Positions 1 through 64,000 of a stretch of 64,000 nucleotides of DNA are shown here, piece by piece. Under the pieces are notes generated by a model. It was not told where the DNA came from. It worked only from the letters and a program-made list of their open reading frames with translations, and ran no database searches. This DNA is from Planctomycetia bacterium. GTDB taxonomy: Bacteria; Planctomycetota; Phycisphaerae; UBA1845; UTPLA1. The DNA lies in the NCBI GenBank assembly GCA_015075745.1, contig JABTTW010000001.1, positions 2,728,001 to 2,792,000 on the forward strand, read 5' to 3'. Both the position numbers and the translations under genes were made by a program. Position 1 is the stretch's first letter. Each line of letters starts with the position of its first letter.

Positions 1-1
1 C

Positions 2-145
2 GAGCATTGTGCCGAGGCCGTCCTGGCATTGTTGATGAACGAGCGCAAGTGGTCCGCGTTTTCAACGGCCTCCGCGGCGCATGCCCGGCGAATGTTCTCG
101 TGGGAGCGATTCGCCGTACAAACCACGCGCGCGATTCTCGGTTGA
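2..145 (+). CDS. Glycosyltransferase, C-terminal end (partial, GT4-like)
   Basis: Reading from base 2 gives 47 codons closed by TGA at 143-145; the gene begins outside the window. The fragment contains AVLALLMNERKWSAFSTAS followed by HARRMFSWERFAVQT. This layout (Leu-rich helix, W..FS, then HAR..FSWE.FA..T) is the usual C-terminal helix of GT-B fold glycosyltransferases of families 1/4, which moves back to cover the donor site. That points to a sugar transferase acting in exopolysaccharide, lipid or protein glycosylation. The gene converges on nth with an 18-nt gap. The family call rests on this short tail only; donor and acceptor cannot be told. Confidence 0.6.
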   Translation, partial: EHCAEAVLALLMNERKWSAFSTASAAHARRMFSWERFAVQTTRAILG

Positions 146-163
146 TCCCCCCTGCCCGAAACG

Positions 164-886
164 CTATGCCGAGTTGAACGAGTGCGCCGAGGGACACAAG
201 TCCGCAAGCGTGCAACGGTCGCAGTCAGGCTTTCTCGCCGCGCACACCCGCCGTCCGTGCCAGATCAGCGCATGACCGACAAATGTCCAATCGTCTTGCG
301 GGATTAATTCCATCAGGTCACGCTCGATCCGCACGGCATCCTTGTCATCCTTGGATCGCCAACTGAGTTTCAGCCGGTGCGACAACCGCCCGATGTGCGT
401 GTCGACCACGACGCCTTCATTCTTCTTGAACCATGTGCCGAGAACGACGTTCGCCGTCTTTCTCGCCACGCCGGGAATCTCCAGCAGGTCATCCATGTTG
501 TCCGGCACCTCGCCGCCAAACCTCTCACAGATCACCCGTCCCGCGCCGATGATGTTCCTGGTCTTGTTGCGAAAGAACCCGGTCGATTGAATCAGCTTCT
601 CCAACTCTGCGGGCCTTGCATGCGCGAAGTCCGCCGCCGACTTGTATCGCGCGAATAACTCGGGCGTCACCTTGTTCACCCGATCGTCGGTGCATTGAGC
701 GGACAAAATCGTCGCCACAAGCAGTTGCAGAGCGGACTCGTGACCCAATGCGCAGTCCACGTCCGAGTACAACTTATGAAGTTCGCCGACGATTTTTTCA
801 GCCCGGTCGTGGCGTGAGGCGGCGGATTCCGTGCCGCCGAACTTCTTAATGCCTCCGCGCCGAGTTTTCGGCTTCACCGATTTCAT
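164..886 (-). CDS. nth: Endonuclease III (DNA glycosylase/AP lyase)
   Basis: A 240-residue base-excision repair enzyme that removes oxidised pyrimidines and cleaves the abasic site. The helix-hairpin-helix motif is LEIPGVARKTANVVLG with the catalytic lysine at K143, and the catalytic aspartate is D162 in VVVDTHIGRL. The C-terminal [4Fe-4S] cluster ligands are C215, C222, C225 and C231 in the exact C-x6-C-x2-C-x5-C spacing. The start chosen (MKSVKPKTRR) overlaps the stop of the upstream membrane-protein gene as ATGA at 883-886; the reading frame stays open for 99 more codons upstream, but those read as a shadow of that gene. It is the last gene of a four-gene minus-strand operon. Length and motifs are normal for the family. 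Confidence 0.97.
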   Translation of the reverse strand: MKSVKPKTRRGGIKKFGGTESAASRHDRAEKIVGELHKLYSDVDCALGHESALQLLVATILSAQCTDDRVNKVTPELFARYKSAADFAHARPAELEKLIQSTGFFRNKTRNIIGAGRVICERFGGEVPDNMDDLLEIPGVARKTANVVLGTWFKKNEGVVVDTHIGRLSHRLKLSWRSKDDKDAVRIERDLMELIPQDDWTFVGHALIWHGRRVCAARKPDCDRCTLADLCPSAHSFNSA

Positions 887-1389
887 GACGCACTCCCCGG
901 CGAGCGCCTGTCGCGCTGCGGCATCGCCATTTCGATATTGAGGATGAGTACCAGCACCATCACCGCTTGCGCGATGCGAACGGCCGATGCGTGAAAGGCA
1001 TCGAACGCGGCCTTCACCGCCGCCTCGGCGTCCGGCGCCGCAATGTCCGCCTGCATGTTCGCGATCTTCGGCGTCATCACCATCGCGCTGTACAGCATCA
1101 GTCCCGCAGCACCCAAGATGATCCCCATTCTCACCTTGTCCCGTGTGGCGCGCCGGCCCCTCAGCAGTGATGCGATCTGCCACGCGACAATAACGGCCGC
1201 GCAGGAAATCTGCACCGTATCAAACCGGGAAAAGTTCTTCGCCATCACCTTTCCCGCGATCATATTCGGCCGATCCACATCGACCGTGCGCATCACGGAA
1301 AAGGTCGTCGGCGCGACGATGGCCATCATCACAATCGCACCGAGCCAGATGCCCGCCGCCGTCTGCGCGATCGCCCGAGCAATCGTCAT
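883..1389 (-). CDS. DUF4149-like integral membrane protein
   Basis: A 168-residue protein with about four hydrophobic segments: near residues 5-25 (ARAIAQTAAGIWLGAIVMMA), 60-75 (VQISCAAVIVAWQIA), 85-105 and 140-155. The layout, with an early A-x-GIWLG segment and a middle GLMLYSAMVMTPKI segment, resembles the small DUF4149/TMEM205-like family of unknown function. The start is set by an ATGA overlap with the moaD-moaE stop (1386-1389), and its own stop overlaps nth in the same way, so it is translationally coupled on both sides. No catalytic residues are apparent. The family call is by pattern and could be wrong; that it is a membrane protein is secure. Confidence 0.7.
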   Translation of the reverse strand: MTIARAIAQTAAGIWLGAIVMMAIVAPTTFSVMRTVDVDRPNMIAGKVMAKNFSRFDTVQISCAAVIVAWQIASLLRGRRATRDKVRMGIILGAAGLMLYSAMVMTPKIANMQADIAAPDAEAAVKAAFDAFHASAVRIAQAVMVLVLILNIEMAMPQRDRRSPGSAS

Positions 1390-2060
1390 GAACACGTGGG
1401 GTCCACCCATTCTGCCGAGCCATCGGCCCAGATGTTTTTCTTCCAGATCGGCGCGTCCGCCTTCACCTTGTCTACAATCCATCGGCAGGCGTCGAACGCT
1501 TCCACCCGATGCGCACTCGCGACGACGACAAGGATCGACGCCTCGCCCAGCAAGATGCGCCCCAGTCGATGGTGGACCGCCGCATCCAGAACGCCAAATT
1601 TCTCGACCGCCTTCTTCCGCGCGGACTCCATCTGCTCCAGCGCCATCTCCTCATACGCCTCATACTCCAGCGCCGTCAGCGGCTTGCACCCGTCCAACTC
1701 CGCCCGAACGGTCCCCACAAACGTCGCAATGGCCCCCGCGTCCGGCCGCATCAACTCCGCCACCACCGCATCCGTGACAAGCGGCTCCCTCGTCAGTCCC
1801 ACGCGCGGCGCAGGCGCGCCCCCCGACACCGGCGGAATCACCGCGATCTCATCGCCGTCCTGGACGACGTGGCTCAGCGGGACGAATGTCCGATTCACCG
1901 CCAGCCGAATCCCCAGTGACTGTCCCAGCTTCGGATATTTCTCCGCCAGCCTGCCCGCCACGCCGCCGACCGTCTCGCCCGCCGCGATCTCAAGCGAAGT
2001 CTGTTCAACCTCCGCTCGATCTTTCGCCGGGCCGTAAAACTTTACGATGACATTAGCCAT
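1386..2060 (-). CDS. Fused molybdopterin synthase, MoaD-MoaE
   Basis: A 224-residue fusion of both subunits of molybdopterin synthase, which inserts the dithiolene sulfurs into precursor Z (cPMP) in molybdenum cofactor synthesis. Residues 1-81 are a ubiquitin-like MoaD domain ending IPPVSGG, so the diglycine (G80-G81) that must be a free C-terminus for thiocarboxylation is internal. A short linker (82-95) leads to MoaE: FVGTVR near 114-119, the H184-R185 pair, and K200 and K207 in KADAPIWKKN, with the same 7-residue spacing as E. coli K119/K126. All catalytic residues are kept. The fusion resembles mycobacterial MoaX, which is cleaved after the diglycine. An AAGGTGAT ribosome site lies about 8 nt before the ATG. 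No other moa gene is in the window. Confidence 0.93.
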   Translation of the reverse strand: MANVIVKFYGPAKDRAEVEQTSLEIAAGETVGGVAGRLAEKYPKLGQSLGIRLAVNRTFVPLSHVVQDGDEIAVIPPVSGGAPAPRVGLTREPLVTDAVVAELMRPDAGAIATFVGTVRAELDGCKPLTALEYEAYEEMALEQMESARKKAVEKFGVLDAAVHHRLGRILLGEASILVVVASAHRVEAFDACRWIVDKVKADAPIWKKNIWADGSAEWVDPTCS

Positions 2061-2074
2061 AACGTCGCATCACC

Positions 2075-3121
2075 TTATTCCTTCTCCGTGTCGATCTCAA
2101 ATGCGCCGGGATTCTGCCCCAGCCAATCCGCCTTGCGCCGGAGCATCTTCAGAAACTCAAAACCATCCAGCCCGGCAAAGGTTCCGCGCTTCAGGATCGG
2201 CGAGATGACCTGCGCGATGAGCGCCTCCTGCATCAGAAACCGCAGCGTGCGAATCTCCGCATGGGTCAGGGTGTTCATCTCGTCATAGCCGTGCAGAAAG
2301 CGAATGATCCTCGCCTCGTCGGCCCGAGCCTCCCATGCGGACAGGTCGCGCGGACCCGTAATCATGGAGAATTGCAGGCATCCGTTGGCGATATCCACCA
2401 CGCGCGGGGCGACCCGTGCCGCGTCGTAGTCGATGACCGCGACCACGTGCTGCTTGTCGAAGATCAGGTTTCCGGGATGCCAGTCGGCATGGATGATCTG
2501 CGGCTCCCACTTGAGCAGGCCCAGCTCGTTGGCCTGCGCCGCCGCCATGGCGTACGTCTCGCGGAGCGAACCGATGGTCGCCGCGAGTTCATCCTCATGC
2601 CCCACCGCCGAAGGGCGCTTCGCGAGGACGGCCTGCATTCTCCCGATCGAATCATGCACCACCTTCGACCCATGATAGGTGCCCGGCGGCGGCGGATACT
2701 CCGGCTGATAAGCACTCACCAGGGCGTGATAGAGGCCCAGCGTCTTGCCGGACTCGTAGGTCGCCAGCATCCCGCCGTCGTATGGCTCACCATCGATGAA
2801 CTCGTAGACCTCGTAGATGCAGTCGGCGATCTTGAGCATCGAGTTGTTGTCTGCCCGGGTGCCGATCAGGTGCGGCATCGGGAAGTGATGATTGGCCAGG
2901 TAGAGTTGCAGCGCGTGGGTGAAGGCGATCTTGTAGGGGTCGTCCTTGCCCTTGGGTCGGCGCTTGAGCAGGAACTTGCCACGGTCGGTGGTGACCAGAA
3001 TCTTGGCCGCCTGATGCGAGCCGCGGGGGAAATCGCGGAGGTCCACGATCCTGCCGAGATCGTAGTGGCTCAGCACGATGGCCAGTTCCTGCTGATCGAA
3101 GATTGCCCGGGCTTCCGCCAT
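2075..3121 (-). CDS. Aminoglycoside phosphotransferase-like (APH/CotS fold) kinase
   Basis: A 348-residue small-molecule kinase-fold protein. The N-lobe holds KILVTTDRGKFLLKRRP, with the nucleotide-binding lysine expected in FLLKR. The catalytic loop is IIHADWHPGNLIF (Brenner-type HxDxxxxN) and the metal-binding aspartate lies in VAVIDYDAAR. Family members phosphorylate hydroxyls of antibiotics, homoserine, choline or spore-coat sugars; the substrate here cannot be told, and the DYDAA in place of DFE/DFD fits the homoserine kinase II/CotS branch rather than a resistance enzyme. It is the first gene of the operon leading to moaDE (14-nt gap), DUF4149 and nth, and is divergent from mtnP. The order suggests co-transcription but not a shared pathway. 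Confidence 0.85.
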   Translation of the reverse strand: MAEARAIFDQQELAIVLSHYDLGRIVDLRDFPRGSHQAAKILVTTDRGKFLLKRRPKGKDDPYKIAFTHALQLYLANHHFPMPHLIGTRADNNSMLKIADCIYEVYEFIDGEPYDGGMLATYESGKTLGLYHALVSAYQPEYPPPPGTYHGSKVVHDSIGRMQAVLAKRPSAVGHEDELAATIGSLRETYAMAAAQANELGLLKWEPQIIHADWHPGNLIFDKQHVVAVIDYDAARVAPRVVDIANGCLQFSMITGPRDLSAWEARADEARIIRFLHGYDEMNTLTHAEIRTLRFLMQEALIAQVISPILKRGTFAGLDGFEFLKMLRRKADWLGQNPGAFEIDTEKE

Positions 3122-3245
3122 GGCGGTAGTTTACGCGAGTCAATGATGGAGGTAACGGCCGGCGATTTGACGGATTTCCCGGCTCGCCGGATATTGCCGA
3201 CGAACGGCGGATGCGATGGCGCACCCGCGGGAAAGGACACGGCGC

Positions 3246-4133
3246 ATGGCGACGGAGATCATCGGGCTCATCGGCGGCACGGGCCTGGGTCATGCCCTGG
3301 CGGGCGAGATTCGGGGCGCGGCGGTGACGGTGGAGACCCCGTTCGGTCCGCCGAGCGCTCCGATCACGCGGGGGAAGTGGGAGGGTGTTGAGATCGCCTT
3401 CCTTCCGCGGCACGGTCCGAGCCACACCTTCGGGCCATCGGCGGTGCCTTATCGTTCCAATATCTATGCGCTGAAGTCGGTGGGCGTCACGCGGATCATC
3501 GCCAGTGGGGCGACCGGAAGTCTGCGCGAGGAGATTCGCCCGCGCGATCTGGTCATCGCGGACCAGGTCATCGACCGGACGTATCGGCGAAGCTCCAGCT
3601 TTTTCGACGAGCCGGGGATTGCGGCGCATGTTGAGTTCGCGGAGCCGTTTTGTCCGGCGATGCGGCGAATTCTCTTGGACAGCGGGGGGCAGGTGCAAAC
3701 GACGTTGCACGACGGGGGGACTTATGTGTGCATGGAGGGGCCGGCGTTTTCGACGGTGGCCGAGAGCCGGATGCACCGCTCGTGGGGCGGCGACCTGATC
3801 GGCATGACCTGCATGCCGGAGGCGAAGCTCGCCCGGGAGGCGGAGATGTGCTACGCCCTGGTGGCGCTGCCGACCGATTACGACTGCTGGCGTCCTCACG
3901 ACCCGGGGGCCGACCGAACCGCCCTGCTCAAGGAGATCATCCATAACGTCGAGGTCGCCACGGCGAACTCGGTACATCTCATTCGCGCCGCGCTTCGGCG
4001 ATTCGTCGATCAAACTCCCGCGGCCTGCACCTGCCAGAGCGCTTTGGCGATGGCGGTCTGGACGAAGCACGAGGCCATAACGGCCGAGACCCGGCGGCGA
4101 CTCGGACCGATCGCGGCGAAGTACTTCTCATGA
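3246..4133 (+). CDS. mtnP: S-methyl-5'-thioadenosine phosphorylase (MTAP/PNP family)
   Basis: A 295-residue trimeric-type nucleoside phosphorylase. It cleaves methylthioadenosine with phosphate to adenine and methylthioribose 1-phosphate, in methionine salvage and polyamine by-product recycling. Visible marks are the N-terminal phosphate loop IGLIGGTGLG, the RHGPSHTFGPSAVPYRSNIY block, the SGATGSLRE strand, the substrate loop GGTYVCMEGPAFST and the GMTCMPEAKLAREAEMCY region. The ATG at 3246 follows GGGAAAGGACAC, a good ribosome site; an in-frame ATG ten codons upstream lacks one. Its stop overlaps the pgpA start (ATGA 4130-4133). Purine nucleoside phosphorylase activity is the main alternative, but the length and the MEGPAFST block favour MTAP. 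Confidence 0.9.
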   Translation: MATEIIGLIGGTGLGHALAGEIRGAAVTVETPFGPPSAPITRGKWEGVEIAFLPRHGPSHTFGPSAVPYRSNIYALKSVGVTRIIASGATGSLREEIRPRDLVIADQVIDRTYRRSSSFFDEPGIAAHVEFAEPFCPAMRRILLDSGGQVQTTLHDGGTYVCMEGPAFSTVAESRMHRSWGGDLIGMTCMPEAKLAREAEMCYALVALPTDYDCWRPHDPGADRTALLKEIIHNVEVATANSVHLIRAALRRFVDQTPAACTCQSALAMAVWTKHEAITAETRRRLGPIAAKYFS

Positions 4134-4663
4134 CACCATCGCCGCCTGAAACCACCGCCACCGCGCGCACGACCGCGCAGCATGTTCTTTTGTTCGTCGG
4201 CTCGCTTTCGTATGTTGGGTTCGTCCCCTTCGCGTCGGGCACGGTGGCGGTGGCCGTCGTCGGCGTGCCGCTGTATCTGCTGCTGGCGCTGTGGCTCAAG
4301 ATCGGCGTCGGGGCGTACATCGGCTTCACGGTCGCGTTCACCGCCGTGAGCATATATGTCGCGGATCGCACCGACCGCATCCTCAACGAAAAGGACAGCA
4401 AGAAGAACGTCATCGACGAGATTCCCGGTTTTCTGGTAGCGATGATCGCCGTGCCATGCACCTGGCAGCTTGTCGCGGCGGCGTTTTTCCTCGAGCGGGC
4501 CATCGACATCGCCAAAATCTGGCCGGCGAACCTGATCGAGCGCAGGCTGCCCGGCGGATGGGGCGTGGTGCTCGACGACATCGTCGCGGGTTTGTACACG
4601 CTGGCGATCCTGCACGCGGCGGTCCGATTCGCACCGGGCTGGCTGGTGGGGCTCGGCTCGTAG
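4130..4663 (+). CDS. pgpA: Phosphatidylglycerophosphatase A
   Basis: A 177-residue inner-membrane phosphatase that dephosphorylates phosphatidylglycerophosphate to phosphatidylglycerol. Marks of the PgpA family are the G-x-x-P-x-A-x-GT block (YVGFVPFASGTVAV), the acidic DEIPGFLVAM motif that matches the usual DE-x-x-G-x-W/L metal site, and the C-terminal LPGGWGVVLDDIVAGLY with the double aspartate. Several hydrophobic segments lie between them. Translation is coupled to mtnP through a 4-nt overlap. The motif is slightly off the enterobacterial consensus (PFASGT for P-x-x-PGT), but no key acidic residue is missing. Confidence 0.88.
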   Translation: MTPSPPETTATARTTAQHVLLFVGSLSYVGFVPFASGTVAVAVVGVPLYLLLALWLKIGVGAYIGFTVAFTAVSIYVADRTDRILNEKDSKKNVIDEIPGFLVAMIAVPCTWQLVAAAFFLERAIDIAKIWPANLIERRLPGGWGVVLDDIVAGLYTLAILHAAVRFAPGWLVGLGS

Positions 4664-4696
4664 GGCCCTTTCTGAGCGGGTTTTCGCGGCACATCC

Positions 4697-4832
4697 AAGG
4701 TGACATAAGGTGACACAAGCCTCTTGCGGATTGTGGTAACGCTTGTGGCGGGCGCGGGTTGGGGCGGTTCGCGTTTTGGGAGGTTTTGGGAGGAAACGTC
4801 GAAAAGTCGAAACGTCGAAACGTCGAAATTTT
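4697..4832 (+). repeat. Dispersed 135-bp repeat, copy A
   Basis: This is the first of four copies (also 24044-24176, 24317-24451, 51512-51645), all in the same orientation. Each starts with AAGGTGACA (copies B-D vary slightly), passes through TTGTGGCGGGCGCGGGTTGG and GGTTTTGGG(A/T)GG, and ends in short tandem GTCGAAA units such as AAGTCGAAACGTCGAAA. Nothing in it looks coding; the long antisense frames across it (with repeated RRFDVSTF) come from the GTCGAAA units. A looser second block at about 4984-5130 (GAAGGTGACACAG, then GACCGTCGCCAA) resembles the stretch after copy B near 24225-24290. Confidence 0.8.
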
Positions 4833-5235
4833 GAGCGGCGGCGGGGTTGCGCGGGGCATTCGAGAGGGTCCGGAAAAATGCAGAGGCGGCGGTACTGATT
4901 GCGTCGGCGATGGGTGTTGAATTTGATTGGGGGTCCGGATTTTCTGGTACCGCTTGCTGACGCGCGCGGCTCGGATTGGGGGGCCGGCGGGCGAGCAATA
5001 TTGAAGGTGACACAGAGGCGCCAGAGGCCGTCCTGCGTGAATGCAAAGGCGGCGACACAAGGCGAAGCGTGGGCGGCTGGTTGACCGTCGCCAACCCACT
5101 TTGCTACGCCCCATAGGCAAGCCGGCAAGCCGCTTCGGGGCCCAGCGCGGGATGGGTGTAGGTCTTCGCATAGCAAAGGAGATACTTGATCAGCGCTCGC
5201 GCGGATTTTGGGGGAGGGGGCGGTGTTGATCGGCG
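4833..5235. other. Gene-free stretch after repeat A
   Basis: No supported gene. It carries the second repeat-like block (about 4984-5130), with a GGTGACACAG start shared with 24231-24240, and short direct repeats such as GGCAAGCCGGCAAGCCGC. The longer antisense frames here are artefacts of the repeat. Confidence 0.6.
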
Positions 5236-5269
5236 AAATAAAAGCCCCCGGTCAATGACACCGGGGGCT
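5236..5269 (-). terminator. Intrinsic terminator downstream of the PEP-CTERM gene
   Basis: A perfect 10-bp stem, AGCCCCCGGT at 5243-5252 paired with ACCGGGGGCT at 5260-5269, has a 7-nt loop. On the minus strand it is followed by TTTTATTT (5242-5235). It lies about 135 nt past the stop of the PEP-CTERM gene, so that transcript would have a long 3' leader region. Confidence 0.8.
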
Positions 5270-5404
5270 CAGTGTGTCGGGGGTTGGGGTTTTGCGAATA
5301 GCGAGTCGCGCTACGCGGAAGAAAACCCTGGGTGAGTCACCGCGTCTTGTCGGGACAAAACCACCCGATTGCTCCTCTCGCCCGAGAGTTCACTCATCAT
5401 CTAT

Positions 5405-6178
5405 TCACGAACGGGTGCGGCGCGGCCGACGACCCATCTTTACCTGATAAACAAGCAGCGACAGAAGTAACACGGCCGTAGCCGGTTCGGGAATAGGCCC
5501 ATAGGTCGGAGGTGAGACCACCGTGCCGTCGATGACCGATGCGAAGGACGTCGTGAATGCGGGGGCGTCCGTCTGCACGACCAGCAGGGCGCTGTTCGAG
5601 CCGGGCGAAATAAGGCCGGACCCAATCGGGAAGGAAATGAAACTGAAACCCACCACGTCGGCGGTCAGCCGGTCGACATACGCCGGCATAACCCCTCCCG
5701 GCGGCGCCTGGTAACTCGCATCGGTCAGGAAGCCCTGATACCCGTTGACAGTCAGGCGGGAGATCATGTTGACGCTGATGGCATCGGAGGCCAGCAGGTA
5801 CGTGAAGGTGAGGCCGCCGAATGGATTGGACGGATCGCCGGCGATCACGGATGACGTCAGCGTTCCGCTGTAGTTAATGCTGGCGAAGGGCACGGGAACA
5901 CCGCCGGCCACCAACACTCCGCCCGTCGGGTCCGGCTCCGCCGGCGCCGGGAACAGCAGTCCACCAACGCCCAAAGGCGCGGCGCCGGCCGTCACGGAAA
6001 ACGAGAGCACGAGCGCAAGCGCAATCGCCGAGCACCGAACGGCGCCGACGCGCCCGAGCGCACAACGACTGATTGCTCTCGCCGCCATCGAATCGTGGAA
6101 GGACAACGGCTTTGAAAAAATGGACGGCGACGAATGTCGCCCCGATACAAGGCAACACGGATTGGCCCTTAGATACAT
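5405..6178 (-). CDS. PEP-CTERM sorted secreted protein
   Basis: A 257-residue exported protein. A long N-terminal leader includes a hydrophobic stretch (SAIALALVLSFSVTAGAA, about residues 51-68). The middle is beta-rich, Gly/Ser/Pro-rich and without Cys pairs. The C-terminus is a canonical PEP-CTERM tag: PIPEPATAVLLLSLLVYQ, then the basic tail KMGRRPRRTRS. Such tags direct exosortase/EpsH processing and usually go with exopolysaccharide or biofilm matrix. The start at 6178 is set by AAGGAGG at 6190-6196, 11 nt upstream; a later in-frame Met (MAARAIS) would give a shorter, more usual signal peptide. The molecular role is unknown. The gene has its own terminator and lies downstream of a LuxR-type regulator. 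No exosortase gene is in the window. Confidence 0.85.
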   Translation of the reverse strand: MYLRANPCCLVSGRHSSPSIFSKPLSFHDSMAARAISRCALGRVGAVRCSAIALALVLSFSVTAGAAPLGVGGLLFPAPAEPDPTGGVLVAGGVPVPFASINYSGTLTSSVIAGDPSNPFGGLTFTYLLASDAISVNMISRLTVNGYQGFLTDASYQAPPGGVMPAYVDRLTADVVGFSFISFPIGSGLISPGSNSALLVVQTDAPAFTTSFASVIDGTVVSPPTYGPIPEPATAVLLLSLLVYQVKMGRRPRRTRS

Positions 6179-6196
6179 GAGTGATCTCCCCTCCTT

Positions 6197-6624
6197 AAGG
6201 TGATCCCCGCCGCAGCGATTCGTGCGACGCGCACGTCTCTCCCCATGGCATTTCAATTCATACTACGAGTTCGACTACCGCGTTACTAGCTGACTATAGT
6301 GCTAGTACTGCCGAAAATCGGAATGTTCGCTACCAATTGTGACGATCAATCTCTTCGTTCGAAGCGCCCTACCAATCCATATAGATAGCCATCGATCCGC
6401 GCTATCGAGCTTGTATATCGGCGTCAAAACGACCACTGCAGGCTGCTGGAGGCGAATCGCCCTCTCTTTAGACAGCTAACAATTGTGTCAGAAAGGCGGC
6501 ACCGGCAACGAGCCTGAAAAATCCAATGGGCGAATTCAATTTAGATACGACCAATAATTCGCGGCAATATCGGCGATCGCTCTTGTCACCGGTGGAACAG
6601 TCGCTTTACCGTGACCGAACAGCG
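6197..6624. other. Intergenic region between LuxR-type gene and PEP-CTERM gene
   Basis: About 430 bp of visibly more AT-rich sequence than the flanks, upstream of the PEP-CTERM gene. I see no gene. It should hold the promoter of the PEP-CTERM gene, but no clear -35/-10 pair stands out. Confidence 0.5.
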
Positions 6625-6966
6625 TTATTTGCACGCGATCGCGTGCTTCCAGATGTGAAGGACCACATCCAGCTTATCGCTCGTGCCCGTCTTGCGGTGG
6701 AGGTTACGCAGGTGGAACCGGACGGTAGATATGGCAAGCTTTAGAGTGCGGGCGATCGTTTCATTTTTCAGGCCGCAGCAGATAAGGGTTACGATTTGGA
6801 TCTCGCGCGGCGTGAGGTCAAAGCTGGCGGCGAAGCTGCAAATCGCCGGCTGTGCGCCTGGCGGCAGCCGGGCGCCATCATGGAGCCATCCGAAGTCGCC
6901 CATCGGAGGCAACCCCTTCGGCAATTGAGGACCGTTTGTCCTAAGACCTTCATTCATCCGTGTCAC
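6625..6966 (-). CDS. LuxR-type HTH transcriptional regulator (stand-alone DNA-binding domain)
   Basis: A 113-residue protein whose C-terminal half is a GerE/LuxR helix-turn-helix: LTPREIQIVTLICCGLKNET, then IARTLKLAISTVRFHLRNLH and RKTGTSDKLDVVLH. The TPRE, the G-x-x-N-x-x-IA and the T-V-R-x-H recognition helix are all present. The first 50 residues are Gly/Pro-rich with no receiver, PAS or autoinducer domain, so the protein is either a minimal regulator or the 3' part of a longer gene. The start is GTG (6966) or ATG (6957); neither has a clear ribosome site. An inverted repeat abuts the start. The nearest downstream gene is the PEP-CTERM protein, a plausible target. Confidence 0.8.
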   Translation of the reverse strand: MTRMNEGLRTNGPQLPKGLPPMGDFGWLHDGARLPPGAQPAICSFAASFDLTPREIQIVTLICCGLKNETIARTLKLAISTVRFHLRNLHRKTGTSDKLDVVLHIWKHAIACK

Positions 6967-7015
6967 CCGGCCATGACAGGTTTCAACTGTATGCGCTGAC
7001 CGGCGTCATGGCCGG
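6967..7015. promoter_or_regulatory. Inverted repeat at the start of the LuxR-type gene
   Basis: CCGGCCATGAC (6967-6977) and GTCATGGCCGG (7005-7015) form perfect 11-bp arms separated by 27 nt, directly against the GTG start of the regulator at 6966. It could be a dimer operator for autoregulation or an RNA hairpin in the leader. Function is inferred from position only. Confidence 0.5.
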
Positions 7016-7920
7016 TCAACTGAACGAATTCCGACGTTGTCCTCCCTCGCTGGATCGATCAGGATCAACTCGCCGTTGTCGAATTGTTCCTGCCGTCCTC
7101 ACCATTCCCCGGGAAGCGCCGCGGCAGTCAGACTGCCGCGGCGAACCTCCCAAGGCCGAGAAAGGAGAAAATCGGATTCACTGGCGCACGTCGGTCTTAT
7201 AGTTACAAGGTACGACCGCCGAGCGTCCTATCCTTTGCAGCGCAGGCACGAAGACTGCGCGTACGCACCGAAAAAACGATGAACTTCCGGCAGAGCGGGC
7301 CGGCGTTGCTTGCACCGGTTTGGCGCGGTTGCCATGAATCACGCCTGCATGGCGTCATGGCAAGCACGCGCAGCATCACTCGACCCCTCGGTCCCCTGGC
7401 CCTTCCTCTCTGGATGCATTCTCACCGGCGATTCGGGCTTGTTCACCGAGCTTATTTTGTGGGTGTCGCCCGACGGAAAAGACTGGTTCGAAAATCGGCA
7501 CGCGCGCGTGCCCGCTAGAGAGCCTCCCTTGCTGCAAATTCGTAGTTGACCCATTTGGCGTTTTCGCGGACGGAAGCGACGCCAAACCACAATTGCAAGT
7601 CGCTGGTGCAATCTTCAACAAAAAGTCGGCGGGGCACAACCTATCGATCTCGATAGGCAGTGGAGAATGGGCCGCGTGGCGATGTTGTCAGCACGGCGCC
7701 CGATGCCGCAGGTAAGCCGCCCACCGGTGCTGGTTGTGTCGCTTTGTTCGGCCCAGCGGGGCATTAAGTTGAACTTCGCTTGATTGCCGGCCCGGTGACG
7801 TTGAACCTCCTTTTGAACGGCCCTGAACGCCCCCTATCAATATACACCTGGGAATAAACAATGAGAGTCTAAATCTGTGCCTTTTTGACCCGGGCGAAGG
7901 CACCGGCCTGGAAATCCTGC
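7016..7920. other. Gene-poor stretch, no supported gene
   Basis: About 900 bp without a reading frame I can support; open frames on both strands have no recognisable domain and no ribosome sites. A short string, TGTCGCTTTGTTCGG, occurs near 7739 and again near 7987. It looks like decayed accessory DNA before the RAYT locus. Confidence 0.5.
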
Positions 7921-7925
7921 GGGGA

Positions 7926-7943
7926 AGGCCGTTGAAACGGCCT
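7926..7943. repeat. REP-type palindrome 1
   Basis: AGGCCGTTGAAACGGCCT has 8-bp arms around GA. It is preceded by CCTGCGGGGA, as is the copy at 10617-10634. It lies upstream of the IS200-like transposase gene. Confidence 0.75.
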
Positions 7944-8075
7944 GAAGGCTATGACGGTGATGCGGAGCGCTCATGGCTTCGTTGTTGTCGCTTTGTTCGG
8001 TAGGTATATTGCCGGCGCATCTACGTCGTTCGGCGTCCAGAAGTCGTAACGCTTATCTTTTGAGAGGGTCCGGCC

Positions 8076-8504
8076 CTGCCGCGTAACGTCTATAGCGAGA
8101 TTAATCTGCATATCACCTGGCACACTAAGGAGAGCCTGCGCGTGCTAGCCGATCAGATTGAGAACCGGGCGCACCACTACCTGCGGCATCGCATGTTGCA
8201 GACGCCGGAGGTGATCGTTCACGAGGTCGGCGGCGTCGAGGATCATGTTCACATCGCGGTGAGCGTGCCGTCGTCGCTGCTGATCAGCGAGTGGATCGGG
8301 GAACTCAAGGGGGCCAGCGCTCACTACATCAACAGCGAGATTGCCAATCGGAAGCTGCTGGCGTGGCAGGCGGGCTACGGCGTGGTCAGTTTCGGCACGA
8401 AGGATTTGCCGTGGGTGGCGGCGTACATTCGCAATCAGAAGGAGCACCACGCGCGGGGGACGACACAGGAGCGGCTGGAGAGAATCGATCGGTTCAACGG
8501 GTGA
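8076..8504 (+). CDS. IS200-like / REP-associated tyrosine transposase (RAYT), non-canonical start
   Basis: A Y1-type HUH single-strand transposase of about 142 residues. The HUH motif is DHVHIAVSVP and the catalytic tyrosine lies in WVAAYIRNQKEHH. The family N-terminus is fully readable from 8076 as LPRNVYSEINLHITWHTKES, closely matching the usual M-P-R-x-V-Y-x-E-I-x-x-H, but the first codon is CTG, not ATG. The only conventional start is GTG at 8142, which would delete this first beta strand. Either CTG initiates, or start loss has inactivated the gene. REP-like palindromes lie at 7926, 8617, 8738 and 10617, the classic RAYT-REP setting in which the enzyme spreads REP hairpins. Confidence 0.82.
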   Translation: MPRNVYSEINLHITWHTKESLRVLADQIENRAHHYLRHRMLQTPEVIVHEVGGVEDHVHIAVSVPSSLLISEWIGELKGASAHYINSEIANRKLLAWQAGYGVVSFGTKDLPWVAAYIRNQKEHHARGTTQERLERIDRFNG

Positions 8505-8616
8505 GGGGTGCGTTGCGAAAACCGATTCGGCGGAGCGTGGTGGAATGGCGGATTCGCGGGGTGGCGGATTTACGGAGTGGTGGAGTGGTGGAGATTTGGT
8601 GGTCGTCGGTTTGAAT

Positions 8617-8634
8617 AGACCGTTGAAACGGCCT
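8617..8634. repeat. REP-type palindrome 2
   Basis: AGACCGTTGAAACGGCCT matches the REP palindrome at 7926 with one change. It sits about 110 bp after the RAYT stop and directly before a longer repeat also found at 26020. Confidence 0.7.
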
Positions 8635-8735
8635 ATGGCAGATTGCGCGTTGATGCAGCATTGTATAACAGGAAATGTTCCTTGCGATTCACGTCCGGCA
8701 GAGGCGCCGGACGCTACGCAGATGCGCAAGCCGCT
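8635..8735. repeat. About 100-bp dispersed hairpin repeat, copy 1
   Basis: Closely matches 26020-26115 over its whole length (for example AGGAAATGTT, TTGCGATTCACGTCCGGC, GACGCTACGCAGATG). It contains an 8-bp perfect stem, CGTCCGGC (8692-8699) with GCCGGACG (8706-8713). It is non-coding and may be a MITE-like element or an extended REP module. Confidence 0.75.
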
Positions 8736-8737
8736 TT

Positions 8738-8755
8738 AGCCCGATGAAACGGCCT
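8738..8755. repeat. REP-type palindrome 3 (diverged)
   Basis: AGCCCGATGAAACGGCCT keeps the GAAACGGCCT arm of the REP copies; the left arm has diverged. Confidence 0.55.
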
Positions 8756-8883
8756 GGGCACGATTAATTTGGAAATACGCCCGTTTACCACCGTGTTCTC
8801 TTCCCCGTTCGCGGAGTTTTCCCGAAGGGCATGGGTCTGTGTTTTCAGCCCCGTTCACGGGGCTTTCCCGAAGGGCTACTAGA

Positions 8884-8901
8884 CCAGCCCTTTAGGGCTG
8901 G
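8884..8901. repeat. Palindrome CCAGCCCT/AGGGCTGG
   Basis: Perfect 8-bp arms around TT. A related palindrome follows at 8992-9009, and the stretch before it has two GTTC(G/A)CGG...TTTCCCGAAGGGC units (8807-8875). This is a BIME-like cluster of small inverted repeats. Confidence 0.6.
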
Positions 8902-8991
8902 GCGACGGGTGCCGCGCTTGTTGCACTCACCCCCACCCCGGCCGCGTAGCGCCTGGGGTGAAATAGGGCGAGGGTCGGGCGGCTTTGTTGA

Positions 8992-9009
8992 CCAGGGCTA
9001 AAGCCCTGG
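8992..9009. repeat. Palindrome CCAGGGCT/AGCCCTGG
   Basis: Perfect 8-bp arms around AA, ending one base before the CTAG target duplication of the first IS1380-family copy. Confidence 0.6.
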
Positions 9010-9014
9010 CCTAG

Positions 9015-10598
9015 CCCGAATATTTCATCAGGTCGGCGTTGAATAGGAATAGAAAAAGCCTCGAAGCCCTGTAGACTGGGGTTTCGTAAGAACATTCCGG
9101 TCCATAGGCAGGGAGGCTTTTTCGTGACAGACTGTAACAGCAAACCGATGTTCTTTTCCAGTCTCGGCCGCAAGAAAATCGTGGCCGATTTCACAGGCGG
9201 AACGCTCACCTCAGACGCCGGGGGTCTGCTGCTTCGGGAGGTCGAGCGGCGTCTGGGCCTGGTCGATCAACTGGCCGGGGTCATCAACGACCCGCGTGAT
9301 CCGGCCTGAATTCAACATGACCAGCGGGTCATGCTGGCCGCCGCATCTTTGCCATTGCGATGGGCTACGAAGATCTCAACGACCATCAAGCCCTGCGGAG
9401 CGATCCCGTGCTGGCGGTCCTGACCGGCGGCCGCCGAGCGCGGATGAGCCGCTGGCCAGCAGTCCGACCTTGTGCCGGCTGGAGAACCGCGTCACGCGCG
9501 GCGACCTGGCACGAATGTCGCGTGTGCTGGTGGAGCAGTTCATCGCGTCCTATGAATCGCCGCCGGAGGAATTGATCCTCGACTTCGACGCGACCGACGA
9601 TCCGATCCACGGCAACCAGGAAGGCCGCTTCTTCCACGGCTATTACGACCACCACTGCTTCCTACCGCTGTATGTGTTCTGCGGCTCGCGGCTGCTGGTC
9701 TCCTACCTGCGGCCCAGCAACATCGACGGGCCCATCACGCCTGGCCCATCCTGAAGCTGCTGGTGCGCGCTTGCGACAGGCGTGGCCCGGGGTGCGGATC
9801 ATCGTCCGCGGGATTCCGGCTTCTGCCGCCGGCGAATGATGAAATGGTGCGACCGGCACGGCGTCAAGTACGTGCTGGGCCTGGCCCGCAACACCGTCCT
9901 GGAGAAAGCGGCCGAGTCCTTCATGCAGGCGGCCGAGGCCCAGTTCGCCACCACGCAGCAGAAGGTGCGGAACTTCCACGAGATCGAGTACGCGGCGCAG
10001 ACCTGGGATCGCCCGCGCGCGTGATCGTCAAGGCCGAGCGGCTGGTTCAGGGGCCCAACGTTCGATCTGTGGTGACCAACCTGACCGACCGCACGCCGAA
10101 CGATATCTACGACGGTCTGTACACGGCCCGCGGCGACATGGAGAACCGCATCAGGAGCAGCAGCTCGGGCTCTTCGCCGATCGCACCAGTTGCCACGCCT
10201 TCCTGGCCAATCAGTTCCGGCTGCTGTTGTCCTCGGCGGCCTACGTCCTGGTGGAAACGCTGCGCCGCACGGCCCTGGCCGGCACCGAACTGGCCGAGGC
10301 CCAGGTGAACACCATTCGCCTGAAACTCTTCAAGGTCGCCGCGCGGGTGGTCGTCTCCGTGCGCCGCGTCGTACTGCGACTGTCGAGCAGCTGCCCCCTG
10401 CAGGACCTGTGGCGATCCCTGGTTCCACGACTCCGCCTGATCCCGCCCGCCCCATCATGACCCGAAAAACAACCTGATCACCGCTTGGGGGTAAGGGGGC
10501 CCTGCGCGCTCCAACCTCCACCTTCATCCCTCCGCTCACGCACAAAGCCGAAAAACTCCGTCCATCACCATTCGAAGATCACTGATGAAATATGCGGG
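9015..10598 (+). mobile_element. IS1380-family element, copy 1 (damaged)
   Basis: Ends CCCGAATATTTCATCA at the left and the complement of CCCGCATATTTCATCA at the right (one mismatch), flanked by CTAG at 9011-9014 and 10599-10602. It is nearly identical to the element at 52020-53610 but 7 bp shorter, which equals seven single-base deletions inside the transposase gene. It is inserted in a cluster of REP-like palindromes. Confidence 0.92.
9124..10460 (+). pseudogene. IS1380-family transposase, frameshifted copy
   Basis: It matches the intact transposase at 52129-53472 but is broken in many places. CGA becomes a TGA stop near 9307, and single bases are missing near 9345, 9425, 9729, 9765, 9811, 10017 and 10153, mostly in short G runs or GC repeats. 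Substitutions are few by comparison. The catalytic Asp and Glu regions are still readable in separate frames. It could be a real dead copy, or an unpolished repeat in the assembly, because indels outnumber or equal substitutions in otherwise near-identical DNA. Confidence 0.9.
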
Positions 10599-10602
10599 CT
10601 AG

Positions 10603-10647
10603 TAGCCCTGCGGGGAAGGCCGTTGAAACGGCCTAAGAGTACATGCA
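10603..10647. repeat. REP-type palindrome 4 beside the IS right end
   Basis: AGGCCGTTGAAACGGCCT at 10617-10634 is identical to the copy at 7926 and shares its CCTGCGGGGA lead. It begins a few bases after the target duplication of the IS element, showing that the IS landed within the REP cluster. Confidence 0.7.
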
Positions 10648-11097
10648 CTAAAACCACTCTTCGACAATTCGAACACCATCTGTCGTTGGAAGATACTGGC
10701 AAACTGACACCACAGAGTCCTTCCCATCGTCGGTGTGCGACATGATATCTCTACCACGCTCCAAAAGACCTAAATCAACAAGGTGGTCTAACAGGAAGGG
10801 CGCTCCAACTACATGCCGTCTGCGGCAGGCAAGTTTCAGTGCGTTCACTCCGTAATGCGTCAGAGTCTTGACAATAAGGTGCCTCTTGCGGTCCCGGATT
10901 TGACCCTCAGTAATGTCACCATCCTTAGCGTGGAACCTCTGGTGACAATTGTGGCACAACACGATTCGATTGTCATACGTGTTGTTAGTGTGATTCCCAT
11001 CGATATGGTGAATCGTGAGCGCGCGGGCTTCCCGCGAACCGCATAGAGCACAGCTATCGTCCGTCTCAACCCAGAGATAGTCCTCAATTCTCAACAA
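10648..11097 (-). CDS. HNH endonuclease domain protein without a conventional start
   Basis: A 149-residue protein with an HNH nuclease fold: C16-x2-C19, H30-H31 in LTIHHIDGNHTNN, N43 and the second pair C48-x2-C51 with H52. These are the zinc ribbon and metal-binding catalytic residues of the family, and all are present. The C-terminal 80 residues look like a small helical or winged-helix domain (LLDHLVDLGLLERG). There is no ATG at the 5' end; the first usable codon is TTG, and the frame is open back to the dnaK stop 21 nt away, in the same frame as dnaK. Base composition is visibly less GC-rich than dnaK. It is probably an acquired stand-alone HNH nuclease or a remnant of one. Confidence 0.75.
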   Translation of the reverse strand: MLRIEDYLWVETDDSCALCGSREARALTIHHIDGNHTNNTYDNRIVLCHNCHQRFHAKDGDITEGQIRDRKRHLIVKTLTHYGVNALKLACRRRHVVGAPFLLDHLVDLGLLERGRDIMSHTDDGKDSVVSVCQYLPTTDGVRIVEEWF

Positions 11098-11118
11098 CTG
11101 CGCCCTAGCAACTGGGTC

Positions 11119-13029
11119 TTACTTCTTCACCTCGAACTCCGCATCAATCACGTCGTCGTCCTTCTTCGCGCTGCCGGGGGCGGCGCCTTCGCCGCTGGGG
11201 GCGGCGCCTCCTGCCGCTGCGGAGGCCTTGGCCGCTTCCTCGTAGATGATCTTGCCGAGTTCCTGCGACGCGGACATGACGTTTTCTATTGCGCGCTTGA
11301 TCGCGCCGGCGTCGTCGTTCTTGATGACCTCCTTGAGGTTGCTGACCGCGCCTTCGACCTTGCTGCGCTCGGCTGCCGGGACCTTGTCGCCGTGCTCCTT
11401 GAGGGTCTTTTCGGTCTGGTAGGCGACCTGATCGGCCTGGTTGCGGGCGTCGATGAGCTCTCGCTTCTTCTTGTCGTCCTCGGCGTGGCTCTCGGCCTCC
11501 TTGCGCATCCGCTCGACTTCGGCCTCGGACAGGCCCGACGAACCCTCGATGCGGATCTTCTGCTCCTTACCAGTGCCGAGGTCCTTGGCGGATACGTGCA
11601 GGATGCCGTTGGCGTCGATATCAAAGGTGACCTCGACCTGGGGCACGCCGCGCGGGGCCGGTGGAATGCCGGCGAGGTTGAACTTGCCGAGGGTGCGGTT
11701 GTCGCCCGCCATCTGGCGCTCGCCCTGGAGGACGTGGATGGTCACTTCGCCCTGGTTATCCGCGGCGGTGGAATAGACCTCCTTCTTGCTGGTAGGGATG
11801 GTCGTATTGCGCGGGATCATGACGGTCAGGACGCCGCCGAGGGTCTCGACGCCGAGTGACAGAGGGGTGACATCGAGGACGAGGATGTCCTTGACGTCTC
11901 CGCCGATGATGCCGGCCTGAATGGCGGCGCCGACGCCGACGGCCTCGTCCGGGTTGATGCTGCGGTTCGGCTCCTTGCCGAAGATCTCCTTGCAGAGCTT
12001 CTGGACGGCGGGCATGCGGGTGCTGCCGCCGACGAGGATGACCTCGGTGATGTCCTTGGGGCTGAGCTTGGCATCTTCCATCGCCTTGAGGACCGGCCGA
12101 CGGCAGCGCTCGGTGAGCGGCTCAGTGAGCTGCTCGAACTTCGAGCGGGTGAGGGTCATGTTCAGGTGCTTGGGGCCGCTGGCGTCGGCGGTGATGAACG
12201 GCAGGTTGATGGTCGATTCCATGTTGCCGGACAGCTCGCACTTGGCCTTTTCGCAGGCCTCCTTGAGGCGCTGATGGGCCATCGCGTCCTTGCGGAGATC
12301 GACGCCGTACTGCTTGCGGAACTCCTCGGCGACGTGGTCGATGAGAATCTGGTCGTAGTCATCGCCGCCGAGATGGGTGTCGCCGTTGATGGCGAGGGTC
12401 TCAAAGACGCCTTCGCCGACGTCGAGGATGGAAATATCAAACGTGCCGCCGCCGAGATCGAAGACGGCGAGCTTGCCGCCCTTGTTCTTGTCCATGCCGT
12501 AGGCGAGCGCCGCCGCGGTCGGCTCGGGCAGGACGCGCTTGACGTCGAAGCCGGCGATGATGCCTGCTTCCTGGGTGGCCTTGCGCTGGGCATCACCGAA
12601 GTACGCGGGGACGGTGATGACCGCCGCGGTGACCTTCTCGCCGAGATAATCCTCCGCGGTCTTCTTGAGGTCCTGAAGGATCATGGCGGAGATTTCCGGC
12701 GGGGTGTATTCCTTGTCGCGAATCTTGACCTTGACCAGCTCTTCCGATCCGCCGGTGACGGTGTAGGGCACGAGCTTCTCCTCGGAGCCGACTTCGTTGT
12801 GGCGCCGGCCCATGAAGCGCTTGATGGAGAAGACGGTGTTGACGGGGTTGGTCACCTGCTGATGCTTGGCGATCTGCCCGACGAGGCGCTCGCCCTTGTC
12901 GGTGAAGCCGACGACCGAGGGCGTCGTGCGTGCGCCGAGAGAGTTGGTGAGAACCTTGGGCTGTCCCCCTTCCATGACGGCGACGACCGAGTTGGTGGTG
13001 CCGAGGTCGATTCCGATGATCTTTGACAT
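11119..13029 (-). CDS. dnaK: Chaperone DnaK (Hsp70)
   Basis: A 636-residue ATP-dependent chaperone. The nucleotide-binding domain has [14 protein letters not shown] at the N-terminus, [34 protein letters not shown] and [13 protein letters not shown]. The linker is [13 protein letters not shown]-like, and the C-terminal lid ends in [13 protein letters not shown], close to the E. coli tail. The start is [10 protein letters not shown], with AGGAG 8 nt upstream; a longer open frame adds 33 unlikely residues. No dnaJ, grpE or hrcA lies nearby and no CIRCE operator (TTAGCACTC inverted repeat) is seen upstream, so heat control probably depends on a sigma factor. Confidence 0.98.
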
Positions 13030-13174
13030 AGCGGGTGCTCCTGTGTTGTTTTTTGGGGCTGCCGTCTTCGAGGTTTTCTGATCGCGGAGGCGGCGCGTCA
13101 CTAAACCTGATTGCAAGCGGAATGCCACGGACGCGGGCGACGGAGGAGAAACATAAACCTATGTCTCCAAGCAG

Positions 13175-13180
13175 ATTATA
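13175..13180 (-). promoter_or_regulatory. Possible -10 element of dnaK promoter
   Basis: A perfect TATAAT on the minus strand, about 145 nt upstream of the dnaK start. The -35 position reads only a weak CTTCCG at 17-nt spacing, so this is a modest prediction. Confidence 0.3.
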
Positions 13181-13413
13181 GATTTCTCGAAAGGGTGCGG
13201 AAGCGACAGGGTGTCCGCCATCTGCCAGTCTGACATGCCGGTATGGCCCGTGGCAGGTTCGGCAGGAGCGGCGGAAGTGTCTTTCGGGTGTTGAAACGCC
13301 TGCCGGTGGCGGGCCTTTTACCGATAGAATGAGACCGTTCGAGAATGCCCCAAATCGCTTGCCCGATCGCCCTTTTCGTCGGCGGGCGAGCCGCCCTGGA
13401 TGGAGCCCTGGTC

Positions 13414-14718
13414 ATGAGACGTTTTCTAAGTTGTGTCATCCTGCTTGCATCGGCCTCGGTCGCTTCGGCGGAGGCGCCGTTTTATGACGGGAGTTTTGAA
13501 GATGCGTGCAAGGTTGCCCGGGAGAAGGGCAAGGTCCTGATGGTGGATTTCTATACGACGTGGTGCGGCCCGTGCAAACTGCTCGACCGGCATACGTGGC
13601 CCGACCAGGCGGTGAAGAACTGGCTGAGCGAGCGGACGATTCCGCTGAAGATCGATGCGGACAAGAATCGGCCCCTGGCGGCGCGGTACAAGATTCGGTC
13701 GTATCCGACGATGGTGTTTATTCGTCCTGACGGGAGCGAGCTGGGGCGGACGGTCGGGTTTCAACAGCCGCAGACATTTCTGACCAACGCCGCCAAGGCC
13801 ATCACAGGTAAAAATGCGAAGCCCGCGCCGACGGAGGAGCCCGCTGTCAAGCCGTCGGACAACGGCATGGCGAAGGGTCTGGACAAGATCAAACTGGCTC
13901 GCGAGCTTGCTTCGTCAGGCAAGCAAAAGGAGGCGCTCGACGAGCTACTGTGGTGTTTTGATCATGGCGAGGAGCTGGGATCGGGCTTCTCACGGATGCG
14001 GCTGACGACGGTACTCGACGAGATCGTGAGCCTGGGCAAGAGCTATTCGCCCTGCACCGAGGCGCTGGCCCGACGGCGCGATCAGATCGAAGAGACGGCC
14101 GCGAAAATGCTGGCCAGCGTCACAGCGACTTCCAGCCCGGATCGCGGTGCGCTGCACAAGGTGACCACGCGCGTTTTGGAGGCGGCGGCAATCAACCGCG
14201 TGTTAGGCGAGAGCAAGCGACAACTGGCGCTTTACGAGTCGCTCAACGCCCACGGGGAGATCGGGCTGGCGATTCAGCGGATGCTGTTTCCCGACGTGCT
14301 CGATCTGCTGGTTCAGCAGAAGCGCTATGACGACATCGTGAATCTTGCGGGCGATGTTTTTCAGCGGGTCGAGGCGAAGATCGCCCAGTACAACCAGTCG
14401 AGCAAGTACGGCTCCACGATGAACCAGCGGGCGCGCGACAATCTCGCCATGTATCTGAAGCAGCAGGTGGTGTTTGAGTCGGGCAAGTATTACGAAGCCC
14501 TGCTGGGGGTCGGTCGTTATAACGAAGCGCAGAAGCTGGGGCGGCGGGTGATTCAGTTCGACCCGTCGGCGACGGCGTTTACGACGCTGGTTCAGCATGC
14601 CATTACGGTGAAAGCGTACGATGCGGCGCGGGAGATGGTTGCCCTGGCCGAGGCGACGCTGAAGTCGGGCGAGCTCGGGCTGGTTCGAAAACTGGCGACG
14701 ATGATCCCAGCGACGTGA
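13414..14718 (+). CDS. Secreted thioredoxin-fold protein with helical C-terminal region
   Basis: A 434-residue exported protein. Its signal peptide is MRRFLSCVILLASASVASA. A thioredoxin domain follows (about 25-135), with the active site W50-C51-G-P-C54 in YTTWCGPCKLL and the cis-proline in IRSYPTMVFI. It resembles the DUF953/thioredoxin_7 type of periplasmic thiol-disulfide protein. After a Pro/Lys-rich linker, residues 170-434 are mostly helical with TPR-like spacing and no further Cys pair. The start was chosen because it gives the signal peptide; a longer frame begins 23 codons upstream. Role is inferred as disulfide reduction or isomerisation in the envelope; the client is unknown. Confidence 0.8.
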   Translation: MRRFLSCVILLASASVASAEAPFYDGSFEDACKVAREKGKVLMVDFYTTWCGPCKLLDRHTWPDQAVKNWLSERTIPLKIDADKNRPLAARYKIRSYPTMVFIRPDGSELGRTVGFQQPQTFLTNAAKAITGKNAKPAPTEEPAVKPSDNGMAKGLDKIKLARELASSGKQKEALDELLWCFDHGEELGSGFSRMRLTTVLDEIVSLGKSYSPCTEALARRRDQIEETAAKMLASVTATSSPDRGALHKVTTRVLEAAAINRVLGESKRQLALYESLNAHGEIGLAIQRMLFPDVLDLLVQQKRYDDIVNLAGDVFQRVEAKIAQYNQSSKYGSTMNQRARDNLAMYLKQQVVFESGKYYEALLGVGRYNEAQKLGRRVIQFDPSATAFTTLVQHAITVKAYDAAREMVALAEATLKSGELGLVRKLATMIPAT

Positions 14719-14793
14719 TTCGGCCCATCGTCGCTCCGTGATCGTTGAATATTCCCATCTGGCGTTTTCTTCGGTCGACGTTTCAATGTCGGG

Positions 14794-16548
14794 ATGCCGC
14801 CCGGCGACACGAGAACTTCGCCATCCTCAAGCGCGAACGGCCCCTTGCGGCCGGCGGGTCATCGATTCTTCGCATCAGTGCCCGTCGTTCCGGCGTGGAT
14901 GTGGATTCTCCTTGCCGCGCTGGCGATTCACGTTAATGGCGCGGCCAATCTCGCCTGTCTGAGCAGAGACGGGGTGCAATTCGTCACCTATGCGAAGAGA
15001 CTGGCCGTCGAGCCGCTGGCGGTCATGCGCGACACGACCAAGCAGCCGGGCTATCCGGCGCTGATGCTGGCGGTCAACCGGATCACGATCAATTCGTTCT
15101 ACAAGGATCACCCGATCATCTGGCAGGGGTGCGGGCAGTTTGTCGCAATTTGCGGCGGGGCGGCGGCGTGCTTGTTGATCTACTTCCTCGGGCGGCGGTT
15201 GTTTGGTGACACGCGGATCGCACTCGTCGCCGGGCTGATGGCGTGCGCCTGGCCGCAGGGGGCGATGCTGGGCGCGGATGTGCTTTCGGACATGCCGCAC
15301 CTGGCGCTATTTCTGGCGGCGATGGTCATCGGTCTGTCGGCGATGGATCGGATGTCGCTACCGCGCTTTGCCGCCTGCGGAGCGGTGGCCGGCCTGGCGT
15401 ACCTCGTGCGACAGGAGGCGCTGGGGCTGGTCACCGCGATGGCGATCTGCGCGCTGTGGCCCAGTGCAACGGAGCGATGGGCCCGGCGCGTCGCGGGGGT
15501 GGCGTGCATGGCCGGGGCGTTTGCAGTCATCGCCGCGCCGCACTCCATCGCCACGGGCAGGGTCATGCCGAACAAGAGCCTCGATGAATTGATGTTTGGC
15601 AGAGAGGCCGCGGCTGTGCGATCCTCGACGGGGGACACGCATGAGACCGGGCGACCGGAGATCGACGCCACGACGTCGACACGCGCGGCGACTCTGCGGC
15701 AGTCGGCGGTCTTCGCGCACCAGGTCGCGTGGTACATGGCCCCGGCGCGGATGGTCGAGGAGTGGTGCAAGAGCGGTCGATACGTCCTCTCGACGCTGGC
15801 GCTGATTGCCTTGATTCTCAAGACGGCGCCGCGTCCGGAGTCGCGCGGTACCCGACTGGTGGTGGTCGCCATCGCGCTGCAACTCGTCGCCGTGCAGCTT
15901 CGGGTGAAGTCGTACGGCGAGATCAGCTCGCGCTATCTGCTGATTCCCGCGGCGCTGACGATTCCGTGGGCCGCGGCGGGCATGAGCGCGCTGGTGACGA
16001 TGATCGCGGCCGCGCTGGCCCGAGGAGCCGGTCAAACAGAGGCGGACCCGACGATCCTGGCGCGACGCCGGATTCGCAGCCTCTGGCTCTCGGCATCGCT
16101 CGTCGTCTTCGTGCCGCTGGTTTATTACGCGACGATGCAGATCAACGCCGACAAGGCGCCCTACAAGCTCGCGGGCTGGTGGCTGCGATCGAACACCAAA
16201 CGCGCCGACCGGGTCCATGCCCACGATCGACTTGAGCAGGTCATGTTCTACGCGGGGCGAACGTGGCCGGAGACGACGTGGATTCATGGGGACGACGGTC
16301 GCACCGAGCCATCTCTGGATCGCCTGGATGGGATCATCCGCGAGACGATGCCGGACTATGTGGTTGATGCCCGACGAAGCCGCGACGGCGACAAAGCGGC
16401 GCAGGACGCCTACTTCGAGCAGCTTTCGAGCGGAGATTCAGACTCACTGGAGGTAATCTGGAAAAGCGGCGCGGCGAATCACGAAGTGATCGTGATGCGC
16501 GAGAGACAGGCGGCGGAAGCGGCGGAAGACAAGCCCACCAGCGAGTAG
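14794..16548 (+). CDS. GT-C-like polytopic membrane protein (probable glycosyltransferase)
   Basis: A 584-residue protein with about 10 membrane segments in residues 30-420 and a soluble C-terminal part. The first loop after the first membrane helix carries LSRDGVQFVTYAKRLA, an acidic loop placed like the catalytic Asp of GT-C enzymes (PMT/ArnT type), then KQPGYPALMLAVN, which matches the P-x-x-P/GYP signature after it. This supports a lipid-linked-sugar-dependent transferase, though no close family can be named. The first 35 residues are hydrophilic and rich in Pro and Ser; the true start may be the Met just before WILLAALAIH. The C-terminus (about 450-584) is extracytoplasmic or soluble. 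Confidence 0.65.
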   Translation: MPPGDTRTSPSSSANGPLRPAGHRFFASVPVVPAWMWILLAALAIHVNGAANLACLSRDGVQFVTYAKRLAVEPLAVMRDTTKQPGYPALMLAVNRITINSFYKDHPIIWQGCGQFVAICGGAAACLLIYFLGRRLFGDTRIALVAGLMACAWPQGAMLGADVLSDMPHLALFLAAMVIGLSAMDRMSLPRFAACGAVAGLAYLVRQEALGLVTAMAICALWPSATERWARRVAGVACMAGAFAVIAAPHSIATGRVMPNKSLDELMFGREAAAVRSSTGDTHETGRPEIDATTSTRAATLRQSAVFAHQVAWYMAPARMVEEWCKSGRYVLSTLALIALILKTAPRPESRGTRLVVVAIALQLVAVQLRVKSYGEISSRYLLIPAALTIPWAAAGMSALVTMIAAALARGAGQTEADPTILARRRIRSLWLSASLVVFVPLVYYATMQINADKAPYKLAGWWLRSNTKRADRVHAHDRLEQVMFYAGRTWPETTWIHGDDGRTEPSLDRLDGIIRETMPDYVVDARRSRDGDKAAQDAYFEQLSSGDSDSLEVIWKSGAANHEVIVMRERQAAEAAEDKPTSE

Positions 16549-16569
16549 ATGAGTGATGCAGCCGGCGGC

Positions 16570-17214
16570 TTAGGCCTTTGACTTCTTCCAGTCCGACAAG
16601 AACTTCTCCAATCCAATGTCGGTCAGCGGATGCTTGAGCAGTTTGTCGAAGACGCTGTACGGCATGGTGCTGATGTCGGCGCCGGCCTTGGCGGCCTGGG
16701 CGACGTGCAGCGGGTGCCGCAGACTGGCCGCGAGAATCTCGGTTGCAAAGCCGTAGTTGTCGTAGATCTGGCGAATCTCCTCGATGAGCACCATGCCGTC
16801 CTGACCGATGTCATCGAGGCGGCCGAGAAACGGCGAGCAGAAGGTCGCGCCGCCCTTGGCGACGATGAGCGCCTGAATCGGCTGAAAGATCAGGGTCAGG
16901 TTGGTCTTGATGCCCTCGGCGGTGCAGATCTTCAGGGCCTTCACGCCTTCAGGGATCGTCGGCAGCTTCACGATAATGTTGGGGGCGATCTTGGTCAGTT
17001 CGCGCGCCTCTTTGATCATGGCGTCGCATTCGGTGGAAACGACCTCCGCCGAGACGGGCCCGCTGATGATCTCGCAAATCTGGCCGACGAGAGTTTTGAA
17101 GTCCTTGCCCTCCTTGGCCACGAGGCTGGGATTTGTCGTGACGCCGTCGACCATGCCGAGTGCGGCGCCGGCCTTGATCTCGTCCAGATTCGCGGTATCG
17201 AGGAAAAATTTCAT
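16570..17214 (-). CDS. Transaldolase (FSA/TalC type)
   Basis: A 214-residue TIM-barrel transaldolase of the small subfamily, which moves dihydroxyacetone units in the non-oxidative pentose phosphate pathway. The Schiff-base lysine is K83 in NIIVKLPTIPEG. Other marks are FLDTANLDEI at the N-terminus, DGVTTNPSLVAKEG, the FCSPFLGRLDDIGQDG loop and the C-terminal HPLTDIGLEKFLSDWKK. The common N-Q-A-L segment reads PIQALIVAKGG, a small change. Whether it acts as a transaldolase or a fructose-6-phosphate aldolase cannot be decided by eye. GGAGG lies 9 nt before the ATG. It converges on the GT-C gene with a 21-nt gap. Confidence 0.92.
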   Translation of the reverse strand: MKFFLDTANLDEIKAGAALGMVDGVTTNPSLVAKEGKDFKTLVGQICEIISGPVSAEVVSTECDAMIKEARELTKIAPNIIVKLPTIPEGVKALKICTAEGIKTNLTLIFQPIQALIVAKGGATFCSPFLGRLDDIGQDGMVLIEEIRQIYDNYGFATEILAASLRHPLHVAQAAKAGADISTMPYSVFDKLLKHPLTDIGLEKFLSDWKKSKA

Positions 17215-17394
17215 CGCCTGTTACCTCCGTGATGCATTCTCTTTTTGCGGGTGATGTCCGCGCGAACCATTGTCGGCGGAATCCTGCCGGACCACAGGGT
17301 GATTCTAGCGTAGGCGGTTCGACTCCACCACGCCCCTCGCCTTTGCGTGGCGCAGTGACCGGTCCGAGCGTCCTGTGCTAGGATAGCCCGAGCC

Positions 17395-18225
17395 ATGCCC
17401 GAATTGCCGGAAGTTCAAACCGTGGTGACACAGCTTGCCGGACGGCTGCCCGGTGCGACGATTGCCCGCGTGCTGCTGGGCCGCAGGGACATCGTCCACT
17501 CGGGCCATCGCATCCTGACGCGCGAGGCGGTCGGCGGGAAGATTGAGTCCGTCAGCCGGATCGGCAAACGGATCGTGATCCAACTCTTCGGCGGCGCGGA
17601 AATCGTCGTGCACCTCGGCATGACCGGCAGGTTGACCGTGGAACCGATCGACGATGTTCTCGCACCTCATACTCATCTGCGTGTGCGCTTCATCGGACGC
17701 ATGGACGAGCTGCGATTTCGCGATCCCCGGCGATTCGGCGGCGTCTGGTGCCGCGGGCGCAGTGACGACTCGAACGGCAACGGACTTCCGCAACTCGGGC
17801 CGGACGCACTGACGATTCGCGTGCCTGTCCTCCGGCAAATCCTGTCGCGGCGACGGCAGGTCAAGGCCGTTCTCATGGACCAGCGCATGATCAGCGGGCT
17901 GGGCAACATCTACTGCGACGAGGCCCTGCACAAGGCGGCGATCCATCCGCTGACGCCGGCCGATTCACTTTCGCCGAAGCAGATCAATCGCCTGGCGTGC
18001 AGCATCCGCTCGACGCTACAGGCGGCGATCAAGGCGGGCGGCTCGTCTTTGCGCGATTATCGCAATGCAAATGGCGAGCCGGGCTGGTTTCAGGTCAGCC
18101 ATCGAGTGTACGGTCGTGAAGGAGAAGCCTGCCGAGCATGCGGCGCGAAAATCATCCGGAGCCAGATCGCCGGCCGCTCGACGCATTTTTGTCCGGCGTG
18201 TCAGAAGGAACCGGTGACGCGATGA
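17395..18225 (+). CDS. mutM: Formamidopyrimidine-DNA glycosylase
   Basis: A 276-residue bifunctional glycosylase/AP lyase that removes 8-oxoguanine and Fapy bases. The N-terminus is the invariant PELPEVQT (catalytic P2, E3), the beta-loop lysine is K58 in RIGKRIVIQL, the H2TH segment contains ISGLGNIYCDEAL, and the C-terminal zinc finger is C-x2-C-x16-C-x2-C (CRACGAKI to FCPAC). All catalytic and zinc residues are present. Its stop overlaps the next gene as ATGA (18222-18225). With nth it is the second base-excision glycosylase in the window, but the two are far apart. Confidence 0.96.
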   Translation: MPELPEVQTVVTQLAGRLPGATIARVLLGRRDIVHSGHRILTREAVGGKIESVSRIGKRIVIQLFGGAEIVVHLGMTGRLTVEPIDDVLAPHTHLRVRFIGRMDELRFRDPRRFGGVWCRGRSDDSNGNGLPQLGPDALTIRVPVLRQILSRRRQVKAVLMDQRMISGLGNIYCDEALHKAAIHPLTPADSLSPKQINRLACSIRSTLQAAIKAGGSSLRDYRNANGEPGWFQVSHRVYGREGEACRACGAKIIRSQIAGRSTHFCPACQKEPVTR

Positions 18226-19424
18226 GCGACGCGATCGCCGCGGCCACCTCCATCAAGCAGCCGCGCCCTCATCGAATGCGGTATCTGCTGCTGACGTTTA
18301 TCGTCGCGGCGGTCAGCTTTCAATATGTCTCGATCACGCTGTGCGTCGGGCTGATCGCGTTTCTCGCGTATGAGTCGCTCTATCGGCGCAATCCGCGCGT
18401 CATCGCGCTGGTCGTCAGCGGGCTGATCTCATTCGGGGCATTCGAATACTTCGGGCGATACGTCCTTAAGTCGCAGATGTCGCGGTTCTTCACCGCCGAC
18501 GCCGATCACCGGCTCCTCCCCAACAAGGCCCTGGGCATCAACAGCGACGGGATTCGCTGCCCGGTCGAGGCGGACGACTTTTCGGCCGACACCTTCAACA
18601 TCATCGTCCTCGGCGACTCCTTCGTGTACGGGTCTAAGCTCAAAGCAGACCAGACCGTGCCGGCACAAATCGAACAAATCCTCCGGCAGCAGAATCCCGC
18701 GATTCAAGCCCGCTGCGTCAACTTCGGGTGGATCTCATCCTCGCCGGGCCCATCGTATCGCCTGCTTCGCGACATCGGCGCGACCTACAAGCCGGATTTG
18801 GTCGTGCTGGCCCTCGACGTCACCGATTTTCACGACGACATCTGGGTGCTCGGAAAGGTGGGATACTGGGATCGCTCTCCGACGGCGTTCCTCTTTGCGC
18901 GGCTGGGACTGCGCGGGGTCATCACCGAGCTTTACGAGAACTTCCGGCTCAATGTCATCTGGCGGACCCGATCGACACGGGAGCGGCTGTTACCGGCCAG
19001 GCGGTTTTTCGTCGTGGAGCAGCCGCTGGAGAAATCTCTCCCCGACATGGTGGAGACGGAGGAGAACCTGCGTCGAATCTCCGCGTACTGTAAGGATGAG
19101 CTGAAGGTTCCCTTTGTGATGGTCATGTATCCGCGACACTTCCAGTACAGCGACCGCGAGAGCCCGCATAATTGGGAGGGGAATAGCTACACGCGGCTCG
19201 GCCCCTATAGTCTGGAGCCGTTCAAATGGCTGGCGGCGCTGGGTCCGCGCGTGCCATTCCCGGTGCATTCGCTACTGAAGGATTTCGAGCAATCTGAGAA
19301 GTTTCCGCTGCACTTTGATGACGATCCACACTGGAATGCCGACGGGGCTCACGTCGCGGCAGAGGGCATCATTCGCGCTCTGGAGAAGGACAAGCTCCTC
19401 CCGGCTTCGCAACCCAGCCGGTGA
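18222..19424 (+). CDS. Membrane-anchored SGNH/GDSL-like hydrolase
   Basis: A 400-residue protein. Two or three membrane segments lie in residues 18-75 (RYLLLTFIVAAVSFQYVSIT, then LCVGLIAFLAYESL and VIALVVSGLISFGAFEYFG). The soluble domain begins with the SGNH nucleophile block IIVLGDSFVYGSKL and ends with DDPHWNADGAHVAAEGI, which supplies the Asp-x-x-His pair of the triad. Such proteins act as extracytoplasmic esterases or O-acetyltransferases on polysaccharides (AlgJ/AlgX/DHHW type). The start gives an ATGA overlap with mutM, so translation is coupled. The substrate is unknown. Confidence 0.75.
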   Translation: MSDAIAAATSIKQPRPHRMRYLLLTFIVAAVSFQYVSITLCVGLIAFLAYESLYRRNPRVIALVVSGLISFGAFEYFGRYVLKSQMSRFFTADADHRLLPNKALGINSDGIRCPVEADDFSADTFNIIVLGDSFVYGSKLKADQTVPAQIEQILRQQNPAIQARCVNFGWISSSPGPSYRLLRDIGATYKPDLVVLALDVTDFHDDIWVLGKVGYWDRSPTAFLFARLGLRGVITELYENFRLNVIWRTRSTRERLLPARRFFVVEQPLEKSLPDMVETEENLRRISAYCKDELKVPFVMVMYPRHFQYSDRESPHNWEGNSYTRLGPYSLEPFKWLAALGPRVPFPVHSLLKDFEQSEKFPLHFDDDPHWNADGAHVAAEGIIRALEKDKLLPASQPSR

Positions 19425-19573
19425 CCTGAGGCGGTCGAAAGACGCTTCGGTGGATTTCGAGGTTACAATCCGCTGGAATCCAGCCTAAGCCCTGATACAA
19501 TACGGGCTTCCATACGGGGGACCGCGGACAGGATGCCGCGGCGAACAGGGACGCACGGAGGCACCGGGCACAT

Positions 19574-22500
19574 ATGCTCCTCAAGAAACTCACCGCGACC
19601 GGCTTTAAGTCCTTCGCCGACAAGACCGAATTCGAGTTCGGCTCCGGCATTACCGGAATTGTCGGCCCGAACGGCTGCGGCAAGTCGAACGTCGTGGACG
19701 CCATCAAGTGGGTTCTGGGCGAGCAATCGGCCAAGAGCCTCCGCGGCAAGCAGATGCTGGACGTCATTTTCAACGGGTCCGGCACGCGCAAGAGCTCGGG
19801 TCTGGCCCAGGTTGATCTGACTTTCGACAATACCGACGGCACGCTTCCGGTGGATCAGGCCGAGGTGACGGTCTCGCGGCGGCTCTATCGCAGTGGGGAG
19901 AGCGAGTATCTGCTCAACAAGCAGCTCTGCCGGCTCAAGGACGTGCGGGAGCTGTTTCTCGATACCGGCATCGGCATCGACGCCTACAGCGTGATCGAGC
20001 AGGGCCGGGTGGACGTTCTCTTACAGGCGAACCCCACCGAGCGGCGGCAGATCTTCGAAGAGGCCGCGGGCATCAGCAAGTACAAGGTCCGCAAGAAGGA
20101 AGCCCAAAGGCGGCTTGAGCGCGTCAATCAAAACCTGCTACGCGTGCAGGACATCGTCGAGGAAATCGAGAAGCGCCTGCGCAGCGTGAAGCTCGCCGCG
20201 GGCAAGGCTCGCAATTACCAGTCTTACAACCAGCGCCTCCGCGAGCTTCGCAGCCGATACGCGCTGGCCGAATACCACCGCCATCGCTCGGATGCCGATG
20301 CCCACTCGCGCGAGGCCGACGGCCTTTCCGATGAAGTCACGCGCATCCGCACCGACCTTTCGAATAATGAGGCGCGATCGAGTCAGGCGAATGTGCGCAT
20401 TCTCGAGTTGGAGCAGGAGACGTCGCAGGCCGAGAGCCGGCTGCTGACCGTTCAGTCGCAGATCACCGGCCAGCAGGAGCGCATCGCCGCCGCCGATCGC
20501 CGCATCTCCGATCAGACGGATTTGCTCGGCAGCTCGCGCGAGCGGCTCGCCGGATTCGATGGGCAGGTCGCGGCGCTTGAATCGCGCCTCACCGAGCAGC
20601 AGCGGGTGGTCAGTTCGATCGAGCAGGAGCTTCAGTCCGTCCAGGCGGAGCTTTCCGCCATGCAGGATCAGGATCGAGGCCTTGCCGGCACGTTGCTTGA
20701 GACTCAGCAGCGTCTCGACGACGAGAAGGCCGGCATCATCGAACTGCTTCGCCGGACCAGCCGGTTGAACAATGAGATTCAGGGGCTCAACCTCCAGCAC
20801 GAGTCTCTGACCACGCAGAAGGCGAAGCTCGACGAGCGCGATCAGGCCATCGCCACCCAGCTTGCCGAGGCGTTCGATAAACAGCAGCAGATGAATGCCC
20901 GCCGCGAGCAGGTGCTCGACCTGATCGAGGACCAGACCAAGAAGCTCGAAGAGACGCGCGGCAGCCTTGCCGAGGTCGCCCATCATCGCTCGGCCCTGCT
21001 CGATCAGCTTGCGGCGGCCAAGGAGTATCGCAGCGGTCTGGAGAGCCGGCGGCAGCTTCTCGCCGAGATGGATCGCAAGCACGAGGGCCTTATGGCCGGA
21101 GCGCGCGAGATTCTCCAGCAGCGAGACGCGGCGCGCGGCGATGAGGAGGCCAGTGCCGCCGAACGCGAAGGGCCGTTCTCCTATGTCCTTGGCGCGGTGG
21201 GTGAAATCTTCGACGCCGATGTCTCCCATGCCGGACTGATCGAGGCCGTGCTGGGCAATTATGAAAAGTATCTCGTGGTCGCCAAGCGCGATTCCATCCT
21301 TGCGGATCGCGATGCGCTGGCGGAGTTGTCGGGCCCGGTTCGCGCGTTTTGCCTCGATGCCGTCCCCCCACCGATCGGCGGGCCGGACATGTCGAATCAG
21401 GAGGGCTTCATTGCGCGACTGGTCGACTGGATCACCTATCCGCCGACTTGCGAGCGACTGGCCCGACACCTGCTTGGCCGGACGTATGTCGTTGAGTCGA
21501 TCGAGCATGCCCGGCGGATGGCTTCGTTGGACTCGGTGGCGCGCTTCGTGACGATGGACGGCCTGGTCTGGGATTCTGACGGGCGCGTCGGCCTGGGCCC
21601 GATGGGCGCCGGCACCGGCATGATCAGCCGCCGCAGCGAACTGCGCGAACTGGACAAGCAGCTTGAGGAAGTCGGTCAGCGCATCGTGACGCTGTCCGAC
21701 GATCTGAATCGCAGCGACTCGGAAGCCGGCCACCTTGAAGAAGTGGTCGAGACGCTGCACAACGCCATCGCCGACGCCAACACGCAGCGCGTGGAAGTCG
21801 GCGCACAACTGGCGGCGGTCGAGGACGTGGTCAGCCGGCTCAGCCAGGAGCGGCCGCTCATCGCGTCTGAAGTCTCCATCCTGGTCAACCGGCTCGCCGA
21901 AATGCGCGAGCGGGAGTCGGTCAGCAAGCAGGACCTCTCCCAGCTTGAGACGCGCAGCACCGAGAGCGAGCGCATGGTCGCGGAGCTGCAGGCGAAGATC
22001 GAATCGCTCGCCGCCCAGCGCCAGACCATCGCCGAGTCGATCACCGGCGCACGCGTGCGAACGGGCGAGCTTTCGCAGCGCCGCTCAGCCGCTTCAACCG
22101 CCATCGCGGAACTTCAGGCCGCCCGTATTCAGCTTCAGACGGATCGCGACAAGGCCGAGCACGACGTGCAGCTTGCCCAGGAGCGGATCGATCAGTCGAA
22201 CGCGCAGATGGCCGATGCCAAGTCGGCGCTGGAGCAGCTCACCGTCGAGCATAAGGAACTGACGGAGAAGGCCCGATCGCTTCGCGAGGATCGCGACACG
22301 CTTCGCTCCGAGGTCGAGAGCCTGGCGAGCGATGCCCGACGTCTCCGCGGCGATCAGGAGCGGGTCGAGGCCCAGCTTCACGAGCGGCAGATCAAGCTTC
22401 AGGAGCTTCGCGTGCGGCTGGAAGACCTCGCCGCGCGGGTGATGGAAGAGCTGTCGGTCGATCTCGTAACGCAGTACGCGGATTACGTGCCGGATCAGGA

Positions 22501-23173
22501 AGAGGACTGGCCGGCGGTCGAGGCGGAGATCGAAGAGTTGCGGCAGAAGATCGACCGCTTGGGCAACGTGAACCTCGACTCCATCACCGAGCAGACGGAG
22601 CTGGAGCAGCGGCTCGAGTTTCTCACCACGCAGTGCAACGATCTGAAGACCAGCGAGACGCAGCTTCTCGAACTGATCGAAAAGCTGAACGTCGAATCGC
22701 GGCAGCGCTTCATCGATACCTTCAACGCCGTCGTCCCCCACTTCCAGAGTCTCTTCAAGCGACTCTTCGGCGGCGGCAAGGCCGAACTCATCCTGATGGA
22801 CCCCAACGACGTGCTCGAGTGCGGCATCGAGATCAACGCCAAGCCGCCGGGCAAGGAGCCCAAGGGCATCAGTCAGCTCTCCGGCGGTGAGCGCACGATG
22901 ACCACGATCGCGCTGGTGCTGGCGGTCTTCCGCAGCCGGCCGTCGCCGTTCGTGCTTTTGGACGAAGTAGACGCAGCGCTCGACGAGGCGAACAACGTCC
23001 GCTTCAACAACATCATCCGCGAGTTCACCGAGCTCTCGCAGTTCATCGTCATCACCCACTCCAAGCGCACCATGGGCATCGCCGACGTCCTCTACGGCGT
23101 CACCATGCAGGAAGCCGGCGTCTCCAAGCGCGTGAGTGTCCGCTTCGACGAGGGCGAGTCGGCGGTTGCGTAG
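19574..23173 (+). CDS. smc: Chromosome partition protein SMC
   Basis: A 1199-residue condensin ATPase for chromosome compaction and segregation. The N-terminal head carries GFKSFADKTEFEF and the Walker A GPNGCGKSN (31-39). Two long coiled coils (about 170-520 and 680-1030) flank a hinge at about 530-680 (starts near GPFSYVLGAVGEIFDAD). The C-terminal head carries the signature QLSGGERTMTTIAL (about 1101) and Walker B FVLLDEVDAALDEAN. Length is typical (B. subtilis 1186). GGAGG lies about 11 nt upstream of the ATG. No scpA or scpB partner is nearby. Confidence 0.98.
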   Translation: MLLKKLTATGFKSFADKTEFEFGSGITGIVGPNGCGKSNVVDAIKWVLGEQSAKSLRGKQMLDVIFNGSGTRKSSGLAQVDLTFDNTDGTLPVDQAEVTVSRRLYRSGESEYLLNKQLCRLKDVRELFLDTGIGIDAYSVIEQGRVDVLLQANPTERRQIFEEAAGISKYKVRKKEAQRRLERVNQNLLRVQDIVEEIEKRLRSVKLAAGKARNYQSYNQRLRELRSRYALAEYHRHRSDADAHSREADGLSDEVTRIRTDLSNNEARSSQANVRILELEQETSQAESRLLTVQSQITGQQERIAAADRRISDQTDLLGSSRERLAGFDGQVAALESRLTEQQRVVSSIEQELQSVQAELSAMQDQDRGLAGTLLETQQRLDDEKAGIIELLRRTSRLNNEIQGLNLQHESLTTQKAKLDERDQAIATQLAEAFDKQQQMNARREQVLDLIEDQTKKLEETRGSLAEVAHHRSALLDQLAAAKEYRSGLESRRQLLAEMDRKHEGLMAGAREILQQRDAARGDEEASAAEREGPFSYVLGAVGEIFDADVSHAGLIEAVLGNYEKYLVVAKRDSILADRDALAELSGPVRAFCLDAVPPPIGGPDMSNQEGFIARLVDWITYPPTCERLARHLLGRTYVVESIEHARRMASLDSVARFVTMDGLVWDSDGRVGLGPMGAGTGMISRRSELRELDKQLEEVGQRIVTLSDDLNRSDSEAGHLEEVVETLHNAIADANTQRVEVGAQLAAVEDVVSRLSQERPLIASEVSILVNRLAEMRERESVSKQDLSQLETRSTESERMVAELQAKIESLAAQRQTIAESITGARVRTGELSQRRSAASTAIAELQAARIQLQTDRDKAEHDVQLAQERIDQSNAQMADAKSALEQLTVEHKELTEKARSLREDRDTLRSEVESLASDARRLRGDQERVEAQLHERQIKLQELRVRLEDLAARVMEELSVDLVTQYADYVPDQEEDWPAVEAEIEELRQKIDRLGNVNLDSITEQTELEQRLEFLTTQCNDLKTSETQLLELIEKLNVESRQRFIDTFNAVVPHFQSLFKRLFGGGKAELILMDPNDVLECGIEINAKPPGKEPKGISQLSGGERTMTTIALVLAVFRSRPSPFVLLDEVDAALDEANNVRFNNIIREFTELSQFIVITHSKRTMGIADVLYGVTMQEAGVSKRVSVRFDEGESAVA

Positions 23174-23295
23174 CGTGATTCTCCTAAGAACAGAATTATT
23201 CACTGCACATAACAATGTTCGTGCCTTAGTAACTATCTCAAAAGGCCGAGTCATGCCGATAGATAGATTGGCGAGCATAACCCGGGGAGCCAAGG
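23174..23295. other. Spacer between smc and the IS5-like remnant
   Basis: A less GC-rich stretch (for example AGAATTATTCACTGCACAT). It probably holds the left end of the insertion sequence, but no terminal inverted repeat could be defined because the right end is lost. Confidence 0.4.
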
Positions 23296-24038
23296 ATGGC
23301 CCGCAAGCGCAAGGCGATGGAACCGCTTCCCACGATCTGACATGTTCCGGACGCTTTTTGGAACATTATTCAACCGATTATCTTCGAGATGGATCCGGCT
23401 CCTGTCACCGGGCGTCCGCGCATCGATCCGCGCGGGGCGTTCGATGCGATCATCTATCGCATGCGAACTGCCGTTCAGTGGAACCAGCTGCCGGACTGTT
23501 TTCCCGACGACAGCAGCGTGCATCGCACGTTTCAACGTTGGGTCAAATTGGGGTTGATGGATCGCATCTGGTCGGCAATCGTCAGCATGTGCGACGAATT
23601 GGGCGATGTCGATTGGGAATGGCAGGCGGCCGATGCGGCGATGGGCAAGGCGCGTTTTGGGGGGATGATGTCGGCCCGAACCCGACGGATCGTGCGAAAA
23701 ACGGCGTAAAACGCAGCCTGCTGGTAGAGCGGCAAGGCGGCCCGTTGTCGATCGTCGTGGCCGGCGCAAACGTTCACGACACCAAACTGCTGGACCGAAC
23801 GTTGAAAGCCGTGATCGTAAAGCGGCCTCGTCCGACCAAGGCCGAACCGCAACATCTTTGCTTGGACAAAGGCTACGACAATCCGACGGGCCACGAGGCG
23901 ACCCGGCAGAACAAATACACTCCGCACATTCGCCGAATCGGCGAAGAGAAACTCGACGAGAAAAAACACAAGAAGCATCCGGCTCGCCGATGGGTCGAGG
24001 ATAAAGACAAGGGCATTGCCCGCGCGCAAATCGTGTAA
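23296..24038 (+). pseudogene. IS5-family (IS427-like) transposase remnant
   Basis: The 5' part (MARKRKAMEPLPTI) is followed by an in-frame TGA at 23338 where the family normally has Trp (P-T-W-H-V-P). The frame then continues HVPDAFWNIIQPIIF and FDAIIYRMRTAVQWNQLPD, DDSSVHRTFQRWV. Near 23653-23664, at TTTTGGGGGG, it shifts by -1 into GDDVGPNPTDR, VVVAGANVHDTKLLD and HLCLDKGYDNP. The G6 run could be a programmed frameshift site, as in this IS group, but the early stop and the missing 3' end show a dead gene. The sequence departs from the family at HPARRWVE and ends 20 codons later, next to dispersed repeat copy B. Confidence 0.88.
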
Positions 24039-24043
24039 ATCCG

Positions 24044-24176
24044 AAGGTGACATATAGTGACACACGCGATTTTTTTTGTATGCAACTCTTGTGGCGGGCA
24101 TGGGTTGGGGTGGTTCGGGTTTTGGGTGATTTTTGGTGGAAACGTCGAAAAGTCGAAAAGTCGAAACGTCGAAATT
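24044..24176 (+). repeat. Dispersed 135-bp repeat, copy B
   Basis: It has the same order of elements as copy A: AAGGTGACATATAGTGACAC, a T-rich stretch, CTTGTGGCGGGCATGGGTTG, GGTTCGGGTTTTGGGTGATT and tandem GTCGAAA units. It begins 6 nt after the truncated transposase frame ends. Confidence 0.8.
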
Positions 24177-24316
24177 TGGGGGACCTGCGGCCTGGGGCGA
24201 TGAGGGGCTGAGAGATTGCTGCAAGAGTGGTGACACAGGGCGATGCTGGGGCCGCTGGTGGGCCATCGCCAAACGGCAAGCCGCCTCACTGCACGGGCGC
24301 AAGTCCTGTAATTCTG

Positions 24317-24451
24317 TAGGTGACAATTGGCGAAAAAAGTTCTGGGGGACGTTTGCAAGTGTTGTGGCAGACACGTGTTGGGGCGGTTCGGGTTTTGGGT
24401 GGTTTTGGGGTGGAACCGTCGAAAAATCGAAACGTCGAGACGTCGAAATTC
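24317..24451 (+). repeat. Dispersed 135-bp repeat, copy C
   Basis: A more diverged copy, in direct orientation 140 bp after copy B: TAGGTGACAATTGG at the start, GTTGTGGCAGACACGTGTTG, GGTTCGGGTTTTGGGTGGTT, then ATCGAAACGTCGAGACGTCG. The DNA between copies B and C (24177-24316) includes GGTGACACAGGGCG and GGCAAGCCGCC, like the block after copy A. Confidence 0.75.
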
Positions 24452-24810
24452 CGCGGACCCGGGGCGTGAGGTTTGGGGTTGGGATTGCCGGGACCATGGA
24501 CATCGCTCGCTACCTCGCGGGGCGGGGGTGGATTAGACTTCAAATACTAAAGCTTGCTCCCTGTCCGCGCCGGGGCCGTCGGGCTGGATAGAATGAGTCA
24601 ACGCGAGACAACCGAAGGGGATGAGTTTTCGGAGGGATGGCGGCGGATTGACGGCCGGCGCGGGAGGCGGAACTGAGAGGATTGAATGCCTCCAGAATGC
24701 CGAACGAGAATGGAGGCGGAAAAGTAGAATGTCCCCCACGGCAATTCTTTGCTCGAAGCGGTCGACTCGCTCGAAAAAATGTTTGAATGAGATTCATCGA
24801 AGGAACGTAA
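24452..24810. other. Intergenic stretch before the four-repeat membrane protein
   Basis: No gene supported. It should carry the promoter of the gene at 24811. The last bases, GAAGGAACGTAA, supply its ribosome site. Confidence 0.5.
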
Positions 24811-25644
24811 ATGACTGAAGCCAGTCCGCTCGATTCGCGTCGTGAAGTCCACTCGAAAGTTCCTGAAGTCACGCTCCTGTTCTGGATCATCAAGATCGCC
24901 GCCACGACACTCGGTGAGACCGGGGGCGATGCGGTCTCGATGTCGATGAAACTTGGGTATGTCGTCGGGACGCTTATTTTCGCCACGTTTTTCGTGGTTC
25001 TTGTCATCGGGCAGATCAAAGCCACGGAGTTTCATCCGACTCTGTACTGGGCCACCATTATCGCCACCACCACCGTTGGGACGACGCTGGCCGACTTTTC
25101 AACACGCGATCTGGGCATCGGATATGCCGGCGGATCGCTGCTGTTGTTCGCGCTGCTGATGCTGTCGCTATTCGTCTGGCATCGGACGCTGGGCACGATT
25201 TCATTCCGAAACCTTTATACGTCCAAAGCGGAAATGTGTTACTGGGTGACGATCATGTTCTCTCAGACTTTGGGGACCGCGCTGGGCGATTGGGTCGCCG
25301 ACGGAAAAACCGAAGACCCAGCCGGCCTGGGGCTTGGATACGCCGGCGCCGCGCTGATCTTCGGCGGGTTGCTGCTGGTCGTCGCGGCTTTGTGCTTTTC
25401 CACGTCGCTCTCGCGGACGGCGTTGTTCTGGTCGGCGTTTGTTCTCACTCGCCCGCTCGGCGCGGTCGTCGGCGACTTTCTCGACAAACCGCACGACCAC
25501 GGTGGTCTGGCACTCAGCCGTTATATGGCATCAGGGGTATTGATGGCGTTCATCGTCGCCTGCATTTTCTTCTTCAAACATCGTCCCGCCGCGACGGGAC
25601 GAACTGGCCCGACACTCCCGCACATGCCCCCAAGGTGCGAGTGA
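24811..25644 (+). CDS. COG4705-like membrane protein with four internal repeats
   Basis: A 277-residue protein built from four similar membrane modules. Each has a helix followed by a T-x-G-x-x-x-x-D signature: IIKIAATTLGETGGDAVS, IIATTTVGTTLADFSTRD, IMFSQTLGTALGDWVADG and FVLTRPLGAVVGDFLDKP. Modules 2 and 3 continue with the shared LGIGYAGGSLL / LGLGYAGAALI. This gives about eight membrane segments. Each module supplies an acidic residue plus Thr/Gly within a membrane region, which suggests a transport or binding site, but the family has no established function to my knowledge. AGGA lies 7 nt before the ATG. No partner gene is adjacent; repeats and IS remnants surround it. Confidence 0.75.
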   Translation: MTEASPLDSRREVHSKVPEVTLLFWIIKIAATTLGETGGDAVSMSMKLGYVVGTLIFATFFVVLVIGQIKATEFHPTLYWATIIATTTVGTTLADFSTRDLGIGYAGGSLLLFALLMLSLFVWHRTLGTISFRNLYTSKAEMCYWVTIMFSQTLGTALGDWVADGKTEDPAGLGLGYAGAALIFGGLLLVVAALCFSTSLSRTALFWSAFVLTRPLGAVVGDFLDKPHDHGGLALSRYMASGVLMAFIVACIFFFKHRPAATGRTGPTLPHMPPRCE

Positions 25645-26019
25645 GTCCGCTTGGAAAGGTTCTAGTGCAGATTGCGCGTCCCTCTCTAAAATCGGGACAT
25701 TCTAGAATGCCATTAAGTTAGCACTTTGATTCGCCGAGCTAAGAAAAGGTGTCAGCTAAGAAGTGTCAGGATGATTTTTTTGACGGGTGGGGGAAATAGG
25801 CGTGGACATTCTACTTTTCTGACGTGATGCCCCCATGTCGTTAGTCTCCCCGCATGCCAGGCGCTGCACGGGCAGCCGTCGGGGGACTTTGTGATTACGG
25901 TGTTCATCCTGGCGATGATTGCATGCGGGCCCGATACGGCGACCAAGATTACGCCGCGTTTGTCGATTTGTTTGTGCGGGCCGATGAGCGCGCCGGAATG
26001 CGACTGGCCAGCGTACGCC
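25645..26019. other. Gene-free stretch with short repeats
   Basis: No gene supported. It holds TGCAGATTGCGCGTC (25667), echoing the start of the 100-bp repeat, the palindrome CATTCTAGAATG (25698) and two GTGTCAG units (25750, 25764) of the kind seen at decayed element ends. Confidence 0.45.
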
Positions 26020-26115
26020 ATAGCGGATTGCGCGTCGATGCAGCGTTTTATATCAGGAAATGTTGCTTGCGATTCACGTCCGGCAGAGGCGCCGGACGCT
26101 ACGCAGATGGCAAGC
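26020..26115. repeat. About 100-bp dispersed hairpin repeat, copy 2
   Basis: Closely matches 8635-8735, including the perfect 8-bp stem CGTCCGGC (26077-26084) with GCCGGACG (26091-26098). It lies just downstream of the topA stop and could also fold as a 3' hairpin of that transcript. Confidence 0.75.
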
Positions 26116-26146
26116 TGCTTTGGTCGTCGCACACTTATTCGATGGA

Positions 26147-29100
26147 CTAGGCCTTTGACTCGGCCAGCTCGGCGCCGACTTCGCGGAGGAGGCCGGGGGG
26201 GGCTTCCATTGCTTTCTTGCATTTCGGATAGCCGCTGCATCCCAGGAAGCGGCCGGTGCGGCCCATTCGCAGGAGCATCTTCTTCCCGCAATCGGGGCAG
26301 GTGACGTCCGTCTCGATGGGCTTGGCGCGTTCCGGTTGAGGCGAATCGGCTTCGGCCTTCTTCTTTGCTTCACCGCGCAGATTTGAGACTGCCCGACACT
26401 TGCCGCATGAGAAGAAGGGCCCGAAGCGGCCCTGGCGCAGGGTCATTTCGCCGCCGCATTCAAAGCACTTGAGCCCCGATTCCGGCCATGTCTCCACGAC
26501 CGGTCTGCCGGTGAGCGTCCATGCGAATCCCTTCGGCGGGGGCCCCAGGGCGGCGATCTCTTCCTTGGTCAGGCGTTTTACTTTGCCCTTGGCGGTTTTC
26601 GCGCGACTCGTCCGGCCGTTTCCGGCGGCGGTCTCGGGCGGGGCCTCGGGAATCTCGCCGGCGGCCTCCTTGCGCTTCAGTTCGTCCAGCTTCTCCATCG
26701 CCATGGCGTTGCGGCATCGCGGAAACCCGACACAGGAAAGGAACGGCCCGCGACGGCTCTTGCGGATCACCATTTCCCGGCCGCACTTGTCGCATCGGGC
26801 ACCGGCCGATTCCGGCTTCGGCTTCTCGACGAACACGCCTTCGGGCATGGGGCTCGTCGCCTTGCACTCCGGATACTTCGTGCATCCCAGGAATGACTTG
26901 CCCCGGGCCCACTTCACCGCCATCGGGCCGTTGCATTCGGGGCATTTTTCCTTGATGTCCTCGGCGCTGACCTTCTTGAGTGCCACGCCGGCGTCATCGC
27001 ACGGCTTCGTATTCGTGCAGTCGGGATAGCCGGTGCATCCCAGGAAGAGGCCGGACTTGCTTTTGCGAACCATCATCGGCTTGCCGCACTTCTCGCACGG
27101 CTCGGTGCCCATGATCGGCTCGATCGGCTTGCCGTCGCGATCGACGTTGCGAGCTTCCTTGCATTCAGGGTACCCCGTGCAGGCCAGGAAACGCCCGTTC
27201 TTGCCCAGCCGGTAGACCATCGGCTTGCCGCAGGTGCTGCAGACATATTCGCTCGGCTCTGCCCGGACGGCGTCCATCTCGTCGTGCGCCTTGGCGAGCG
27301 CTTCTTTGAAGGGGTCGTAGAATTCGTGCAGGACGTCGTGCCACTCCATCTGCTTGTCTTCGATCTTGTCGAGATCGGTCTCGATGTCGCTGGTGAAGCG
27401 GATGTCCATGATCTTGGGGAAGTGGGCGCAGAGCTTCTCGGTGACGATGTCGCCGCGCGGCGTGGGGTAGAACTTGCGATCCTCCTGCTCCACGTATCCG
27501 CGATCCTGAATCGTCTTGATGATCGCCGCGTAAGTGCTCGGCCTGCCGATGCCTTCGGACTCGAGCGTTTTGACCAGCGATGCTTCGGTGAATCGCGGCG
27601 GTGGGGCGGTGAACTTCTGCTTGGGTTCGATCGCAATCGGGTTAACCGCCTGGCCCTCCTTGAGAGCGGGCAATAGCTGGTCATCGCTGCTCTTGGGCAC
27701 GCCGACCACTTTGTAGAAGCCGTCAAAGGCGAGGACGCGGCCGCTGGCCTTGAAGACGGCCTCGCCCTTGTCGGTCTTTGCGCTGATCAGCACATTGGTC
27801 GAATCCCACTCGGCGGGGGTCATCTGGCAGGCGACGAATCGATTCCAGATCAGCGTGTAGAGCTTGTGCTGCTCGGGCGTCATGTGGCCGCGCATGGCGT
27901 CGGGGGTGCGTGTCACGTCGGTCGGGCGAATGGCTTCGTGGGCTTCCTGCGCCGACTTGCCGCTGGCATAACGATTGGGCTGTTCCGGTAGATACTTGTC
28001 GCCGAACTTGCTGCCGACAAAGTCGCGAACGGTGTGCACCGACTCGGCCGAGAGATTGGTCGAATCGGTTCGCATGTAGGTAATCAGACCGACGTTGCCT
28101 TCGCCGGTCTTGATGTCGATGCCTTCGTAGAGCGCCTGCGCCACCTTCATCGTCCGGCTGGTTGCGAAATGAAGCTGGTTGGCGGCGGCCTGCTGGAGGC
28201 TGGCCGTCGTGTAGGGCGCCGGCGGTTTGGTGCGCGTCCGCTTGGTTTCGATCGACTTCACGGAGAATGCCGGCGCGCTGGCCTGGCGGATCTCTCCGAG
28301 CATCTCGATCTGCTTGAGCCCCAGGTGGGTGTATTGCTCCCAGACGTCTTCAATTACGCGCTCGACGTGAAAGCCCATCGCCTCGGCGATCGGCCGCACT
28401 TCATTGATGGCGCTGGCGAACGATTTCTGGCCCTTCGATCCTTCAAGCCGGCCTTCAGCCTTGAACGGCGAGCCGGAGACCTCGACCAATTCCGCGCCGA
28501 AGCAACCTCGCTCGCCCAGCCAGGCCATACGATCCTTCTGCGTGGGCGGCTCTGAGCCCTTCGCGGTTGGTCGGATGAACGCCTGCCAATCCTTACCCAG
28601 TGAAGCGGCGTTCTTGGCATCGGTGGCGAACACGCCGTCGATGGCCCAGTATTCCTGCGGCTCGAATGCCTTGATGTCTTGTTCGCGATCGACGATCAGC
28701 CGCACCGTGACCGACTGAACCCGTCCGGCCGAGAGGCCCTTGGCGACCTTCTTCCACAGAAGCGGTGAAAGTTCGTACCCGACGACCCGGTCAAGAATGC
28801 GCCTTGCCTGCTGGGCATCGACCTTGGCGATGTCGATGTCGTGCGGCTTGGAGAACGCCTCCTTGATGGCGCCCTTCGTAATCTCATTGAAGATGACGCG
28901 CTTGATTTTTCTGGCCGGGAGGTCGAGGGCCTGGGCAAGGTGCCACGCGATCGCTTCCCCTTCCCGGTCGAGGTCGGTCGCGAGATAGACGATGTCCGCG
29001 TCCTTCGAGAGCTGCAGAAGCTCGTTGATCGTTTTCTGGTGGCTGGGGAGGATTTCGTACACCGGCTCGAAGTTTCGGCCCGGGTCCACCCCGTATTGAT

Positions 29101-29287
29101 GCGGCGGGAGGTCGCGGACGTGCCCCTTTGAGGCTCGAACGACGTAATCCTTCCCCAGATACTTATTGATGGTCTTGGCCTTGGCGGGCGACTCAACAAT
29201 CACGAGTGATTTTCCGCGAGGCTCGCTGCCTGCCTCATCCGACGGATCACTCTTCTTTGTAGACTTTTTGGTAGCCTTCTTGGCCAT
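26147..29287 (-). CDS. topA: DNA topoisomerase I, with six zinc-ribbon repeats
   Basis: A 1046-residue type IA topoisomerase that relaxes negative supercoils. A Lys-rich tail (1-25) precedes the Toprim domain (SLVIVESPAKAKTINKYLG, ATDLDREGEAIAWHL). The catalytic tyrosine is Y404 in LITYMRTDSTNL. The C-terminus has an unusually long series of topo-type C4 ribbons, six in all: CSTCGKPM...CTGYPEC, CEKCGKPM...CTGYPDC, CPECNGPM...CTKYPEC, CDKCGREM...CVGFPRC, CFECGGEM...CGKC and CPDCGKKM...CSGYPKC. E. coli has three. Between ribbons 4 and 5 lies a low-complexity linker. All cysteines needed for zinc appear present; the fifth ribbon has the altered end SCGKCRA. Confidence 0.97.
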   Translation of the reverse strand: MAKKATKKSTKKSDPSDEAGSEPRGKSLVIVESPAKAKTINKYLGKDYVVRASKGHVRDLPPHQYGVDPGRNFEPVYEILPSHQKTINELLQLSKDADIVYLATDLDREGEAIAWHLAQALDLPARKIKRVIFNEITKGAIKEAFSKPHDIDIAKVDAQQARRILDRVVGYELSPLLWKKVAKGLSAGRVQSVTVRLIVDREQDIKAFEPQEYWAIDGVFATDAKNAASLGKDWQAFIRPTAKGSEPPTQKDRMAWLGERGCFGAELVEVSGSPFKAEGRLEGSKGQKSFASAINEVRPIAEAMGFHVERVIEDVWEQYTHLGLKQIEMLGEIRQASAPAFSVKSIETKRTRTKPPAPYTTASLQQAAANQLHFATSRTMKVAQALYEGIDIKTGEGNVGLITYMRTDSTNLSAESVHTVRDFVGSKFGDKYLPEQPNRYASGKSAQEAHEAIRPTDVTRTPDAMRGHMTPEQHKLYTLIWNRFVACQMTPAEWDSTNVLISAKTDKGEAVFKASGRVLAFDGFYKVVGVPKSSDDQLLPALKEGQAVNPIAIEPKQKFTAPPPRFTEASLVKTLESEGIGRPSTYAAIIKTIQDRGYVEQEDRKFYPTPRGDIVTEKLCAHFPKIMDIRFTSDIETDLDKIEDKQMEWHDVLHEFYDPFKEALAKAHDEMDAVRAEPSEYVCSTCGKPMVYRLGKNGRFLACTGYPECKEARNVDRDGKPIEPIMGTEPCEKCGKPMMVRKSKSGLFLGCTGYPDCTNTKPCDDAGVALKKVSAEDIKEKCPECNGPMAVKWARGKSFLGCTKYPECKATSPMPEGVFVEKPKPESAGARCDKCGREMVIRKSRRGPFLSCVGFPRCRNAMAMEKLDELKRKEAAGEIPEAPPETAAGNGRTSRAKTAKGKVKRLTKEEIAALGPPPKGFAWTLTGRPVVETWPESGLKCFECGGEMTLRQGRFGPFFSCGKCRAVSNLRGEAKKKAEADSPQPERAKPIETDVTCPDCGKKMLLRMGRTGRFLGCSGYPKCKKAMEAPPGLLREVGAELAESKA

Positions 29288-30077
29288 GAATTACCTAACT
29301 TTCGATCTGTCCAAACATTAGAACTCGATCGACGCCCGGCCCGGATGGTTCCGGCGTCGCCGATGCGGGCTATATCGGCCGCAGGGGGCGGTCACTCTCC
29401 GACTAATCAAGCCTCCCGGTACCGGAATACCGAGCCCCCGAAGCGTCGGGAACCTAGCACTCCTTTGTCCTGCTTGTCAAATCACAGCCCCCTAGAAAGC
29501 CCCAATTGGCCCTTCGGGCCAAGATTATGGAGATTCAGGACTCGACCGGGGACAACAGACGGCTTGGTTCCCGCCAAGCCATCCGTCCACCGTTTTCCAG
29601 GAGAGGCGAATTCGCACTAAAACGTTCGCTGCGCACCACTTGCGCGATGCCGATTGCTCAAATGCGCCGCGAGCCGTGGCTCGATCGTTCTCCGTGGGCG
29701 CCGAGAGCCGTCATTTCAATACTGAGAATCGATGGGGCACGCACCCTGATTTCGCCATGGCGAATATCAGGCAACATACGCTGCTGGCGCTCGTGAAAAG
29801 GCCGCCGATAGCTACTCAATTCGATGTAGCGAGACACGCTCGCCCAATAGGGAAGGTGAGTTTCTGCCCTTTTTTTCGTTATCATCCTTGTCGGGTGGAA
29901 CCCTCGGGCATGTCGTCCGTAAGAGGATGGGCGAGCGAGCTTCACTTGTCGGGAGGTTTTTTTTTCAATCGTTTGGCAGCCCCGAACGACCGTCGTGCTT
30001 CATATGTTTGCATCGTACTTCGATCCGGCTGATCAGAATTACCCGCTAATAACCGTCTGCTTTCCAAGGAGTTCTCT
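29288..30077. other. Long intergenic region between topA and the metalloprotease gene
   Basis: About 790 bp, divergent between topA (-) and the protease (+). I see no gene. A hairpin, TTGGCCC/GGGCCAA around TTC, sits at 29506-29522 without a T tract, so it is not a normal terminator. The last stretch, TTTCCAAGGAGTTCTCT, is the protease ribosome site. Confidence 0.55.
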
Positions 30078-32885
30078 ATGAACAGCAAGTTACTCGCCTC
30101 ATTCCTGGTCGTCGTTTTGACCGGTGCGGTGCAGGCTCAAATGGACGCCCGTCCGATGCCGCCCAAGGATGCCAAGCCGCCCGCCTCGGCCGGACCGGAC
30201 AAGGAGAAGCCAGAGTTCCCGCCCTTCGATGAAGCAATGAAGGACTACGAAGAAGTGCCGACCGCCGAGTCGCCGTTCTTCCCGCTCTGGTACAACAAGA
30301 AGACCGACTCGCTCCGGGCACAGATTCCCGCAAGCATGATCGGTCAGCAGTTCCTCATCGCCACCAGCATGGCGGGCGGTCCGGTCGCGACAGGCTTCCA
30401 GATCGACCATTTCCTTGCCTACTTCGATCGCATGGACAAGAACCTCGTCCTTATGCGGGTTGATCCTCGGTATGTCGAGGGCGAAGGCGATCAGCCGCTC
30501 TCCGACGTCATCAAGCGCAGCTACGGCGGCGACGACATTCTCAAGTCCATCTCCATCCTCACGATGAAGGGCTCGGACCCGATCATCGACCTGGATTCAT
30601 TGTTCAAAGGCGACTTCTCCGGCATCGGACGCTGGGGCATGGGACAGGTCAATCCGCAGCTTTCCAAGTGGGCCAAGTACAAGACATTCCCGCAAAACGT
30701 CGAATTGACGGCTGACCTCGCCCTGATGAGCAACGGTTCCGGACGACGTACCTTGTTCCATTACAGCCTCTCCAAGATTCCCGAGTCCTCCAAGGGTTAC
30801 AAGCCCCGGCTCGCCGACGATCGCGTCGGTTACTTCATGACCGTGCGCAAGGACTGGACGAAGGAGCACAACGCCAAGACGCTTTTCGATCGCTACATCA
30901 ATCGATGGAGGCTCGAAAAGCGCGACCCCTCCGCCAAGCTCAGCGCCCCCAAGGAGCCCATCAAGTGGTACATCGAAAAAACGGTGCCGCTCAAGTACCG
31001 CCGCTGGGTCAAGGAGGGAATCCTCGAATGGAACAAGGCCTACGAGAAGTGCGGCTTCCTCGATGCCGTCGAGGTTAAGCAGCAGGAAGACTACGACCCC
31101 GAGACAAAGGACCTCGATCCCGAAGACGTTCGCTACAACTTCTTCCGCTGGATCGTCACGGGTCGTGGTTTCGCGATGGGCCCTTCGCGCGATCATCCGC
31201 TCACCGGCCAGATCTTCGATGCCGACATCGTTTTTGACGATGCGATGGTTCGTTTTTACGAAATGGACTATGCCAACATGACCGGCAATGACGAGGCCTG
31301 GCGTCCCTACGAGCCTATTGCCGAGGACTTTTTCCGAACACATCCGGAGTGGTCCTTCAGGTCGCCCTTTCAGAACCTTCTGCCCAATGTCCGCCTCAAA
31401 AACGATCCGGAGGCCGAATTCCGTGCGAACCTGATGAAGCACATGCAGCGCCGCGGTCGCCCCATCTGCGAATGCGCCGCCGGCATGGCTCACCAGATGC
31501 AGTTTGCCGGCATTGCCCTGGAAGGTCAGGGACTGGGCCGCAGCAACGAAGATTTCATGGGACAGGTCATCAAGGAAGTGGTGATGCACGAAGTCGGCCA
31601 CTGCCTCGGCCTGCGTCACAACTTCAAGGCCAGTACCTGGCTTCCCATGGAGGAAATCGAGGCCCACAACGAGGCCGGCGAGGCCAACGTCGGGTCCGTC
31701 ATGGACTACAACCCCTCGATTGTCGTCGCCCGTGACAAGAAGCAGGGCTCATTCACCACCCGCTCCATCGGCCCCTACGACTATTGGGCCATTGAGTACG
31801 GCTACCGCCCCGTCGGCGAGCCCTACAAGAGTGAAGAAGATCTGCTCAAGAAGGTCGCGTCCCGTGTGGCCGAGGCGGGCCTCGACTACAGCACAGATGA
31901 AGACACCATGTGGGTCATTTCTCCTGACCCGCTTTCCAACCGCTTCGACATGGGCCGCGACGTTAAGAAGTTTGCCGAGTTCCAGATCGACGTCGCTGAA
32001 TCGCTCCTCAAGGACATCAGCGAATGGGCGGTCAAGGACGGCGAGTCCTACAACCGACTTCGCCGTGCATTCGGCAGGCTCCTCTTCGAGCGCGGAAGCG
32101 CCTGTGAGTACGTCGCCCGGTTCGTCGGCGGCGTCATCGTGAATCGCGACCACCGCGGGGATGAGGACGGCCGCACTCCCTTGAAGGTCGTCGATGCCAA
32201 GACGCAGCGGGAGTCGCTGGAATTCTGCTGCAAGAACGTCTTTGCCGAGGATGCATTCCAGATCAGCCCCAAGCTCCTCGCCCTCCTGGCGCCCGGCCGC
32301 CATTGGCACTGGGACAGCGACGAATTCTCGCTCCGCGTGGAATTCAACATCCACGATTTCGTGGCCCAGAGTCAGTTCGGCGTCCTCTTCAACCTCATGA
32401 ATCCGTTCACCATCGGTCGCATCCACGACAACCAGCTCAAGTTCCAGGAGGACGACGAAGTCTACACCCTGGCCGGTCACATGACCTCCCTGAGCGATTC
32501 CATCTGGTCGGAGCTTCAGGAAAAGTCCCGAAAGGGCACCGACGAGAAGCCCATGATCTCCAGCTTCCGCCGAAACCTTCAGCGGATGCACGCCGGGATG
32601 CTGATCAACCTGATCCTCAGCGAGCCGGGCGCCATCGTCCCGGCAGACGCAAATGCCATTGCCCGGCTCTGCGCCAAGCGGCTTTCTGATCGGATCGCCA
32701 AGTGCCTCAAATCGGGTGATGCCGACCTCGCCACCGAGGCCCATTTGTGCGACGTGCAGAAACAGCTCGACAAGGTGCTGGACGCCCAGTACTCGATCGG
32801 CGTCTTTTCGGGCGGCGGAGGGTTGTTCTTCCTGGGTAGGACCACCGATGACGCAAAGCCCGTAACTATCTTGCCCAGCCGTTGA
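30078..32885 (+). CDS. Secreted zinc metalloprotease (metzincin-like, DUF5117/DUF4953 type)
   Basis: A 935-residue exported protease. The signal peptide is MNSKLLASFLVVVLTGAVQA. A Pro/Lys-rich stretch is followed by an N-terminal domain with FLIATSMAGG and LVLMRVDPRYVEGEG (DUF5117-like), then PIKWYIEKTVPLKYRRWVKE. The active site is the metzincin motif HEVGHCLGLRH (H504, E505, H508, H514), with a Met-turn GSVMDYNPS about 30 residues later. The C-terminal part (SFTTRSIGPYDYWAIEYGY onwards) resembles the DUF4953 region. This family is common in Planctomycetes and Bacteroidetes; its substrates are not known. AAGGAG lies 6 nt before the ATG, and a strong terminator follows. It forms its own transcription unit. 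Confidence 0.9.
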   Translation: MNSKLLASFLVVVLTGAVQAQMDARPMPPKDAKPPASAGPDKEKPEFPPFDEAMKDYEEVPTAESPFFPLWYNKKTDSLRAQIPASMIGQQFLIATSMAGGPVATGFQIDHFLAYFDRMDKNLVLMRVDPRYVEGEGDQPLSDVIKRSYGGDDILKSISILTMKGSDPIIDLDSLFKGDFSGIGRWGMGQVNPQLSKWAKYKTFPQNVELTADLALMSNGSGRRTLFHYSLSKIPESSKGYKPRLADDRVGYFMTVRKDWTKEHNAKTLFDRYINRWRLEKRDPSAKLSAPKEPIKWYIEKTVPLKYRRWVKEGILEWNKAYEKCGFLDAVEVKQQEDYDPETKDLDPEDVRYNFFRWIVTGRGFAMGPSRDHPLTGQIFDADIVFDDAMVRFYEMDYANMTGNDEAWRPYEPIAEDFFRTHPEWSFRSPFQNLLPNVRLKNDPEAEFRANLMKHMQRRGRPICECAAGMAHQMQFAGIALEGQGLGRSNEDFMGQVIKEVVMHEVGHCLGLRHNFKASTWLPMEEIEAHNEAGEANVGSVMDYNPSIVVARDKKQGSFTTRSIGPYDYWAIEYGYRPVGEPYKSEEDLLKKVASRVAEAGLDYSTDEDTMWVISPDPLSNRFDMGRDVKKFAEFQIDVAESLLKDISEWAVKDGESYNRLRRAFGRLLFERGSACEYVARFVGGVIVNRDHRGDEDGRTPLKVVDAKTQRESLEFCCKNVFAEDAFQISPKLLALLAPGRHWHWDSDEFSLRVEFNIHDFVAQSQFGVLFNLMNPFTIGRIHDNQLKFQEDDEVYTLAGHMTSLSDSIWSELQEKSRKGTDEKPMISSFRRNLQRMHAGMLINLILSEPGAIVPADANAIARLCAKRLSDRIAKCLKSGDADLATEAHLCDVQKQLDKVLDAQYSIGVFSGGGGLFFLGRTTDDAKPVTILPSR

Positions 32886-32960
32886 TAGAGTCTTTCGCGG
32901 GGGTGGCGGACCCGCCCCGGCGCGACCCTTTATCCGCCTGCCGGACTCCGGCAGCAAATG

Positions 32961-32993
32961 CCCCGAACCCCTCTGGGTTCGGGGCTTTTTTTT
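32961..32993 (+). terminator. Intrinsic terminator of the metalloprotease gene
   Basis: CCCCGAACCC paired with GGGTTCGGGG (10-bp stem, 4-nt loop CTCT), followed by C and eight T. It is a textbook Rho-independent terminator. Confidence 0.95.
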
Positions 32994-33031
32994 GTGCTGT
33001 GAAAAACTTAAATTCACCGCCGAACAAACGC

Positions 33032-33059
33032 TTGACATCGCAGCCGAGAAGATTAGAGA
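33032..33059 (+). promoter_or_regulatory. Possible promoter of the acidic-protein gene
   Basis: A perfect -35 TTGACA (33032-33037) is followed after 16 nt by TAGAGA (33054-33059), a weak -10. It lies just past the terminator and upstream of two palindromes. Confidence 0.4.
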
Positions 33060-33070
33060 ATTGCGCTTTG

Positions 33071-33093
33071 ACCGGACGATTGAATCATCCGGT
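33071..33093. promoter_or_regulatory. Operator-like palindrome upstream of the acidic-protein gene
   Basis: ACCGGACGATT and AATCATCCGGT form 11-bp arms with one mismatch around a single G. The site is just downstream of the predicted -10 element, so a dimeric repressor here would block transcription. Function is inferred. Confidence 0.4.
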
Positions 33094-33113
33094 AGCGGTC
33101 GTTTTTGAAAGCG

Positions 33114-33131
33114 TGGAAGATTCATCTTCCA
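33114..33131. promoter_or_regulatory. Second palindrome in the same leader
   Basis: TGGAAGAT and ATCTTCCA are perfect 8-bp arms around TC, about 105 nt before the start of the acidic protein. It could be an RNA hairpin or a second operator. Confidence 0.35.
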
Positions 33132-33235
33132 GGACATGAGACTTCACCGCACGCCGGCAGGGCGTGCATCACGCGGTGCCGCAACCGCGAACACATTATT
33201 CAGCGGCGATTTTTCTCCTTCAGGAGTAGACACTG

Positions 33236-33652
33236 ATGACACACAACGAAAACACAACAGCCGACTCCATGAATCTCACCGACCACGAAAATCTCGTTGA
33301 AGTGATGTTTGCCCGTAGTACCGCGGAGGCAAACGATTGCGTGCGGGCCCTTATTGAAAGCGACATCCCGGCGCGCATGGAAGGAAGCGGTCGCCCCGGA
33401 GCCGGCTACGGCATCGCCGTGCTCGTTCCGCCGGACCGAATGATCCTGGCCTCGGAGCTTCTTGCGGCCAAGGCCCACGACGACGAAGACGACGAGGACG
33501 AGGAGAGCGAAGACAGCACCGACGAAGAAGTGGATGACATCGACGACGACGAGTTCGACGACGATGAGGACGATCTGGACGACGACGAAGACGAAGATGA
33601 TGACGACGACGAAGATGAAGACGATGAATTCGAAGTTGGATACGACGATTAG
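33236..33652 (+). CDS. DUF2007-like domain with a polyacidic tail
   Basis: A 138-residue protein in two parts. Residues 18-78 look like a small alpha/beta domain of the DUF2007 type (NLVEVMFARSTAEANDCVRA, ESDIPARMEGSG, IAVLVPPDRMILASELL), a fold thought to bind small ligands or act in signalling. Residues 82-138 are almost wholly Asp and Glu, with a few Ser, Thr, Val and Phe. The tail is long for the size of the protein and should be disordered and metal- or polycation-binding. AGGAG lies about 9 nt before the ATG. It leads a run of five small plus-strand genes; the next encodes an Arg-rich protein. Confidence 0.75.
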   Translation: MTHNENTTADSMNLTDHENLVEVMFARSTAEANDCVRALIESDIPARMEGSGRPGAGYGIAVLVPPDRMILASELLAAKAHDDEDDEDEESEDSTDEEVDDIDDDEFDDDEDDLDDDEDEDDDDDEDEDDEFEVGYDD

Positions 33653-33769
33653 CCGATAGGTGAGGAGATGCCCTGCGGCCGCGCAATTTTTGCCGGTCGC
33701 GTTCGCCAACGGCCGGGCCGGGGCACGCATCGAACCTCGCCCAGTCAGCTCGCCGAGAGGACGTGACCT

Positions 33770-34114
33770 ATGGATACGCCCGCAGCAACCACCCCTCGGC
33801 CCAATTCTGACGCCCGCGAAAACGCTCAGGACAGACGAGCCGACAATCGACGTGAGTCCCCCGTGGACCGCCGTGCAGGCCTTGAACGCCGCCGTGGGCC
33901 GGGCAGACGCCGCTCGGATTCCCGCCGAAGCGCCGAGGAAGGCGAGCTCAATTCCGAGCAGTTTGAGTTCGTCATGGCTATGGACGAATACAAGCGGGCC
34001 AACAAGAAGCCGTTCCCCAGTTGGACCGAAGTCCTCGAAGTGCTAAAATACCTCGGATACCGGAAGGTCGCCGATGTGGGAGAGCACGTCGATCGGCCCG
34101 CCACGGAAGATTGA
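33770..34114 (+). CDS. Arg-rich small protein with a conserved C-terminal segment
   Basis: A 114-residue protein. Residues 15-54 are Arg-rich with a repeated D-R-R / R-R-x pattern (DRRADNRRESPVDRRAGLER, then RRGPGRRRSDSRRS), strongly basic and likely disordered. Residues 60-100 form a compact segment, QFEFVMAMDEYKRANKKPFP then SWTEVLEVLKYLGYRKVA, of a kind I recall from planctomycete hypothetical proteins. The basic region could bind nucleic acid or the acidic tail of the protein encoded just upstream; both ideas are inference. AGAGGA lies about 8 nt before the ATG. Confidence 0.65.
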   Translation: MDTPAATTPRPNSDARENAQDRRADNRRESPVDRRAGLERRRGPGRRRSDSRRSAEEGELNSEQFEFVMAMDEYKRANKKPFPSWTEVLEVLKYLGYRKVADVGEHVDRPATED

Positions 34115-34144
34115 CCCTCTTTCCCGATGCCGGGGGATTCAGGC

Positions 34145-34801
34145 ATGCCGACCGACAATTACGAGGTCGTCGACGTCCTCATGCTCGTGGGCAATATTGT
34201 CCCGATCGCCTTCTATTTCCTCATCCTCGGTCTCGTCAACAGCCACGCCAGACCCTGCCTCATTACCAGCCGATCCGACTTTCTTGCCCTCACCGGCGTC
34301 CTCCTGCCCGTTTTGCTCTGGCCGGTTCCGGAGTTCGTTCGATCGGGCATGTACGTCCCGCTTGCGGGCGGCATGCTCCTGGCTGCTACGGTTTTCTATT
34401 ATCTCCTTCCCAAGCGCGATGCGGGATTCGTGATTTACAACATCTCACTTCGCCAGTGTGTTCGGTTGATCGAGCAGGCCACGACGCGACTCGACCTCGC
34501 CGGACGTCGTCAGGGAAACTGCTGGATGGCCGACGACGGATCGCTGCGCATCGAGCTGCGCCCGTTCCCCTTGCTGCACAACGTCGCGTTGCACGTTGAG
34601 CCGACCGACAGCAAGAGCGAGGCCCTCGTTCCGCTGATCGGCATGGAGATCGACCGGCAACTGTCCACGGTTTCGCAGCTTCCCTCCAACATGAGCGCCG
34701 GAATGGTCCTCGCCGGCGTGACCCTGCTGCTCCTGCCGATGTGGATGGTCAGCCGCCACGTTGACGACCTCGTGGACGCGATGTTGCACCTCTTCGGCTG
34801 A
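34145..34801 (+). CDS. Membrane protein of unknown function
   Basis: A 218-residue protein with three N-terminal membrane segments (VLMLVGNIVPIAFYFLILGL; FLALTGVLLPVLLWPV; VPLAGGMLLAATVFYYLL), a soluble domain (about 100-180) with mixed strands (GNCWMADDGSLRIELRPFP), and one C-terminal membrane segment (AGMVLAGVTLLLLPMWMV). I do not recognise the family. The soluble domain lies on the same side as the loop after helix 3, probably cytoplasmic. A GGGGGAT string 7 nt upstream supports this start; an in-frame ATG six codons earlier is the alternative. It follows the Arg-rich gene by 30 nt and is probably co-transcribed. Confidence 0.7.
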   Translation: MPTDNYEVVDVLMLVGNIVPIAFYFLILGLVNSHARPCLITSRSDFLALTGVLLPVLLWPVPEFVRSGMYVPLAGGMLLAATVFYYLLPKRDAGFVIYNISLRQCVRLIEQATTRLDLAGRRQGNCWMADDGSLRIELRPFPLLHNVALHVEPTDSKSEALVPLIGMEIDRQLSTVSQLPSNMSAGMVLAGVTLLLLPMWMVSRHVDDLVDAMLHLFG

Positions 34802-34963
34802 TGCACCAAGCGCCTCCGGCGCGACTCCCATCCCCTCCGTCTCCAGCCTTGCGCGCCAGTCATTCAATCCCGTCCTTTGGTTTTGGGAATCTCCTCGTTA
34901 GAATCGCGGTTTCAGTGGGAGACGAGTTTTTCGATCCGTCTGGTGGATCGTGGAATCCGTGCC

Positions 34964-35365
34964 GTGAACCGAGCCAACTCGATCAAGCTCTCCATCACCT
35001 GCGTCCTGTTCCTGGTAGGGGGGCTCCTGGTGATGAAGTCTCTTTCCAACCCCGACGCCGAGCCGGTCGCCACAGACGCCCGGCCGGTGGACCTTATCTG
35101 CACCAAATGCGAGAAGCATTCGACGATCAGTTATGACGAATACGCCAAAGCGCCCATGAAGAGCGCCGCCGGGAACTTGGGCCGCGTCGCCGGTGCAGGT
35201 CGAACGCTGGCGGCCCAGGCTCGCCGTGCCGATTTCGTGTGCCCCGCATGTGGTGAAAAGTCGGCCCAGCCGGCAAGCAAGTGCGCCAGGCATTCGTTAT
35301 ACTATCCTCGATACACCGACACCGGCGCCAACGGACAATGCCCGCAGTGCGGCGTCGGAGGCTGA
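34964..35365 (+). CDS. Membrane-anchored zinc-ribbon protein
   Basis: A 133-residue protein from the GTG at 34964: a short basic N-terminus, one membrane helix (IKLSITCVLFLVGGLLVM) and a soluble part with four Cys/His knuckles, CTKCEKH, CPACGEKS, CARH and CPQCGVGG. These would make two zinc ribbons. A TTG start 29 codons upstream is possible but adds residues without a recognisable feature. Function unknown; its place before a pseudopilin gene and its topology would suit an envelope assembly or quality-control role, which is a guess. Confidence 0.6.
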   Translation: MNRANSIKLSITCVLFLVGGLLVMKSLSNPDAEPVATDARPVDLICTKCEKHSTISYDEYAKAPMKSAAGNLGRVAGAGRTLAAQARRADFVCPACGEKSAQPASKCARHSLYYPRYTDTGANGQCPQCGVGG

Positions 35366-35408
35366 TCGACACGTCCAGGAAGCGGCGAGCAGACAGGACA
35401 ACGGGCTC

Positions 35409-36260
35409 ATGCGACGATCCGCGTTCACCCTGATCGAGCTCTTGATGAGCATCGCCATCATCTCCGTGCTCATCGGAATCCTCCTGCCCGCGCTCAGCGG
35501 CGCGAAGGAGGCCGCCAACGTGGCCTATTGTCTGTCCAACTTCAGCACACTCACCAAGACCGCGGAAATGTACATGGAGGATCTGAACAAGCGAACCCTG
35601 CCGTGGTACGTCGCTGATTTCAATTTTCGCGGCATCACCACGGTCAGCGAATACAGCTACGGCGGTTTCCAGCACACGACGCCCAGCCCGGATCCGAGAT
35701 TCAGAATGTTGGACACCTTCATCCTGAAGACCAGCGAGCGGCCCTTCAACAAGTACATTGCCAAAGGCGCCGACGGTACGACGCCCATCAAGTCTTATAT
35801 TTGCCCCTCGGACAAGTCGTGGATCACCCCGCTCGTGGGCGACAGGCTTCCCGAGGAATTATCCCCGACGGACGCATACTCATCATGGCAGGTTCAGGGG
35901 AACAGCTTCGCCATCAATTGGTACTGGCTCAACGGTCCACCGTGGAACGGTGAGGAGGGCTGGTACGGAAACCTTGCGTCTTTCAGTCTCACCGGTGAGA
36001 AGATGCTCTCCAGGAAGACCGGTGGGGAGGCCGCCAAGTTCGTGCTCTTCACCGAGAGTTGCATGAACTACTACATGTACGATGCACGGCCGCGCAGTGG
36101 AAACTACGGCGAGAGCAGAATTCAGAAACTGGGCCCGGGCTGGCATCGCAAGTTTTCCACGTATGCGCTCGGCTTCCTCGATGGTCACGCCGAGTTCCGC
36201 TACGTCGACACGCGCTACTCCGACGATACCGGCTTCGACATCTGGCCGACCATTCGCTAG
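35409..36260 (+). CDS. Type IV pilin-like / pseudopilin (planctomycete prepilin-type N-terminus)
   Basis: A 283-residue protein. The N-terminus is [20 protein letters not shown] then LIGILLPALSGAKEAAN, a class III-like prepilin signal with E at +5; the residue before the F is Ala instead of the usual Gly. The globular part carries ICPSDKSW and FLDGHAEFRYVD, as in the large H-x9-DG family of planctomycete pseudopilin-like proteins. The start was chosen so the short basic leader sits directly before the hydrophobic helix; a longer frame has no sense upstream. It converges on pilC at the end of the pilus operon, 26 nt apart, so it may be exported or assembled by that machine. It is not clearly the major pilin. 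Confidence 0.85.
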   Translation: MRRSAFTLIELLMSIAIISVLIGILLPALSGAKEAANVAYCLSNFSTLTKTAEMYMEDLNKRTLPWYVADFNFRGITTVSEYSYGGFQHTTPSPDPRFRMLDTFILKTSERPFNKYIAKGADGTTPIKSYICPSDKSWITPLVGDRLPEELSPTDAYSSWQVQGNSFAINWYWLNGPPWNGEEGWYGNLASFSLTGEKMLSRKTGGEAAKFVLFTESCMNYYMYDARPRSGNYGESRIQKLGPGWHRKFSTYALGFLDGHAEFRYVDTRYSDDTGFDIWPTIR

Positions 36261-36286
36261 CTTGAGGGCCGTGCCGAACTCAGGCT

Positions 36287-37525
36287 TTAGTGCATTGCCT
36301 TGGAGATGGTGAAGATCGGCAGCAGAAGGGCCAGAACAAGACCGCCGACTACCACGCCGAGAAACATGACGATGGCCGGCTCAAGCAGGCTGGTCATGGT
36401 TTTGATGGCCACGCTCAGTTCGGCCTCGCAAAAGCTGGACACGTTCTCCATGACGGTGCCGAGCTTGCCGCTGCGTTCCCCGGCGCCGAGCATTTTGTTG
36501 ATCGCCTTGGGCACCTGTTTGTAATCCGCGAGGGACTCGGAAAGCTGCTGGCCGCGCTCCAGACGCTCGTTGACTTCCTTCCACATGGATTCGTATTTCG
36601 GGCTGCCGCAAACGCCGGAGGTGAGGCGGACGCTGTCGAGCATGGACACGCCGGCCTGGATCATGGTGCCCAGCGTTCGAAGGCTGCGGGCAAGATAGGT
36701 CTTGTGGTACATGGGGCCAAGCAGCGGCAATGCCAGCTTGATGGTATCGAGCCTGATGCGACCTGCCGGGGTGAGAAAATAATAAATGGCCGAACCTCCC
36801 CCGATCACGACAACGGCGAAAACGTAGAGGCCGTAGGTCATGAGGTTGTCGCTGAATACCAGCAGGTATTTGGTGAGGACGGGCAATTTGTCCTCGCGAC
36901 CGGCGTAGATGGCGTTGAATTTGGGCAGGACGAAGGTCATGAGGAAGATGGTGACGCCGATGGCGAATACAAACATCACAATCGGATAGGTCACGGCCCC
37001 CTTGATCTTTTTTCTCAGTTCTCGCTGATCCTGAATGTGATCGGCGAGGCGGCGAAGGATCGGAGCCATCATGCCCGACGCCTCCGACGCCTTGACCAGG
37101 CTGACGTAGAGATTCGGGAAGACTTCCGGATGCTCGGCGAGCGCCGCGGAGAATTCGGCGCCGCCTTCGACTCGCTCAATGACGCCGTCCAGCGCCTCGG
37201 CAAAACGCGGCGAGTTTCCGTCATGACGGCAGGCCTCAAGCGCTTCTGACATCGAAACGCCCGTCTCCGTCATGACCGCGAGCTGCCGCGTGAAGAAGAT
37301 CAGGTCGTCCGGGCGAAATTTCTTTCTGTTAAAAAAATTGGACGTCCGCGCGGTTGGTGCTGCTGCTGCGGCGGCTTTGGTCGCCTTGCCGCGAGCCGTC
37401 ACCTTGACGACAAAGCGGCCCTCGTTGCGGACCAGCTTCGCCGCCTCGACGGGGGAGGCGGCTGTGACGTCGCCCTCCACCATCTTTCCGGTGTTGTCGC
37501 GCGCAACATATGCGAAAACAGGCAT
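36287..37525 (-). CDS. pilC: Type IV pilus inner-membrane platform protein PilC
   Basis: A 412-residue GspF-family platform protein that couples the PilB and PilT motors to pilus assembly. It begins MPVFAYVARDNTGKMVEG and has two GspF domains, each with the conserved FxRQLAVMTETGVSMSEALE and LRTLGTMIQAGVSMLDSVRL helices. Three membrane segments are visible: IVMFVFAIGVTIFLMTFVLP, YGLYVFAVVVIGGGSAIYYF and IVMFLGVVVGGLVLALLLP. The N-terminal third has an Ala/Lys-rich linker. It is the last gene of the operon, 13 nt after pilT. Confidence 0.95.
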   Translation of the reverse strand: MPVFAYVARDNTGKMVEGDVTAASPVEAAKLVRNEGRFVVKVTARGKATKAAAAAAPTARTSNFFNRKKFRPDDLIFFTRQLAVMTETGVSMSEALEACRHDGNSPRFAEALDGVIERVEGGAEFSAALAEHPEVFPNLYVSLVKASEASGMMAPILRRLADHIQDQRELRKKIKGAVTYPIVMFVFAIGVTIFLMTFVLPKFNAIYAGREDKLPVLTKYLLVFSDNLMTYGLYVFAVVVIGGGSAIYYFLTPAGRIRLDTIKLALPLLGPMYHKTYLARSLRTLGTMIQAGVSMLDSVRLTSGVCGSPKYESMWKEVNERLERGQQLSESLADYKQVPKAINKMLGAGERSGKLGTVMENVSSFCEAELSVAIKTMTSLLEPAIVMFLGVVVGGLVLALLLPIFTISKAMH

Positions 37526-37538
37526 CAGAGTCTCCAGG

Positions 37539-38768
37539 TCAGTCCGCTTGTTCCGCCCAGGGAATCGACTCGCTCGCCTTTCTGTTGGCAGCGCGTAACC
37601 CGGCGCGAAGCTCATCCGTGTCCACGGAGTCACCGATGAGCCGCGACAGCCGTGCACGATCGGTCGTCGCCGCGAGGGCGGAGTCCTTATCTATGCGACC
37701 GGAATGGACGAGCTCCGCGAGATTCTGCTCCAGGGTGTGCATGCCCAGGCTGCGGCCTGTCTCGATCATCGAGTTAATCAAGTGGGTCTCGTTCTCGCGC
37801 AGGGCCCGTCGAATGCCGGTGGTGGCGACAAGGATTTCCGTGGCCGGGATCAGCGTCTCGTTCATCTCGTCGCGCAGGAGGGTCTGACACACGATGGCCC
37901 GCAATGAGGCCGCGAGCTGGACGCGAATCTGCCCCTGCTGCATCGGAGTGAAAACGTCAATCAATCGGGCCAGCGTCTGCGACGTGCTGGACGTATGCAG
38001 GCTTCCGAAGACCAGGTGCCCGGTCTCCGCGGCGGTCAGCGCGGTGGAGATCGTCTCCAGATCGCGCAGCTCCCCGATCACGATCACATCCGGTCGCTGC
38101 CTCAAGACGTGCCGCAATGCCGAGGCGAACGTCGGGCTGTCCGAGCCGATCTCGCGCTGCTCGATGAGGCACTGGTCGTTGGTGAAGGCGAACTCGACCG
38201 GGTCCTCGATGGTGATGACGTGCGCGGCGCGGGTGTGATTGATGTGATCGATCAGCGTCGCCAGCGTGGTGCTCTTGCCCTGTCCCGTGCCGCCCGTGAC
38301 GAGAACGAGCCCGTTTGGATAGTCAGCGAACGAAAGAACCTGCTCGGGAAGATTCAGTGATTCAAACGTTGGAACGTCCCGGGGAATGGAGCGAAATGCC
38401 GCCGCGAGGGTCCCGCGCTGATAGTGAATATTCGCACGACATCGGCCGGCGCCGTCCAGCTCAATCGCGAAGTCGAGGTCCTTCGCCTCTTCAAGCCGCT
38501 CGATCTGATGCGGAGTCAGCAACGCCTTCAGGTGGGCGTCCAGTTCCACGGCCGGTACTGCCGGCAACTCCAGCGCCTTCCACTTTCCATTCACATGAAT
38601 CGTCGGCGGCGCATCGGCCACGAGGATCAGATCGCCGGCGCGCTCGTCGATCAGCCGCTTGAGAAGCCCGCGGACATAGCCGTCCTCACGGGTGGGGCAG
38701 TCGCCGCCGGCGCGAGTTGCAGCCCGGCTCTCGGTATCGGTACGGGGGGGCTCATGCAGCACAGACAC
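37539..38768 (-). CDS. pilT: Pilus retraction ATPase PilT
   Basis: A 409-residue hexameric ATPase that powers pilus retraction. It has the Walker A loop GGTGQGKSTT (about 157; less usual than G-P-T-G-S-G-K-S-T but with the key GKST), the Asp box and VIVIGELRDLETI Walker B, the His box HLVFGSLHTSST and the PilT-type C-terminus GIRRALREN. The start is GTG at 38768, overlapping the pilB end by 17 nt. The C-terminal region has extra residues beyond the usual PilT end. With PilB it forms the extension/retraction pair. Confidence 0.93.
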   Translation of the reverse strand: MSVLHEPPRTDTESRAATRAGGDCPTREDGYVRGLLKRLIDERAGDLILVADAPPTIHVNGKWKALELPAVPAVELDAHLKALLTPHQIERLEEAKDLDFAIELDGAGRCRANIHYQRGTLAAAFRSIPRDVPTFESLNLPEQVLSFADYPNGLVLVTGGTGQGKSTTLATLIDHINHTRAAHVITIEDPVEFAFTNDQCLIEQREIGSDSPTFASALRHVLRQRPDVIVIGELRDLETISTALTAAETGHLVFGSLHTSSTSQTLARLIDVFTPMQQGQIRVQLAASLRAIVCQTLLRDEMNETLIPATEILVATTGIRRALRENETHLINSMIETGRSLGMHTLEQNLAELVHSGRIDKDSALAATTDRARLSRLIGDSVDTDELRAGLRAANRKASESIPWAEQAD

Positions 38769-40467
38769 GGAACACCTCCTCGACAGTCGTGATACCCGCC
38801 TTCGCTTTCAACATGCCGTCCTCGTAAAGGGTGCACATCTTGGCGCTCAGCGCCACCTTGCGAAGCTCCTGGAGCGGCGCTCCGTCGGAGATGGCCTGGC
38901 GCAGCGCGTCATCGGGAATGAATAGTTCGTGAATGCCGACACGCCCCGAATACCCGGTGCCGTGACATTTGGCACAGCCCTTTCCGACCATCAGCGACTC
39001 GACGTCGTACCCGAGCTTTTGCATGGCGTGTCGCGTGTTGGGCGTCGGCTCCTGCGGCTCCTTGCACGACGGGCAGATCTTTCGCACCAAGCGCTGGGCG
39101 AGCACCGCCTCCAGCGCGGCGGCGATGAGATACCCCTCAACGCCGATGTTGTGCAGTCTGGTGATGGCGGAGACGGCGTCGTTGGTGTGCAGGGTTGAGA
39201 GCACCATGTGGCCCGTGAGCGCGGCCTGGACCGCCGTCCGCGCCGTGTCATCATCTCGAATCTCACCAACCATGATCACGTCCGGGTCCTGTCGCAGGAG
39301 GGCCCGCAGAACCGTGGCGAATTTCAGCCCGATCTTTTCGTTGACCTGAAACTGGTTGATCCGGCGAAGGTTGTACTCAATGGGGTCTTCCACCGTGCAG
39401 ACGTTTCGCTCCGGCGAGTTGATCTCCATCAGCGCGGCGTAAAGCGTCGTGCTTTTGCCCGATCCCGTGGGGCCCGTGACGAGGACGAGTCCGTGCGGAT
39501 GCAGCAGTTGCGTGCGGAAGGCCTTCAGCAGGTCGATGGAGAAGCCGAGCGTCTCCATGTTCACCAGAATCTTCGAGTTATCGATGATTCGAATAACGAC
39601 CTTCTCGCCCTGCATGTTGGGCAGCGTGCTGACGCGAAGGTCGATGGGGCGGCCTTCCATCATGACGTGAATGCCGCCGTCCTGCGGAAGCCGGCGCTCG
39701 GCGATGTCGAGCCCGGCCATGATTTTGATGCGCGAAACAACCGGCGCCATCATCTGCGCCGGCGGATTGAGCTTTTCATACAGCACGCCGTCGACGCGAT
39801 TCCGGATGCGCAGGCACGTCTCGTCGGGCTCGATGTGAATATCGCTCGCGCCTTCCTTGACCGCGCTGTAGATCAGGAAGTTCACCAGCTTGATGACCGG
39901 CGAATCGCCCGCCATGCCTTCGAGGCTGGTGATGTCATCGACCTTCGTCTCAATCAGCTCGAAAGTGTCGGCCGACACGTCCTCGATGATGTCGTCAATG
40001 ACGAAGACGTTGGCGCTCTTAACGTACTGGGCGAGAATCGCCTGGATGTCGGCGCCTGAGACGGCGACGACCTGCACCGTATGGGTGGTGATGCGCCCGA
40101 TCTCCTCGAGCAGAAACACGTTGGCCGGTTCGCTCATGGCGACGGTCAGAACGCCCTGAACCAGGAACAGCGGCAAGATGCCGTGTTTCTCAAGAAACTC
40201 TCTCGGGATCAGATCGATCACGCGCGGATCGACCAGTCGCGGCGTCAGCTTGGCGTAGGGAACGTTATACGCCTCGGCGAGCGCCTCGACGACCTGATCC
40301 TCGCCGGCAAGTCCGAGTTCGATGATGACTTCGCCCAGGAGCTTCTTATTGCGGCTGGACTGCTGCTCTTCGATGGCGCGCTCAAGCTGCTCCTCGGTCA
40401 GCAGCCCCTTCTTCAGAAGGATCTGCCCCAATTGCTTCTTGCCTGCCTTCGCGAGCGTTGATTGCAT
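38752..40467 (-). CDS. pilB: Pilus assembly ATPase PilB (GspE family)
   Basis: A 571-residue extension motor. The N-terminal MshEN/GspE-N domain (LGQILLKKGLLTEEQLERAI, then LLGEVIIELGLAGEDQVVEA) is the type that can bind c-di-GMP in MshE and PilB relatives. The ATPase core has Walker A GPTGSGKSTT (about 332), the Asp box, VIMVGEIRDDDTA Walker B and the His box HMVLSTLHTNDA. A zinc-binding CPSCKEP...CAKCHG insertion is present near residue 460-500, as in most PilB. The presence of MshEN together with the HD-GYP gene upstream points to c-di-GMP control of extension. Confidence 0.96.
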   Translation of the reverse strand: MQSTLAKAGKKQLGQILLKKGLLTEEQLERAIEEQQSSRNKKLLGEVIIELGLAGEDQVVEALAEAYNVPYAKLTPRLVDPRVIDLIPREFLEKHGILPLFLVQGVLTVAMSEPANVFLLEEIGRITTHTVQVVAVSGADIQAILAQYVKSANVFVIDDIIEDVSADTFELIETKVDDITSLEGMAGDSPVIKLVNFLIYSAVKEGASDIHIEPDETCLRIRNRVDGVLYEKLNPPAQMMAPVVSRIKIMAGLDIAERRLPQDGGIHVMMEGRPIDLRVSTLPNMQGEKVVIRIIDNSKILVNMETLGFSIDLLKAFRTQLLHPHGLVLVTGPTGSGKSTTLYAALMEINSPERNVCTVEDPIEYNLRRINQFQVNEKIGLKFATVLRALLRQDPDVIMVGEIRDDDTARTAVQAALTGHMVLSTLHTNDAVSAITRLHNIGVEGYLIAAALEAVLAQRLVRKICPSCKEPQEPTPNTRHAMQKLGYDVESLMVGKGCAKCHGTGYSGRVGIHELFIPDDALRQAISDGAPLQELRKVALSAKMCTLYEDGMLKAKAGITTVEEVFRVCAA

Positions 40468-40502
40468 TTCGACGGCTCTTTTCGTTTCGGGCTAAACCAA
40501 TA

Positions 40503-40844
40503 TCACGCAAAGCTTCTGACGGCGGCATCAATATCGGCGCAAACCTCAAACCTTCGCGACAATCTCGTGATCTCAAGCACCTTCTGGACCGTCTGGTTCA
40601 GTCCGCACAACCGGATGCGGCCGAGCCCGTTCTCGCATTGAGACTGCAACTCCAGCAGCAGCTCAAGGCCCCGGCTGTCGATGGCATCGGCTCCCGCGAA
40701 ATCGACTACGACGTCGTGCCGACCCTCCGACTCGAGTTTCTTCACGTGGTTCGCGAACTCCTCGGTATTTTCGCCGGCGAGGTCTTCAGTGACGCTGCAT
40801 ACCGTCACGCTTCCATAATGGGTGATGCTGGTCGGCATCTTCAT
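40503..40844 (-). CDS. STAS-domain protein (anti-sigma factor antagonist-like)
   Basis: A 113-residue single STAS domain. The key block is VVVDFAGADAIDSRGLELLL, with the conserved phosphorylatable serine S57 at the position of SpoIIAA Ser58, followed by the amphipathic helix LELQSQCENG and LCGLNQTVQKVLEIT. Such proteins act as partner switches, controlled by a Ser kinase and a PP2C phosphatase; neither is in the window. The start may be the third codon (MPTS), which gives better spacing from GGAG. It lies between the HD-GYP gene and pilB, so it probably belongs to the pilus control circuit. Confidence 0.88.
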   Translation of the reverse strand: MKMPTSITHYGSVTVCSVTEDLAGENTEEFANHVKKLESEGRHDVVVDFAGADAIDSRGLELLLELQSQCENGLGRIRLCGLNQTVQKVLEITRLSRRFEVCADIDAAVRSFA

Positions 40845-40875
40845 GGGCTCCAGATTCTAAAAAAGACGATCCCCT

Positions 40876-42675
40876 TCAATTCGGATTCAGCACGGCGTGC
40901 AGCGCGCCCAGGTGCGAAATGGTCGCGTCACTGCCTGAGCACGCCCGCGCCTCCTTGAAGAGCTTTTCAAGATCGAGCTTGACGAAAAGCTCCGCCAGGT
41001 GCGGGTCGAACTGCGTTCCGGCACACCGCCGGACTTCCGAGATCGCCACGTGAAACGGAAGCGCCGACCGGTAAGTCCGGTTCGTCGTCATCGCATCAAA
41101 GCAGTCGGCCAGGCAGATGATCCGCCCGATCAGCGGGATCGCTCTACCGGCAAGTCCGTCCGGATATCCGCGACCGTCCATCCGCTCGTGGTGATAGAGA
41201 ACGCCGGGCATCAGGTCGCGCGTCTGTCGAACCGGCGAGAGAATTCGCACGCCGATTTCCGGATGCTTCTTCAGCGCGTCGAATTCTTCGTCGGTCAATT
41301 TTCCAGGCTTGCAGAGAATGGCGTCCGGCACGCCGATCTTCCCCACGTCGTGCAGAAGTCCGGCGAGGTACACCCGCTCGCAGTCCGTCGGTGACAGCTG
41401 CGCCGCCCTGGCCAGTGCGCGACTCAGGAACGCGACGCGCTCGGAGTGGCCGTAGGTGTAAGGGTCCTTGGCATCGACGCTGTTGACAATCGAGTGCAAC
41501 AGGCCCATGAGGAGGTCGGTCAGGTCATCGTAGAGCGTCTGGTTCTCGAGGAATGACTTGATGCGATCTCCGACGGCTCGAAAGAGCTGCACATCGACCG
41601 AGGTAAAGTCTCCGCCGTCGGGGCAGTTCAGGGCGAGCATGACGCCGAGAAGCTTTTGATGATTCCATAGCGGCAGGGCGACTGCATGTCGAAGCCATGA
41701 ACTTGCCCAGGCAAGTTCAGGCCGCGAGGCTGCGTCGTTGAGCAGCACATGGCTGGGCGTCTTGACCGGGTCGAGATTGCAGGCTTCGGCCAGCTTCAGC
41801 AGGCTCAGTGCGTCGGCGCCCGCGTCGAGCTCGCCGACACAAACCACGCGATCGCTCAGTGAATTCGCGTCAAGTGTGGCGGGCACATTTCGAACTTCGC
41901 CGGCCGATTGACCCTCGGTCAGAACAAACGCAATAGCGGCGGCCCGGGACACCTCGTTGACCTGCTCGCCGATGGCGTGAAGGAGCTTCTGCGGCCGCTG
42001 CGGGAGACCCATCTGCGTGCTGATTCGATAGATGAGGTTCAGTTCCTCGTAGGTATTCTGCAGGTTCTGAACGAGAAGATCGGATTCTTCGGCCGCGACG
42101 TCGATCTGGCGAGCCTGCTCGACGGTGAGCCGCAGTAGGTCGACAACCGACGCTTCCTGTTCGTCGGCAATGCGTCGCTCGCCTTGTGCGCTCGTCTGCA
42201 TCGCGGTCAGATCGAGATTGCACGCGCTGCACAGCCGCGCAAACGACTCACCGCGAAGATCAGACTTGAGGTACGCGCCGACGATCGCCCCCAATGGTCG
42301 CTGTCGACGGTGAATCATCGCGACCGCGAACCGCAGATCATCGGGCCAGGGGCCGGGGCCGAAGTCGATCGTTGCGACGGGATTGCCCGCGCCCAACTTT
42401 TGGGTACATGCGCGGACGAACTCGGTGAGGCCGGCGGCGAATGTCCCCTTGCGCGACCAGAGCGTGTTCCAGAACTGCGAGCCGTCCTTGTCCCACAGTA
42501 TGGCCTGTCCGTCACTGCTCCAGAGTGAGAGCCACAGACCGGACTGACGCCAGTGTAGCGCGAGTCGATCGAAACCGTCGGGCGACAGTGGCCAGGTGAC
42601 CCTGGGGAGCGGGATTCGTCCCTGGCTCTCCAGAGTGGTGGTCATGCCCTGTGATCTTCTCGTGGTAGACGGCAC
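40876..42675 (-). CDS. GAF / HD-GYP signalling protein (probable c-di-GMP phosphodiesterase)
   Basis: A 599-residue protein. Residues 1-200 are of unclear type, with WLSLWSSDGQAILWDKDG and a Cys-containing LCSACNLDLTAM segment. A GAF-like domain spans about 215-370. The HD-GYP domain follows: AGLLHDVGKIGVPD (His-Asp near 440) and YHHERMDGRGYPDGLAG (GYP near 505), with downstream LADCFDAMTTNRTYR. All metal-binding His/Asp and the GYP triad are kept, so c-di-GMP hydrolysis to GMP is likely. The GTG start has GAGAGG 6 nt upstream; an ATG ten codons later is the alternative. It sits directly after the response regulator (17 nt). Confidence 0.9.
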   Translation of the reverse strand: MPSTTRRSQGMTTTLESQGRIPLPRVTWPLSPDGFDRLALHWRQSGLWLSLWSSDGQAILWDKDGSQFWNTLWSRKGTFAAGLTEFVRACTQKLGAGNPVATIDFGPGPWPDDLRFAVAMIHRRQRPLGAIVGAYLKSDLRGESFARLCSACNLDLTAMQTSAQGERRIADEQEASVVDLLRLTVEQARQIDVAAEESDLLVQNLQNTYEELNLIYRISTQMGLPQRPQKLLHAIGEQVNEVSRAAAIAFVLTEGQSAGEVRNVPATLDANSLSDRVVCVGELDAGADALSLLKLAEACNLDPVKTPSHVLLNDAASRPELAWASSWLRHAVALPLWNHQKLLGVMLALNCPDGGDFTSVDVQLFRAVGDRIKSFLENQTLYDDLTDLLMGLLHSIVNSVDAKDPYTYGHSERVAFLSRALARAAQLSPTDCERVYLAGLLHDVGKIGVPDAILCKPGKLTDEEFDALKKHPEIGVRILSPVRQTRDLMPGVLYHHERMDGRGYPDGLAGRAIPLIGRIICLADCFDAMTTNRTYRSALPFHVAISEVRRCAGTQFDPHLAELFVKLDLEKLFKEARACSGSDATISHLGALHAVLNPN

Positions 42676-42692
42676 AAAAAACCTCTCGGCGG

Positions 42693-43103
42693 CTAAACGC
42701 CTGCATTCAGGTCCGACGCGACGGCATTGCCGGCGCCCTCGATCACTTGTCGCACGGTGCTCAGTACTTCGCGCGGCGAAAAGGGCTTGATGAGAACCTT
42801 CTTGATGTTCGTTCGGCCCAGCTCCTGCTCGTTGAGCGAGAATCCTCGGGCCGTCAGCATGATCGCCGGAATGTGGCTGGTGCGTGAATCGGCTCGCATC
42901 TTCGCGCAGAGCTCCAGCCCGCTTAGCAGCGGCATTTGATAATCGGTGACGACCAGGTCCGGAATCTCCGTCTGGGCGATCTCCAGTCCTTCGGCGCCGT
43001 CGGCCGCGGTCAGAACCTCGAAATCTGCATGCCTGAGTTTGGCCGAGACAACATGCAGGATGTGCGGCTCGTCATCACAAACCAGGATTCTTTCAGCACT
43101 CAT
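42693..43103 (-). CDS. Single-domain response regulator (CheY-like)
   Basis: A 136-residue receiver domain without an output domain. Acidic pocket D10-D11 in LVCDDEPH, phospho-acceptor D54 in VVTDYQMP, T84 in IMLTARGF and the signalling lysine K106 in VLIKPFSP. It begins MSAERILVCDDEP at 43103; the much longer frame upstream is a shadow. The gene lies 29 nt after the kinase and 17 nt before the HD-GYP gene, so it probably relays phosphoryl signals from that kinase to the HD-GYP protein or a pilus motor, as PilG/PilH do in Pseudomonas. Confidence 0.95.
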   Translation of the reverse strand: MSAERILVCDDEPHILHVVSAKLRHADFEVLTAADGAEGLEIAQTEIPDLVVTDYQMPLLSGLELCAKMRADSRTSHIPAIMLTARGFSLNEQELGRTNIKKVLIKPFSPREVLSTVRQVIEGAGNAVASDLNAGV

Positions 43104-43132
43104 AAAGTATCCCCATGTGCGATCTTTGAAGA

Positions 43133-44740
43133 TCAGTTCTTCGTGTTCTCCCCCGCAAGCGGCAGCACTATACCGAATGTGCTCCCTTTGCCGACCTCGC
43201 TGGTCAGCGTCAGCTCGCCGCCGTGGACCGTCTCCACGATCTGCTTCACCAGGTTCAGCCCGAGGCCCGTGCCCTTGGCCAGTTGCTTGTTGGCCTCGAC
43301 CCGGAAGAACTTCTGGAACATCCTGGGTAGGTCTTCCTTGGGTATCCCCAATCCCGTATCGGTGACCTCGATGCGAATCGACTTGTTCACATCCAGCGGC
43401 AACATGCGAAGCTGGACGCTCCCGCCGCTGGGCGTGTACTTCACGGCGTTGGACAAAAGATTGAGAATCGCCTGGTAGATCAGGTCGCGATCCGCCATCA
43501 CCTGATACATCGTCGGCGTCAGTTCCTCGGTCAGCGTGATGCTCTTCTCCTCGGCGGCCGGACGCATCAGATCGCACGCTTCCTTCGCGACGATGGAAAG
43601 CGACACCGCCTCTTTGCTGATGCGGACCGTCCCGGCCTCGATGCGGCTGATGTTCAGCATGTTGTCGATGAGCCGGCCCAGCCGATCGGCGGACGCGTCG
43701 ATGATTCCGTAGTATTCGTTCCGCGTCTTTTCGTCGCTGGCCTCGCCGTCCACGAGCATTTCCACGTACGCCCGAATCGACGAAAGCGGCGTCCGAAGCT
43801 CGTGCGCGACCTGGGCCACGAATTCGCTCTTCATGCGCGCTGCGAGCCGGTCCTTCGTGATGTCGCGCATCAGGCAAACGACCCCGTGCGACTCGACCCC
43901 GGCCATCCCGCCGGACGTGTGCGACCCGATGGGGGAGAGTGTCATCGCAAAGACGCGGTCGCCGATGTCGATTTCAATCCGCCGTTTGGCGACGCGCACC
44001 TCGGCCTCGCGCGAGTCTCGGATCGCGGCGACGATTTTCTCGTCGCTGATGATCTCCGAAACCGGCATGCGGGTGGACTGGTCGCCCTTGATGCCGAACA
44101 GCTCTTCCGCGGCCGGATTCACCTGGACCAGTTGATCGTATGCGTCGGTGACCAGCACCGGGTCCGAGATCGCCCGAAGCACGGCCTCGGCCTGCTGCTT
44201 CTGTACCCCGGAAAGGCTCAGGGCAAGTTCCATCTGCTTCTGGTCGGACTTGATTCTCTGCAACTGGCCGCTCAGCGACGTGGCGTGCTGCTCGACCGCC
44301 GACCACACCTGCTGGAGTTCATCGTCGATCGAAGGAGGCGGCGCGACATCAGCGCGCTCGCGGCCGATTCGATCCAGGGCGATGCGCAGTTCCGTGATGC
44401 GGTCTTTGCGCGCACGCCATGAGAACATCACGATCGCGATCGCCAGACCGTTGAGGGTAAACATGCCGAATTGTGCGCCGCGGCTGAATCCGCCCCCCCA
44501 GAATCCAAACGCCATTCCAGACAGGAGCCAGCATGCGGCGATCGCCAGAGGCACAATCGCGTGGATCGCCCTGAGTTGAGCGATGTACGCCCGAACGCCT
44601 GCCGGCTTGCCTGTCGCGGCGCGATAGGGCGTCGACGGCGTCAGCTCCGGCCGCGGCGCGTCGCGCTCCGCGCTCGGCGCATCGCCGGTGACGACATCGT
44701 CATCTACCTGCGACCAGGGTTTGATCTGCGTCTGCGTCAT
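43133..44740 (-). CDS. PAS-containing sensor histidine kinase
   Basis: A 535-residue membrane kinase. Two membrane helices lie at about 55-105 (IHAIVPLAIAACWLLSGMAF; FGMFTLNGLAIAIVMFSW). A coiled-coil region leads to a PAS domain (about 190-300: VLRAISDPVLVTDAYDQLVQ, NPAAEELFGI). The HisKA phospho-acceptor is H313 in FVAQVAHELRTPLSSIRAY. The ATPase domain has NLLSNAVKYTPSGGS (N-box), the G1 box DTGLGIPKEDL and the G2 box KGTGLGLNLVKQ. All catalytic motifs are intact. The start (ATGA overlap with the TPR gene at 44737-44740) removes ten extra residues. It is fused genetically to the pilus operon, with its likely receiver next. Confidence 0.93.
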   Translation of the reverse strand: MTQTQIKPWSQVDDDVVTGDAPSAERDAPRPELTPSTPYRAATGKPAGVRAYIAQLRAIHAIVPLAIAACWLLSGMAFGFWGGGFSRGAQFGMFTLNGLAIAIVMFSWRARKDRITELRIALDRIGRERADVAPPPSIDDELQQVWSAVEQHATSLSGQLQRIKSDQKQMELALSLSGVQKQQAEAVLRAISDPVLVTDAYDQLVQVNPAAEELFGIKGDQSTRMPVSEIISDEKIVAAIRDSREAEVRVAKRRIEIDIGDRVFAMTLSPIGSHTSGGMAGVESHGVVCLMRDITKDRLAARMKSEFVAQVAHELRTPLSSIRAYVEMLVDGEASDEKTRNEYYGIIDASADRLGRLIDNMLNISRIEAGTVRISKEAVSLSIVAKEACDLMRPAAEEKSITLTEELTPTMYQVMADRDLIYQAILNLLSNAVKYTPSGGSVQLRMLPLDVNKSIRIEVTDTGLGIPKEDLPRMFQKFFRVEANKQLAKGTGLGLNLVKQIVETVHGGELTLTSEVGKGSTFGIVLPLAGENTKN

Positions 44741-46074
44741 GGCTCCATTCCGCCGACATCGTCGGGACAATCGCCCGCGAATTCGGGATTGGCGGCTTCG
44801 ACCCTCATGGACAACAAGTTCAGCCGTCTTGCGGCCGGTTCAAAATCTGGCTCCAGCTTCAATACCTGCCGGTACGACTCGCGCGCGGCCGTGACGTCGC
44901 CCTCAGTCTCCGCGGCCTCGCCGACGAGAAAATGGGCCGCGGCCAGTCCCGGCTCCTCCAGAATGGCGCGCTGGCCGGCCTCGCGCGACCTCGTCGAGTC
45001 CCCGCTCCGAAGCGCGACATAAGCTAGCAGTACCCAGGTCTCCGAGGTCATGGCACTGTTCGCAATCACGTGATCGAGCGACTCAATGGCCGATTCGAAA
45101 TCGTTGGCCTGCACCGCTGCCCGGGCATATACGCGCCACGCCGTCATATTCTCCGGGCATTCCTTCATCACCCGGCGGAGAGCCGACATTGCCTTCGTCG
45201 GCTTCGACGTGTTCAGGTAAGCGTCGGCAAGCATGAGCAACGTGCTCGGCCGGCTCGGTTGTTCGGCGCTGGATGCGTTCTCCGCGGCCGGCTCTATGAC
45301 GGCGGCGGTTTGTTCAGCAAGCGGCTCAAGGACGCGGATGGCCTCCTCGTACCGGCTTGCCCAGTGCAGCACGTTTCCGTACTCCGTCTGAAGGTTTTTA
45401 TCTCCGTCGCAGATGCGCAGCGCATCGCGGCAGAACTCGACCGCGGGTCCCCTGAGCCCGACGATGCGCGCGATGCGCGAGCTCAACATGCGAAGCGACA
45501 CGTTCTGATCGAAATCGATCAGCCGCGGATGAACGAGCTCGAGCGCGTCCGTCGGACGATTCATCGCCACGAGCACTTCCGCCTCGGCCAGCAGATACGC
45601 CGCCGTCTGCGGCGAAAGCTCCGCGGCCGTCGCATAATGCTCAAACGCCGATGGCAGATCGTCCTGTCGCTGGGAGATCTGACCGGCCAGGTAGTGAATC
45701 TCCGGATCGCCCGGACTCAGTGCCGCCGCAAAAGCGACAGCCTGACGGGCTTCGCCGATCTGTCCCTGGGCAAGCCGAATGCGTGCGGCGATGAGATATG
45801 CGTTTGGATCGTTCGGCATCATCGCCAATGCTTCATCGAGCGCCTTCTCGGCGGCTTCGAGACGTCCTGCCTTAAGATGCCCTTCGGCCAGTTGTAGCTT
45901 GACGCTTCCGCGCACCGAGTCCCAGCGCTCCTTGGCTGCGGCGCGCTGATTGTTTTCCATGTGCGTCGAAAGAAGGGTGCTGTCGATGCGACTACACGCC
46001 GAACTTGAAAGGGCAACCGTAAGCGCGATCAGGCGCAACGGCTGCCTTACTGCATCTCGGAGTATTCGGGTCAT
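44737..46074 (-). CDS. TPR protein, possible secretin pilotin-like lipoprotein
   Basis: A 445-residue protein with a signal peptide ending LSSSAC, a weak lipobox (Ser at -3 in place of Leu/Val). About 9-10 TPR-type helix pairs follow (for example GHLKAGRLEAAEKALDEALA, MMPNDPNAYLIAARIRLAQG). Pilotins of the PilF/PilW type are TPR lipoproteins that guide the secretin to the outer membrane; this one is longer. The gene overlaps both the secretin (ATGA 46071-46074) and the kinase (ATGA 44737-44740), so it is translated with the secretin. The role as pilotin is inference from position and domains. Confidence 0.75.
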   Translation of the reverse strand: MTRILRDAVRQPLRLIALTVALSSSACSRIDSTLLSTHMENNQRAAAKERWDSVRGSVKLQLAEGHLKAGRLEAAEKALDEALAMMPNDPNAYLIAARIRLAQGQIGEARQAVAFAAALSPGDPEIHYLAGQISQRQDDLPSAFEHYATAAELSPQTAAYLLAEAEVLVAMNRPTDALELVHPRLIDFDQNVSLRMLSSRIARIVGLRGPAVEFCRDALRICDGDKNLQTEYGNVLHWASRYEEAIRVLEPLAEQTAAVIEPAAENASSAEQPSRPSTLLMLADAYLNTSKPTKAMSALRRVMKECPENMTAWRVYARAAVQANDFESAIESLDHVIANSAMTSETWVLLAYVALRSGDSTRSREAGQRAILEEPGLAAAHFLVGEAAETEGDVTAARESYRQVLKLEPDFEPAARRLNLLSMRVEAANPEFAGDCPDDVGGMEP

Positions 46075-48098
46075 GGCAATTCCTCCCGCTTTGCGTCCTC
46101 AGGGGATGCGCCGTCCGATTCGCTCTTGTCCGCGGGTCCTGAACTGGTCCCCGGTCCGTCCTCTTCGCCGATGGGGCCCTCAAGGCCGCTTGGCAATTCA
46201 AACGGCGGGCCGGGTCGCCCGAACGGGGGGGTAACGGCGCCGGATTCGCTCTCAATGCGGTCGCGAACGAATCCGCGAATGCTCGATGCCTCCGACTCCC
46301 ACAGCCGCTTGCCCAGGAGTTCTTCCTTCAGCTTGATGGCATGCAGATGCTGCGGGTATGCGTTGACGGCCAGTTGCGCATCCCAGATTGCCTTTTCGAT
46401 GTCGCCGCGCGCCATGTGTTCCGTCGCCCATCGATAGTGAGCCTGGCTCAGGCGCTCGCGCCCGAACCACTGAACGCCCTGGCGAGCGCCCGCCCGATAC
46501 CGCTCGATATCCTCGGCCACGGCCCCCGACGCTTTCTCGTCGGCCTCGCCCTTGAGGATGTGGACCGTCAGTAGAACGATGACTTCTTCGCGGACCGTCG
46601 CGTCTCGCGTTCTGCGGAAGAGCGCGCCCGCCACGGGAATGTTCCCCAATAGCGGCACCTGCCCGCGCGTCGCGGTGCCGACCTCGCGGAACAACCCGCC
46701 GATGAGGATCGTGCGCCCGTCGCGTACAAGAATGTTGGTCGTCACTTCGGTCGTCTGCTCAAACGGCAGGTTCGCCTCGGTCAATCCGCCGGTCGAATCC
46801 TTGGGATGAATCTCCATTCGGACGATGCCGTCCTTGCCGATGAACGGGCGGAACGTAAGCACCGTGCCGGTCTCAAGAAACTCAACGGTCTGAATGGCCG
46901 TCGTCTCCGTGATCGTGGTCGTCAGATAGCCGTCGCGTCGACCGACGATGACCTGGCCGACCTGCTTATTCAGCGCGAGCAGCTTGGGATTGGCCAGAAT
47001 GTCCGTGTCGGTAATCTGCTCCAGCGCCCGGACGAATACACCTATCTGGTCCTTGAGGATGCCGAACGTAAACCCGCCGTCGGGCAGCCCACCGTTCAGA
47101 TCGGTGCGCACCGTAAAGTTGGTGTTGTTGAGCTGCGGCGTCGGGATGTTGCCGGTGGTGATCGACTGCGCCGCCGGGCTCACGCTCGAGAGCTGGGAGA
47201 AGTCGATCCCGCCGACGGTGGTGAAGTCGATACCCAGCGAGTTGTCTTCATTGAGCGTCGCGCGAAGGATCGTGGCCTCAATCAGCACCTGTTCGGGCCG
47301 CGTATCCAGATCGGCGATGACCTGGCTGACGTTTTCGATGATGTCTTCGAAGTCGGTCACGACGATGATGTCGCCGGACGCCGTGGCATCGCCTTCCGTG
47401 TCCTCGGGTCCCGTCTCGCCGCCAAGGCCTCGTGTGGATGGCGGGGTCGTCGCGAGTTTGCCCGACGTGCTCAGCAGCGGGGCAATCAGTTCCTTGGCCG
47501 CGGCGGCATTGAGATAGGTCAGCTTGAAGACTTTGGACACAACGCGGCGCTGGGACTGCTGAAGCTTCGACAGCTCGTCGATCGGGTGAACGAAAATGAA
47601 GTTCCCCTCTTGTCGGTACCCGAGCCCGTTGGAAACGAGCATTGCATCCAGCGCCTGATCGAAGGTCACGCTGTAGAGGCTGGCCGTGACCGTTCCCGTC
47701 GCATTGCTTGACAGCACGATGTTCCGCTTCGACGGCTCCGACAGCATCCGAAGTGCGTCGGCGATGGGCAGTCCCGACACGTGCATCGTCACGCGATCGT
47801 CGAGACCGACGCGGACGAACTGCTCCGTCTCGGGCTTCGCAGCGGGTGCAGCCTTCGCCTCGGGCTCGTGCACCGTGCCGTTCAACATGTCAGGTGAGAT
47901 GGTCGTATCCGGCTCCTGCGCCTCAGTTCCTCCGCCAAACGTGAACAGAGAAGCCGCGCAGAGTGATGACAGCACGAAGATCGCGCGCCGTCGGCGATTC
48001 AGGTCGACGAAGCCGGTCCGGCCGTGTCGCGGCGCCGCGTGTGCCGGCAAAGTGGTTTGCCGATTGCGCCGGGATGTAGATTCTGAGACGATAGACAT
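46071..48098 (-). CDS. pilQ: Type IV pilus secretin PilQ-like, with C-terminal helical extension
   Basis: A 675-residue outer-membrane secretin. An N-terminal export signal lies within residues 35-61 (AIFVLSSLCAASLFTFGG). An STN-like domain (VTMHVSGLPIADALRMLSEP) and an N1-type domain (VFKLTYLNAAAAKELIAPLL) follow. The secretin core includes QVLIEATILRATLNEDNSLG, LNKQVGQVIVGR and GRTILIGGLFREVGTATRGQ then VPLLGNIPVAGALFRR. After the core (about 515) there is a helical segment resembling a TPR (HYRWATEHMARGDIEKAIWD) and a Pro/Gly/acidic tail, unusual for PilQ. GGAG lies 5 nt before the ATG. No AMIN domain is visible, so anchoring to the cell wall may differ from that in proteobacteria. Confidence 0.92.
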   Translation of the reverse strand: MSIVSESTSRRNRQTTLPAHAAPRHGRTGFVDLNRRRRAIFVLSSLCAASLFTFGGGTEAQEPDTTISPDMLNGTVHEPEAKAAPAAKPETEQFVRVGLDDRVTMHVSGLPIADALRMLSEPSKRNIVLSSNATGTVTASLYSVTFDQALDAMLVSNGLGYRQEGNFIFVHPIDELSKLQQSQRRVVSKVFKLTYLNAAAAKELIAPLLSTSGKLATTPPSTRGLGGETGPEDTEGDATASGDIIVVTDFEDIIENVSQVIADLDTRPEQVLIEATILRATLNEDNSLGIDFTTVGGIDFSQLSSVSPAAQSITTGNIPTPQLNNTNFTVRTDLNGGLPDGGFTFGILKDQIGVFVRALEQITDTDILANPKLLALNKQVGQVIVGRRDGYLTTTITETTAIQTVEFLETGTVLTFRPFIGKDGIVRMEIHPKDSTGGLTEANLPFEQTTEVTTNILVRDGRTILIGGLFREVGTATRGQVPLLGNIPVAGALFRRTRDATVREEVIVLLTVHILKGEADEKASGAVAEDIERYRAGARQGVQWFGRERLSQAHYRWATEHMARGDIEKAIWDAQLAVNAYPQHLHAIKLKEELLGKRLWESEASSIRGFVRDRIESESGAVTPPFGRPGPPFELPSGLEGPIGEEDGPGTSSGPADKSESDGASPEDAKREELP

Positions 48099-48156
48099 AC
48101 GAACTCCGCAGGAATCCGAGACATTCCATCGGTTGTCGGACCCTTGCGGTTGTGCT

Positions 48157-48864
48157 TTAAGGCATGGAAAGGACGCGCTGGATGCCGCCCTTATCGAGCG
48201 TAACTTGCCGATCGTCGATGCGAACGACCGAAAACCCGCGGATCTTGTCGCCCACGCGGACCAAACGTCCGGAAATGTGCGCCAGGGCCTTCGGGCCGGT
48301 CATGGTCGAGTGAAGTACAAGCTCGGCGAATTCCTTATCGATGTCTTCAGTTTCCTGGCGTCGAAAGGCCTGGTACGAGACGATGCCGCCGCCGAGCTTG
48401 CTCCAGAAGCTTCGGGCGACACTGTCCTCGTTCAAGGCTCTTTGCTCGGAACCGTCCTCCAGAATGACCAGCGGGAACTTCGACCACGCCGGCGCCTTAA
48501 ACAGGTTTCGCGGCGGTGTGCGCGGCATTTCAGCGATACAAACCGTCGAACTGCCGCTGCCGCCGAGCAGCCAGTCCGCGATCTTGTGGTCGGCCTCTTC
48601 CTCTGCCGGATTCGTGGCCTTCGGCTGCGCTGGGGCAAGCGTCTCAAGCGTCGGCGGCGCGGTCGTCGCGACTGCCGCCGGGGCCGGCTGGGCCGGCGGG
48701 ATGAGATCGTCCGCGGCGGCCAAGGCCGGATCGGGCTTCTTGCTGAAGAGCCCGGTTACGACAAACAGCAGGACGATGAATAGCACGCCGAGAATGGCAG
48801 ACTTCTTCTTGTCCGCCATCAACTGCGTACGAAACTGCGTCAGCATGTCGTTGACATTCGCCAC
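48157..48864 (-). CDS. PilP-like inner-membrane lipoprotein/linker of the pilus complex
   Basis: A 235-residue protein: one N-terminal membrane helix (SAILGVLFIVLLFVVTGLF), a Pro/Ala-rich linker (55-90) and a C-terminal beta domain ending LVRVGDKIRGFSVVRIDDRQ then VTLDKGGIQRVLSMP. That ending (G-D-x-I-x-G-x-x-V-x-x-I) is the PilP/GspC homology-region signature that binds the secretin N0/N1 domain. PilP normally has a lipobox, but here an uncleaved helix is more likely, so the protein is GspC-like in topology. The start is GTG (48864) or ATG (48846). It sits between pilO and pilQ as pilP does in proteobacteria. Confidence 0.75.
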   Translation of the reverse strand: MANVNDMLTQFRTQLMADKKKSAILGVLFIVLLFVVTGLFSKKPDPALAAADDLIPPAQPAPAAVATTAPPTLETLAPAQPKATNPAEEEADHKIADWLLGGSGSSTVCIAEMPRTPPRNLFKAPAWSKFPLVILEDGSEQRALNEDSVARSFWSKLGGGIVSYQAFRRQETEDIDKEFAELVLHSTMTGPKALAHISGRLVRVGDKIRGFSVVRIDDRQVTLDKGGIQRVLSMP

Positions 48865-48915
48865 GATATTCGAACTCTCAATCCTCTGCGCCAGATTCCG
48901 CGTGTCCGGCGCCGC

Positions 48916-49479
48916 CTATGGGCGGAAGTAGGTGTGCACGACAAGATCCGCCTTGATCCTGCCGGGCTTCATTTCGTCGTTGATCAGTTTCAGCGACTCC
49001 ACGTGCGATAGTCGTTTGTTCTTCTCCAGAAAGTCGAGGAACTTGACCATTGCCGGAAAGTCCGTCTGAAACGCGATGCGCACAGGAAGCACGGTGGTCC
49101 CCACCGCGAGCTTCAGTTCGTCGGGAACGCCCTCGTCAACAATGGTCTTGGCCGGGCGCGGCTCAACGACGTAATTGATGATGTCACATTTTCGAAAGCC
49201 GTCTGACAGATAGCTGAGAAACTCGCCGAATTGCCGATCCCTCGGCAATCGATGGCGAAACCCCTGCAATTGCTCGCCCAATTCGACGGTCGCAGCGTAC
49301 AGGTCGCTGATGTTGCCGAGCGCCGCCTGCTTTTCCTTGACGCGCTCCACTTCCTGGGCGGCCGATGCCCGGGCTTCCTTCAGCTTCTTGACGCCCGGCG
49401 TCAAGAGACCCAGGACGAAGGCCGCGGTCAGGACAACCACGATGCCGGCGGCGGCCATGTTCATCTTTGCAGCGCTCAT
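48916..49479 (-). CDS. pilO: Pilus alignment-complex protein PilO-like
   Basis: A 187-residue bitopic protein: one N-terminal membrane helix (AAAGIVVVLTAAFVLGLLTP), a coiled coil (about 30-75; KKLKEARASAAQEVERVKEK) and a C-terminal ferredoxin-like fold (VRIAFQTDFPAMVKFLDFLE). This is the PilO plan; with PilN it forms the periplasmic heterodimer that links PilM and PilP to the secretin. Its ATG overlaps the pilN stop (ATGA 49476-49479), and GGAGGAG lies about 11 nt upstream. Sequence identity to known PilO cannot be judged by eye; the order of genes is strong support. Confidence 0.85.
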   Translation of the reverse strand: MSAAKMNMAAAGIVVVLTAAFVLGLLTPGVKKLKEARASAAQEVERVKEKQAALGNISDLYAATVELGEQLQGFRHRLPRDRQFGEFLSYLSDGFRKCDIINYVVEPRPAKTIVDEGVPDELKLAVGTTVLPVRIAFQTDFPAMVKFLDFLEKNKRLSHVESLKLINDEMKPGRIKADLVVHTYFRP

Positions 49480-50144
49480 CGAGGATGCTTCTCCTCCGGA
49501 TGCAAATCGCAGGTGAGCTTGAATCCCTGTCCCCGACGGCCGCCCCAGACGACGATGCCCTTGAGTTCCATCTGCACGCGCGACACCAGCGGCGACTCTT
49601 CGAGCAGGGCGGAGAACTGAATGACGTCCGGCGTCTCCGTGGCCAGACCGCTGATCACCAATTGCGGGGCGGAAAGCGGCTGGCTCTCGGGTTCGACGGT
49701 TTCAGCCGGCGGTGGCTGCGTCGTATCCTGCGCCTTGGTCGACTCTCGCGCCTTCTCAGTCTTGGCGTAGCGGCCCGCGGACGGCGTGGTCAGGACCAGA
49801 TCCGTCAGGAATACGGTGTCGGAGATGCGCCGGCTCACATCCGAGAGCACTACCACCGGGCTGGCCTTCGATTCCAGGATCGCAAGGAGGGTCAGACCGT
49901 CTTCCAGTCGGGCCCGCTCCTGTTCCATTTCCGCTTTCTTGGAGAGATGCGTGTCGACCTGCGTCTCCTGAGACTTGACCTGCACGGTCATCGCCTGCGC
50001 CGCGCTGATTCGCTTCTGATTCGCGACGACCCAGAGAACCATGAACACAATCATCGCGCTGATGAGCGACGCCCGAAGGCGCACCGCGCCCTTCAGAGAG
50101 CGCGTCTCATGATACTGTTCCGGGATGAAATCCAGATCGATCAC
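49476..50144 (-). CDS. pilN: Pilus alignment-complex protein PilN-like
   Basis: A 222-residue bitopic protein. From the GTG at 50144 it starts VIDLDFIPEQYHET (Met in the cell), matching the PilN N-terminal I-N-L-L-P peptide that inserts into the PilM cleft. One membrane helix (ASLISAMIVFMVLWVVAN), a coiled coil and a C-terminal ferredoxin-like domain (FSALLEESPLVSRVQMELKG) follow. GGGAGAG sits 8 nt before the GTG, and the pilM stop is 13 nt upstream. A GTG 14 codons earlier would overlap pilM and lose the family N-terminus. A Pro/Thr/Glu-rich insertion lies near residues 140-170. Confidence 0.85.
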   Translation of the reverse strand: MIDLDFIPEQYHETRSLKGAVRLRASLISAMIVFMVLWVVANQKRISAAQAMTVQVKSQETQVDTHLSKKAEMEQERARLEDGLTLLAILESKASPVVVLSDVSRRISDTVFLTDLVLTTPSAGRYAKTEKARESTKAQDTTQPPPAETVEPESQPLSAPQLVISGLATETPDVIQFSALLEESPLVSRVQMELKGIVVWGGRRGQGFKLTCDLHPEEKHPR

Positions 50145-50157
50145 GTCTGACTCTCCC

Positions 50158-51306
50158 TCATGCCACAGGGGCGCCCACCGAGCCACAGGCCTGTGTTGAA
50201 GTTCGAATGCAGGTGGCCCCGCGAAGGGCTAGCCCCGTCGCGACGCTCCATGCAGGCGCCAGCGTCCGCTCGTCCCGTGAAAGGGCCTGCTCGATGCCCG
50301 CCATTCCCCGCAGCGGATGTCCGATCGTGCACGGAATATCGACCGATGCGGAAAACGCCCGATGCAGTTCGGGCTCGTGCGCCTCGCCGCCCACCAGCGT
50401 GAGCGTTCCGGGCCGCTGCCCACGAAACGTCACGGCAAGGTAGCGCAGGCAAAGCTGCATGTCGCGGCAGATGCGCTCGGCGATCGGGCGAATGGCATCG
50501 GCCGCTCGCGCGCGAATTTCGTCGGGAATGGCGTTGTCGGACTTCGATGGTGAGGACGCGCTCTCGTGCAGGATGCGCACTCGAAGTTCCGCCGCCTGGT
50601 CGGGCGACAGATTCAGCGCCTTGGCGACCGCCGCGTTCATCTGCTCGCCGCCGACGTCCAGCAGCTTTACGAAGCAGATGTCGGTTCCCCGGGTAATGAC
50701 GATGCTCGAACCACGCCCGCCGACGTCCAGAAAGACGTTGACCGATGCCGCGTCCTCGCTTCGCCGCAGGAATCGAATAAAGCTCCGGGCCACTGCGCAC
50801 GGCGTGACATCAACCGCCGTCGGTCGAAGTCCAAGGGCCTGCAGCATCTCTACCTTCGACGTCACCGCCTCCTGCGTCGCGGCGAAGACGAGTATTTCTT
50901 CTTTGATTTCCGTACCGTGACGGACCTCGCCTGCGGAGAAGAATCGCACCTGGGCAGGCTTGCCGGCCATGTCGAAACGGTCCTGGGCCTCGAATTCCAC
51001 CGCCGCGGCGAGCTCTTCCGGCGGCATCTTCGGCAGGCGAATGCTCTTCATCTGGAATTCGCTGAGGCCCAATCCGGCGACGACTTCGCGGCCGCAGAAG
51101 GGCCGCGTCGCCATAGCGTCTTTTACGGCGCGCTCCAGCATCTCCGCCCGCTCCCGCGCATCGGTGATGCCCGGCGGAAGCTCGAAGTGCGTCGCGGCCT
51201 GTACGACGGGATCGCCCATGGCGTCGGCGAACTGAATCATTCGCACGCCGGTGGAGCCGAGGTCGAGACCGATCGGTCCGTGTTTTCTGCCTCTTCCGAT
51301 CAACAT
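50158..51306 (-). CDS. pilM: Actin-like ATPase PilM
   Basis: A 382-residue FtsA-like cytoplasmic protein that recruits PilN to the assembly site. It starts MLIGRGRKHGPIGLDLGSTG with the phosphate-1 loop GLDLGSTGVRMIQF, and has the phosphate-2 loop VNVFLDVGGRGSSIVI and the adenosine loop GTLTLVGGEAHEPEL. The block VVAGLGLSEFQMKSIRLPKM is typical of PilM. A longer frame extends 29 codons upstream without support. It is the first gene of the 15-kb pilus unit; the upstream region (51307-51511) should hold its promoter, which I could not identify. Confidence 0.94.
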   Translation of the reverse strand: MLIGRGRKHGPIGLDLGSTGVRMIQFADAMGDPVVQAATHFELPPGITDARERAEMLERAVKDAMATRPFCGREVVAGLGLSEFQMKSIRLPKMPPEELAAAVEFEAQDRFDMAGKPAQVRFFSAGEVRHGTEIKEEILVFAATQEAVTSKVEMLQALGLRPTAVDVTPCAVARSFIRFLRRSEDAASVNVFLDVGGRGSSIVITRGTDICFVKLLDVGGEQMNAAVAKALNLSPDQAAELRVRILHESASSPSKSDNAIPDEIRARAADAIRPIAERICRDMQLCLRYLAVTFRGQRPGTLTLVGGEAHEPELHRAFSASVDIPCTIGHPLRGMAGIEQALSRDERTLAPAWSVATGLALRGATCIRTSTQACGSVGAPVA

Positions 51307-51511
51307 TTTCCCCCAGAATGAGCGCAGTCTGGTTGGTTTCTGCCGGTTCCCGTATCGGCTGATGCTCCCCGCCGATTGAGGACCGCATCGCACGGTTGCG
51401 GAGAGGGCAGTGATTATGGACCCGTGAGTTATCGAACCGTGGTGGGGTGGGTGCGCCCGTGCTCTTGGGTGGGGCGAGGCGTCTTTGGGGGCTTGGTGAT
51501 CGCGGATTTGA
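51307..51511. other. Region upstream of the pilus operon
   Basis: No gene supported. It must include the promoter of the thirteen-gene pilus unit unless transcription starts further upstream; no confident -35/-10 pair is visible. Confidence 0.4.
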
Positions 51512-51645
51512 AGGTGACATAAGGTGAGTCAGCGGAGATTTTTCGATTGCAAGTCTTGCGGCGGGCGTGTGTTGGGGCGGTTCGACTTTTAGGTGGTTTT
51601 GCGTGGAAACGTCAAAACGCCAAGAAGTCAAAAAGTCAAAACGCT
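51512..51645 (+). repeat. Dispersed 135-bp repeat, copy D
   Basis: AAGGTGACATAAGGTGAGTC at the start, matching copy A over 17 bases, then TTGCGGCGGGCGTGTGTTGG, GGTTTTGCGTGG and A-rich GTCAAAA units in place of GTCGAAA. It is the most diverged in the terminal units. It lies upstream of the pilus operon, on the opposite strand sense. Confidence 0.75.
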
Positions 51646-51914
51646 GGGAGGTGAGTGTGCGCGGGCTCATTAGGGAGGTCTCCTGAGTCATGCGTCCGGC
51701 CGGGTTGCGAGGGTTTTGAGTTCGGCATTGCGCGGCCATTGAGAAATCCTTCGCCGGGATTGGGTGGGTTGGTTTCTATTAATTGATCCTTGCTCGGCGT
51801 GCGCGCGGGTGTGGGCATTGGCCCGCGGGAAATGCGACCCCCTCGGGGTCGGTTTGCGCGGGGTGGGCGCGGTACAGGGGCGATGCCCCTGCCTACTAAA
51901 TTTTGGCCCTTCGG

Positions 51915-52019
51915 GCCGGACAGGCACACTTGTAGCCCGTCGTGGGTTCATCCGGCCGGACAGGCACTCTTGTAGCCCGTCGTGGGTTCATCCGGCCGGA
52001 TACGCACTCATACAGCTAG
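51915..52019 (+). repeat. 40-bp tandem repeat interrupted by an IS element
   Basis: Units begin GCCGGA at 51915, 51955 and 51995, each 40 bp with the core CGTCGTGGGTTCATCCG (missing from the third unit because the IS interrupts it). Removing the IS at 52020-53610 and one CTAG joins GCCGGATACGCACTCATACA to TCGTGGGTTCATCCG and restores a third unit of exactly 40 bp. A partial fourth unit follows at 53630. Confidence 0.85.
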
Positions 52020-52057
52020 CCCGAATATTTCATCAGGTCGGCGTTGAATAGGAATAG

Positions 52058-52127
52058 AAAAAGCCTCGAAGCCTTGTAGACTGGGGTTTCGTAAGAACAT
52101 TCCGGTCCATAGGCAGGGAGGCTTTTT
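52058..52127 (+). promoter_or_regulatory. Inverted repeat able to mask the transposase ribosome site
   Basis: AAAAAGCCTC (52058-52067) pairs perfectly with GAGGCTTTTT (52118-52127), which contains most of the GGGAGG ribosome site (52116-52121) just before the GTG start at 52129. A transcript entering from outside would form this hairpin and hide the site. The same pair exists in copy 1 (9053-9062, 9113-9122). Confidence 0.6.
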
Positions 52128-52128
52128 C

Positions 52129-53472
52129 GTGACAGACTGTAACAGCAAACCGATGTTCTTTTCCAGTCTCGGCCGCAAGAAAATCGTGGCCGATTTCACA
52201 GGCGGAACGCTCACCTCAGACGCCGGGGGTCTGCTGCTTCGGGAGGTCGAGCGGCGTCTGGGCCTGGTCGATCAACTGGCCGGGGTCATCAACGACCCGC
52301 GTGATCCGGCCCGAATTCAACATGACCAGCGGGTCATGCTGGCCCAGCGCATCTTTGCCATTGCGATGGGCTACGAAGATCTCAACGACCATCAAGCCCT
52401 GCGGAGCGATCCCGTGCTGGCGGTCCTGACCGGGCGGCCGCCGAGCGCGGATGAGCCGCTGGCCAGCAGTCCGACCTTGTGCCGGCTGGAGAACCGCGTC
52501 ACGCGCGGCGACCTGGCACGAATGTCGCGTGTGCTGGTGGAGCAGTTCATCGCGTCCTATGAATCGCCGCCGGAGGAATTGATCCTCGACTTCGACGCGA
52601 CCGACGATCCGATCCACGGCAACCAGGAAGGCCGCTTCTTCCACGGCTATTACGACCACCACTGCTTCCTACCGCTGTATGTGTTCTGCGGCTCGCGGCT
52701 GCTGGTCTCCTACCTGCGGCCCAGCAACATCGACGGGGCCCATCACGCCTGGCCCATCCTGAAGCTGCTGGTGCAGCGCTTGCGACAGGCGTGGCCCGGG
52801 GTGCGGATCATCGTCCGCGGGGATTCCGGCTTCTGCCGCCGGCGAATGATGAAATGGTGCGACCGGCACGGCGTCAAGTACGTGCTGGGCCTGGCCCGCA
52901 ACACCGTCCTGGAGAAAGCGGCCGAGTCCTTCATGCAGGCGGCCGAGGCCCAGTTCGCCACCACGCAGCAGAAGGTGCGGAACTTCCACGAGATCGAGTA
53001 CGCGGCGCAGACCTGGGATCGCCCGCGCCGCGTGATCGTCAAGGCCGAGCGGCTGGTTCAGGGGCCCAACGTTCGATTCGTGGTGACCAACCTGACCGAC
53101 CGCACGCCGAACGATATCTACGACGGTCTGTACACGGCCCGCGGCGACATGGAGAACCGCATCAAGGAGCAGCAGCTCGGGCTCTTCGCCGATCGCACCA
53201 GTTGCCACGCCTTCCTGGCCAATCAGTTCCGGCTGCTGTTGTCCTCGGCGGCCTACGTCCTGGTGGAAACGCTGCGCCGCACGGCCCTGGCCGGCACCGA
53301 ACTGGCCGAGGCCCAGGTGAACACCATTCGCCTGAAACTCCTCAAGGTCGCCGCGCGGGTGGTCGTCTCCGTGCGCCGCGTCGTACTGCGACTGTCGAGC
53401 AGCTGCCCCCTGCAGGACCTGTGGCGATCCCTGGTTCCACGACTCCGCCTGATCCCGCCCGCCCCATCATGA
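52129..53472 (+). CDS. IS1380-family DDE transposase
   Basis: A 447-residue transposase. The N-terminus has the family block KIVADFTGGTLTSDAGGLLL. The DDE triad is placed at D154/D156 (LILDFDATDDPIHGNQEG), D232 (IIVRGDSGFCRR) and E342 (ARGDMENRIKEQQLGLFADR), with FFHGYYDHHCFLPLYVFC between them. The C-terminus has ANQFRLLLSSAAYVLVETLR. The start is GTG with GGGAGG 7 nt upstream. Length is normal for IS1380 (about 440-460). It is the template against which the broken copy at 9124 can be read. Confidence 0.95.
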   Translation: MTDCNSKPMFFSSLGRKKIVADFTGGTLTSDAGGLLLREVERRLGLVDQLAGVINDPRDPARIQHDQRVMLAQRIFAIAMGYEDLNDHQALRSDPVLAVLTGRPPSADEPLASSPTLCRLENRVTRGDLARMSRVLVEQFIASYESPPEELILDFDATDDPIHGNQEGRFFHGYYDHHCFLPLYVFCGSRLLVSYLRPSNIDGAHHAWPILKLLVQRLRQAWPGVRIIVRGDSGFCRRRMMKWCDRHGVKYVLGLARNTVLEKAAESFMQAAEAQFATTQQKVRNFHEIEYAAQTWDRPRRVIVKAERLVQGPNVRFVVTNLTDRTPNDIYDGLYTARGDMENRIKEQQLGLFADRTSCHAFLANQFRLLLSSAAYVLVETLRRTALAGTELAEAQVNTIRLKLLKVAARVVVSVRRVVLRLSSSCPLQDLWRSLVPRLRLIPPAPS

Positions 53473-53610
53473 CCCGAAAAACAACCTGATCACCGCTTGG
53501 GGGTAAGGGGGCCCTGCGCGCCCCAACCTCCACCTTCATCCCTCCGCTCACGCACAAAGCCGAAAAACTCCGTCCATCACCATTCGAAGATCACTGATGA
53601 AATATGCGGG

Positions 53611-53732
53611 CTAGTCGTGGGTTCATCCGGCGGGATGCACGCTGTAGAGAACTATTCGCGGAGTCAGCGGGCCGGACTCTTATTCTTACTGCGGGGCCGA
53701 TTTGAGGGCCCAAACGGGCCGCGCGAGGCGAG
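53611..53732. other. Spacer between IS1380 copy 2 and the sugar-transport operon
   Basis: Holds the right CTAG duplication and the rest of the interrupted 40-bp repeat, then short sequence without a gene. No clear terminator for the permease gene is seen. Confidence 0.5.
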
Positions 53733-54587
53733 CTATCCCTTCACCGCTCCGAGCGAGAGGCCGCCGACGAATTGTTTTTGGGCGACGAAGAAGAGGACGA
53801 TGCAGGGGATCATCGTCACGATGCTCGCGGCCATGAGGTAGTGGGCCTCGCGGAAGTCGCCGTACTGGTTTTGGAACGAGTTGAGCGCGACGGCGAGCGT
53901 CATCTGGTCTTCGCTTTGCAGGTAGATCAGGGGCCCCAGGAAGTCGTTCCACGCGAAGATGAAGGTGAAGATCGCGGTGATGGCGATGACCGGCTTGCAG
54001 ATGGGCAGCATGATCTGCATCCAGATGCGCAGGTGGCCGCAGCCGTCGATGCGCGCGGCCTCGACCAGCGCCTCCGGCACCTGGGAGAAGAACTGGCGAA
54101 ACATGAAGACATAGAACGGCGTGCCGAAGAACATCGGCACGACGAGCGGCAGCAGCGTGTCGATCCACCCGAAGGAGCGGAAGAGGATGAACATGGGGAT
54201 CATGGTCACCTGCGCCGGGAGCATCATGGTGGCGATCATGATGATGAAGAGGGTCTCCCGCCCGCGAAAGCGCAGTCGGGCAAAGGCATACCCGACAAGG
54301 CTGCACGAGAGAATCTGCCCGACGACGCAAAGGGTGGTGACGACGGTGGTGTTGGCGAGGGCATCGAGAAAGCCGTGCCACGGCCGCGACCCCATGCGGC
54401 GAAGTGCCTCGGGATAGTTATGCCACTGAGGGTCGGAGGGCCACACGCGAAAGCCGGATGCCGCTTCGGTTGCTTGCGCCTCGGTGGACAGACTGGTGGT
54501 AAACATCCACCAGAAAGGAAAGATCATCAGGATGCTGCCGACGACGAGGATCGCCATGGCGAGGCGGTTTTTTGTTTTGGAGATCAT
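53733..54587 (-). CDS. ABC sugar transporter permease (MalG-like)
   Basis: A 284-residue permease with six membrane segments, first LAMAILVVGSILMIFPFWWM. The cytoplasmic EAA loop is EALVEAARIDGCGHLRIWMQ then IMLPICKPVIA (EAA near residue 173-177), which docks on the ATPase. It belongs to the CUT1 family for oligosaccharides. Its ATG overlaps the stop of the upstream fusion gene (ATGA 54584-54587). It is the last gene of the locus. No ATPase (MsmX/MalK type) is encoded in the window, so a shared ATPase from elsewhere is expected. Confidence 0.93.
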   Translation of the reverse strand: MISKTKNRLAMAILVVGSILMIFPFWWMFTTSLSTEAQATEAASGFRVWPSDPQWHNYPEALRRMGSRPWHGFLDALANTTVVTTLCVVGQILSCSLVGYAFARLRFRGRETLFIIMIATMMLPAQVTMIPMFILFRSFGWIDTLLPLVVPMFFGTPFYVFMFRQFFSQVPEALVEAARIDGCGHLRIWMQIMLPICKPVIAITAIFTFIFAWNDFLGPLIYLQSEDQMTLAVALNSFQNQYGDFREAHYLMAASIVTMIPCIVLFFVAQKQFVGGLSLGAVKG

Positions 54588-56956
54588 TTCAGCGCCTCGT
54601 AGTAGACGAACCGCTTTGACGTCTTCATCAGAATCAGCGTCAGGGCGAGGATGATGAGCAGGAGCAGCCAGGCCATCGCGGACGCGTAGCCCATGTCGTG
54701 GAAGTCGAAGGCCTGGTTGTAGAGGTAGACGACGTAGAAGCGCGTCGCGTCGCCGGGGCCGCCGGCGGTCATGACCCAGGCCTGGGTGAAGACCTGGAAG
54801 GATGCGATGACGGCCATGATGACGTTGAAGAGAATGACCGGGCTGAGCATCGGGAGGGTGACGGCGAAAAACTTTCGCCAGCCGACGGCGCCGTCGATCT
54901 CGGCGGCCTCGTACATGTCCTTGGGGATGCCCTTGAGGCCGGCGAGGTAGATCATCATGGTGCCGCCGATGGCCCAGAGATTGACGATGGCGAAGGCGGG
55001 AACGCCCCAGGTCTCGGCGTCTTTCTCGAACCAAGCGGGGGTGTGCCAGCCGGTTGGCAGCAGGGGATCGATGACGGTCTTGAGCAGGCCGTGTTCGTGG
55101 TTGAAGACCCACTTCCACATGACGGCCATGCCGACGCCGGCGAGGACGCTGGGTAGATACCAGACCGCGCGGTGGACGCCGATGGATTTGAATTCGTTGT
55201 TCATGAGCATGGCCGCGAACAGGGCGGCAAGCTGGCTGGTCGGCACGGCAAGCAGGGTGTACCAGAGGGTGATCTTCAGCGCCTTGTGGAAAGACGTGTC
55301 GAGCTGCCAGAGCGTGCGGAAATTGTCGAAGCCCAGGGCCCGGGCATGTTCGAGGGTGGACATGCCGCTCCACTTGGAGAAGGCCAGCAAAAGAGAGAGG
55401 ACGATCGGGAACGCGGTGAAGGCCATGAATCCGATCACCCACGGGCTGACCATGAGATTGCCGGCCAGTTCTTCGCTGAGGGCGAGGCCGCGCGGGCGAC
55501 GAATCCACCAGATCGCGGCGGCGGCGAGGACGATGATCAGTACAGGGATGGAGATCCAGAGGTAGATGCTGCGCCAGGGCATCGGTGGATACTCTCGGCG
55601 AAGCAGCTCGTCGTTCTTCTGCCACTCGGCTGACACTCGGGCAAGCTGGGGCGCGATGGGTTTGCCGAGCTTGTAGATGTCCTCCAATCGGACGCGAAGC
55701 TGGTGCAGATAGCGCGGCTCCGAAGGCCAGTCGATGGGCTCGGCATATTGTGCGGCGGCAAGGAAGGCCTGACAGTTCGCGGGCTTCTGCGCAGGGTCGC
55801 AGAAGGAAGGCGAGAAGGCGACGGACTTGAGCGTCGGAATGGCGAGGCCGCCGCTGCTCATCAGGGCCTGCCCGCGCGGGCTGTTGAGGTATTTGATGAA
55901 GCGCCAGGCCTCATCGCGGTGGGGGCTCGATTTGGCGATGGCCCAGCCGGTGGTGAAGATGCCGTTGCGCGGCGGCTTGCCTTTGGCGTGTGGCAGGGGG
56001 GCGAAGTCCCAATCGAACTTGGAGATGAGTCGATAGGTGGGGCACTTCCATCGGCCGAAGGGGCCGGCCATGCCGACGTTTCCGGCGAGAAAGGGTTCGA
56101 GCAATGTTTCGAGCTGGGTCTTGGCGGATACGAGGGTGCGCTTTTCCTCGTGGAACCAGACGCGGAGCTTTTCGAGGGTGGCGATGACCTCGGGGTCTTC
56201 GAACTTGTAGGTCTTCCAGTTGTCGTCGGTGAAGTCGTATCCGTGCGTCCAGAGAAAGATTCGGACCATCGACTCCCAGGTGACGAAATCGGCGCCGTAG
56301 CAATCGGGCAGCTTTGCGATCGCGCGGGCGCGCTCGATGAATTCCTCCCAGGTCCAGTCGTCGTTGGGGGGAAACGGCACGCCGGCGCGGCGGAACAGGT
56401 CCTTGTTGTAATAGAAGCCGACGCCGGTGAAGTCCTTGGCGAGGGCGATGAGCTTGCCGCTGCCGATCCGGTTGGTTTCCTTGTCGAAGCGGAAACAGCG
56501 AAGGACCGACGGGAAGTAGTCGTCTAGATCGACGGTGGGGACGCCGGTCGCCTTGTCCTGGGCGATGAGTTCGTCGAGATCGACGACGAGGTCTTTGACG
56601 GCGATGTCGGCGGCCTTTTCGTAACCGAGGTAGAAGACATCCGGCGGGTCACCGGCGGCGAACATGGTTTGCAGTTTGGTGTTGACCTGGGCCGCCTGGC
56701 CGAGATTGGTTCGCAGAATGCGTATGCCCTGGTTTTCCGGGAGGGAGGTGAAGTCGCGGCAGAGCTGCTGGACGATGGCGTCTTCGTTCTTCTCGCCCCA
56801 GTGCAGGACGGTCAACTGCACCTGACCGGCGCGGAGCTTTTCTTTTCGCAGCGAACGCGTCCCGACCCAGGTAAACGAGAAGATCAGCACGATGGCCGCC
56901 GCGACGGCGACGATCAGCCGCAGGGTGGAAGCGATTCCATGAACGAGCTTCTGCAT
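54584..56956 (-). CDS. Fusion of ABC solute-binding protein and permease (MalE-MalF type)
   Basis: A 790-residue protein joining two parts usually made separately. An N-terminal membrane anchor (LIVAVAAAIVLIFSFTWVG) leads to a family 1 solute-binding protein (about 45-450), with VLHWGEKNEDAIVQQL, AAGDPPDVFYLGYEKAADI and FTTGWAIAKSSPHRDEAWRF. A membrane helix near 467-492 (SIYLWISIPVLIIVLAAAAI) connects to a MalF-like permease (about 510-790), with EAAEIDGAVGWRKFFAVTLP near 682. The receptor is therefore tethered to the transporter. The gene lies 6 nt after the GH13 gene and overlaps the second permease. Likely ligand: alpha-glucan oligosaccharides, judged from the GH13 neighbour. Confidence 0.92.
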   Translation of the reverse strand: MQKLVHGIASTLRLIVAVAAAIVLIFSFTWVGTRSLRKEKLRAGQVQLTVLHWGEKNEDAIVQQLCRDFTSLPENQGIRILRTNLGQAAQVNTKLQTMFAAGDPPDVFYLGYEKAADIAVKDLVVDLDELIAQDKATGVPTVDLDDYFPSVLRCFRFDKETNRIGSGKLIALAKDFTGVGFYYNKDLFRRAGVPFPPNDDWTWEEFIERARAIAKLPDCYGADFVTWESMVRIFLWTHGYDFTDDNWKTYKFEDPEVIATLEKLRVWFHEEKRTLVSAKTQLETLLEPFLAGNVGMAGPFGRWKCPTYRLISKFDWDFAPLPHAKGKPPRNGIFTTGWAIAKSSPHRDEAWRFIKYLNSPRGQALMSSGGLAIPTLKSVAFSPSFCDPAQKPANCQAFLAAAQYAEPIDWPSEPRYLHQLRVRLEDIYKLGKPIAPQLARVSAEWQKNDELLRREYPPMPWRSIYLWISIPVLIIVLAAAAIWWIRRPRGLALSEELAGNLMVSPWVIGFMAFTAFPIVLSLLLAFSKWSGMSTLEHARALGFDNFRTLWQLDTSFHKALKITLWYTLLAVPTSQLAALFAAMLMNNEFKSIGVHRAVWYLPSVLAGVGMAVMWKWVFNHEHGLLKTVIDPLLPTGWHTPAWFEKDAETWGVPAFAIVNLWAIGGTMMIYLAGLKGIPKDMYEAAEIDGAVGWRKFFAVTLPMLSPVILFNVIMAVIASFQVFTQAWVMTAGGPGDATRFYVVYLYNQAFDFHDMGYASAMAWLLLLIILALTLILMKTSKRFVYYEALK

Positions 56957-56962
56957 GAGAAA

Positions 56963-59900
56963 TCAGCGGGGCGCGGGAGAATCATCGGCGTTTACCAGCA
57001 CCGCGGCAGTGTACGGCGAGAGCATCAGACCGCGAAGCCTGCCGCCCTCAACGCGAACGTGGGGATGGGCGGGCTTCTTCAGACGAATGAAGGGTCGCCC
57101 GACGGCTTTGTCATCGGGGGCGCCGATCAACTCGGCCTCTTTGGGATCGTCGAGGTGGGCGACGACTGCGCCGTCCGGCCAGGGCGACGAAATGTTGAGG
57201 CGGCGGCTTTGCTTGCTGTTATTGAACACGACGGCGACGGTCTGTCCGTCGAGCGAGCGGGCAAAGGCGAAGATGCCCTGATCGTCCTTGCACTCGAGCG
57301 TGTCGAAGGTGCCGAGCTGAAGAGCGGGGTAAGTGTTGCGAATGGCGATCAGGCGACGGTAGTGATCGAGCAGATCTTTTTCGATGATATCGTCGGGGCT
57401 CTGGTAAGGCATCAACTCGGGCCAGAGCATCGGCTTGCGGCAGGAGGGGTCGTCGGCGCCGAACATGCCGACTTCATCCCCATAGTAGACCATCGGCGCG
57501 CCGAGGTAGGTCATCTGCATCGTGACCAGGAGCTTCTGCCGCTGGTAGCACTCGGGGGTTGGCCTGGATTCGTTGTAGTTCGGGCCGTTGTCCTGGAGGC
57601 GATTGGCCTGATCGTATTCGAGGTCCGGGTTCATCAGCATCGACGCGAGGCGATCGGTGTCGTGGCTGTCGTAGAGGTTCTGCAGGACGTAGCTGACCTG
57701 CGGCAGATACCAGCCGAGAACCTCGCGGAGCTGGCGGTCGAACTCGCTGGGCTTGATGCGCTTCTCGTTGTTGACGAAGAATCGCTGACAGGCGCGGGCG
57801 TACGGATAATTCATCACGGCGTCGAAGGTCTGGCCGTCGAGCCAGACTTTCGATTCCTCCCAGAGCTCGGCGACGATATAGGCGTCGGGGTTGGCGGACT
57901 TCACCACTTTGCGCCAGTCGCGCCAGAAGTTGGCGTTGATGTCGCTGGCCACGTCGAGACGCCAGCCGTCGATGCCGTCGGATGGATCGCCGTCGCCGTT
58001 GGGGTCCATCCATCGTCGCGTGACGGCGAACAGGTGATCGCGGACGGGCTTGCAAAGGCCCAGGGCGTCATCGTGTTTGAGGCGCGGCAGGGCGCCATCG
58101 TCGCGGTCCCAGGCCTTGTAATGGAAGGGCTCCCAACTGGTGATGTCGAACCAGTCGGCGTACTGCGACTTCTTGCCGTTCTTGAGGACATCCTGAAATG
58201 CCCAGAACTCGCGGCCGACGTGGTTGAAGACGCCGTCGATGATGACCTTGAAACCCTGGCGATGAGCTTCCTGGAGGAAGTCGAGGAAGACCTTGTCACT
58301 TTGGGACCATTGCCACGTCTTCGGGTCGGTCGTTTCGCCCTTGAGGCGATCGAGGCTGCCGGCGACGCCGAACGCGTCGTCGACGTGGCGAAAGTCCGAG
58401 GCGTCGTACTTGTGCAGCGAAGCGGCGGAGAAGATCGGGTTGAAGTAGATGGCGGTGATGCCGAGGTCGCGGAGGTAGGGGAGTTTTTTCTGCGCGCCCT
58501 GCAAATCGCCGCCGTAGCGACGGTCGAAGATGTATTCGAAGAACGAGCCCTGCTCCTTGAAGCGCCCGGCGGCATCCTTCGCACTTGAGCCGTCGTAGGG
58601 CTTGTGCCAGTCGTGGGTCCAGGGGACGGTGCGCGGGGGATCGTTGGACGGCTCGCCGTTGCAGAAGCGCTCGGGGAAGATCTGATACCAGACGACGCGT
58701 TTGGCCCAGTCGGGCGTGTCGAAGGACATTCGCAGGTCCGCCTCAAAAGGTTCGACTTTAAGCGAGATGGCAGCATCCGGCTCGGCCGGCATCTTATAGC
58801 AATCCAGGGTGTCAAGCACCGATCTTGCGCCGCCGTCATGCAGATTAAAGACATACCTGATCCTCCGGCCGCCGACGGAGCACATCGCTTCCCAGAAATC
58901 AAAGCCGTCGCTGGAATGAGTGCGGCGCAGCGGGCTTCTGACTTTGCTCACCTCAAAAGCGATCTCAGCGGACTCAACGTCGTCGGCGAGCGTTCGCAAG
59001 CCGACGCGGATGAGGTTCTCGTCGATCACCTGGAGGTAGGTGCTGCTCGTGGGGTCGTGGTGGACGGCGGCGGAGGCGATTTGATCGGGCTTCGGCGCGC
59101 CGAACTGGGCTGCGTCGGGGCCGATGCGAAAGCCGCTGTTGAAGCCGCCGGATTCGTCGGGGGAGCGGAGGCGCTGGTCCGCCGCCGGGTCTTCCATCCA
59201 GATATGACCGTTGATCAGGAGCTTGTAGCGATAGCGTCCTTCGGGCAGCTCGATGATGCGCCCGAAGACGCGGTCGTCGGTCCAGAATTCGTAAAGCGGC
59301 GTCGCCCCCGGGGTCCAGTTGTTGAAATCGCCGACGACATCGATGCGCTCGACATAGACGTCCGACGGCAACGCGTCGGCGGACTTACGGTCGAAGTTGA
59401 TCGCGTGGAAGCCTTCATTTGTCAGAGCGGCCTGGTGCAGCGCGGGATCGTAGACGAGAAGCTGCGTGCCGGCTTTCGAATGGAGTTTTTTGGGGTTCTT
59501 TGCTCGCTTCGATTTGCCGGTCGCGGGAGTGAACGAGACCTTCAGGTTGCCTGGCTTATCGCTTAGGTAGATCGTGCCCCAGCGATTGCCGTGGAGTGGA
59601 AGCATCGGGGTGACGTCGCGATCTTGAGTGTCGGATTTCGGCGATAAATCCGCCGACCAGCCCTGGCCGAGGCGGACGATTTTTTTTGTTGTCGCCGATT
59701 GCTTACCGTCGCTGACTTTCAGCGAAACTTCGAAATTGCCGGAGCGCTCGACCGTGACGGCCTGCTGCAGGTGGTTCATGTTGCCCGGCTTGGACGGCTC
59801 CAGGAACGCGAGCCCATCTTGGGAAGTAACGTTCCACTCGCAGGATTTGATTTCTCGGCCGCGCGGGGCCTGGCTGAGTGTCGCATCGAGAACGACGCGG

Positions 59901-60349
59901 GCGGCGCCGACGTCTTCGCCGATGGCGCGGAAAAACGCGACCGGTTTTTTGGGCAGCGATTGTTCCATGCCCCAGGTTTTTTTGTCGACGTCCAGCCAGA
60001 TACGGTAGACCGCGGACTGCGGGATGGTGAGGCGAATATCGCTGCCGGGCTGTACGAGACGGTCATCGCCGGCGCTGCCGAGGTGACGATTCCACGATCC
60101 GTCGAAGACGAATTTGCAACTATAACTGCCGCACTCCCAGAATCGCGTCAGTTCAAGAGATTGGCCGCGGCGCTTGAGTGCAAAGTCGTTGTCACCGGTC
60201 GCCCAGTTGTTGAAGGTGCCGGCCAGTCGCACGACCTTGAAGTCCGGCGCATCGGCGGCGGCCGTCGTTGTCGCCGCGAGAAGGGCGACGAACAGGAACA
60301 GGCGGCTTGGAGAGCGGGCAAATGACATGGTGGGACGTGAGGTCGTCAT
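56963..60349 (-). CDS. Secreted multi-domain GH13 alpha-glucan hydrolase
   Basis: A protein of about 1128 residues. The signal peptide (ARSPSRLFLFVALLAATTTA) is followed by a first glycogen-binding-type module near residue 50 (FNNWATGDNDFALK), a linker with PKD-like features, and a second CBM48/CBM20-type module near 341 (VVGDFNNWTPGATPLYEFWT). The GH13 barrel starts near 540 (RVVWYQIFPERFCNGEP). The catalytic residues are D near 797 (DGWRLDVASD), E near 826 (VAELWEES) and D near 896 (SHDTDRLASM). This is the neopullulanase/maltogenic alpha-amylase layout. The start is 60349 or 60328, both before the signal peptide. It follows lacI by 77 bp, which hold an operator-like site. Confidence 0.93.
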   Translation of the reverse strand: MTTSRPTMSFARSPSRLFLFVALLAATTTAAADAPDFKVVRLAGTFNNWATGDNDFALKRRGQSLELTRFWECGSYSCKFVFDGSWNRHLGSAGDDRLVQPGSDIRLTIPQSAVYRIWLDVDKKTWGMEQSLPKKPVAFFRAIGEDVGAARVVLDATLSQAPRGREIKSCEWNVTSQDGLAFLEPSKPGNMNHLQQAVTVERSGNFEVSLKVSDGKQSATTKKIVRLGQGWSADLSPKSDTQDRDVTPMLPLHGNRWGTIYLSDKPGNLKVSFTPATGKSKRAKNPKKLHSKAGTQLLVYDPALHQAALTNEGFHAINFDRKSADALPSDVYVERIDVVGDFNNWTPGATPLYEFWTDDRVFGRIIELPEGRYRYKLLINGHIWMEDPAADQRLRSPDESGGFNSGFRIGPDAAQFGAPKPDQIASAAVHHDPTSSTYLQVIDENLIRVGLRTLADDVESAEIAFEVSKVRSPLRRTHSSDGFDFWEAMCSVGGRRIRYVFNLHDGGARSVLDTLDCYKMPAEPDAAISLKVEPFEADLRMSFDTPDWAKRVVWYQIFPERFCNGEPSNDPPRTVPWTHDWHKPYDGSSAKDAAGRFKEQGSFFEYIFDRRYGGDLQGAQKKLPYLRDLGITAIYFNPIFSAASLHKYDASDFRHVDDAFGVAGSLDRLKGETTDPKTWQWSQSDKVFLDFLQEAHRQGFKVIIDGVFNHVGREFWAFQDVLKNGKKSQYADWFDITSWEPFHYKAWDRDDGALPRLKHDDALGLCKPVRDHLFAVTRRWMDPNGDGDPSDGIDGWRLDVASDINANFWRDWRKVVKSANPDAYIVAELWEESKVWLDGQTFDAVMNYPYARACQRFFVNNEKRIKPSEFDRQLREVLGWYLPQVSYVLQNLYDSHDTDRLASMLMNPDLEYDQANRLQDNGPNYNESRPTPECYQRQKLLVTMQMTYLGAPMVYYGDEVGMFGADDPSCRKPMLWPELMPYQSPDDIIEKDLLDHYRRLIAIRNTYPALQLGTFDTLECKDDQGIFAFARSLDGQTVAVVFNNSKQSRRLNISSPWPDGAVVAHLDDPKEAELIGAPDDKAVGRPFIRLKKPAHPHVRVEGGRLRGLMLSPYTAAVLVNADDSPAPR

Positions 60350-60365
60350 GCGCATTACTGTATGC

Positions 60366-60377
60366 GAAAACGATTTA
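60366..60377 (-). promoter_or_regulatory. LacI-family operator-like site upstream of the GH13 gene
   Basis: GAAAACGATTTA fits the LacI/CcpA-type core GAAAnCGnTTTC in 11 of 12 positions. It lies 17 nt upstream of the GH13 start and just downstream of the lacI gene whose product is the obvious candidate. A -10-like TACAGT overlaps the space between it and the ATG. Confidence 0.5.
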
Positions 60378-60426
60378 CCGTGCATCCACACAGAGAGCGG
60401 AGGACGGCACTCGAACGAACGCAGTT

Positions 60427-61458
60427 TTACTTCCTGGGCGCCGCCGCGGATTTGCGAATGGTGATGGAGACGGGGTGCGTCTCCTCGACGGACAAGACAT
60501 GGCCCTCGAGCAGGGCCAGGAGGCGTTCGCAGGCGCGGCGGCCGATTTCGTAGATGGGGGTGTGGATGGTGGTCAGCGGGGGGTCGCAGAAGGCGGCCTG
60601 GTGGATGTCGTCGCAGCCGACGACGCTGACGTCGGCCGGAACGCGCAGGCCGATGTCCTTGAGGCCGCTGATGGCGCCGATGGCCATCTTGTCGTTTCCG
60701 GCGACGATGGCGGTGACGGCAGAGTCGCGCTCCATGAGTGCCACGGCAGCGGCAGCACCGCCTTCTTCGGTATAGAGCCCGTCCTGAACGCGATCGGTCG
60801 GAAGGCTGAGGCCCGCCTTTTTGATGGCGGCCTCCATGCCGGCGCGCAGATCGTGCGTCGTTTGCACCTCGGCGGCGCCGTGGATAAGGGCGAGGTTTTT
60901 ATGGCCCAGATCAAGCAGGTATTTGCAGGCCAGGCGGCCGGCCTCGTGATAGTCGCAGCGGACGAAGTTGAGCGGCTGGTCGGGGAGATAGTTATTGACG
61001 ACGATGACGGGCCGGGCCCGCTCGCGAAGGACGGACAGATAAGTGTCACGGTTGGTGACACCGAGGCAGAGGATGCCGTCGACGAAATGTCGATCGAAGA
61101 GCTCGACGTGCTGGTTGGAACCGAGGAAGACATCGTCAGCGACTTCGAGGAGGACTTTGTACCCGGCGGAGCGCGCGTGGTCGTGGATCGCGCTGATGAT
61201 TTCGCCGAAGTAAGCATCGGCAAAGGCATGGCGGATTTGCGGTACAAGAATCGCGATGAAGCCGGTTCGCTGGGATTGAAGTCCCTGGGCCAGGCGGCTG
61301 GGGCGGTATCCAAGCCGCTCGACGGTGGCCAGGACACGATCGCGGGTGGCCTCGCTGATCCGCCGGTCGCGCTTATTGAGGACAAGCGAGACCGTGGTGA
61401 GGCTGGATCCGCTTTCTCTCGCTACGTCCTTGATACTAACGGTCTTACGTTTCGCCAT
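60427..61458 (-). CDS. LacI-family transcriptional regulator
   Basis: A 343-residue repressor. The N-terminal helix-turn-helix is VSIKDVARESGSSLTTVSLV then LNKRDRRISEATRDRVLATV, with the hinge helix PSRLAQGLQSQRTG. The sugar-binding domain runs from GFIAILVPQIRHAF to the C-terminus, with VRCDYHEAGRLACKYLLDLG and DVSVVGCDDIHQA, as in GalR/LacI proteins. It lies upstream of and in the same direction as the GH13 and transport genes, so it is the likely local regulator of alpha-glucan use. The effector sugar is unknown. Divergent from a pseudopilin-like gene. Confidence 0.95.
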   Translation of the reverse strand: MAKRKTVSIKDVARESGSSLTTVSLVLNKRDRRISEATRDRVLATVERLGYRPSRLAQGLQSQRTGFIAILVPQIRHAFADAYFGEIISAIHDHARSAGYKVLLEVADDVFLGSNQHVELFDRHFVDGILCLGVTNRDTYLSVLRERARPVIVVNNYLPDQPLNFVRCDYHEAGRLACKYLLDLGHKNLALIHGAAEVQTTHDLRAGMEAAIKKAGLSLPTDRVQDGLYTEEGGAAAAVALMERDSAVTAIVAGNDKMAIGAISGLKDIGLRVPADVSVVGCDDIHQAAFCDPPLTTIHTPIYEIGRRACERLLALLEGHVLSVEETHPVSITIRKSAAAPRK

Positions 61459-61580
61459 GGCAGCTCGGATGGCGTGGTGGAGGCCGTTCGAGCCTCGAAC
61501 CAGCGCTTGGGACTATGATAGCAGGAATGGTTGAATATGCGCATGGGTCAGTAATGGGTCGAAAAGGGCGGGAAAGTGGC

Positions 61581-61608
61581 TTGAATTTCGCGTCTCGACC
61601 GATATACT
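61581..61608 (+). promoter_or_regulatory. Promoter of the divergent pseudopilin-like gene
   Basis: TTGAAT (61581-61586) and TATACT (61603-61608) at 16-nt spacing, both close to the sigma-70 consensus. The expected start point falls at about 61614-61616, inside the palindrome at 61614-61631. Confidence 0.6.
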
Positions 61609-61613
61609 TCTTG

Positions 61614-61631
61614 TAGTAAAAGGTTTTACTA
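61614..61631. promoter_or_regulatory. Palindromic operator at the predicted start point
   Basis: TAGTAAAA and TTTTACTA are perfect 8-bp arms around GG. The reverse complement of the GH13 operator region (CGGTAAATCGTTTTCGCA) shares GTAAA, C and TTTT in the same register. The site is 156 bp upstream of the lacI start and overlaps the expected +1 of the divergent gene, so it could control both. Confidence 0.55.
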
Positions 61632-61668
61632 ACAAGCAAACGAAACCTGCGAGCCGACAAGGTTATTC

Positions 61669-62649
61669 ATGGACTTGCTCGTCTGTCAGGCGAATCAGCG
61701 GCGGTGCCAACAGCGCGGCGACACACGTCGTCGTCGGTTGCCACGTTTGCATAAACAGACACAGACACGTCTTTGCCTTGCACCTCCCGCCCGACACGCC
61801 TCTGCTTTCACGCTCATCGAACTGCTCATCGTCATCGCCATCATCGCTCTCCTGATTTCGATACTACTTCCTGCACTGTCCCGTTCGAGAGAAATCGGTC
61901 GACGCACCGTGTGCGGATCGAACCTTCGCCAGACCGGCATGGCGATGTTGAACTATGCCCAGGACTTTGACAGTTGGCTTCCGGCCAAGGGCAGGGCGGG
62001 GACGGCTGTTAGGGACCTCGCAGGGCTCCAGCACGCCGGCTCGACATCGATGAGATATGGGCCGGGTCTCATTGGAATATTTCGCGACATCATGGAGCGC
62101 AAGCATACGCAGGAGTCAGGTGGGCCGGATGGAAACGCGGCGGGGCCTCAATATCTTCCAGATCCCAGGATTCTGCTCTGTCCCAGCGACACCAAGAACA
62201 ACTATCCGAATAATCCACGAGACAACTATGGAATACTGACCGGGGACAACATCTGGCCGACACGCGCGATCGAAAAGTTTGCGGACCTGCCGCGGTCTTC
62301 GTCTGAAGAGCGAGATTACAAAAAGTCGCACAGCAGTTACTTCTATGTCGCACTTTGGCGGAATGATGATCGCGGTGATTTCATCCTGATGGCCGATCAA
62401 TCGAACCGAAATGACACGGGCCCGTTATCGTGGCAGGGACTCGATGCCGAAGACAATCATGGAACACGGGGAATGCAGGTTCTGCTTCTCGATTCCCATG
62501 TCGAATGGACTCCATTACGCAGTGGAGAGTACACCGATGTTCAGTTTGCTTCCCGGCGATATTGGGGCCTGGTTAATAGTGCAAGGCCTCGCTATTCCGC
62601 ACCGGACCCGGGCATTACGCGAAGTTCCGAGGTTCAGACGATTGAATAG
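61669..62649 (+). CDS. Pseudopilin-like protein with long leader (H-x9-DG family type)
   Basis: A 326-residue protein. The hydrophobic helix is [20 protein letters not shown] then [11 protein letters not shown], with the prepilin glutamate at +5 and an Ala before the F. The leader is unusually long (about 46 residues, Arg- and Gln-rich) if the annotated ATG is used; a start closer to the helix would be more normal, but no ATG is available there. The globular part has [10 protein letters not shown] and [19 protein letters not shown], which is the conserved C-terminal signature (usual form D-G-H). It could be secreted or assembled by a pseudopilus system. Its promoter region holds a strong palindrome shared with the lacI locus. 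Confidence 0.8.
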
Positions 62650-63031
62650 CGGACGCAAGGCTTGTCCGAGATAGATAAACGATTTAGCAGGGTGCGGACT
62701 TGGTGGGCCGCACCACGAACCTTTACAATGGACGGGTGAAGACAACTCGATCGGATCGCGGCCGTCGCTCTTGCGATGTGTCGTGTCAAAGTCGCAAATG
62801 CCCTCGCATCGGCCGACCGACTTCAGGATCGAGAACTCAGCCCGGGGGAACTGTTAGGCGAGACTTCTTGCTCGCCGGCCCAGGACATTAAGTCGTCGAC
62901 AATCCTCCGAAGGCGCACACTCGCTGGTCGGGTGTGCATTCAACGGTCGAGTCCTCGACATATTGAGTTGAGCAGGTAATCGAAGCGTTAATTGGCAGGC
63001 CCTGCGGGGTTTGCGATGCTGGAGGTGGATT
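62650..63031. other. Intergenic region before the terminal secreted-protein gene
   Basis: About 380 bp without a gene. A possible promoter is TTGGTG (62700-62705) with TACAAT (62724-62729) at 18-nt spacing. A small hairpin, GGCGAG/CTCGCC, lies near 62861-62880. Confidence 0.45.
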
Positions 63032-64000
63032 GTGGCATCGAAGAAGTTGCATGGCGTCGTTGTCGGTTTTGTCATTACAGCGTTAGTCGGGTTCGGCTTT
63101 GTTGCGGCCGATGTCGCCTTTGCGGGCGATTGCAGCGGCCTGCCTCCGATCACCGGAGCTGACCTGACCCAGAACTCAGTTTACCCCCCAACGCCTAACG
63201 CCCTGCAGAACAACCCCACGGGTTTCGGCGATTCGCGCCCCGACTCGCTGGGCGGAAATGAGTTGAACCAGCTCTACCTGGCCAACAACTCGGCGAATCT
63301 GTACGTCGGCGTGACAGGCAATCTGCGAGGCGACGACACCAATCAGAATACGATTCTGATCTTCATCGACACCGACAACATGGGCGGCCCGACGGCGCTG
63401 GAAACGTCGGGCATCGTGGGATCGAACGCCCTGCGGAACCTGGACCTCGACAACATGACGCCCGGCGTGAAGCTCGATTTCGATCCTGAGTATTGCATCG
63501 CCATCTGGAACGATCAGAACGTCTATACGGCGCTGCGTCACAATCTGCAGAATCCGTCCGACGTGGGCGTGACGATCGCGAGCATCGGCGGAACCTTCGC
63601 GTTCACCAATGACAACACGATGGGCGTGACGGAGGATCTGGGACTCGACCCGCAGACAGCTCAGGCGGCCACTGCAGTGAATGGATTTGAAGTTCGCCTT
63701 CCGCTCGCTCAGCTTGGTCCGCTGGCGAATAATGCGACCATCAATGTTCAGGTCCTGCTCGCGAGCGGCGGCGGATTCATGAGTAACCAGAGCCTCCCGC
63801 CGCTTGGCCAGCCGAACGGCGGCGTCGCCAACGTCGGCATCCACAATCCGGCCGGCGATCCGCCGAACGATGTGGACTTCACCAACGAAGCGCGGTTCCC
63901 CGGCACCCAGAATACTTCCTACACGCTGAATCCGTCGGGTCTGGCCCCGACCGGTTCGATCAATGGGCAGAATATTCCGACGCGCTACGGCACGAACGGC
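63032..64000 (+). CDS. Secreted protein of unknown function (partial, runs off the window)
   Basis: The GTG at 63032 has GGAGG 6 nt upstream, and the frame stays open for 323 codons to the end of the window. The signal peptide is VASKKLHGVVVGFVITALVG then FGFVAADVAFA. The mature part looks like an Asn/Gly/Thr-rich beta domain with ELNQLYLANNSANLYVGVTG, ILIFIDTDNMGGPTALETSG and NGFEVRLPLAQLG. This layout (L-Y-V-G-V-T-G, then F-I-D-T-D) is like domains found on secreted carbohydrate-active and surface proteins of Planctomycetes, related in feel to CBM9/DOMON folds. The C-terminus is missing, so any PEP-CTERM or dockerin tag is unseen. Confidence 0.7.
   Translation, partial: MASKKLHGVVVGFVITALVGFGFVAADVAFAGDCSGLPPITGADLTQNSVYPPTPNALQNNPTGFGDSRPDSLGGNELNQLYLANNSANLYVGVTGNLRGDDTNQNTILIFIDTDNMGGPTALETSGIVGSNALRNLDLDNMTPGVKLDFDPEYCIAIWNDQNVYTALRHNLQNPSDVGVTIASIGGTFAFTNDNTMGVTEDLGLDPQTAQAATAVNGFEVRLPLAQLGPLANNATINVQVLLASGGGFMSNQSLPPLGQPNGGVANVGIHNPAGDPPNDVDFTNEARFPGTQNTSYTLNPSGLAPTGSINGQNIPTRYGTNG

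Follow-up and report, generated by a model that had tools for sequence, protein, structure and literature searches.

Introduction

Chromosome organization in planctomycetes is poorly known. A study of the condensed nucleoid of Gemmata reported unidentified DNA-bound particles and two HU proteins, with no histones found at that time (PMC3440768), and HLp-type FtF histones, which wrap DNA, have since been reported to occur in Planctomycetota (PMC12701072). In other bacteria, small acidic proteins act on a nucleoid-associated protein instead of DNA, namely the DNA mimics DMP19 and DMP12 of Neisseria and HI1450 of Haemophilus, which bind HU (PMC5722371). In eukaryotes, disordered acidic regions handle DNA-packaging proteins: the acidic domain of APLF binds histones through aromatic anchors (PMC9328677), and prothymosin alpha chaperones H1 (PMC7661507).

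Here we describe a locus from a 5.0 Mb genome whose relatives, judged by similarity of one of its proteins (B), belong to the Phycisphaerae (Planctomycetota). It was analyzed within a stretch of 64,000 nucleotides, hereafter the window, in which gene A, encoding a protein with a long acidic tail, precedes gene B, encoding a small protein with an Arg-rich block. We liken A to DMP19, DMP12, and HI1450; however, those proteins are folded and carry DNA-like charged surfaces, whereas the charge of A resides in a probably disordered tail and A shares a locus with B as its partner. The tail is also similar to the acidic regions of APLF, which likewise contains aromatic residues, and of prothymosin alpha, although these are eukaryotic and no sequence relation to A is claimed. 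The folded part of A belongs with DUF2007 (PF09413, putative prokaryotic signal-transducing protein), to which the long acidic tail is an addition. Regarding B, some homologues from other classes join its conserved segment to Lys/Ala-rich tails, as in H1-like and Lys-rich nucleoid proteins, but the segment constitutes a separate family and the tail in Phycisphaerae is an almost invariant Arg motif. Moreover, B has a net charge of about +1, in contrast to +53 for H1, and is no recognized histone. HLp-type FtF histones are gene neighbors of A and B in 33 loci, but they form no part of either protein. No description of the A–B pair was found among open-access texts.

Organization of the locus

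Genes A, B, C, D, and the pseudopilin gene E follow one another in this order on the + strand. All four open reading frames from A to D proposed by an earlier sequence-only reading of this DNA were found, and their conservation excludes a chance origin. Upstream of A, the region 26147–32885 contains an opposite-strand topoisomerase I-like gene (topA) and a DUF5117/DUF4953 metzincin gene. Since topA-like and metzincin genes were present upstream of A in 11–12 of the compared loci, the window counted, this flank is also conserved within the window's family. The metzincin gene is followed by a strong intrinsic terminator at 32960–32985 (+ strand), composed of an 11 bp stem with 9 G-C pairs and then TTTTTTTT, which sets it apart from gene A. 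A promoter-like sequence, TTGACA-18-GAGAAT, is located ahead of gene A at 33032–33061 (+ strand) as a consensus match only.

Gene A and its acidic tail

Gene A (33236–33652, + strand) encodes a protein of 138 aa composed of a DUF2007-like domain and an acidic tail, with a net charge of −52 and a C-terminal end reading DDEDDEDEESEDSTDEEVDDIDDDEFDDDEDDLDDDEDEDDDDDEDEDDEFEVGYDD. The tail (33479–33649, + strand) comprises 57 aa, of which 46 are Asp/Glu, in agreement with its earlier description as a nearly pure Asp/Glu stretch of about 55 residues, and is mostly predicted to be disordered. In the AlphaFold2 model, residues 20–87 formed an ordered beta-alpha-beta-beta-alpha domain, and the tail was of low confidence and probably disordered. 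By composition and predicted disorder, A thus presents a long acidic disordered region with scattered aromatics.

The protein of the window itself gave no match in Pfam, PF09413 included, whereas 44 of 58 homologues of A matched PF09413 at E ≤ 0.1 (best 5.6e-7); the window's A is too divergent for this model. When the model of A was used in a fold search, 2HFV, which we take to be the solved structure representing DUF2007, was retrieved at rank 7 (prob 0.99, E 0.039). The ordered part also resembled ring-building domains of PrgK/EscJ, so the fold alone is not diagnostic of DUF2007; small folds of this type are common, and the likeness does not point to a function in the envelope. The DUF2007-like assignment made from sequence was therefore right at the family level, given the matches of the homologues and the 2HFV fold. 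The only PF09413 match in the window's genome was located away from A, at 1498251–1498448 of contig C1 (G000).

The 46 acidic residues of the tail are encoded by 23 GAC, 10 GAA, 8 GAT, and 5 GAG codons; as all four GAN codons are mixed, a simple DNA repeat was ruled out. Pooled A tails, in which all four GAN codons were likewise present, consisted of 50% D, 25% E, 6.4% F, 5.9% L, and 2.4% Y, with Phe, Leu, and Tyr together accounting for 14.7% and ranking next after Asp/Glu. Asn, His, Gly, Ala, and Val, which are one base away from Asp, were jointly rarer than Phe/Leu/Tyr. The residue bias and the codon mix suggest that selection acts on the tail as a stretch of protein that is both acidic and aromatic.

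Gene B and its conserved segments

Gene B (33770–34114, + strand) encodes a small protein of 114 aa distributed phylum-wide. It contains an Arg-rich block, DRRAGLERRRGPGRRRSDSRRSAEEGE (residues 33–59; 33866–33946, + strand), followed by a conserved C-terminal helical segment (residues ~60–102; 33947–34075, + strand). Most of its 19 Arg residues are located in residues 21–55, and the net charge of the whole protein is only +1 because Asp/Glu alternate with Arg. B therefore carries a basic block and is not a basic protein; the Arg-rich region and the conserved C-terminal segment noticed in the sequence-only reading are real.

Across 124 Phycisphaerae loci, the R-R-R-G-P-G-R-R-R motif was conserved at 73–100% per position, with a nearly invariant R-R-R-G-P-G-x-R core. 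B proteins of this class show the RRRGPGxR block and AEEG, and then the C-terminal segment, with the consensus EFxxAxDxYKRxxxRPFPTWSEVLEVIxxLGYRKV. In the structural model, helices were predicted at residues 62–78 and 85–94, a block with pLDDT above 90, and the Arg part was of low confidence. The C-terminal segment was detected in 122 of the 294 Planctomycetota genomes sampled. Homologues from other classes bear Lys/Arg-rich tails of differing sequence, located either N- or C-terminal of the segment, and some of these tails are H1-like (KKAAKK, PAKAKKS).

Membership of B in a known family was rejected, as a Pfam scan of 83 members gave no convincing family, an NCBIfam scan of the window protein gave nothing convincing, and a PDB sequence search gave no match; no known DNA-binding domain was found with Pfam or the PDB. 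Comparison of the B model with PDB folds gave no significant match (best E 1.8). The best folds were histones (histone H4), but with E values of 1.8 or worse, TM scores below 0.4, and an rmsd of 7–9 Å for most of the histone matches, so that a histone fold for B was rejected. A likeness of the C-terminal segment to a LexA-like helix-turn-helix, spotted by eye, is backed by no profile.

Pairing of A and B across Phycisphaerae

A first survey comprised 61 genomes, that is, the window's genome and 60 relatives. B was present in 59 of them, including all 47 of good quality, and nearly always as a single copy, while a single-sequence search detected A in 14, always directly upstream of B. Phycisphaerae loci were then collected with B as bait, the sampling following similarity to Phycisphaerae B; this set includes MAG contigs that may be misbinned. 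With an iterated profile of A, roughly half of the loci proved to have a DUF2007-like gene immediately before B, and every A found in this way had an acidic C-terminal stretch extending 27–105 residues past the domain, with an Asp/Glu content of 21–76%. In most of the remaining loci, the gene directly upstream of B encoded an unrelated or unrecognizable N-terminal part joined to an acidic tail that was as long or longer. After deduplication, 116 distinct evaluable Phycisphaerae loci were counted, in 99 of which B was immediately preceded, on the same strand, by a gene for an acidic-tailed protein (61 with the DUF2007 domain and 38 with the tail only, the domain being undetectable), and the other 17 had no acidic gene upstream of B. 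Because the tail persists across loci and the domain does not, the conserved feature is the acidic tail before B; the DUF2007 domain is either optional or diverged beyond recognition.

Comparably acidic tails were also nearly absent from other positions. Under a strict threshold for an acidic tail (the final 35 aa having a net charge of at most −18), 61 of the 116 positions upstream of B qualified, whereas among the 9,524 other ORFs of this DNA only 1 did; at −12, the numbers were 89 positions and 6 ORFs, respectively. The pairing of A and B across Phycisphaerae is thus well supported, and the acidic and Arg-rich neighbors singled out in the sequence-only reading form a conserved unit. That reading had named a lack of co-occurrence in related genomes, or of the charged tails in orthologues, as what would speak against it; for A and B, the genes co-occur and the tails are retained. 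In the sample of loci from other classes, none of 67 had an acidic ORF beside B. Given these and the 17 Phycisphaerae loci without an acidic gene, B does not universally need A. On the tree of B, which is poorly resolved because B is short, the DUF2007-plus-tail label changed approximately 10 times and the tail-only label 9 times; absence likewise changed about nine times. The charge of the A tail and that of the B block were not correlated (rho −0.04, n = 104), and generic charge balancing between the two proteins was rejected. Three contigs labeled as Kuenenia stuttgartiensis or Actinomycetes carried a Phycisphaerae-type B (L156, L165, and L214), with A in L156 and L214; they are probably misbinned or misnamed MAGs.

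Histone and HU genes near B

In 33 Phycisphaerae loci (32 distinct), an HLp-type histone gene encoding ~60–110 residues was situated ~0.8 kb ahead of B, in reverse orientation and so divergent from A–B. The protein of one of them (L137:4943–5128) matched PDB 9QT0, the DNA-wrapping HLp of Leptospira, with an E value of 4.6e-17 over residues 4–60, and the remaining histone loci were assigned by their match to this protein. Many of these histone genes encode Lys/Ala-rich N-terminal extensions (MAKKKAAKKPAAKK...). A was present in all the loci with an adjoining HLp-type histone gene, and in six relatives with a histone gene elsewhere, no acidic gene was found beside that histone, which indicates that A is linked to B rather than to the histone. 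The genomes searched from the window's own family yielded no HLp-type histone. A Pfam search with one HLp-type histone protein gave no match, so annotation may overlook such genes.

In other classes, 10 of the 67 loci, belonging to four families, had an HU gene no more than ~1.4 kb away from B. The genomes checked hold only 2–3 HU genes, and by a rough estimate ~0.1 such cases would be expected by chance. Taken as a whole, the neighbors of B point to chromatin, although evidence from gene neighborhood is indirect and the recurrence of the histone may largely reflect shared ancestry.

Genes C, D, and E

Gene C (34127–34801, + strand; the start may be at 34145) encodes a membrane protein for which four TM segments are predicted. 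Its four hydrophobic segments and the lack of a match in Pfam and the PDB agree with its earlier description as a four-helix membrane protein of no known family. C was present in 29 of the 61 genomes, adjoining B in all but one (G026), and in the larger set it was beside B in 27 of 118 loci, limited to a subset of families. It is a lineage-restricted addition to A–B. Gene D (34964–35365, + strand; start GTG at 34964 or TTG at 34877) encodes an N-terminally anchored zinc-ribbon-like protein. The single N-terminal hydrophobic segment and the several CxxC pairs fit the membrane-anchored zinc-ribbon protein described earlier; the zinc-ribbon matches themselves were sub-threshold. D was found in 17 of the 61 genomes and at the B locus solely in the window's genome, and its homologues adjoin pseudopilin genes homologous to gene E (35409–36260, + strand; N-terminal methylation motif), away from B. 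D thus pairs with E, separate from A–B.

From the neighborhoods of C and D it follows that the window holds two units, namely A–B (with C in some families) and D–E. A conserved neighborhood of all four genes, as the sequence-only reading had anticipated, was not borne out, and a four-gene module A–D was rejected on the basis of the neighborhoods in the 61 genomes and the pairing of D with pseudopilin genes. Pairs of the D–E type recur in the window (34964–36260) and in L076, L077, L079, and L092, sometimes as two copies close together and off the A–B locus.

Proposed function of A–B and alternative explanations

We propose that B is nucleoid-associated and that A acts on it as an acidic chaperone or as a DNA-mimic antagonist, the two forming a conserved chromatin unit of two genes in the class Phycisphaerae, an interpretation to which we assign roughly even chances. 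It builds on four computed results: the pairing of A with B, the conserved tail, the invariant motif, and the presence of histone or HU genes nearby. The Arg-rich RRRGPGRRR block would enable B to bind nucleic acid, most probably DNA of the chromosome, and the C-terminal helical segment of B would dimerize or contact another nucleoid protein. A and B would be made from one transcript, and the acidic, aromatic-studded, disordered tail of A would bind the Arg block of B in place of DNA or, alternatively, a nucleoid protein acting together with B. In this manner, A could keep B soluble, deliver it, or strip it off DNA, with the DUF2007-like domain serving as a replaceable regulatory head. Weighing against this proposal are the net charge of B, unlike that of H1, the lack of a recognized DNA-binding domain and of a significant fold match, the uncorrelated charges of A and B, the loci of Phycisphaerae and other classes in which B has no acidic neighbor, and the failure to find an HLp-type histone in the searched genomes of the window's family. 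A more specific version, in which Phycisphaerae possess a histone-chaperone-like system where A loads or strips the Arg-rich B, plus the HLp histone in the many lineages where the genes adjoin, is decidedly more tentative. If true, the chaperone-like A would be a bacterial parallel of the acidic histone chaperones. The B family is widespread in the phylum, has neither a profile nor a solved relative in the libraries searched, and adjoins HU or histone genes in several lineages; in Phycisphaerae its acidic partner is near-obligate and retains the tail, whereas the folded domain is present in some lineages and undetectable in others. Should B prove to be a nucleoid protein, chromatin chaperoning in bacteria could be tested with two proteins of fewer than 140 residues.

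Arg-Gly-Pro-Gly-Arg blocks bind RNA just as well as DNA, and so do Lys/Ala tails. B might accordingly be RNA- or ribosome-associated with A as an acidic chaperone, and the nearby histone and HU genes would then reflect a housekeeping region instead of a role in chromatin. The missing DNA-binding fold would suit this explanation; nevertheless, two unrelated chromatin proteins adjoin B, the histone in Phycisphaerae and HU in other classes, and ribosomal or RNA-processing genes were not prominent beside B in the neighborhood clustering, which makes it rather unlikely in our view. It is also improbable that A is a DUF2007 signaling protein whose tail provides solubility only and that B, unrelated in function, is simply co-transcribed. 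Acidic tails can aid solubility, and the absence of covariation between the charges of A and B would be expected in that case, but the tail persists in the 38 of 99 pairs in which the domain is undetectable, and, within the DNA examined, strongly acidic tails hardly occur anywhere but directly before B.

A different role for the tail would be in cis, with its acidic run destabilizing the ribosomes that translate it (intrinsic ribosome destabilization) and thereby tuning the translation of B by magnesium or ribosome state, similar to the acidic leader ORFs that precede genes for Mg2+ transporters. Acidic runs are reported to destabilize bacterial ribosomes, and a gene for a Mg2+ transporter is reported to be under the influence of uORFs (PMC9718836, PMC8092293). 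The short gaps between A and B in many loci agree with such regulation, as do the tail-only versions, which have no recognizable N-terminal domain and in which the acidic run still immediately precedes B. However, the run is C-terminal, is 30–100 residues long in many loci, keeps its interspersed F/Y/L residues, and is fused to a conserved folded domain in 61 loci; these features suggest that A is a working protein, and we hold regulation in cis to be a poor prospect. Least probable by far is the envelope-associated module tied to the adjacent pilus genes that the sequence-only reading had suggested for A–D. The genes of the window run in the same direction with no strong terminator from A to E, and C and D are predicted membrane proteins. 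Nonetheless, most B loci lack an adjoining C, the homologues of D lie next to pseudopilin genes instead of B, and the B loci of relatives showed no recurrence of pilus genes. Neither A nor B displayed a feature of membrane proteins or of export, and the genes that do recur beside B are those for a histone or HU.

Variants of B in other loci

Several departures from the common form of B were observed. In one group of homologues from other classes, a conserved RRR-x-IDPTTCERDY block replaces RRRGPGRRR; this group comprises L245, L246, L251–L256, L259, L260, L292, L296, L299, L304, L321, and L326. Many genomes of one family (f38) contained two B-like matches. Finally, a tandem duplication of the B segment inside a single ORF was present in two loci, L134 (G049) and L282 (G319).
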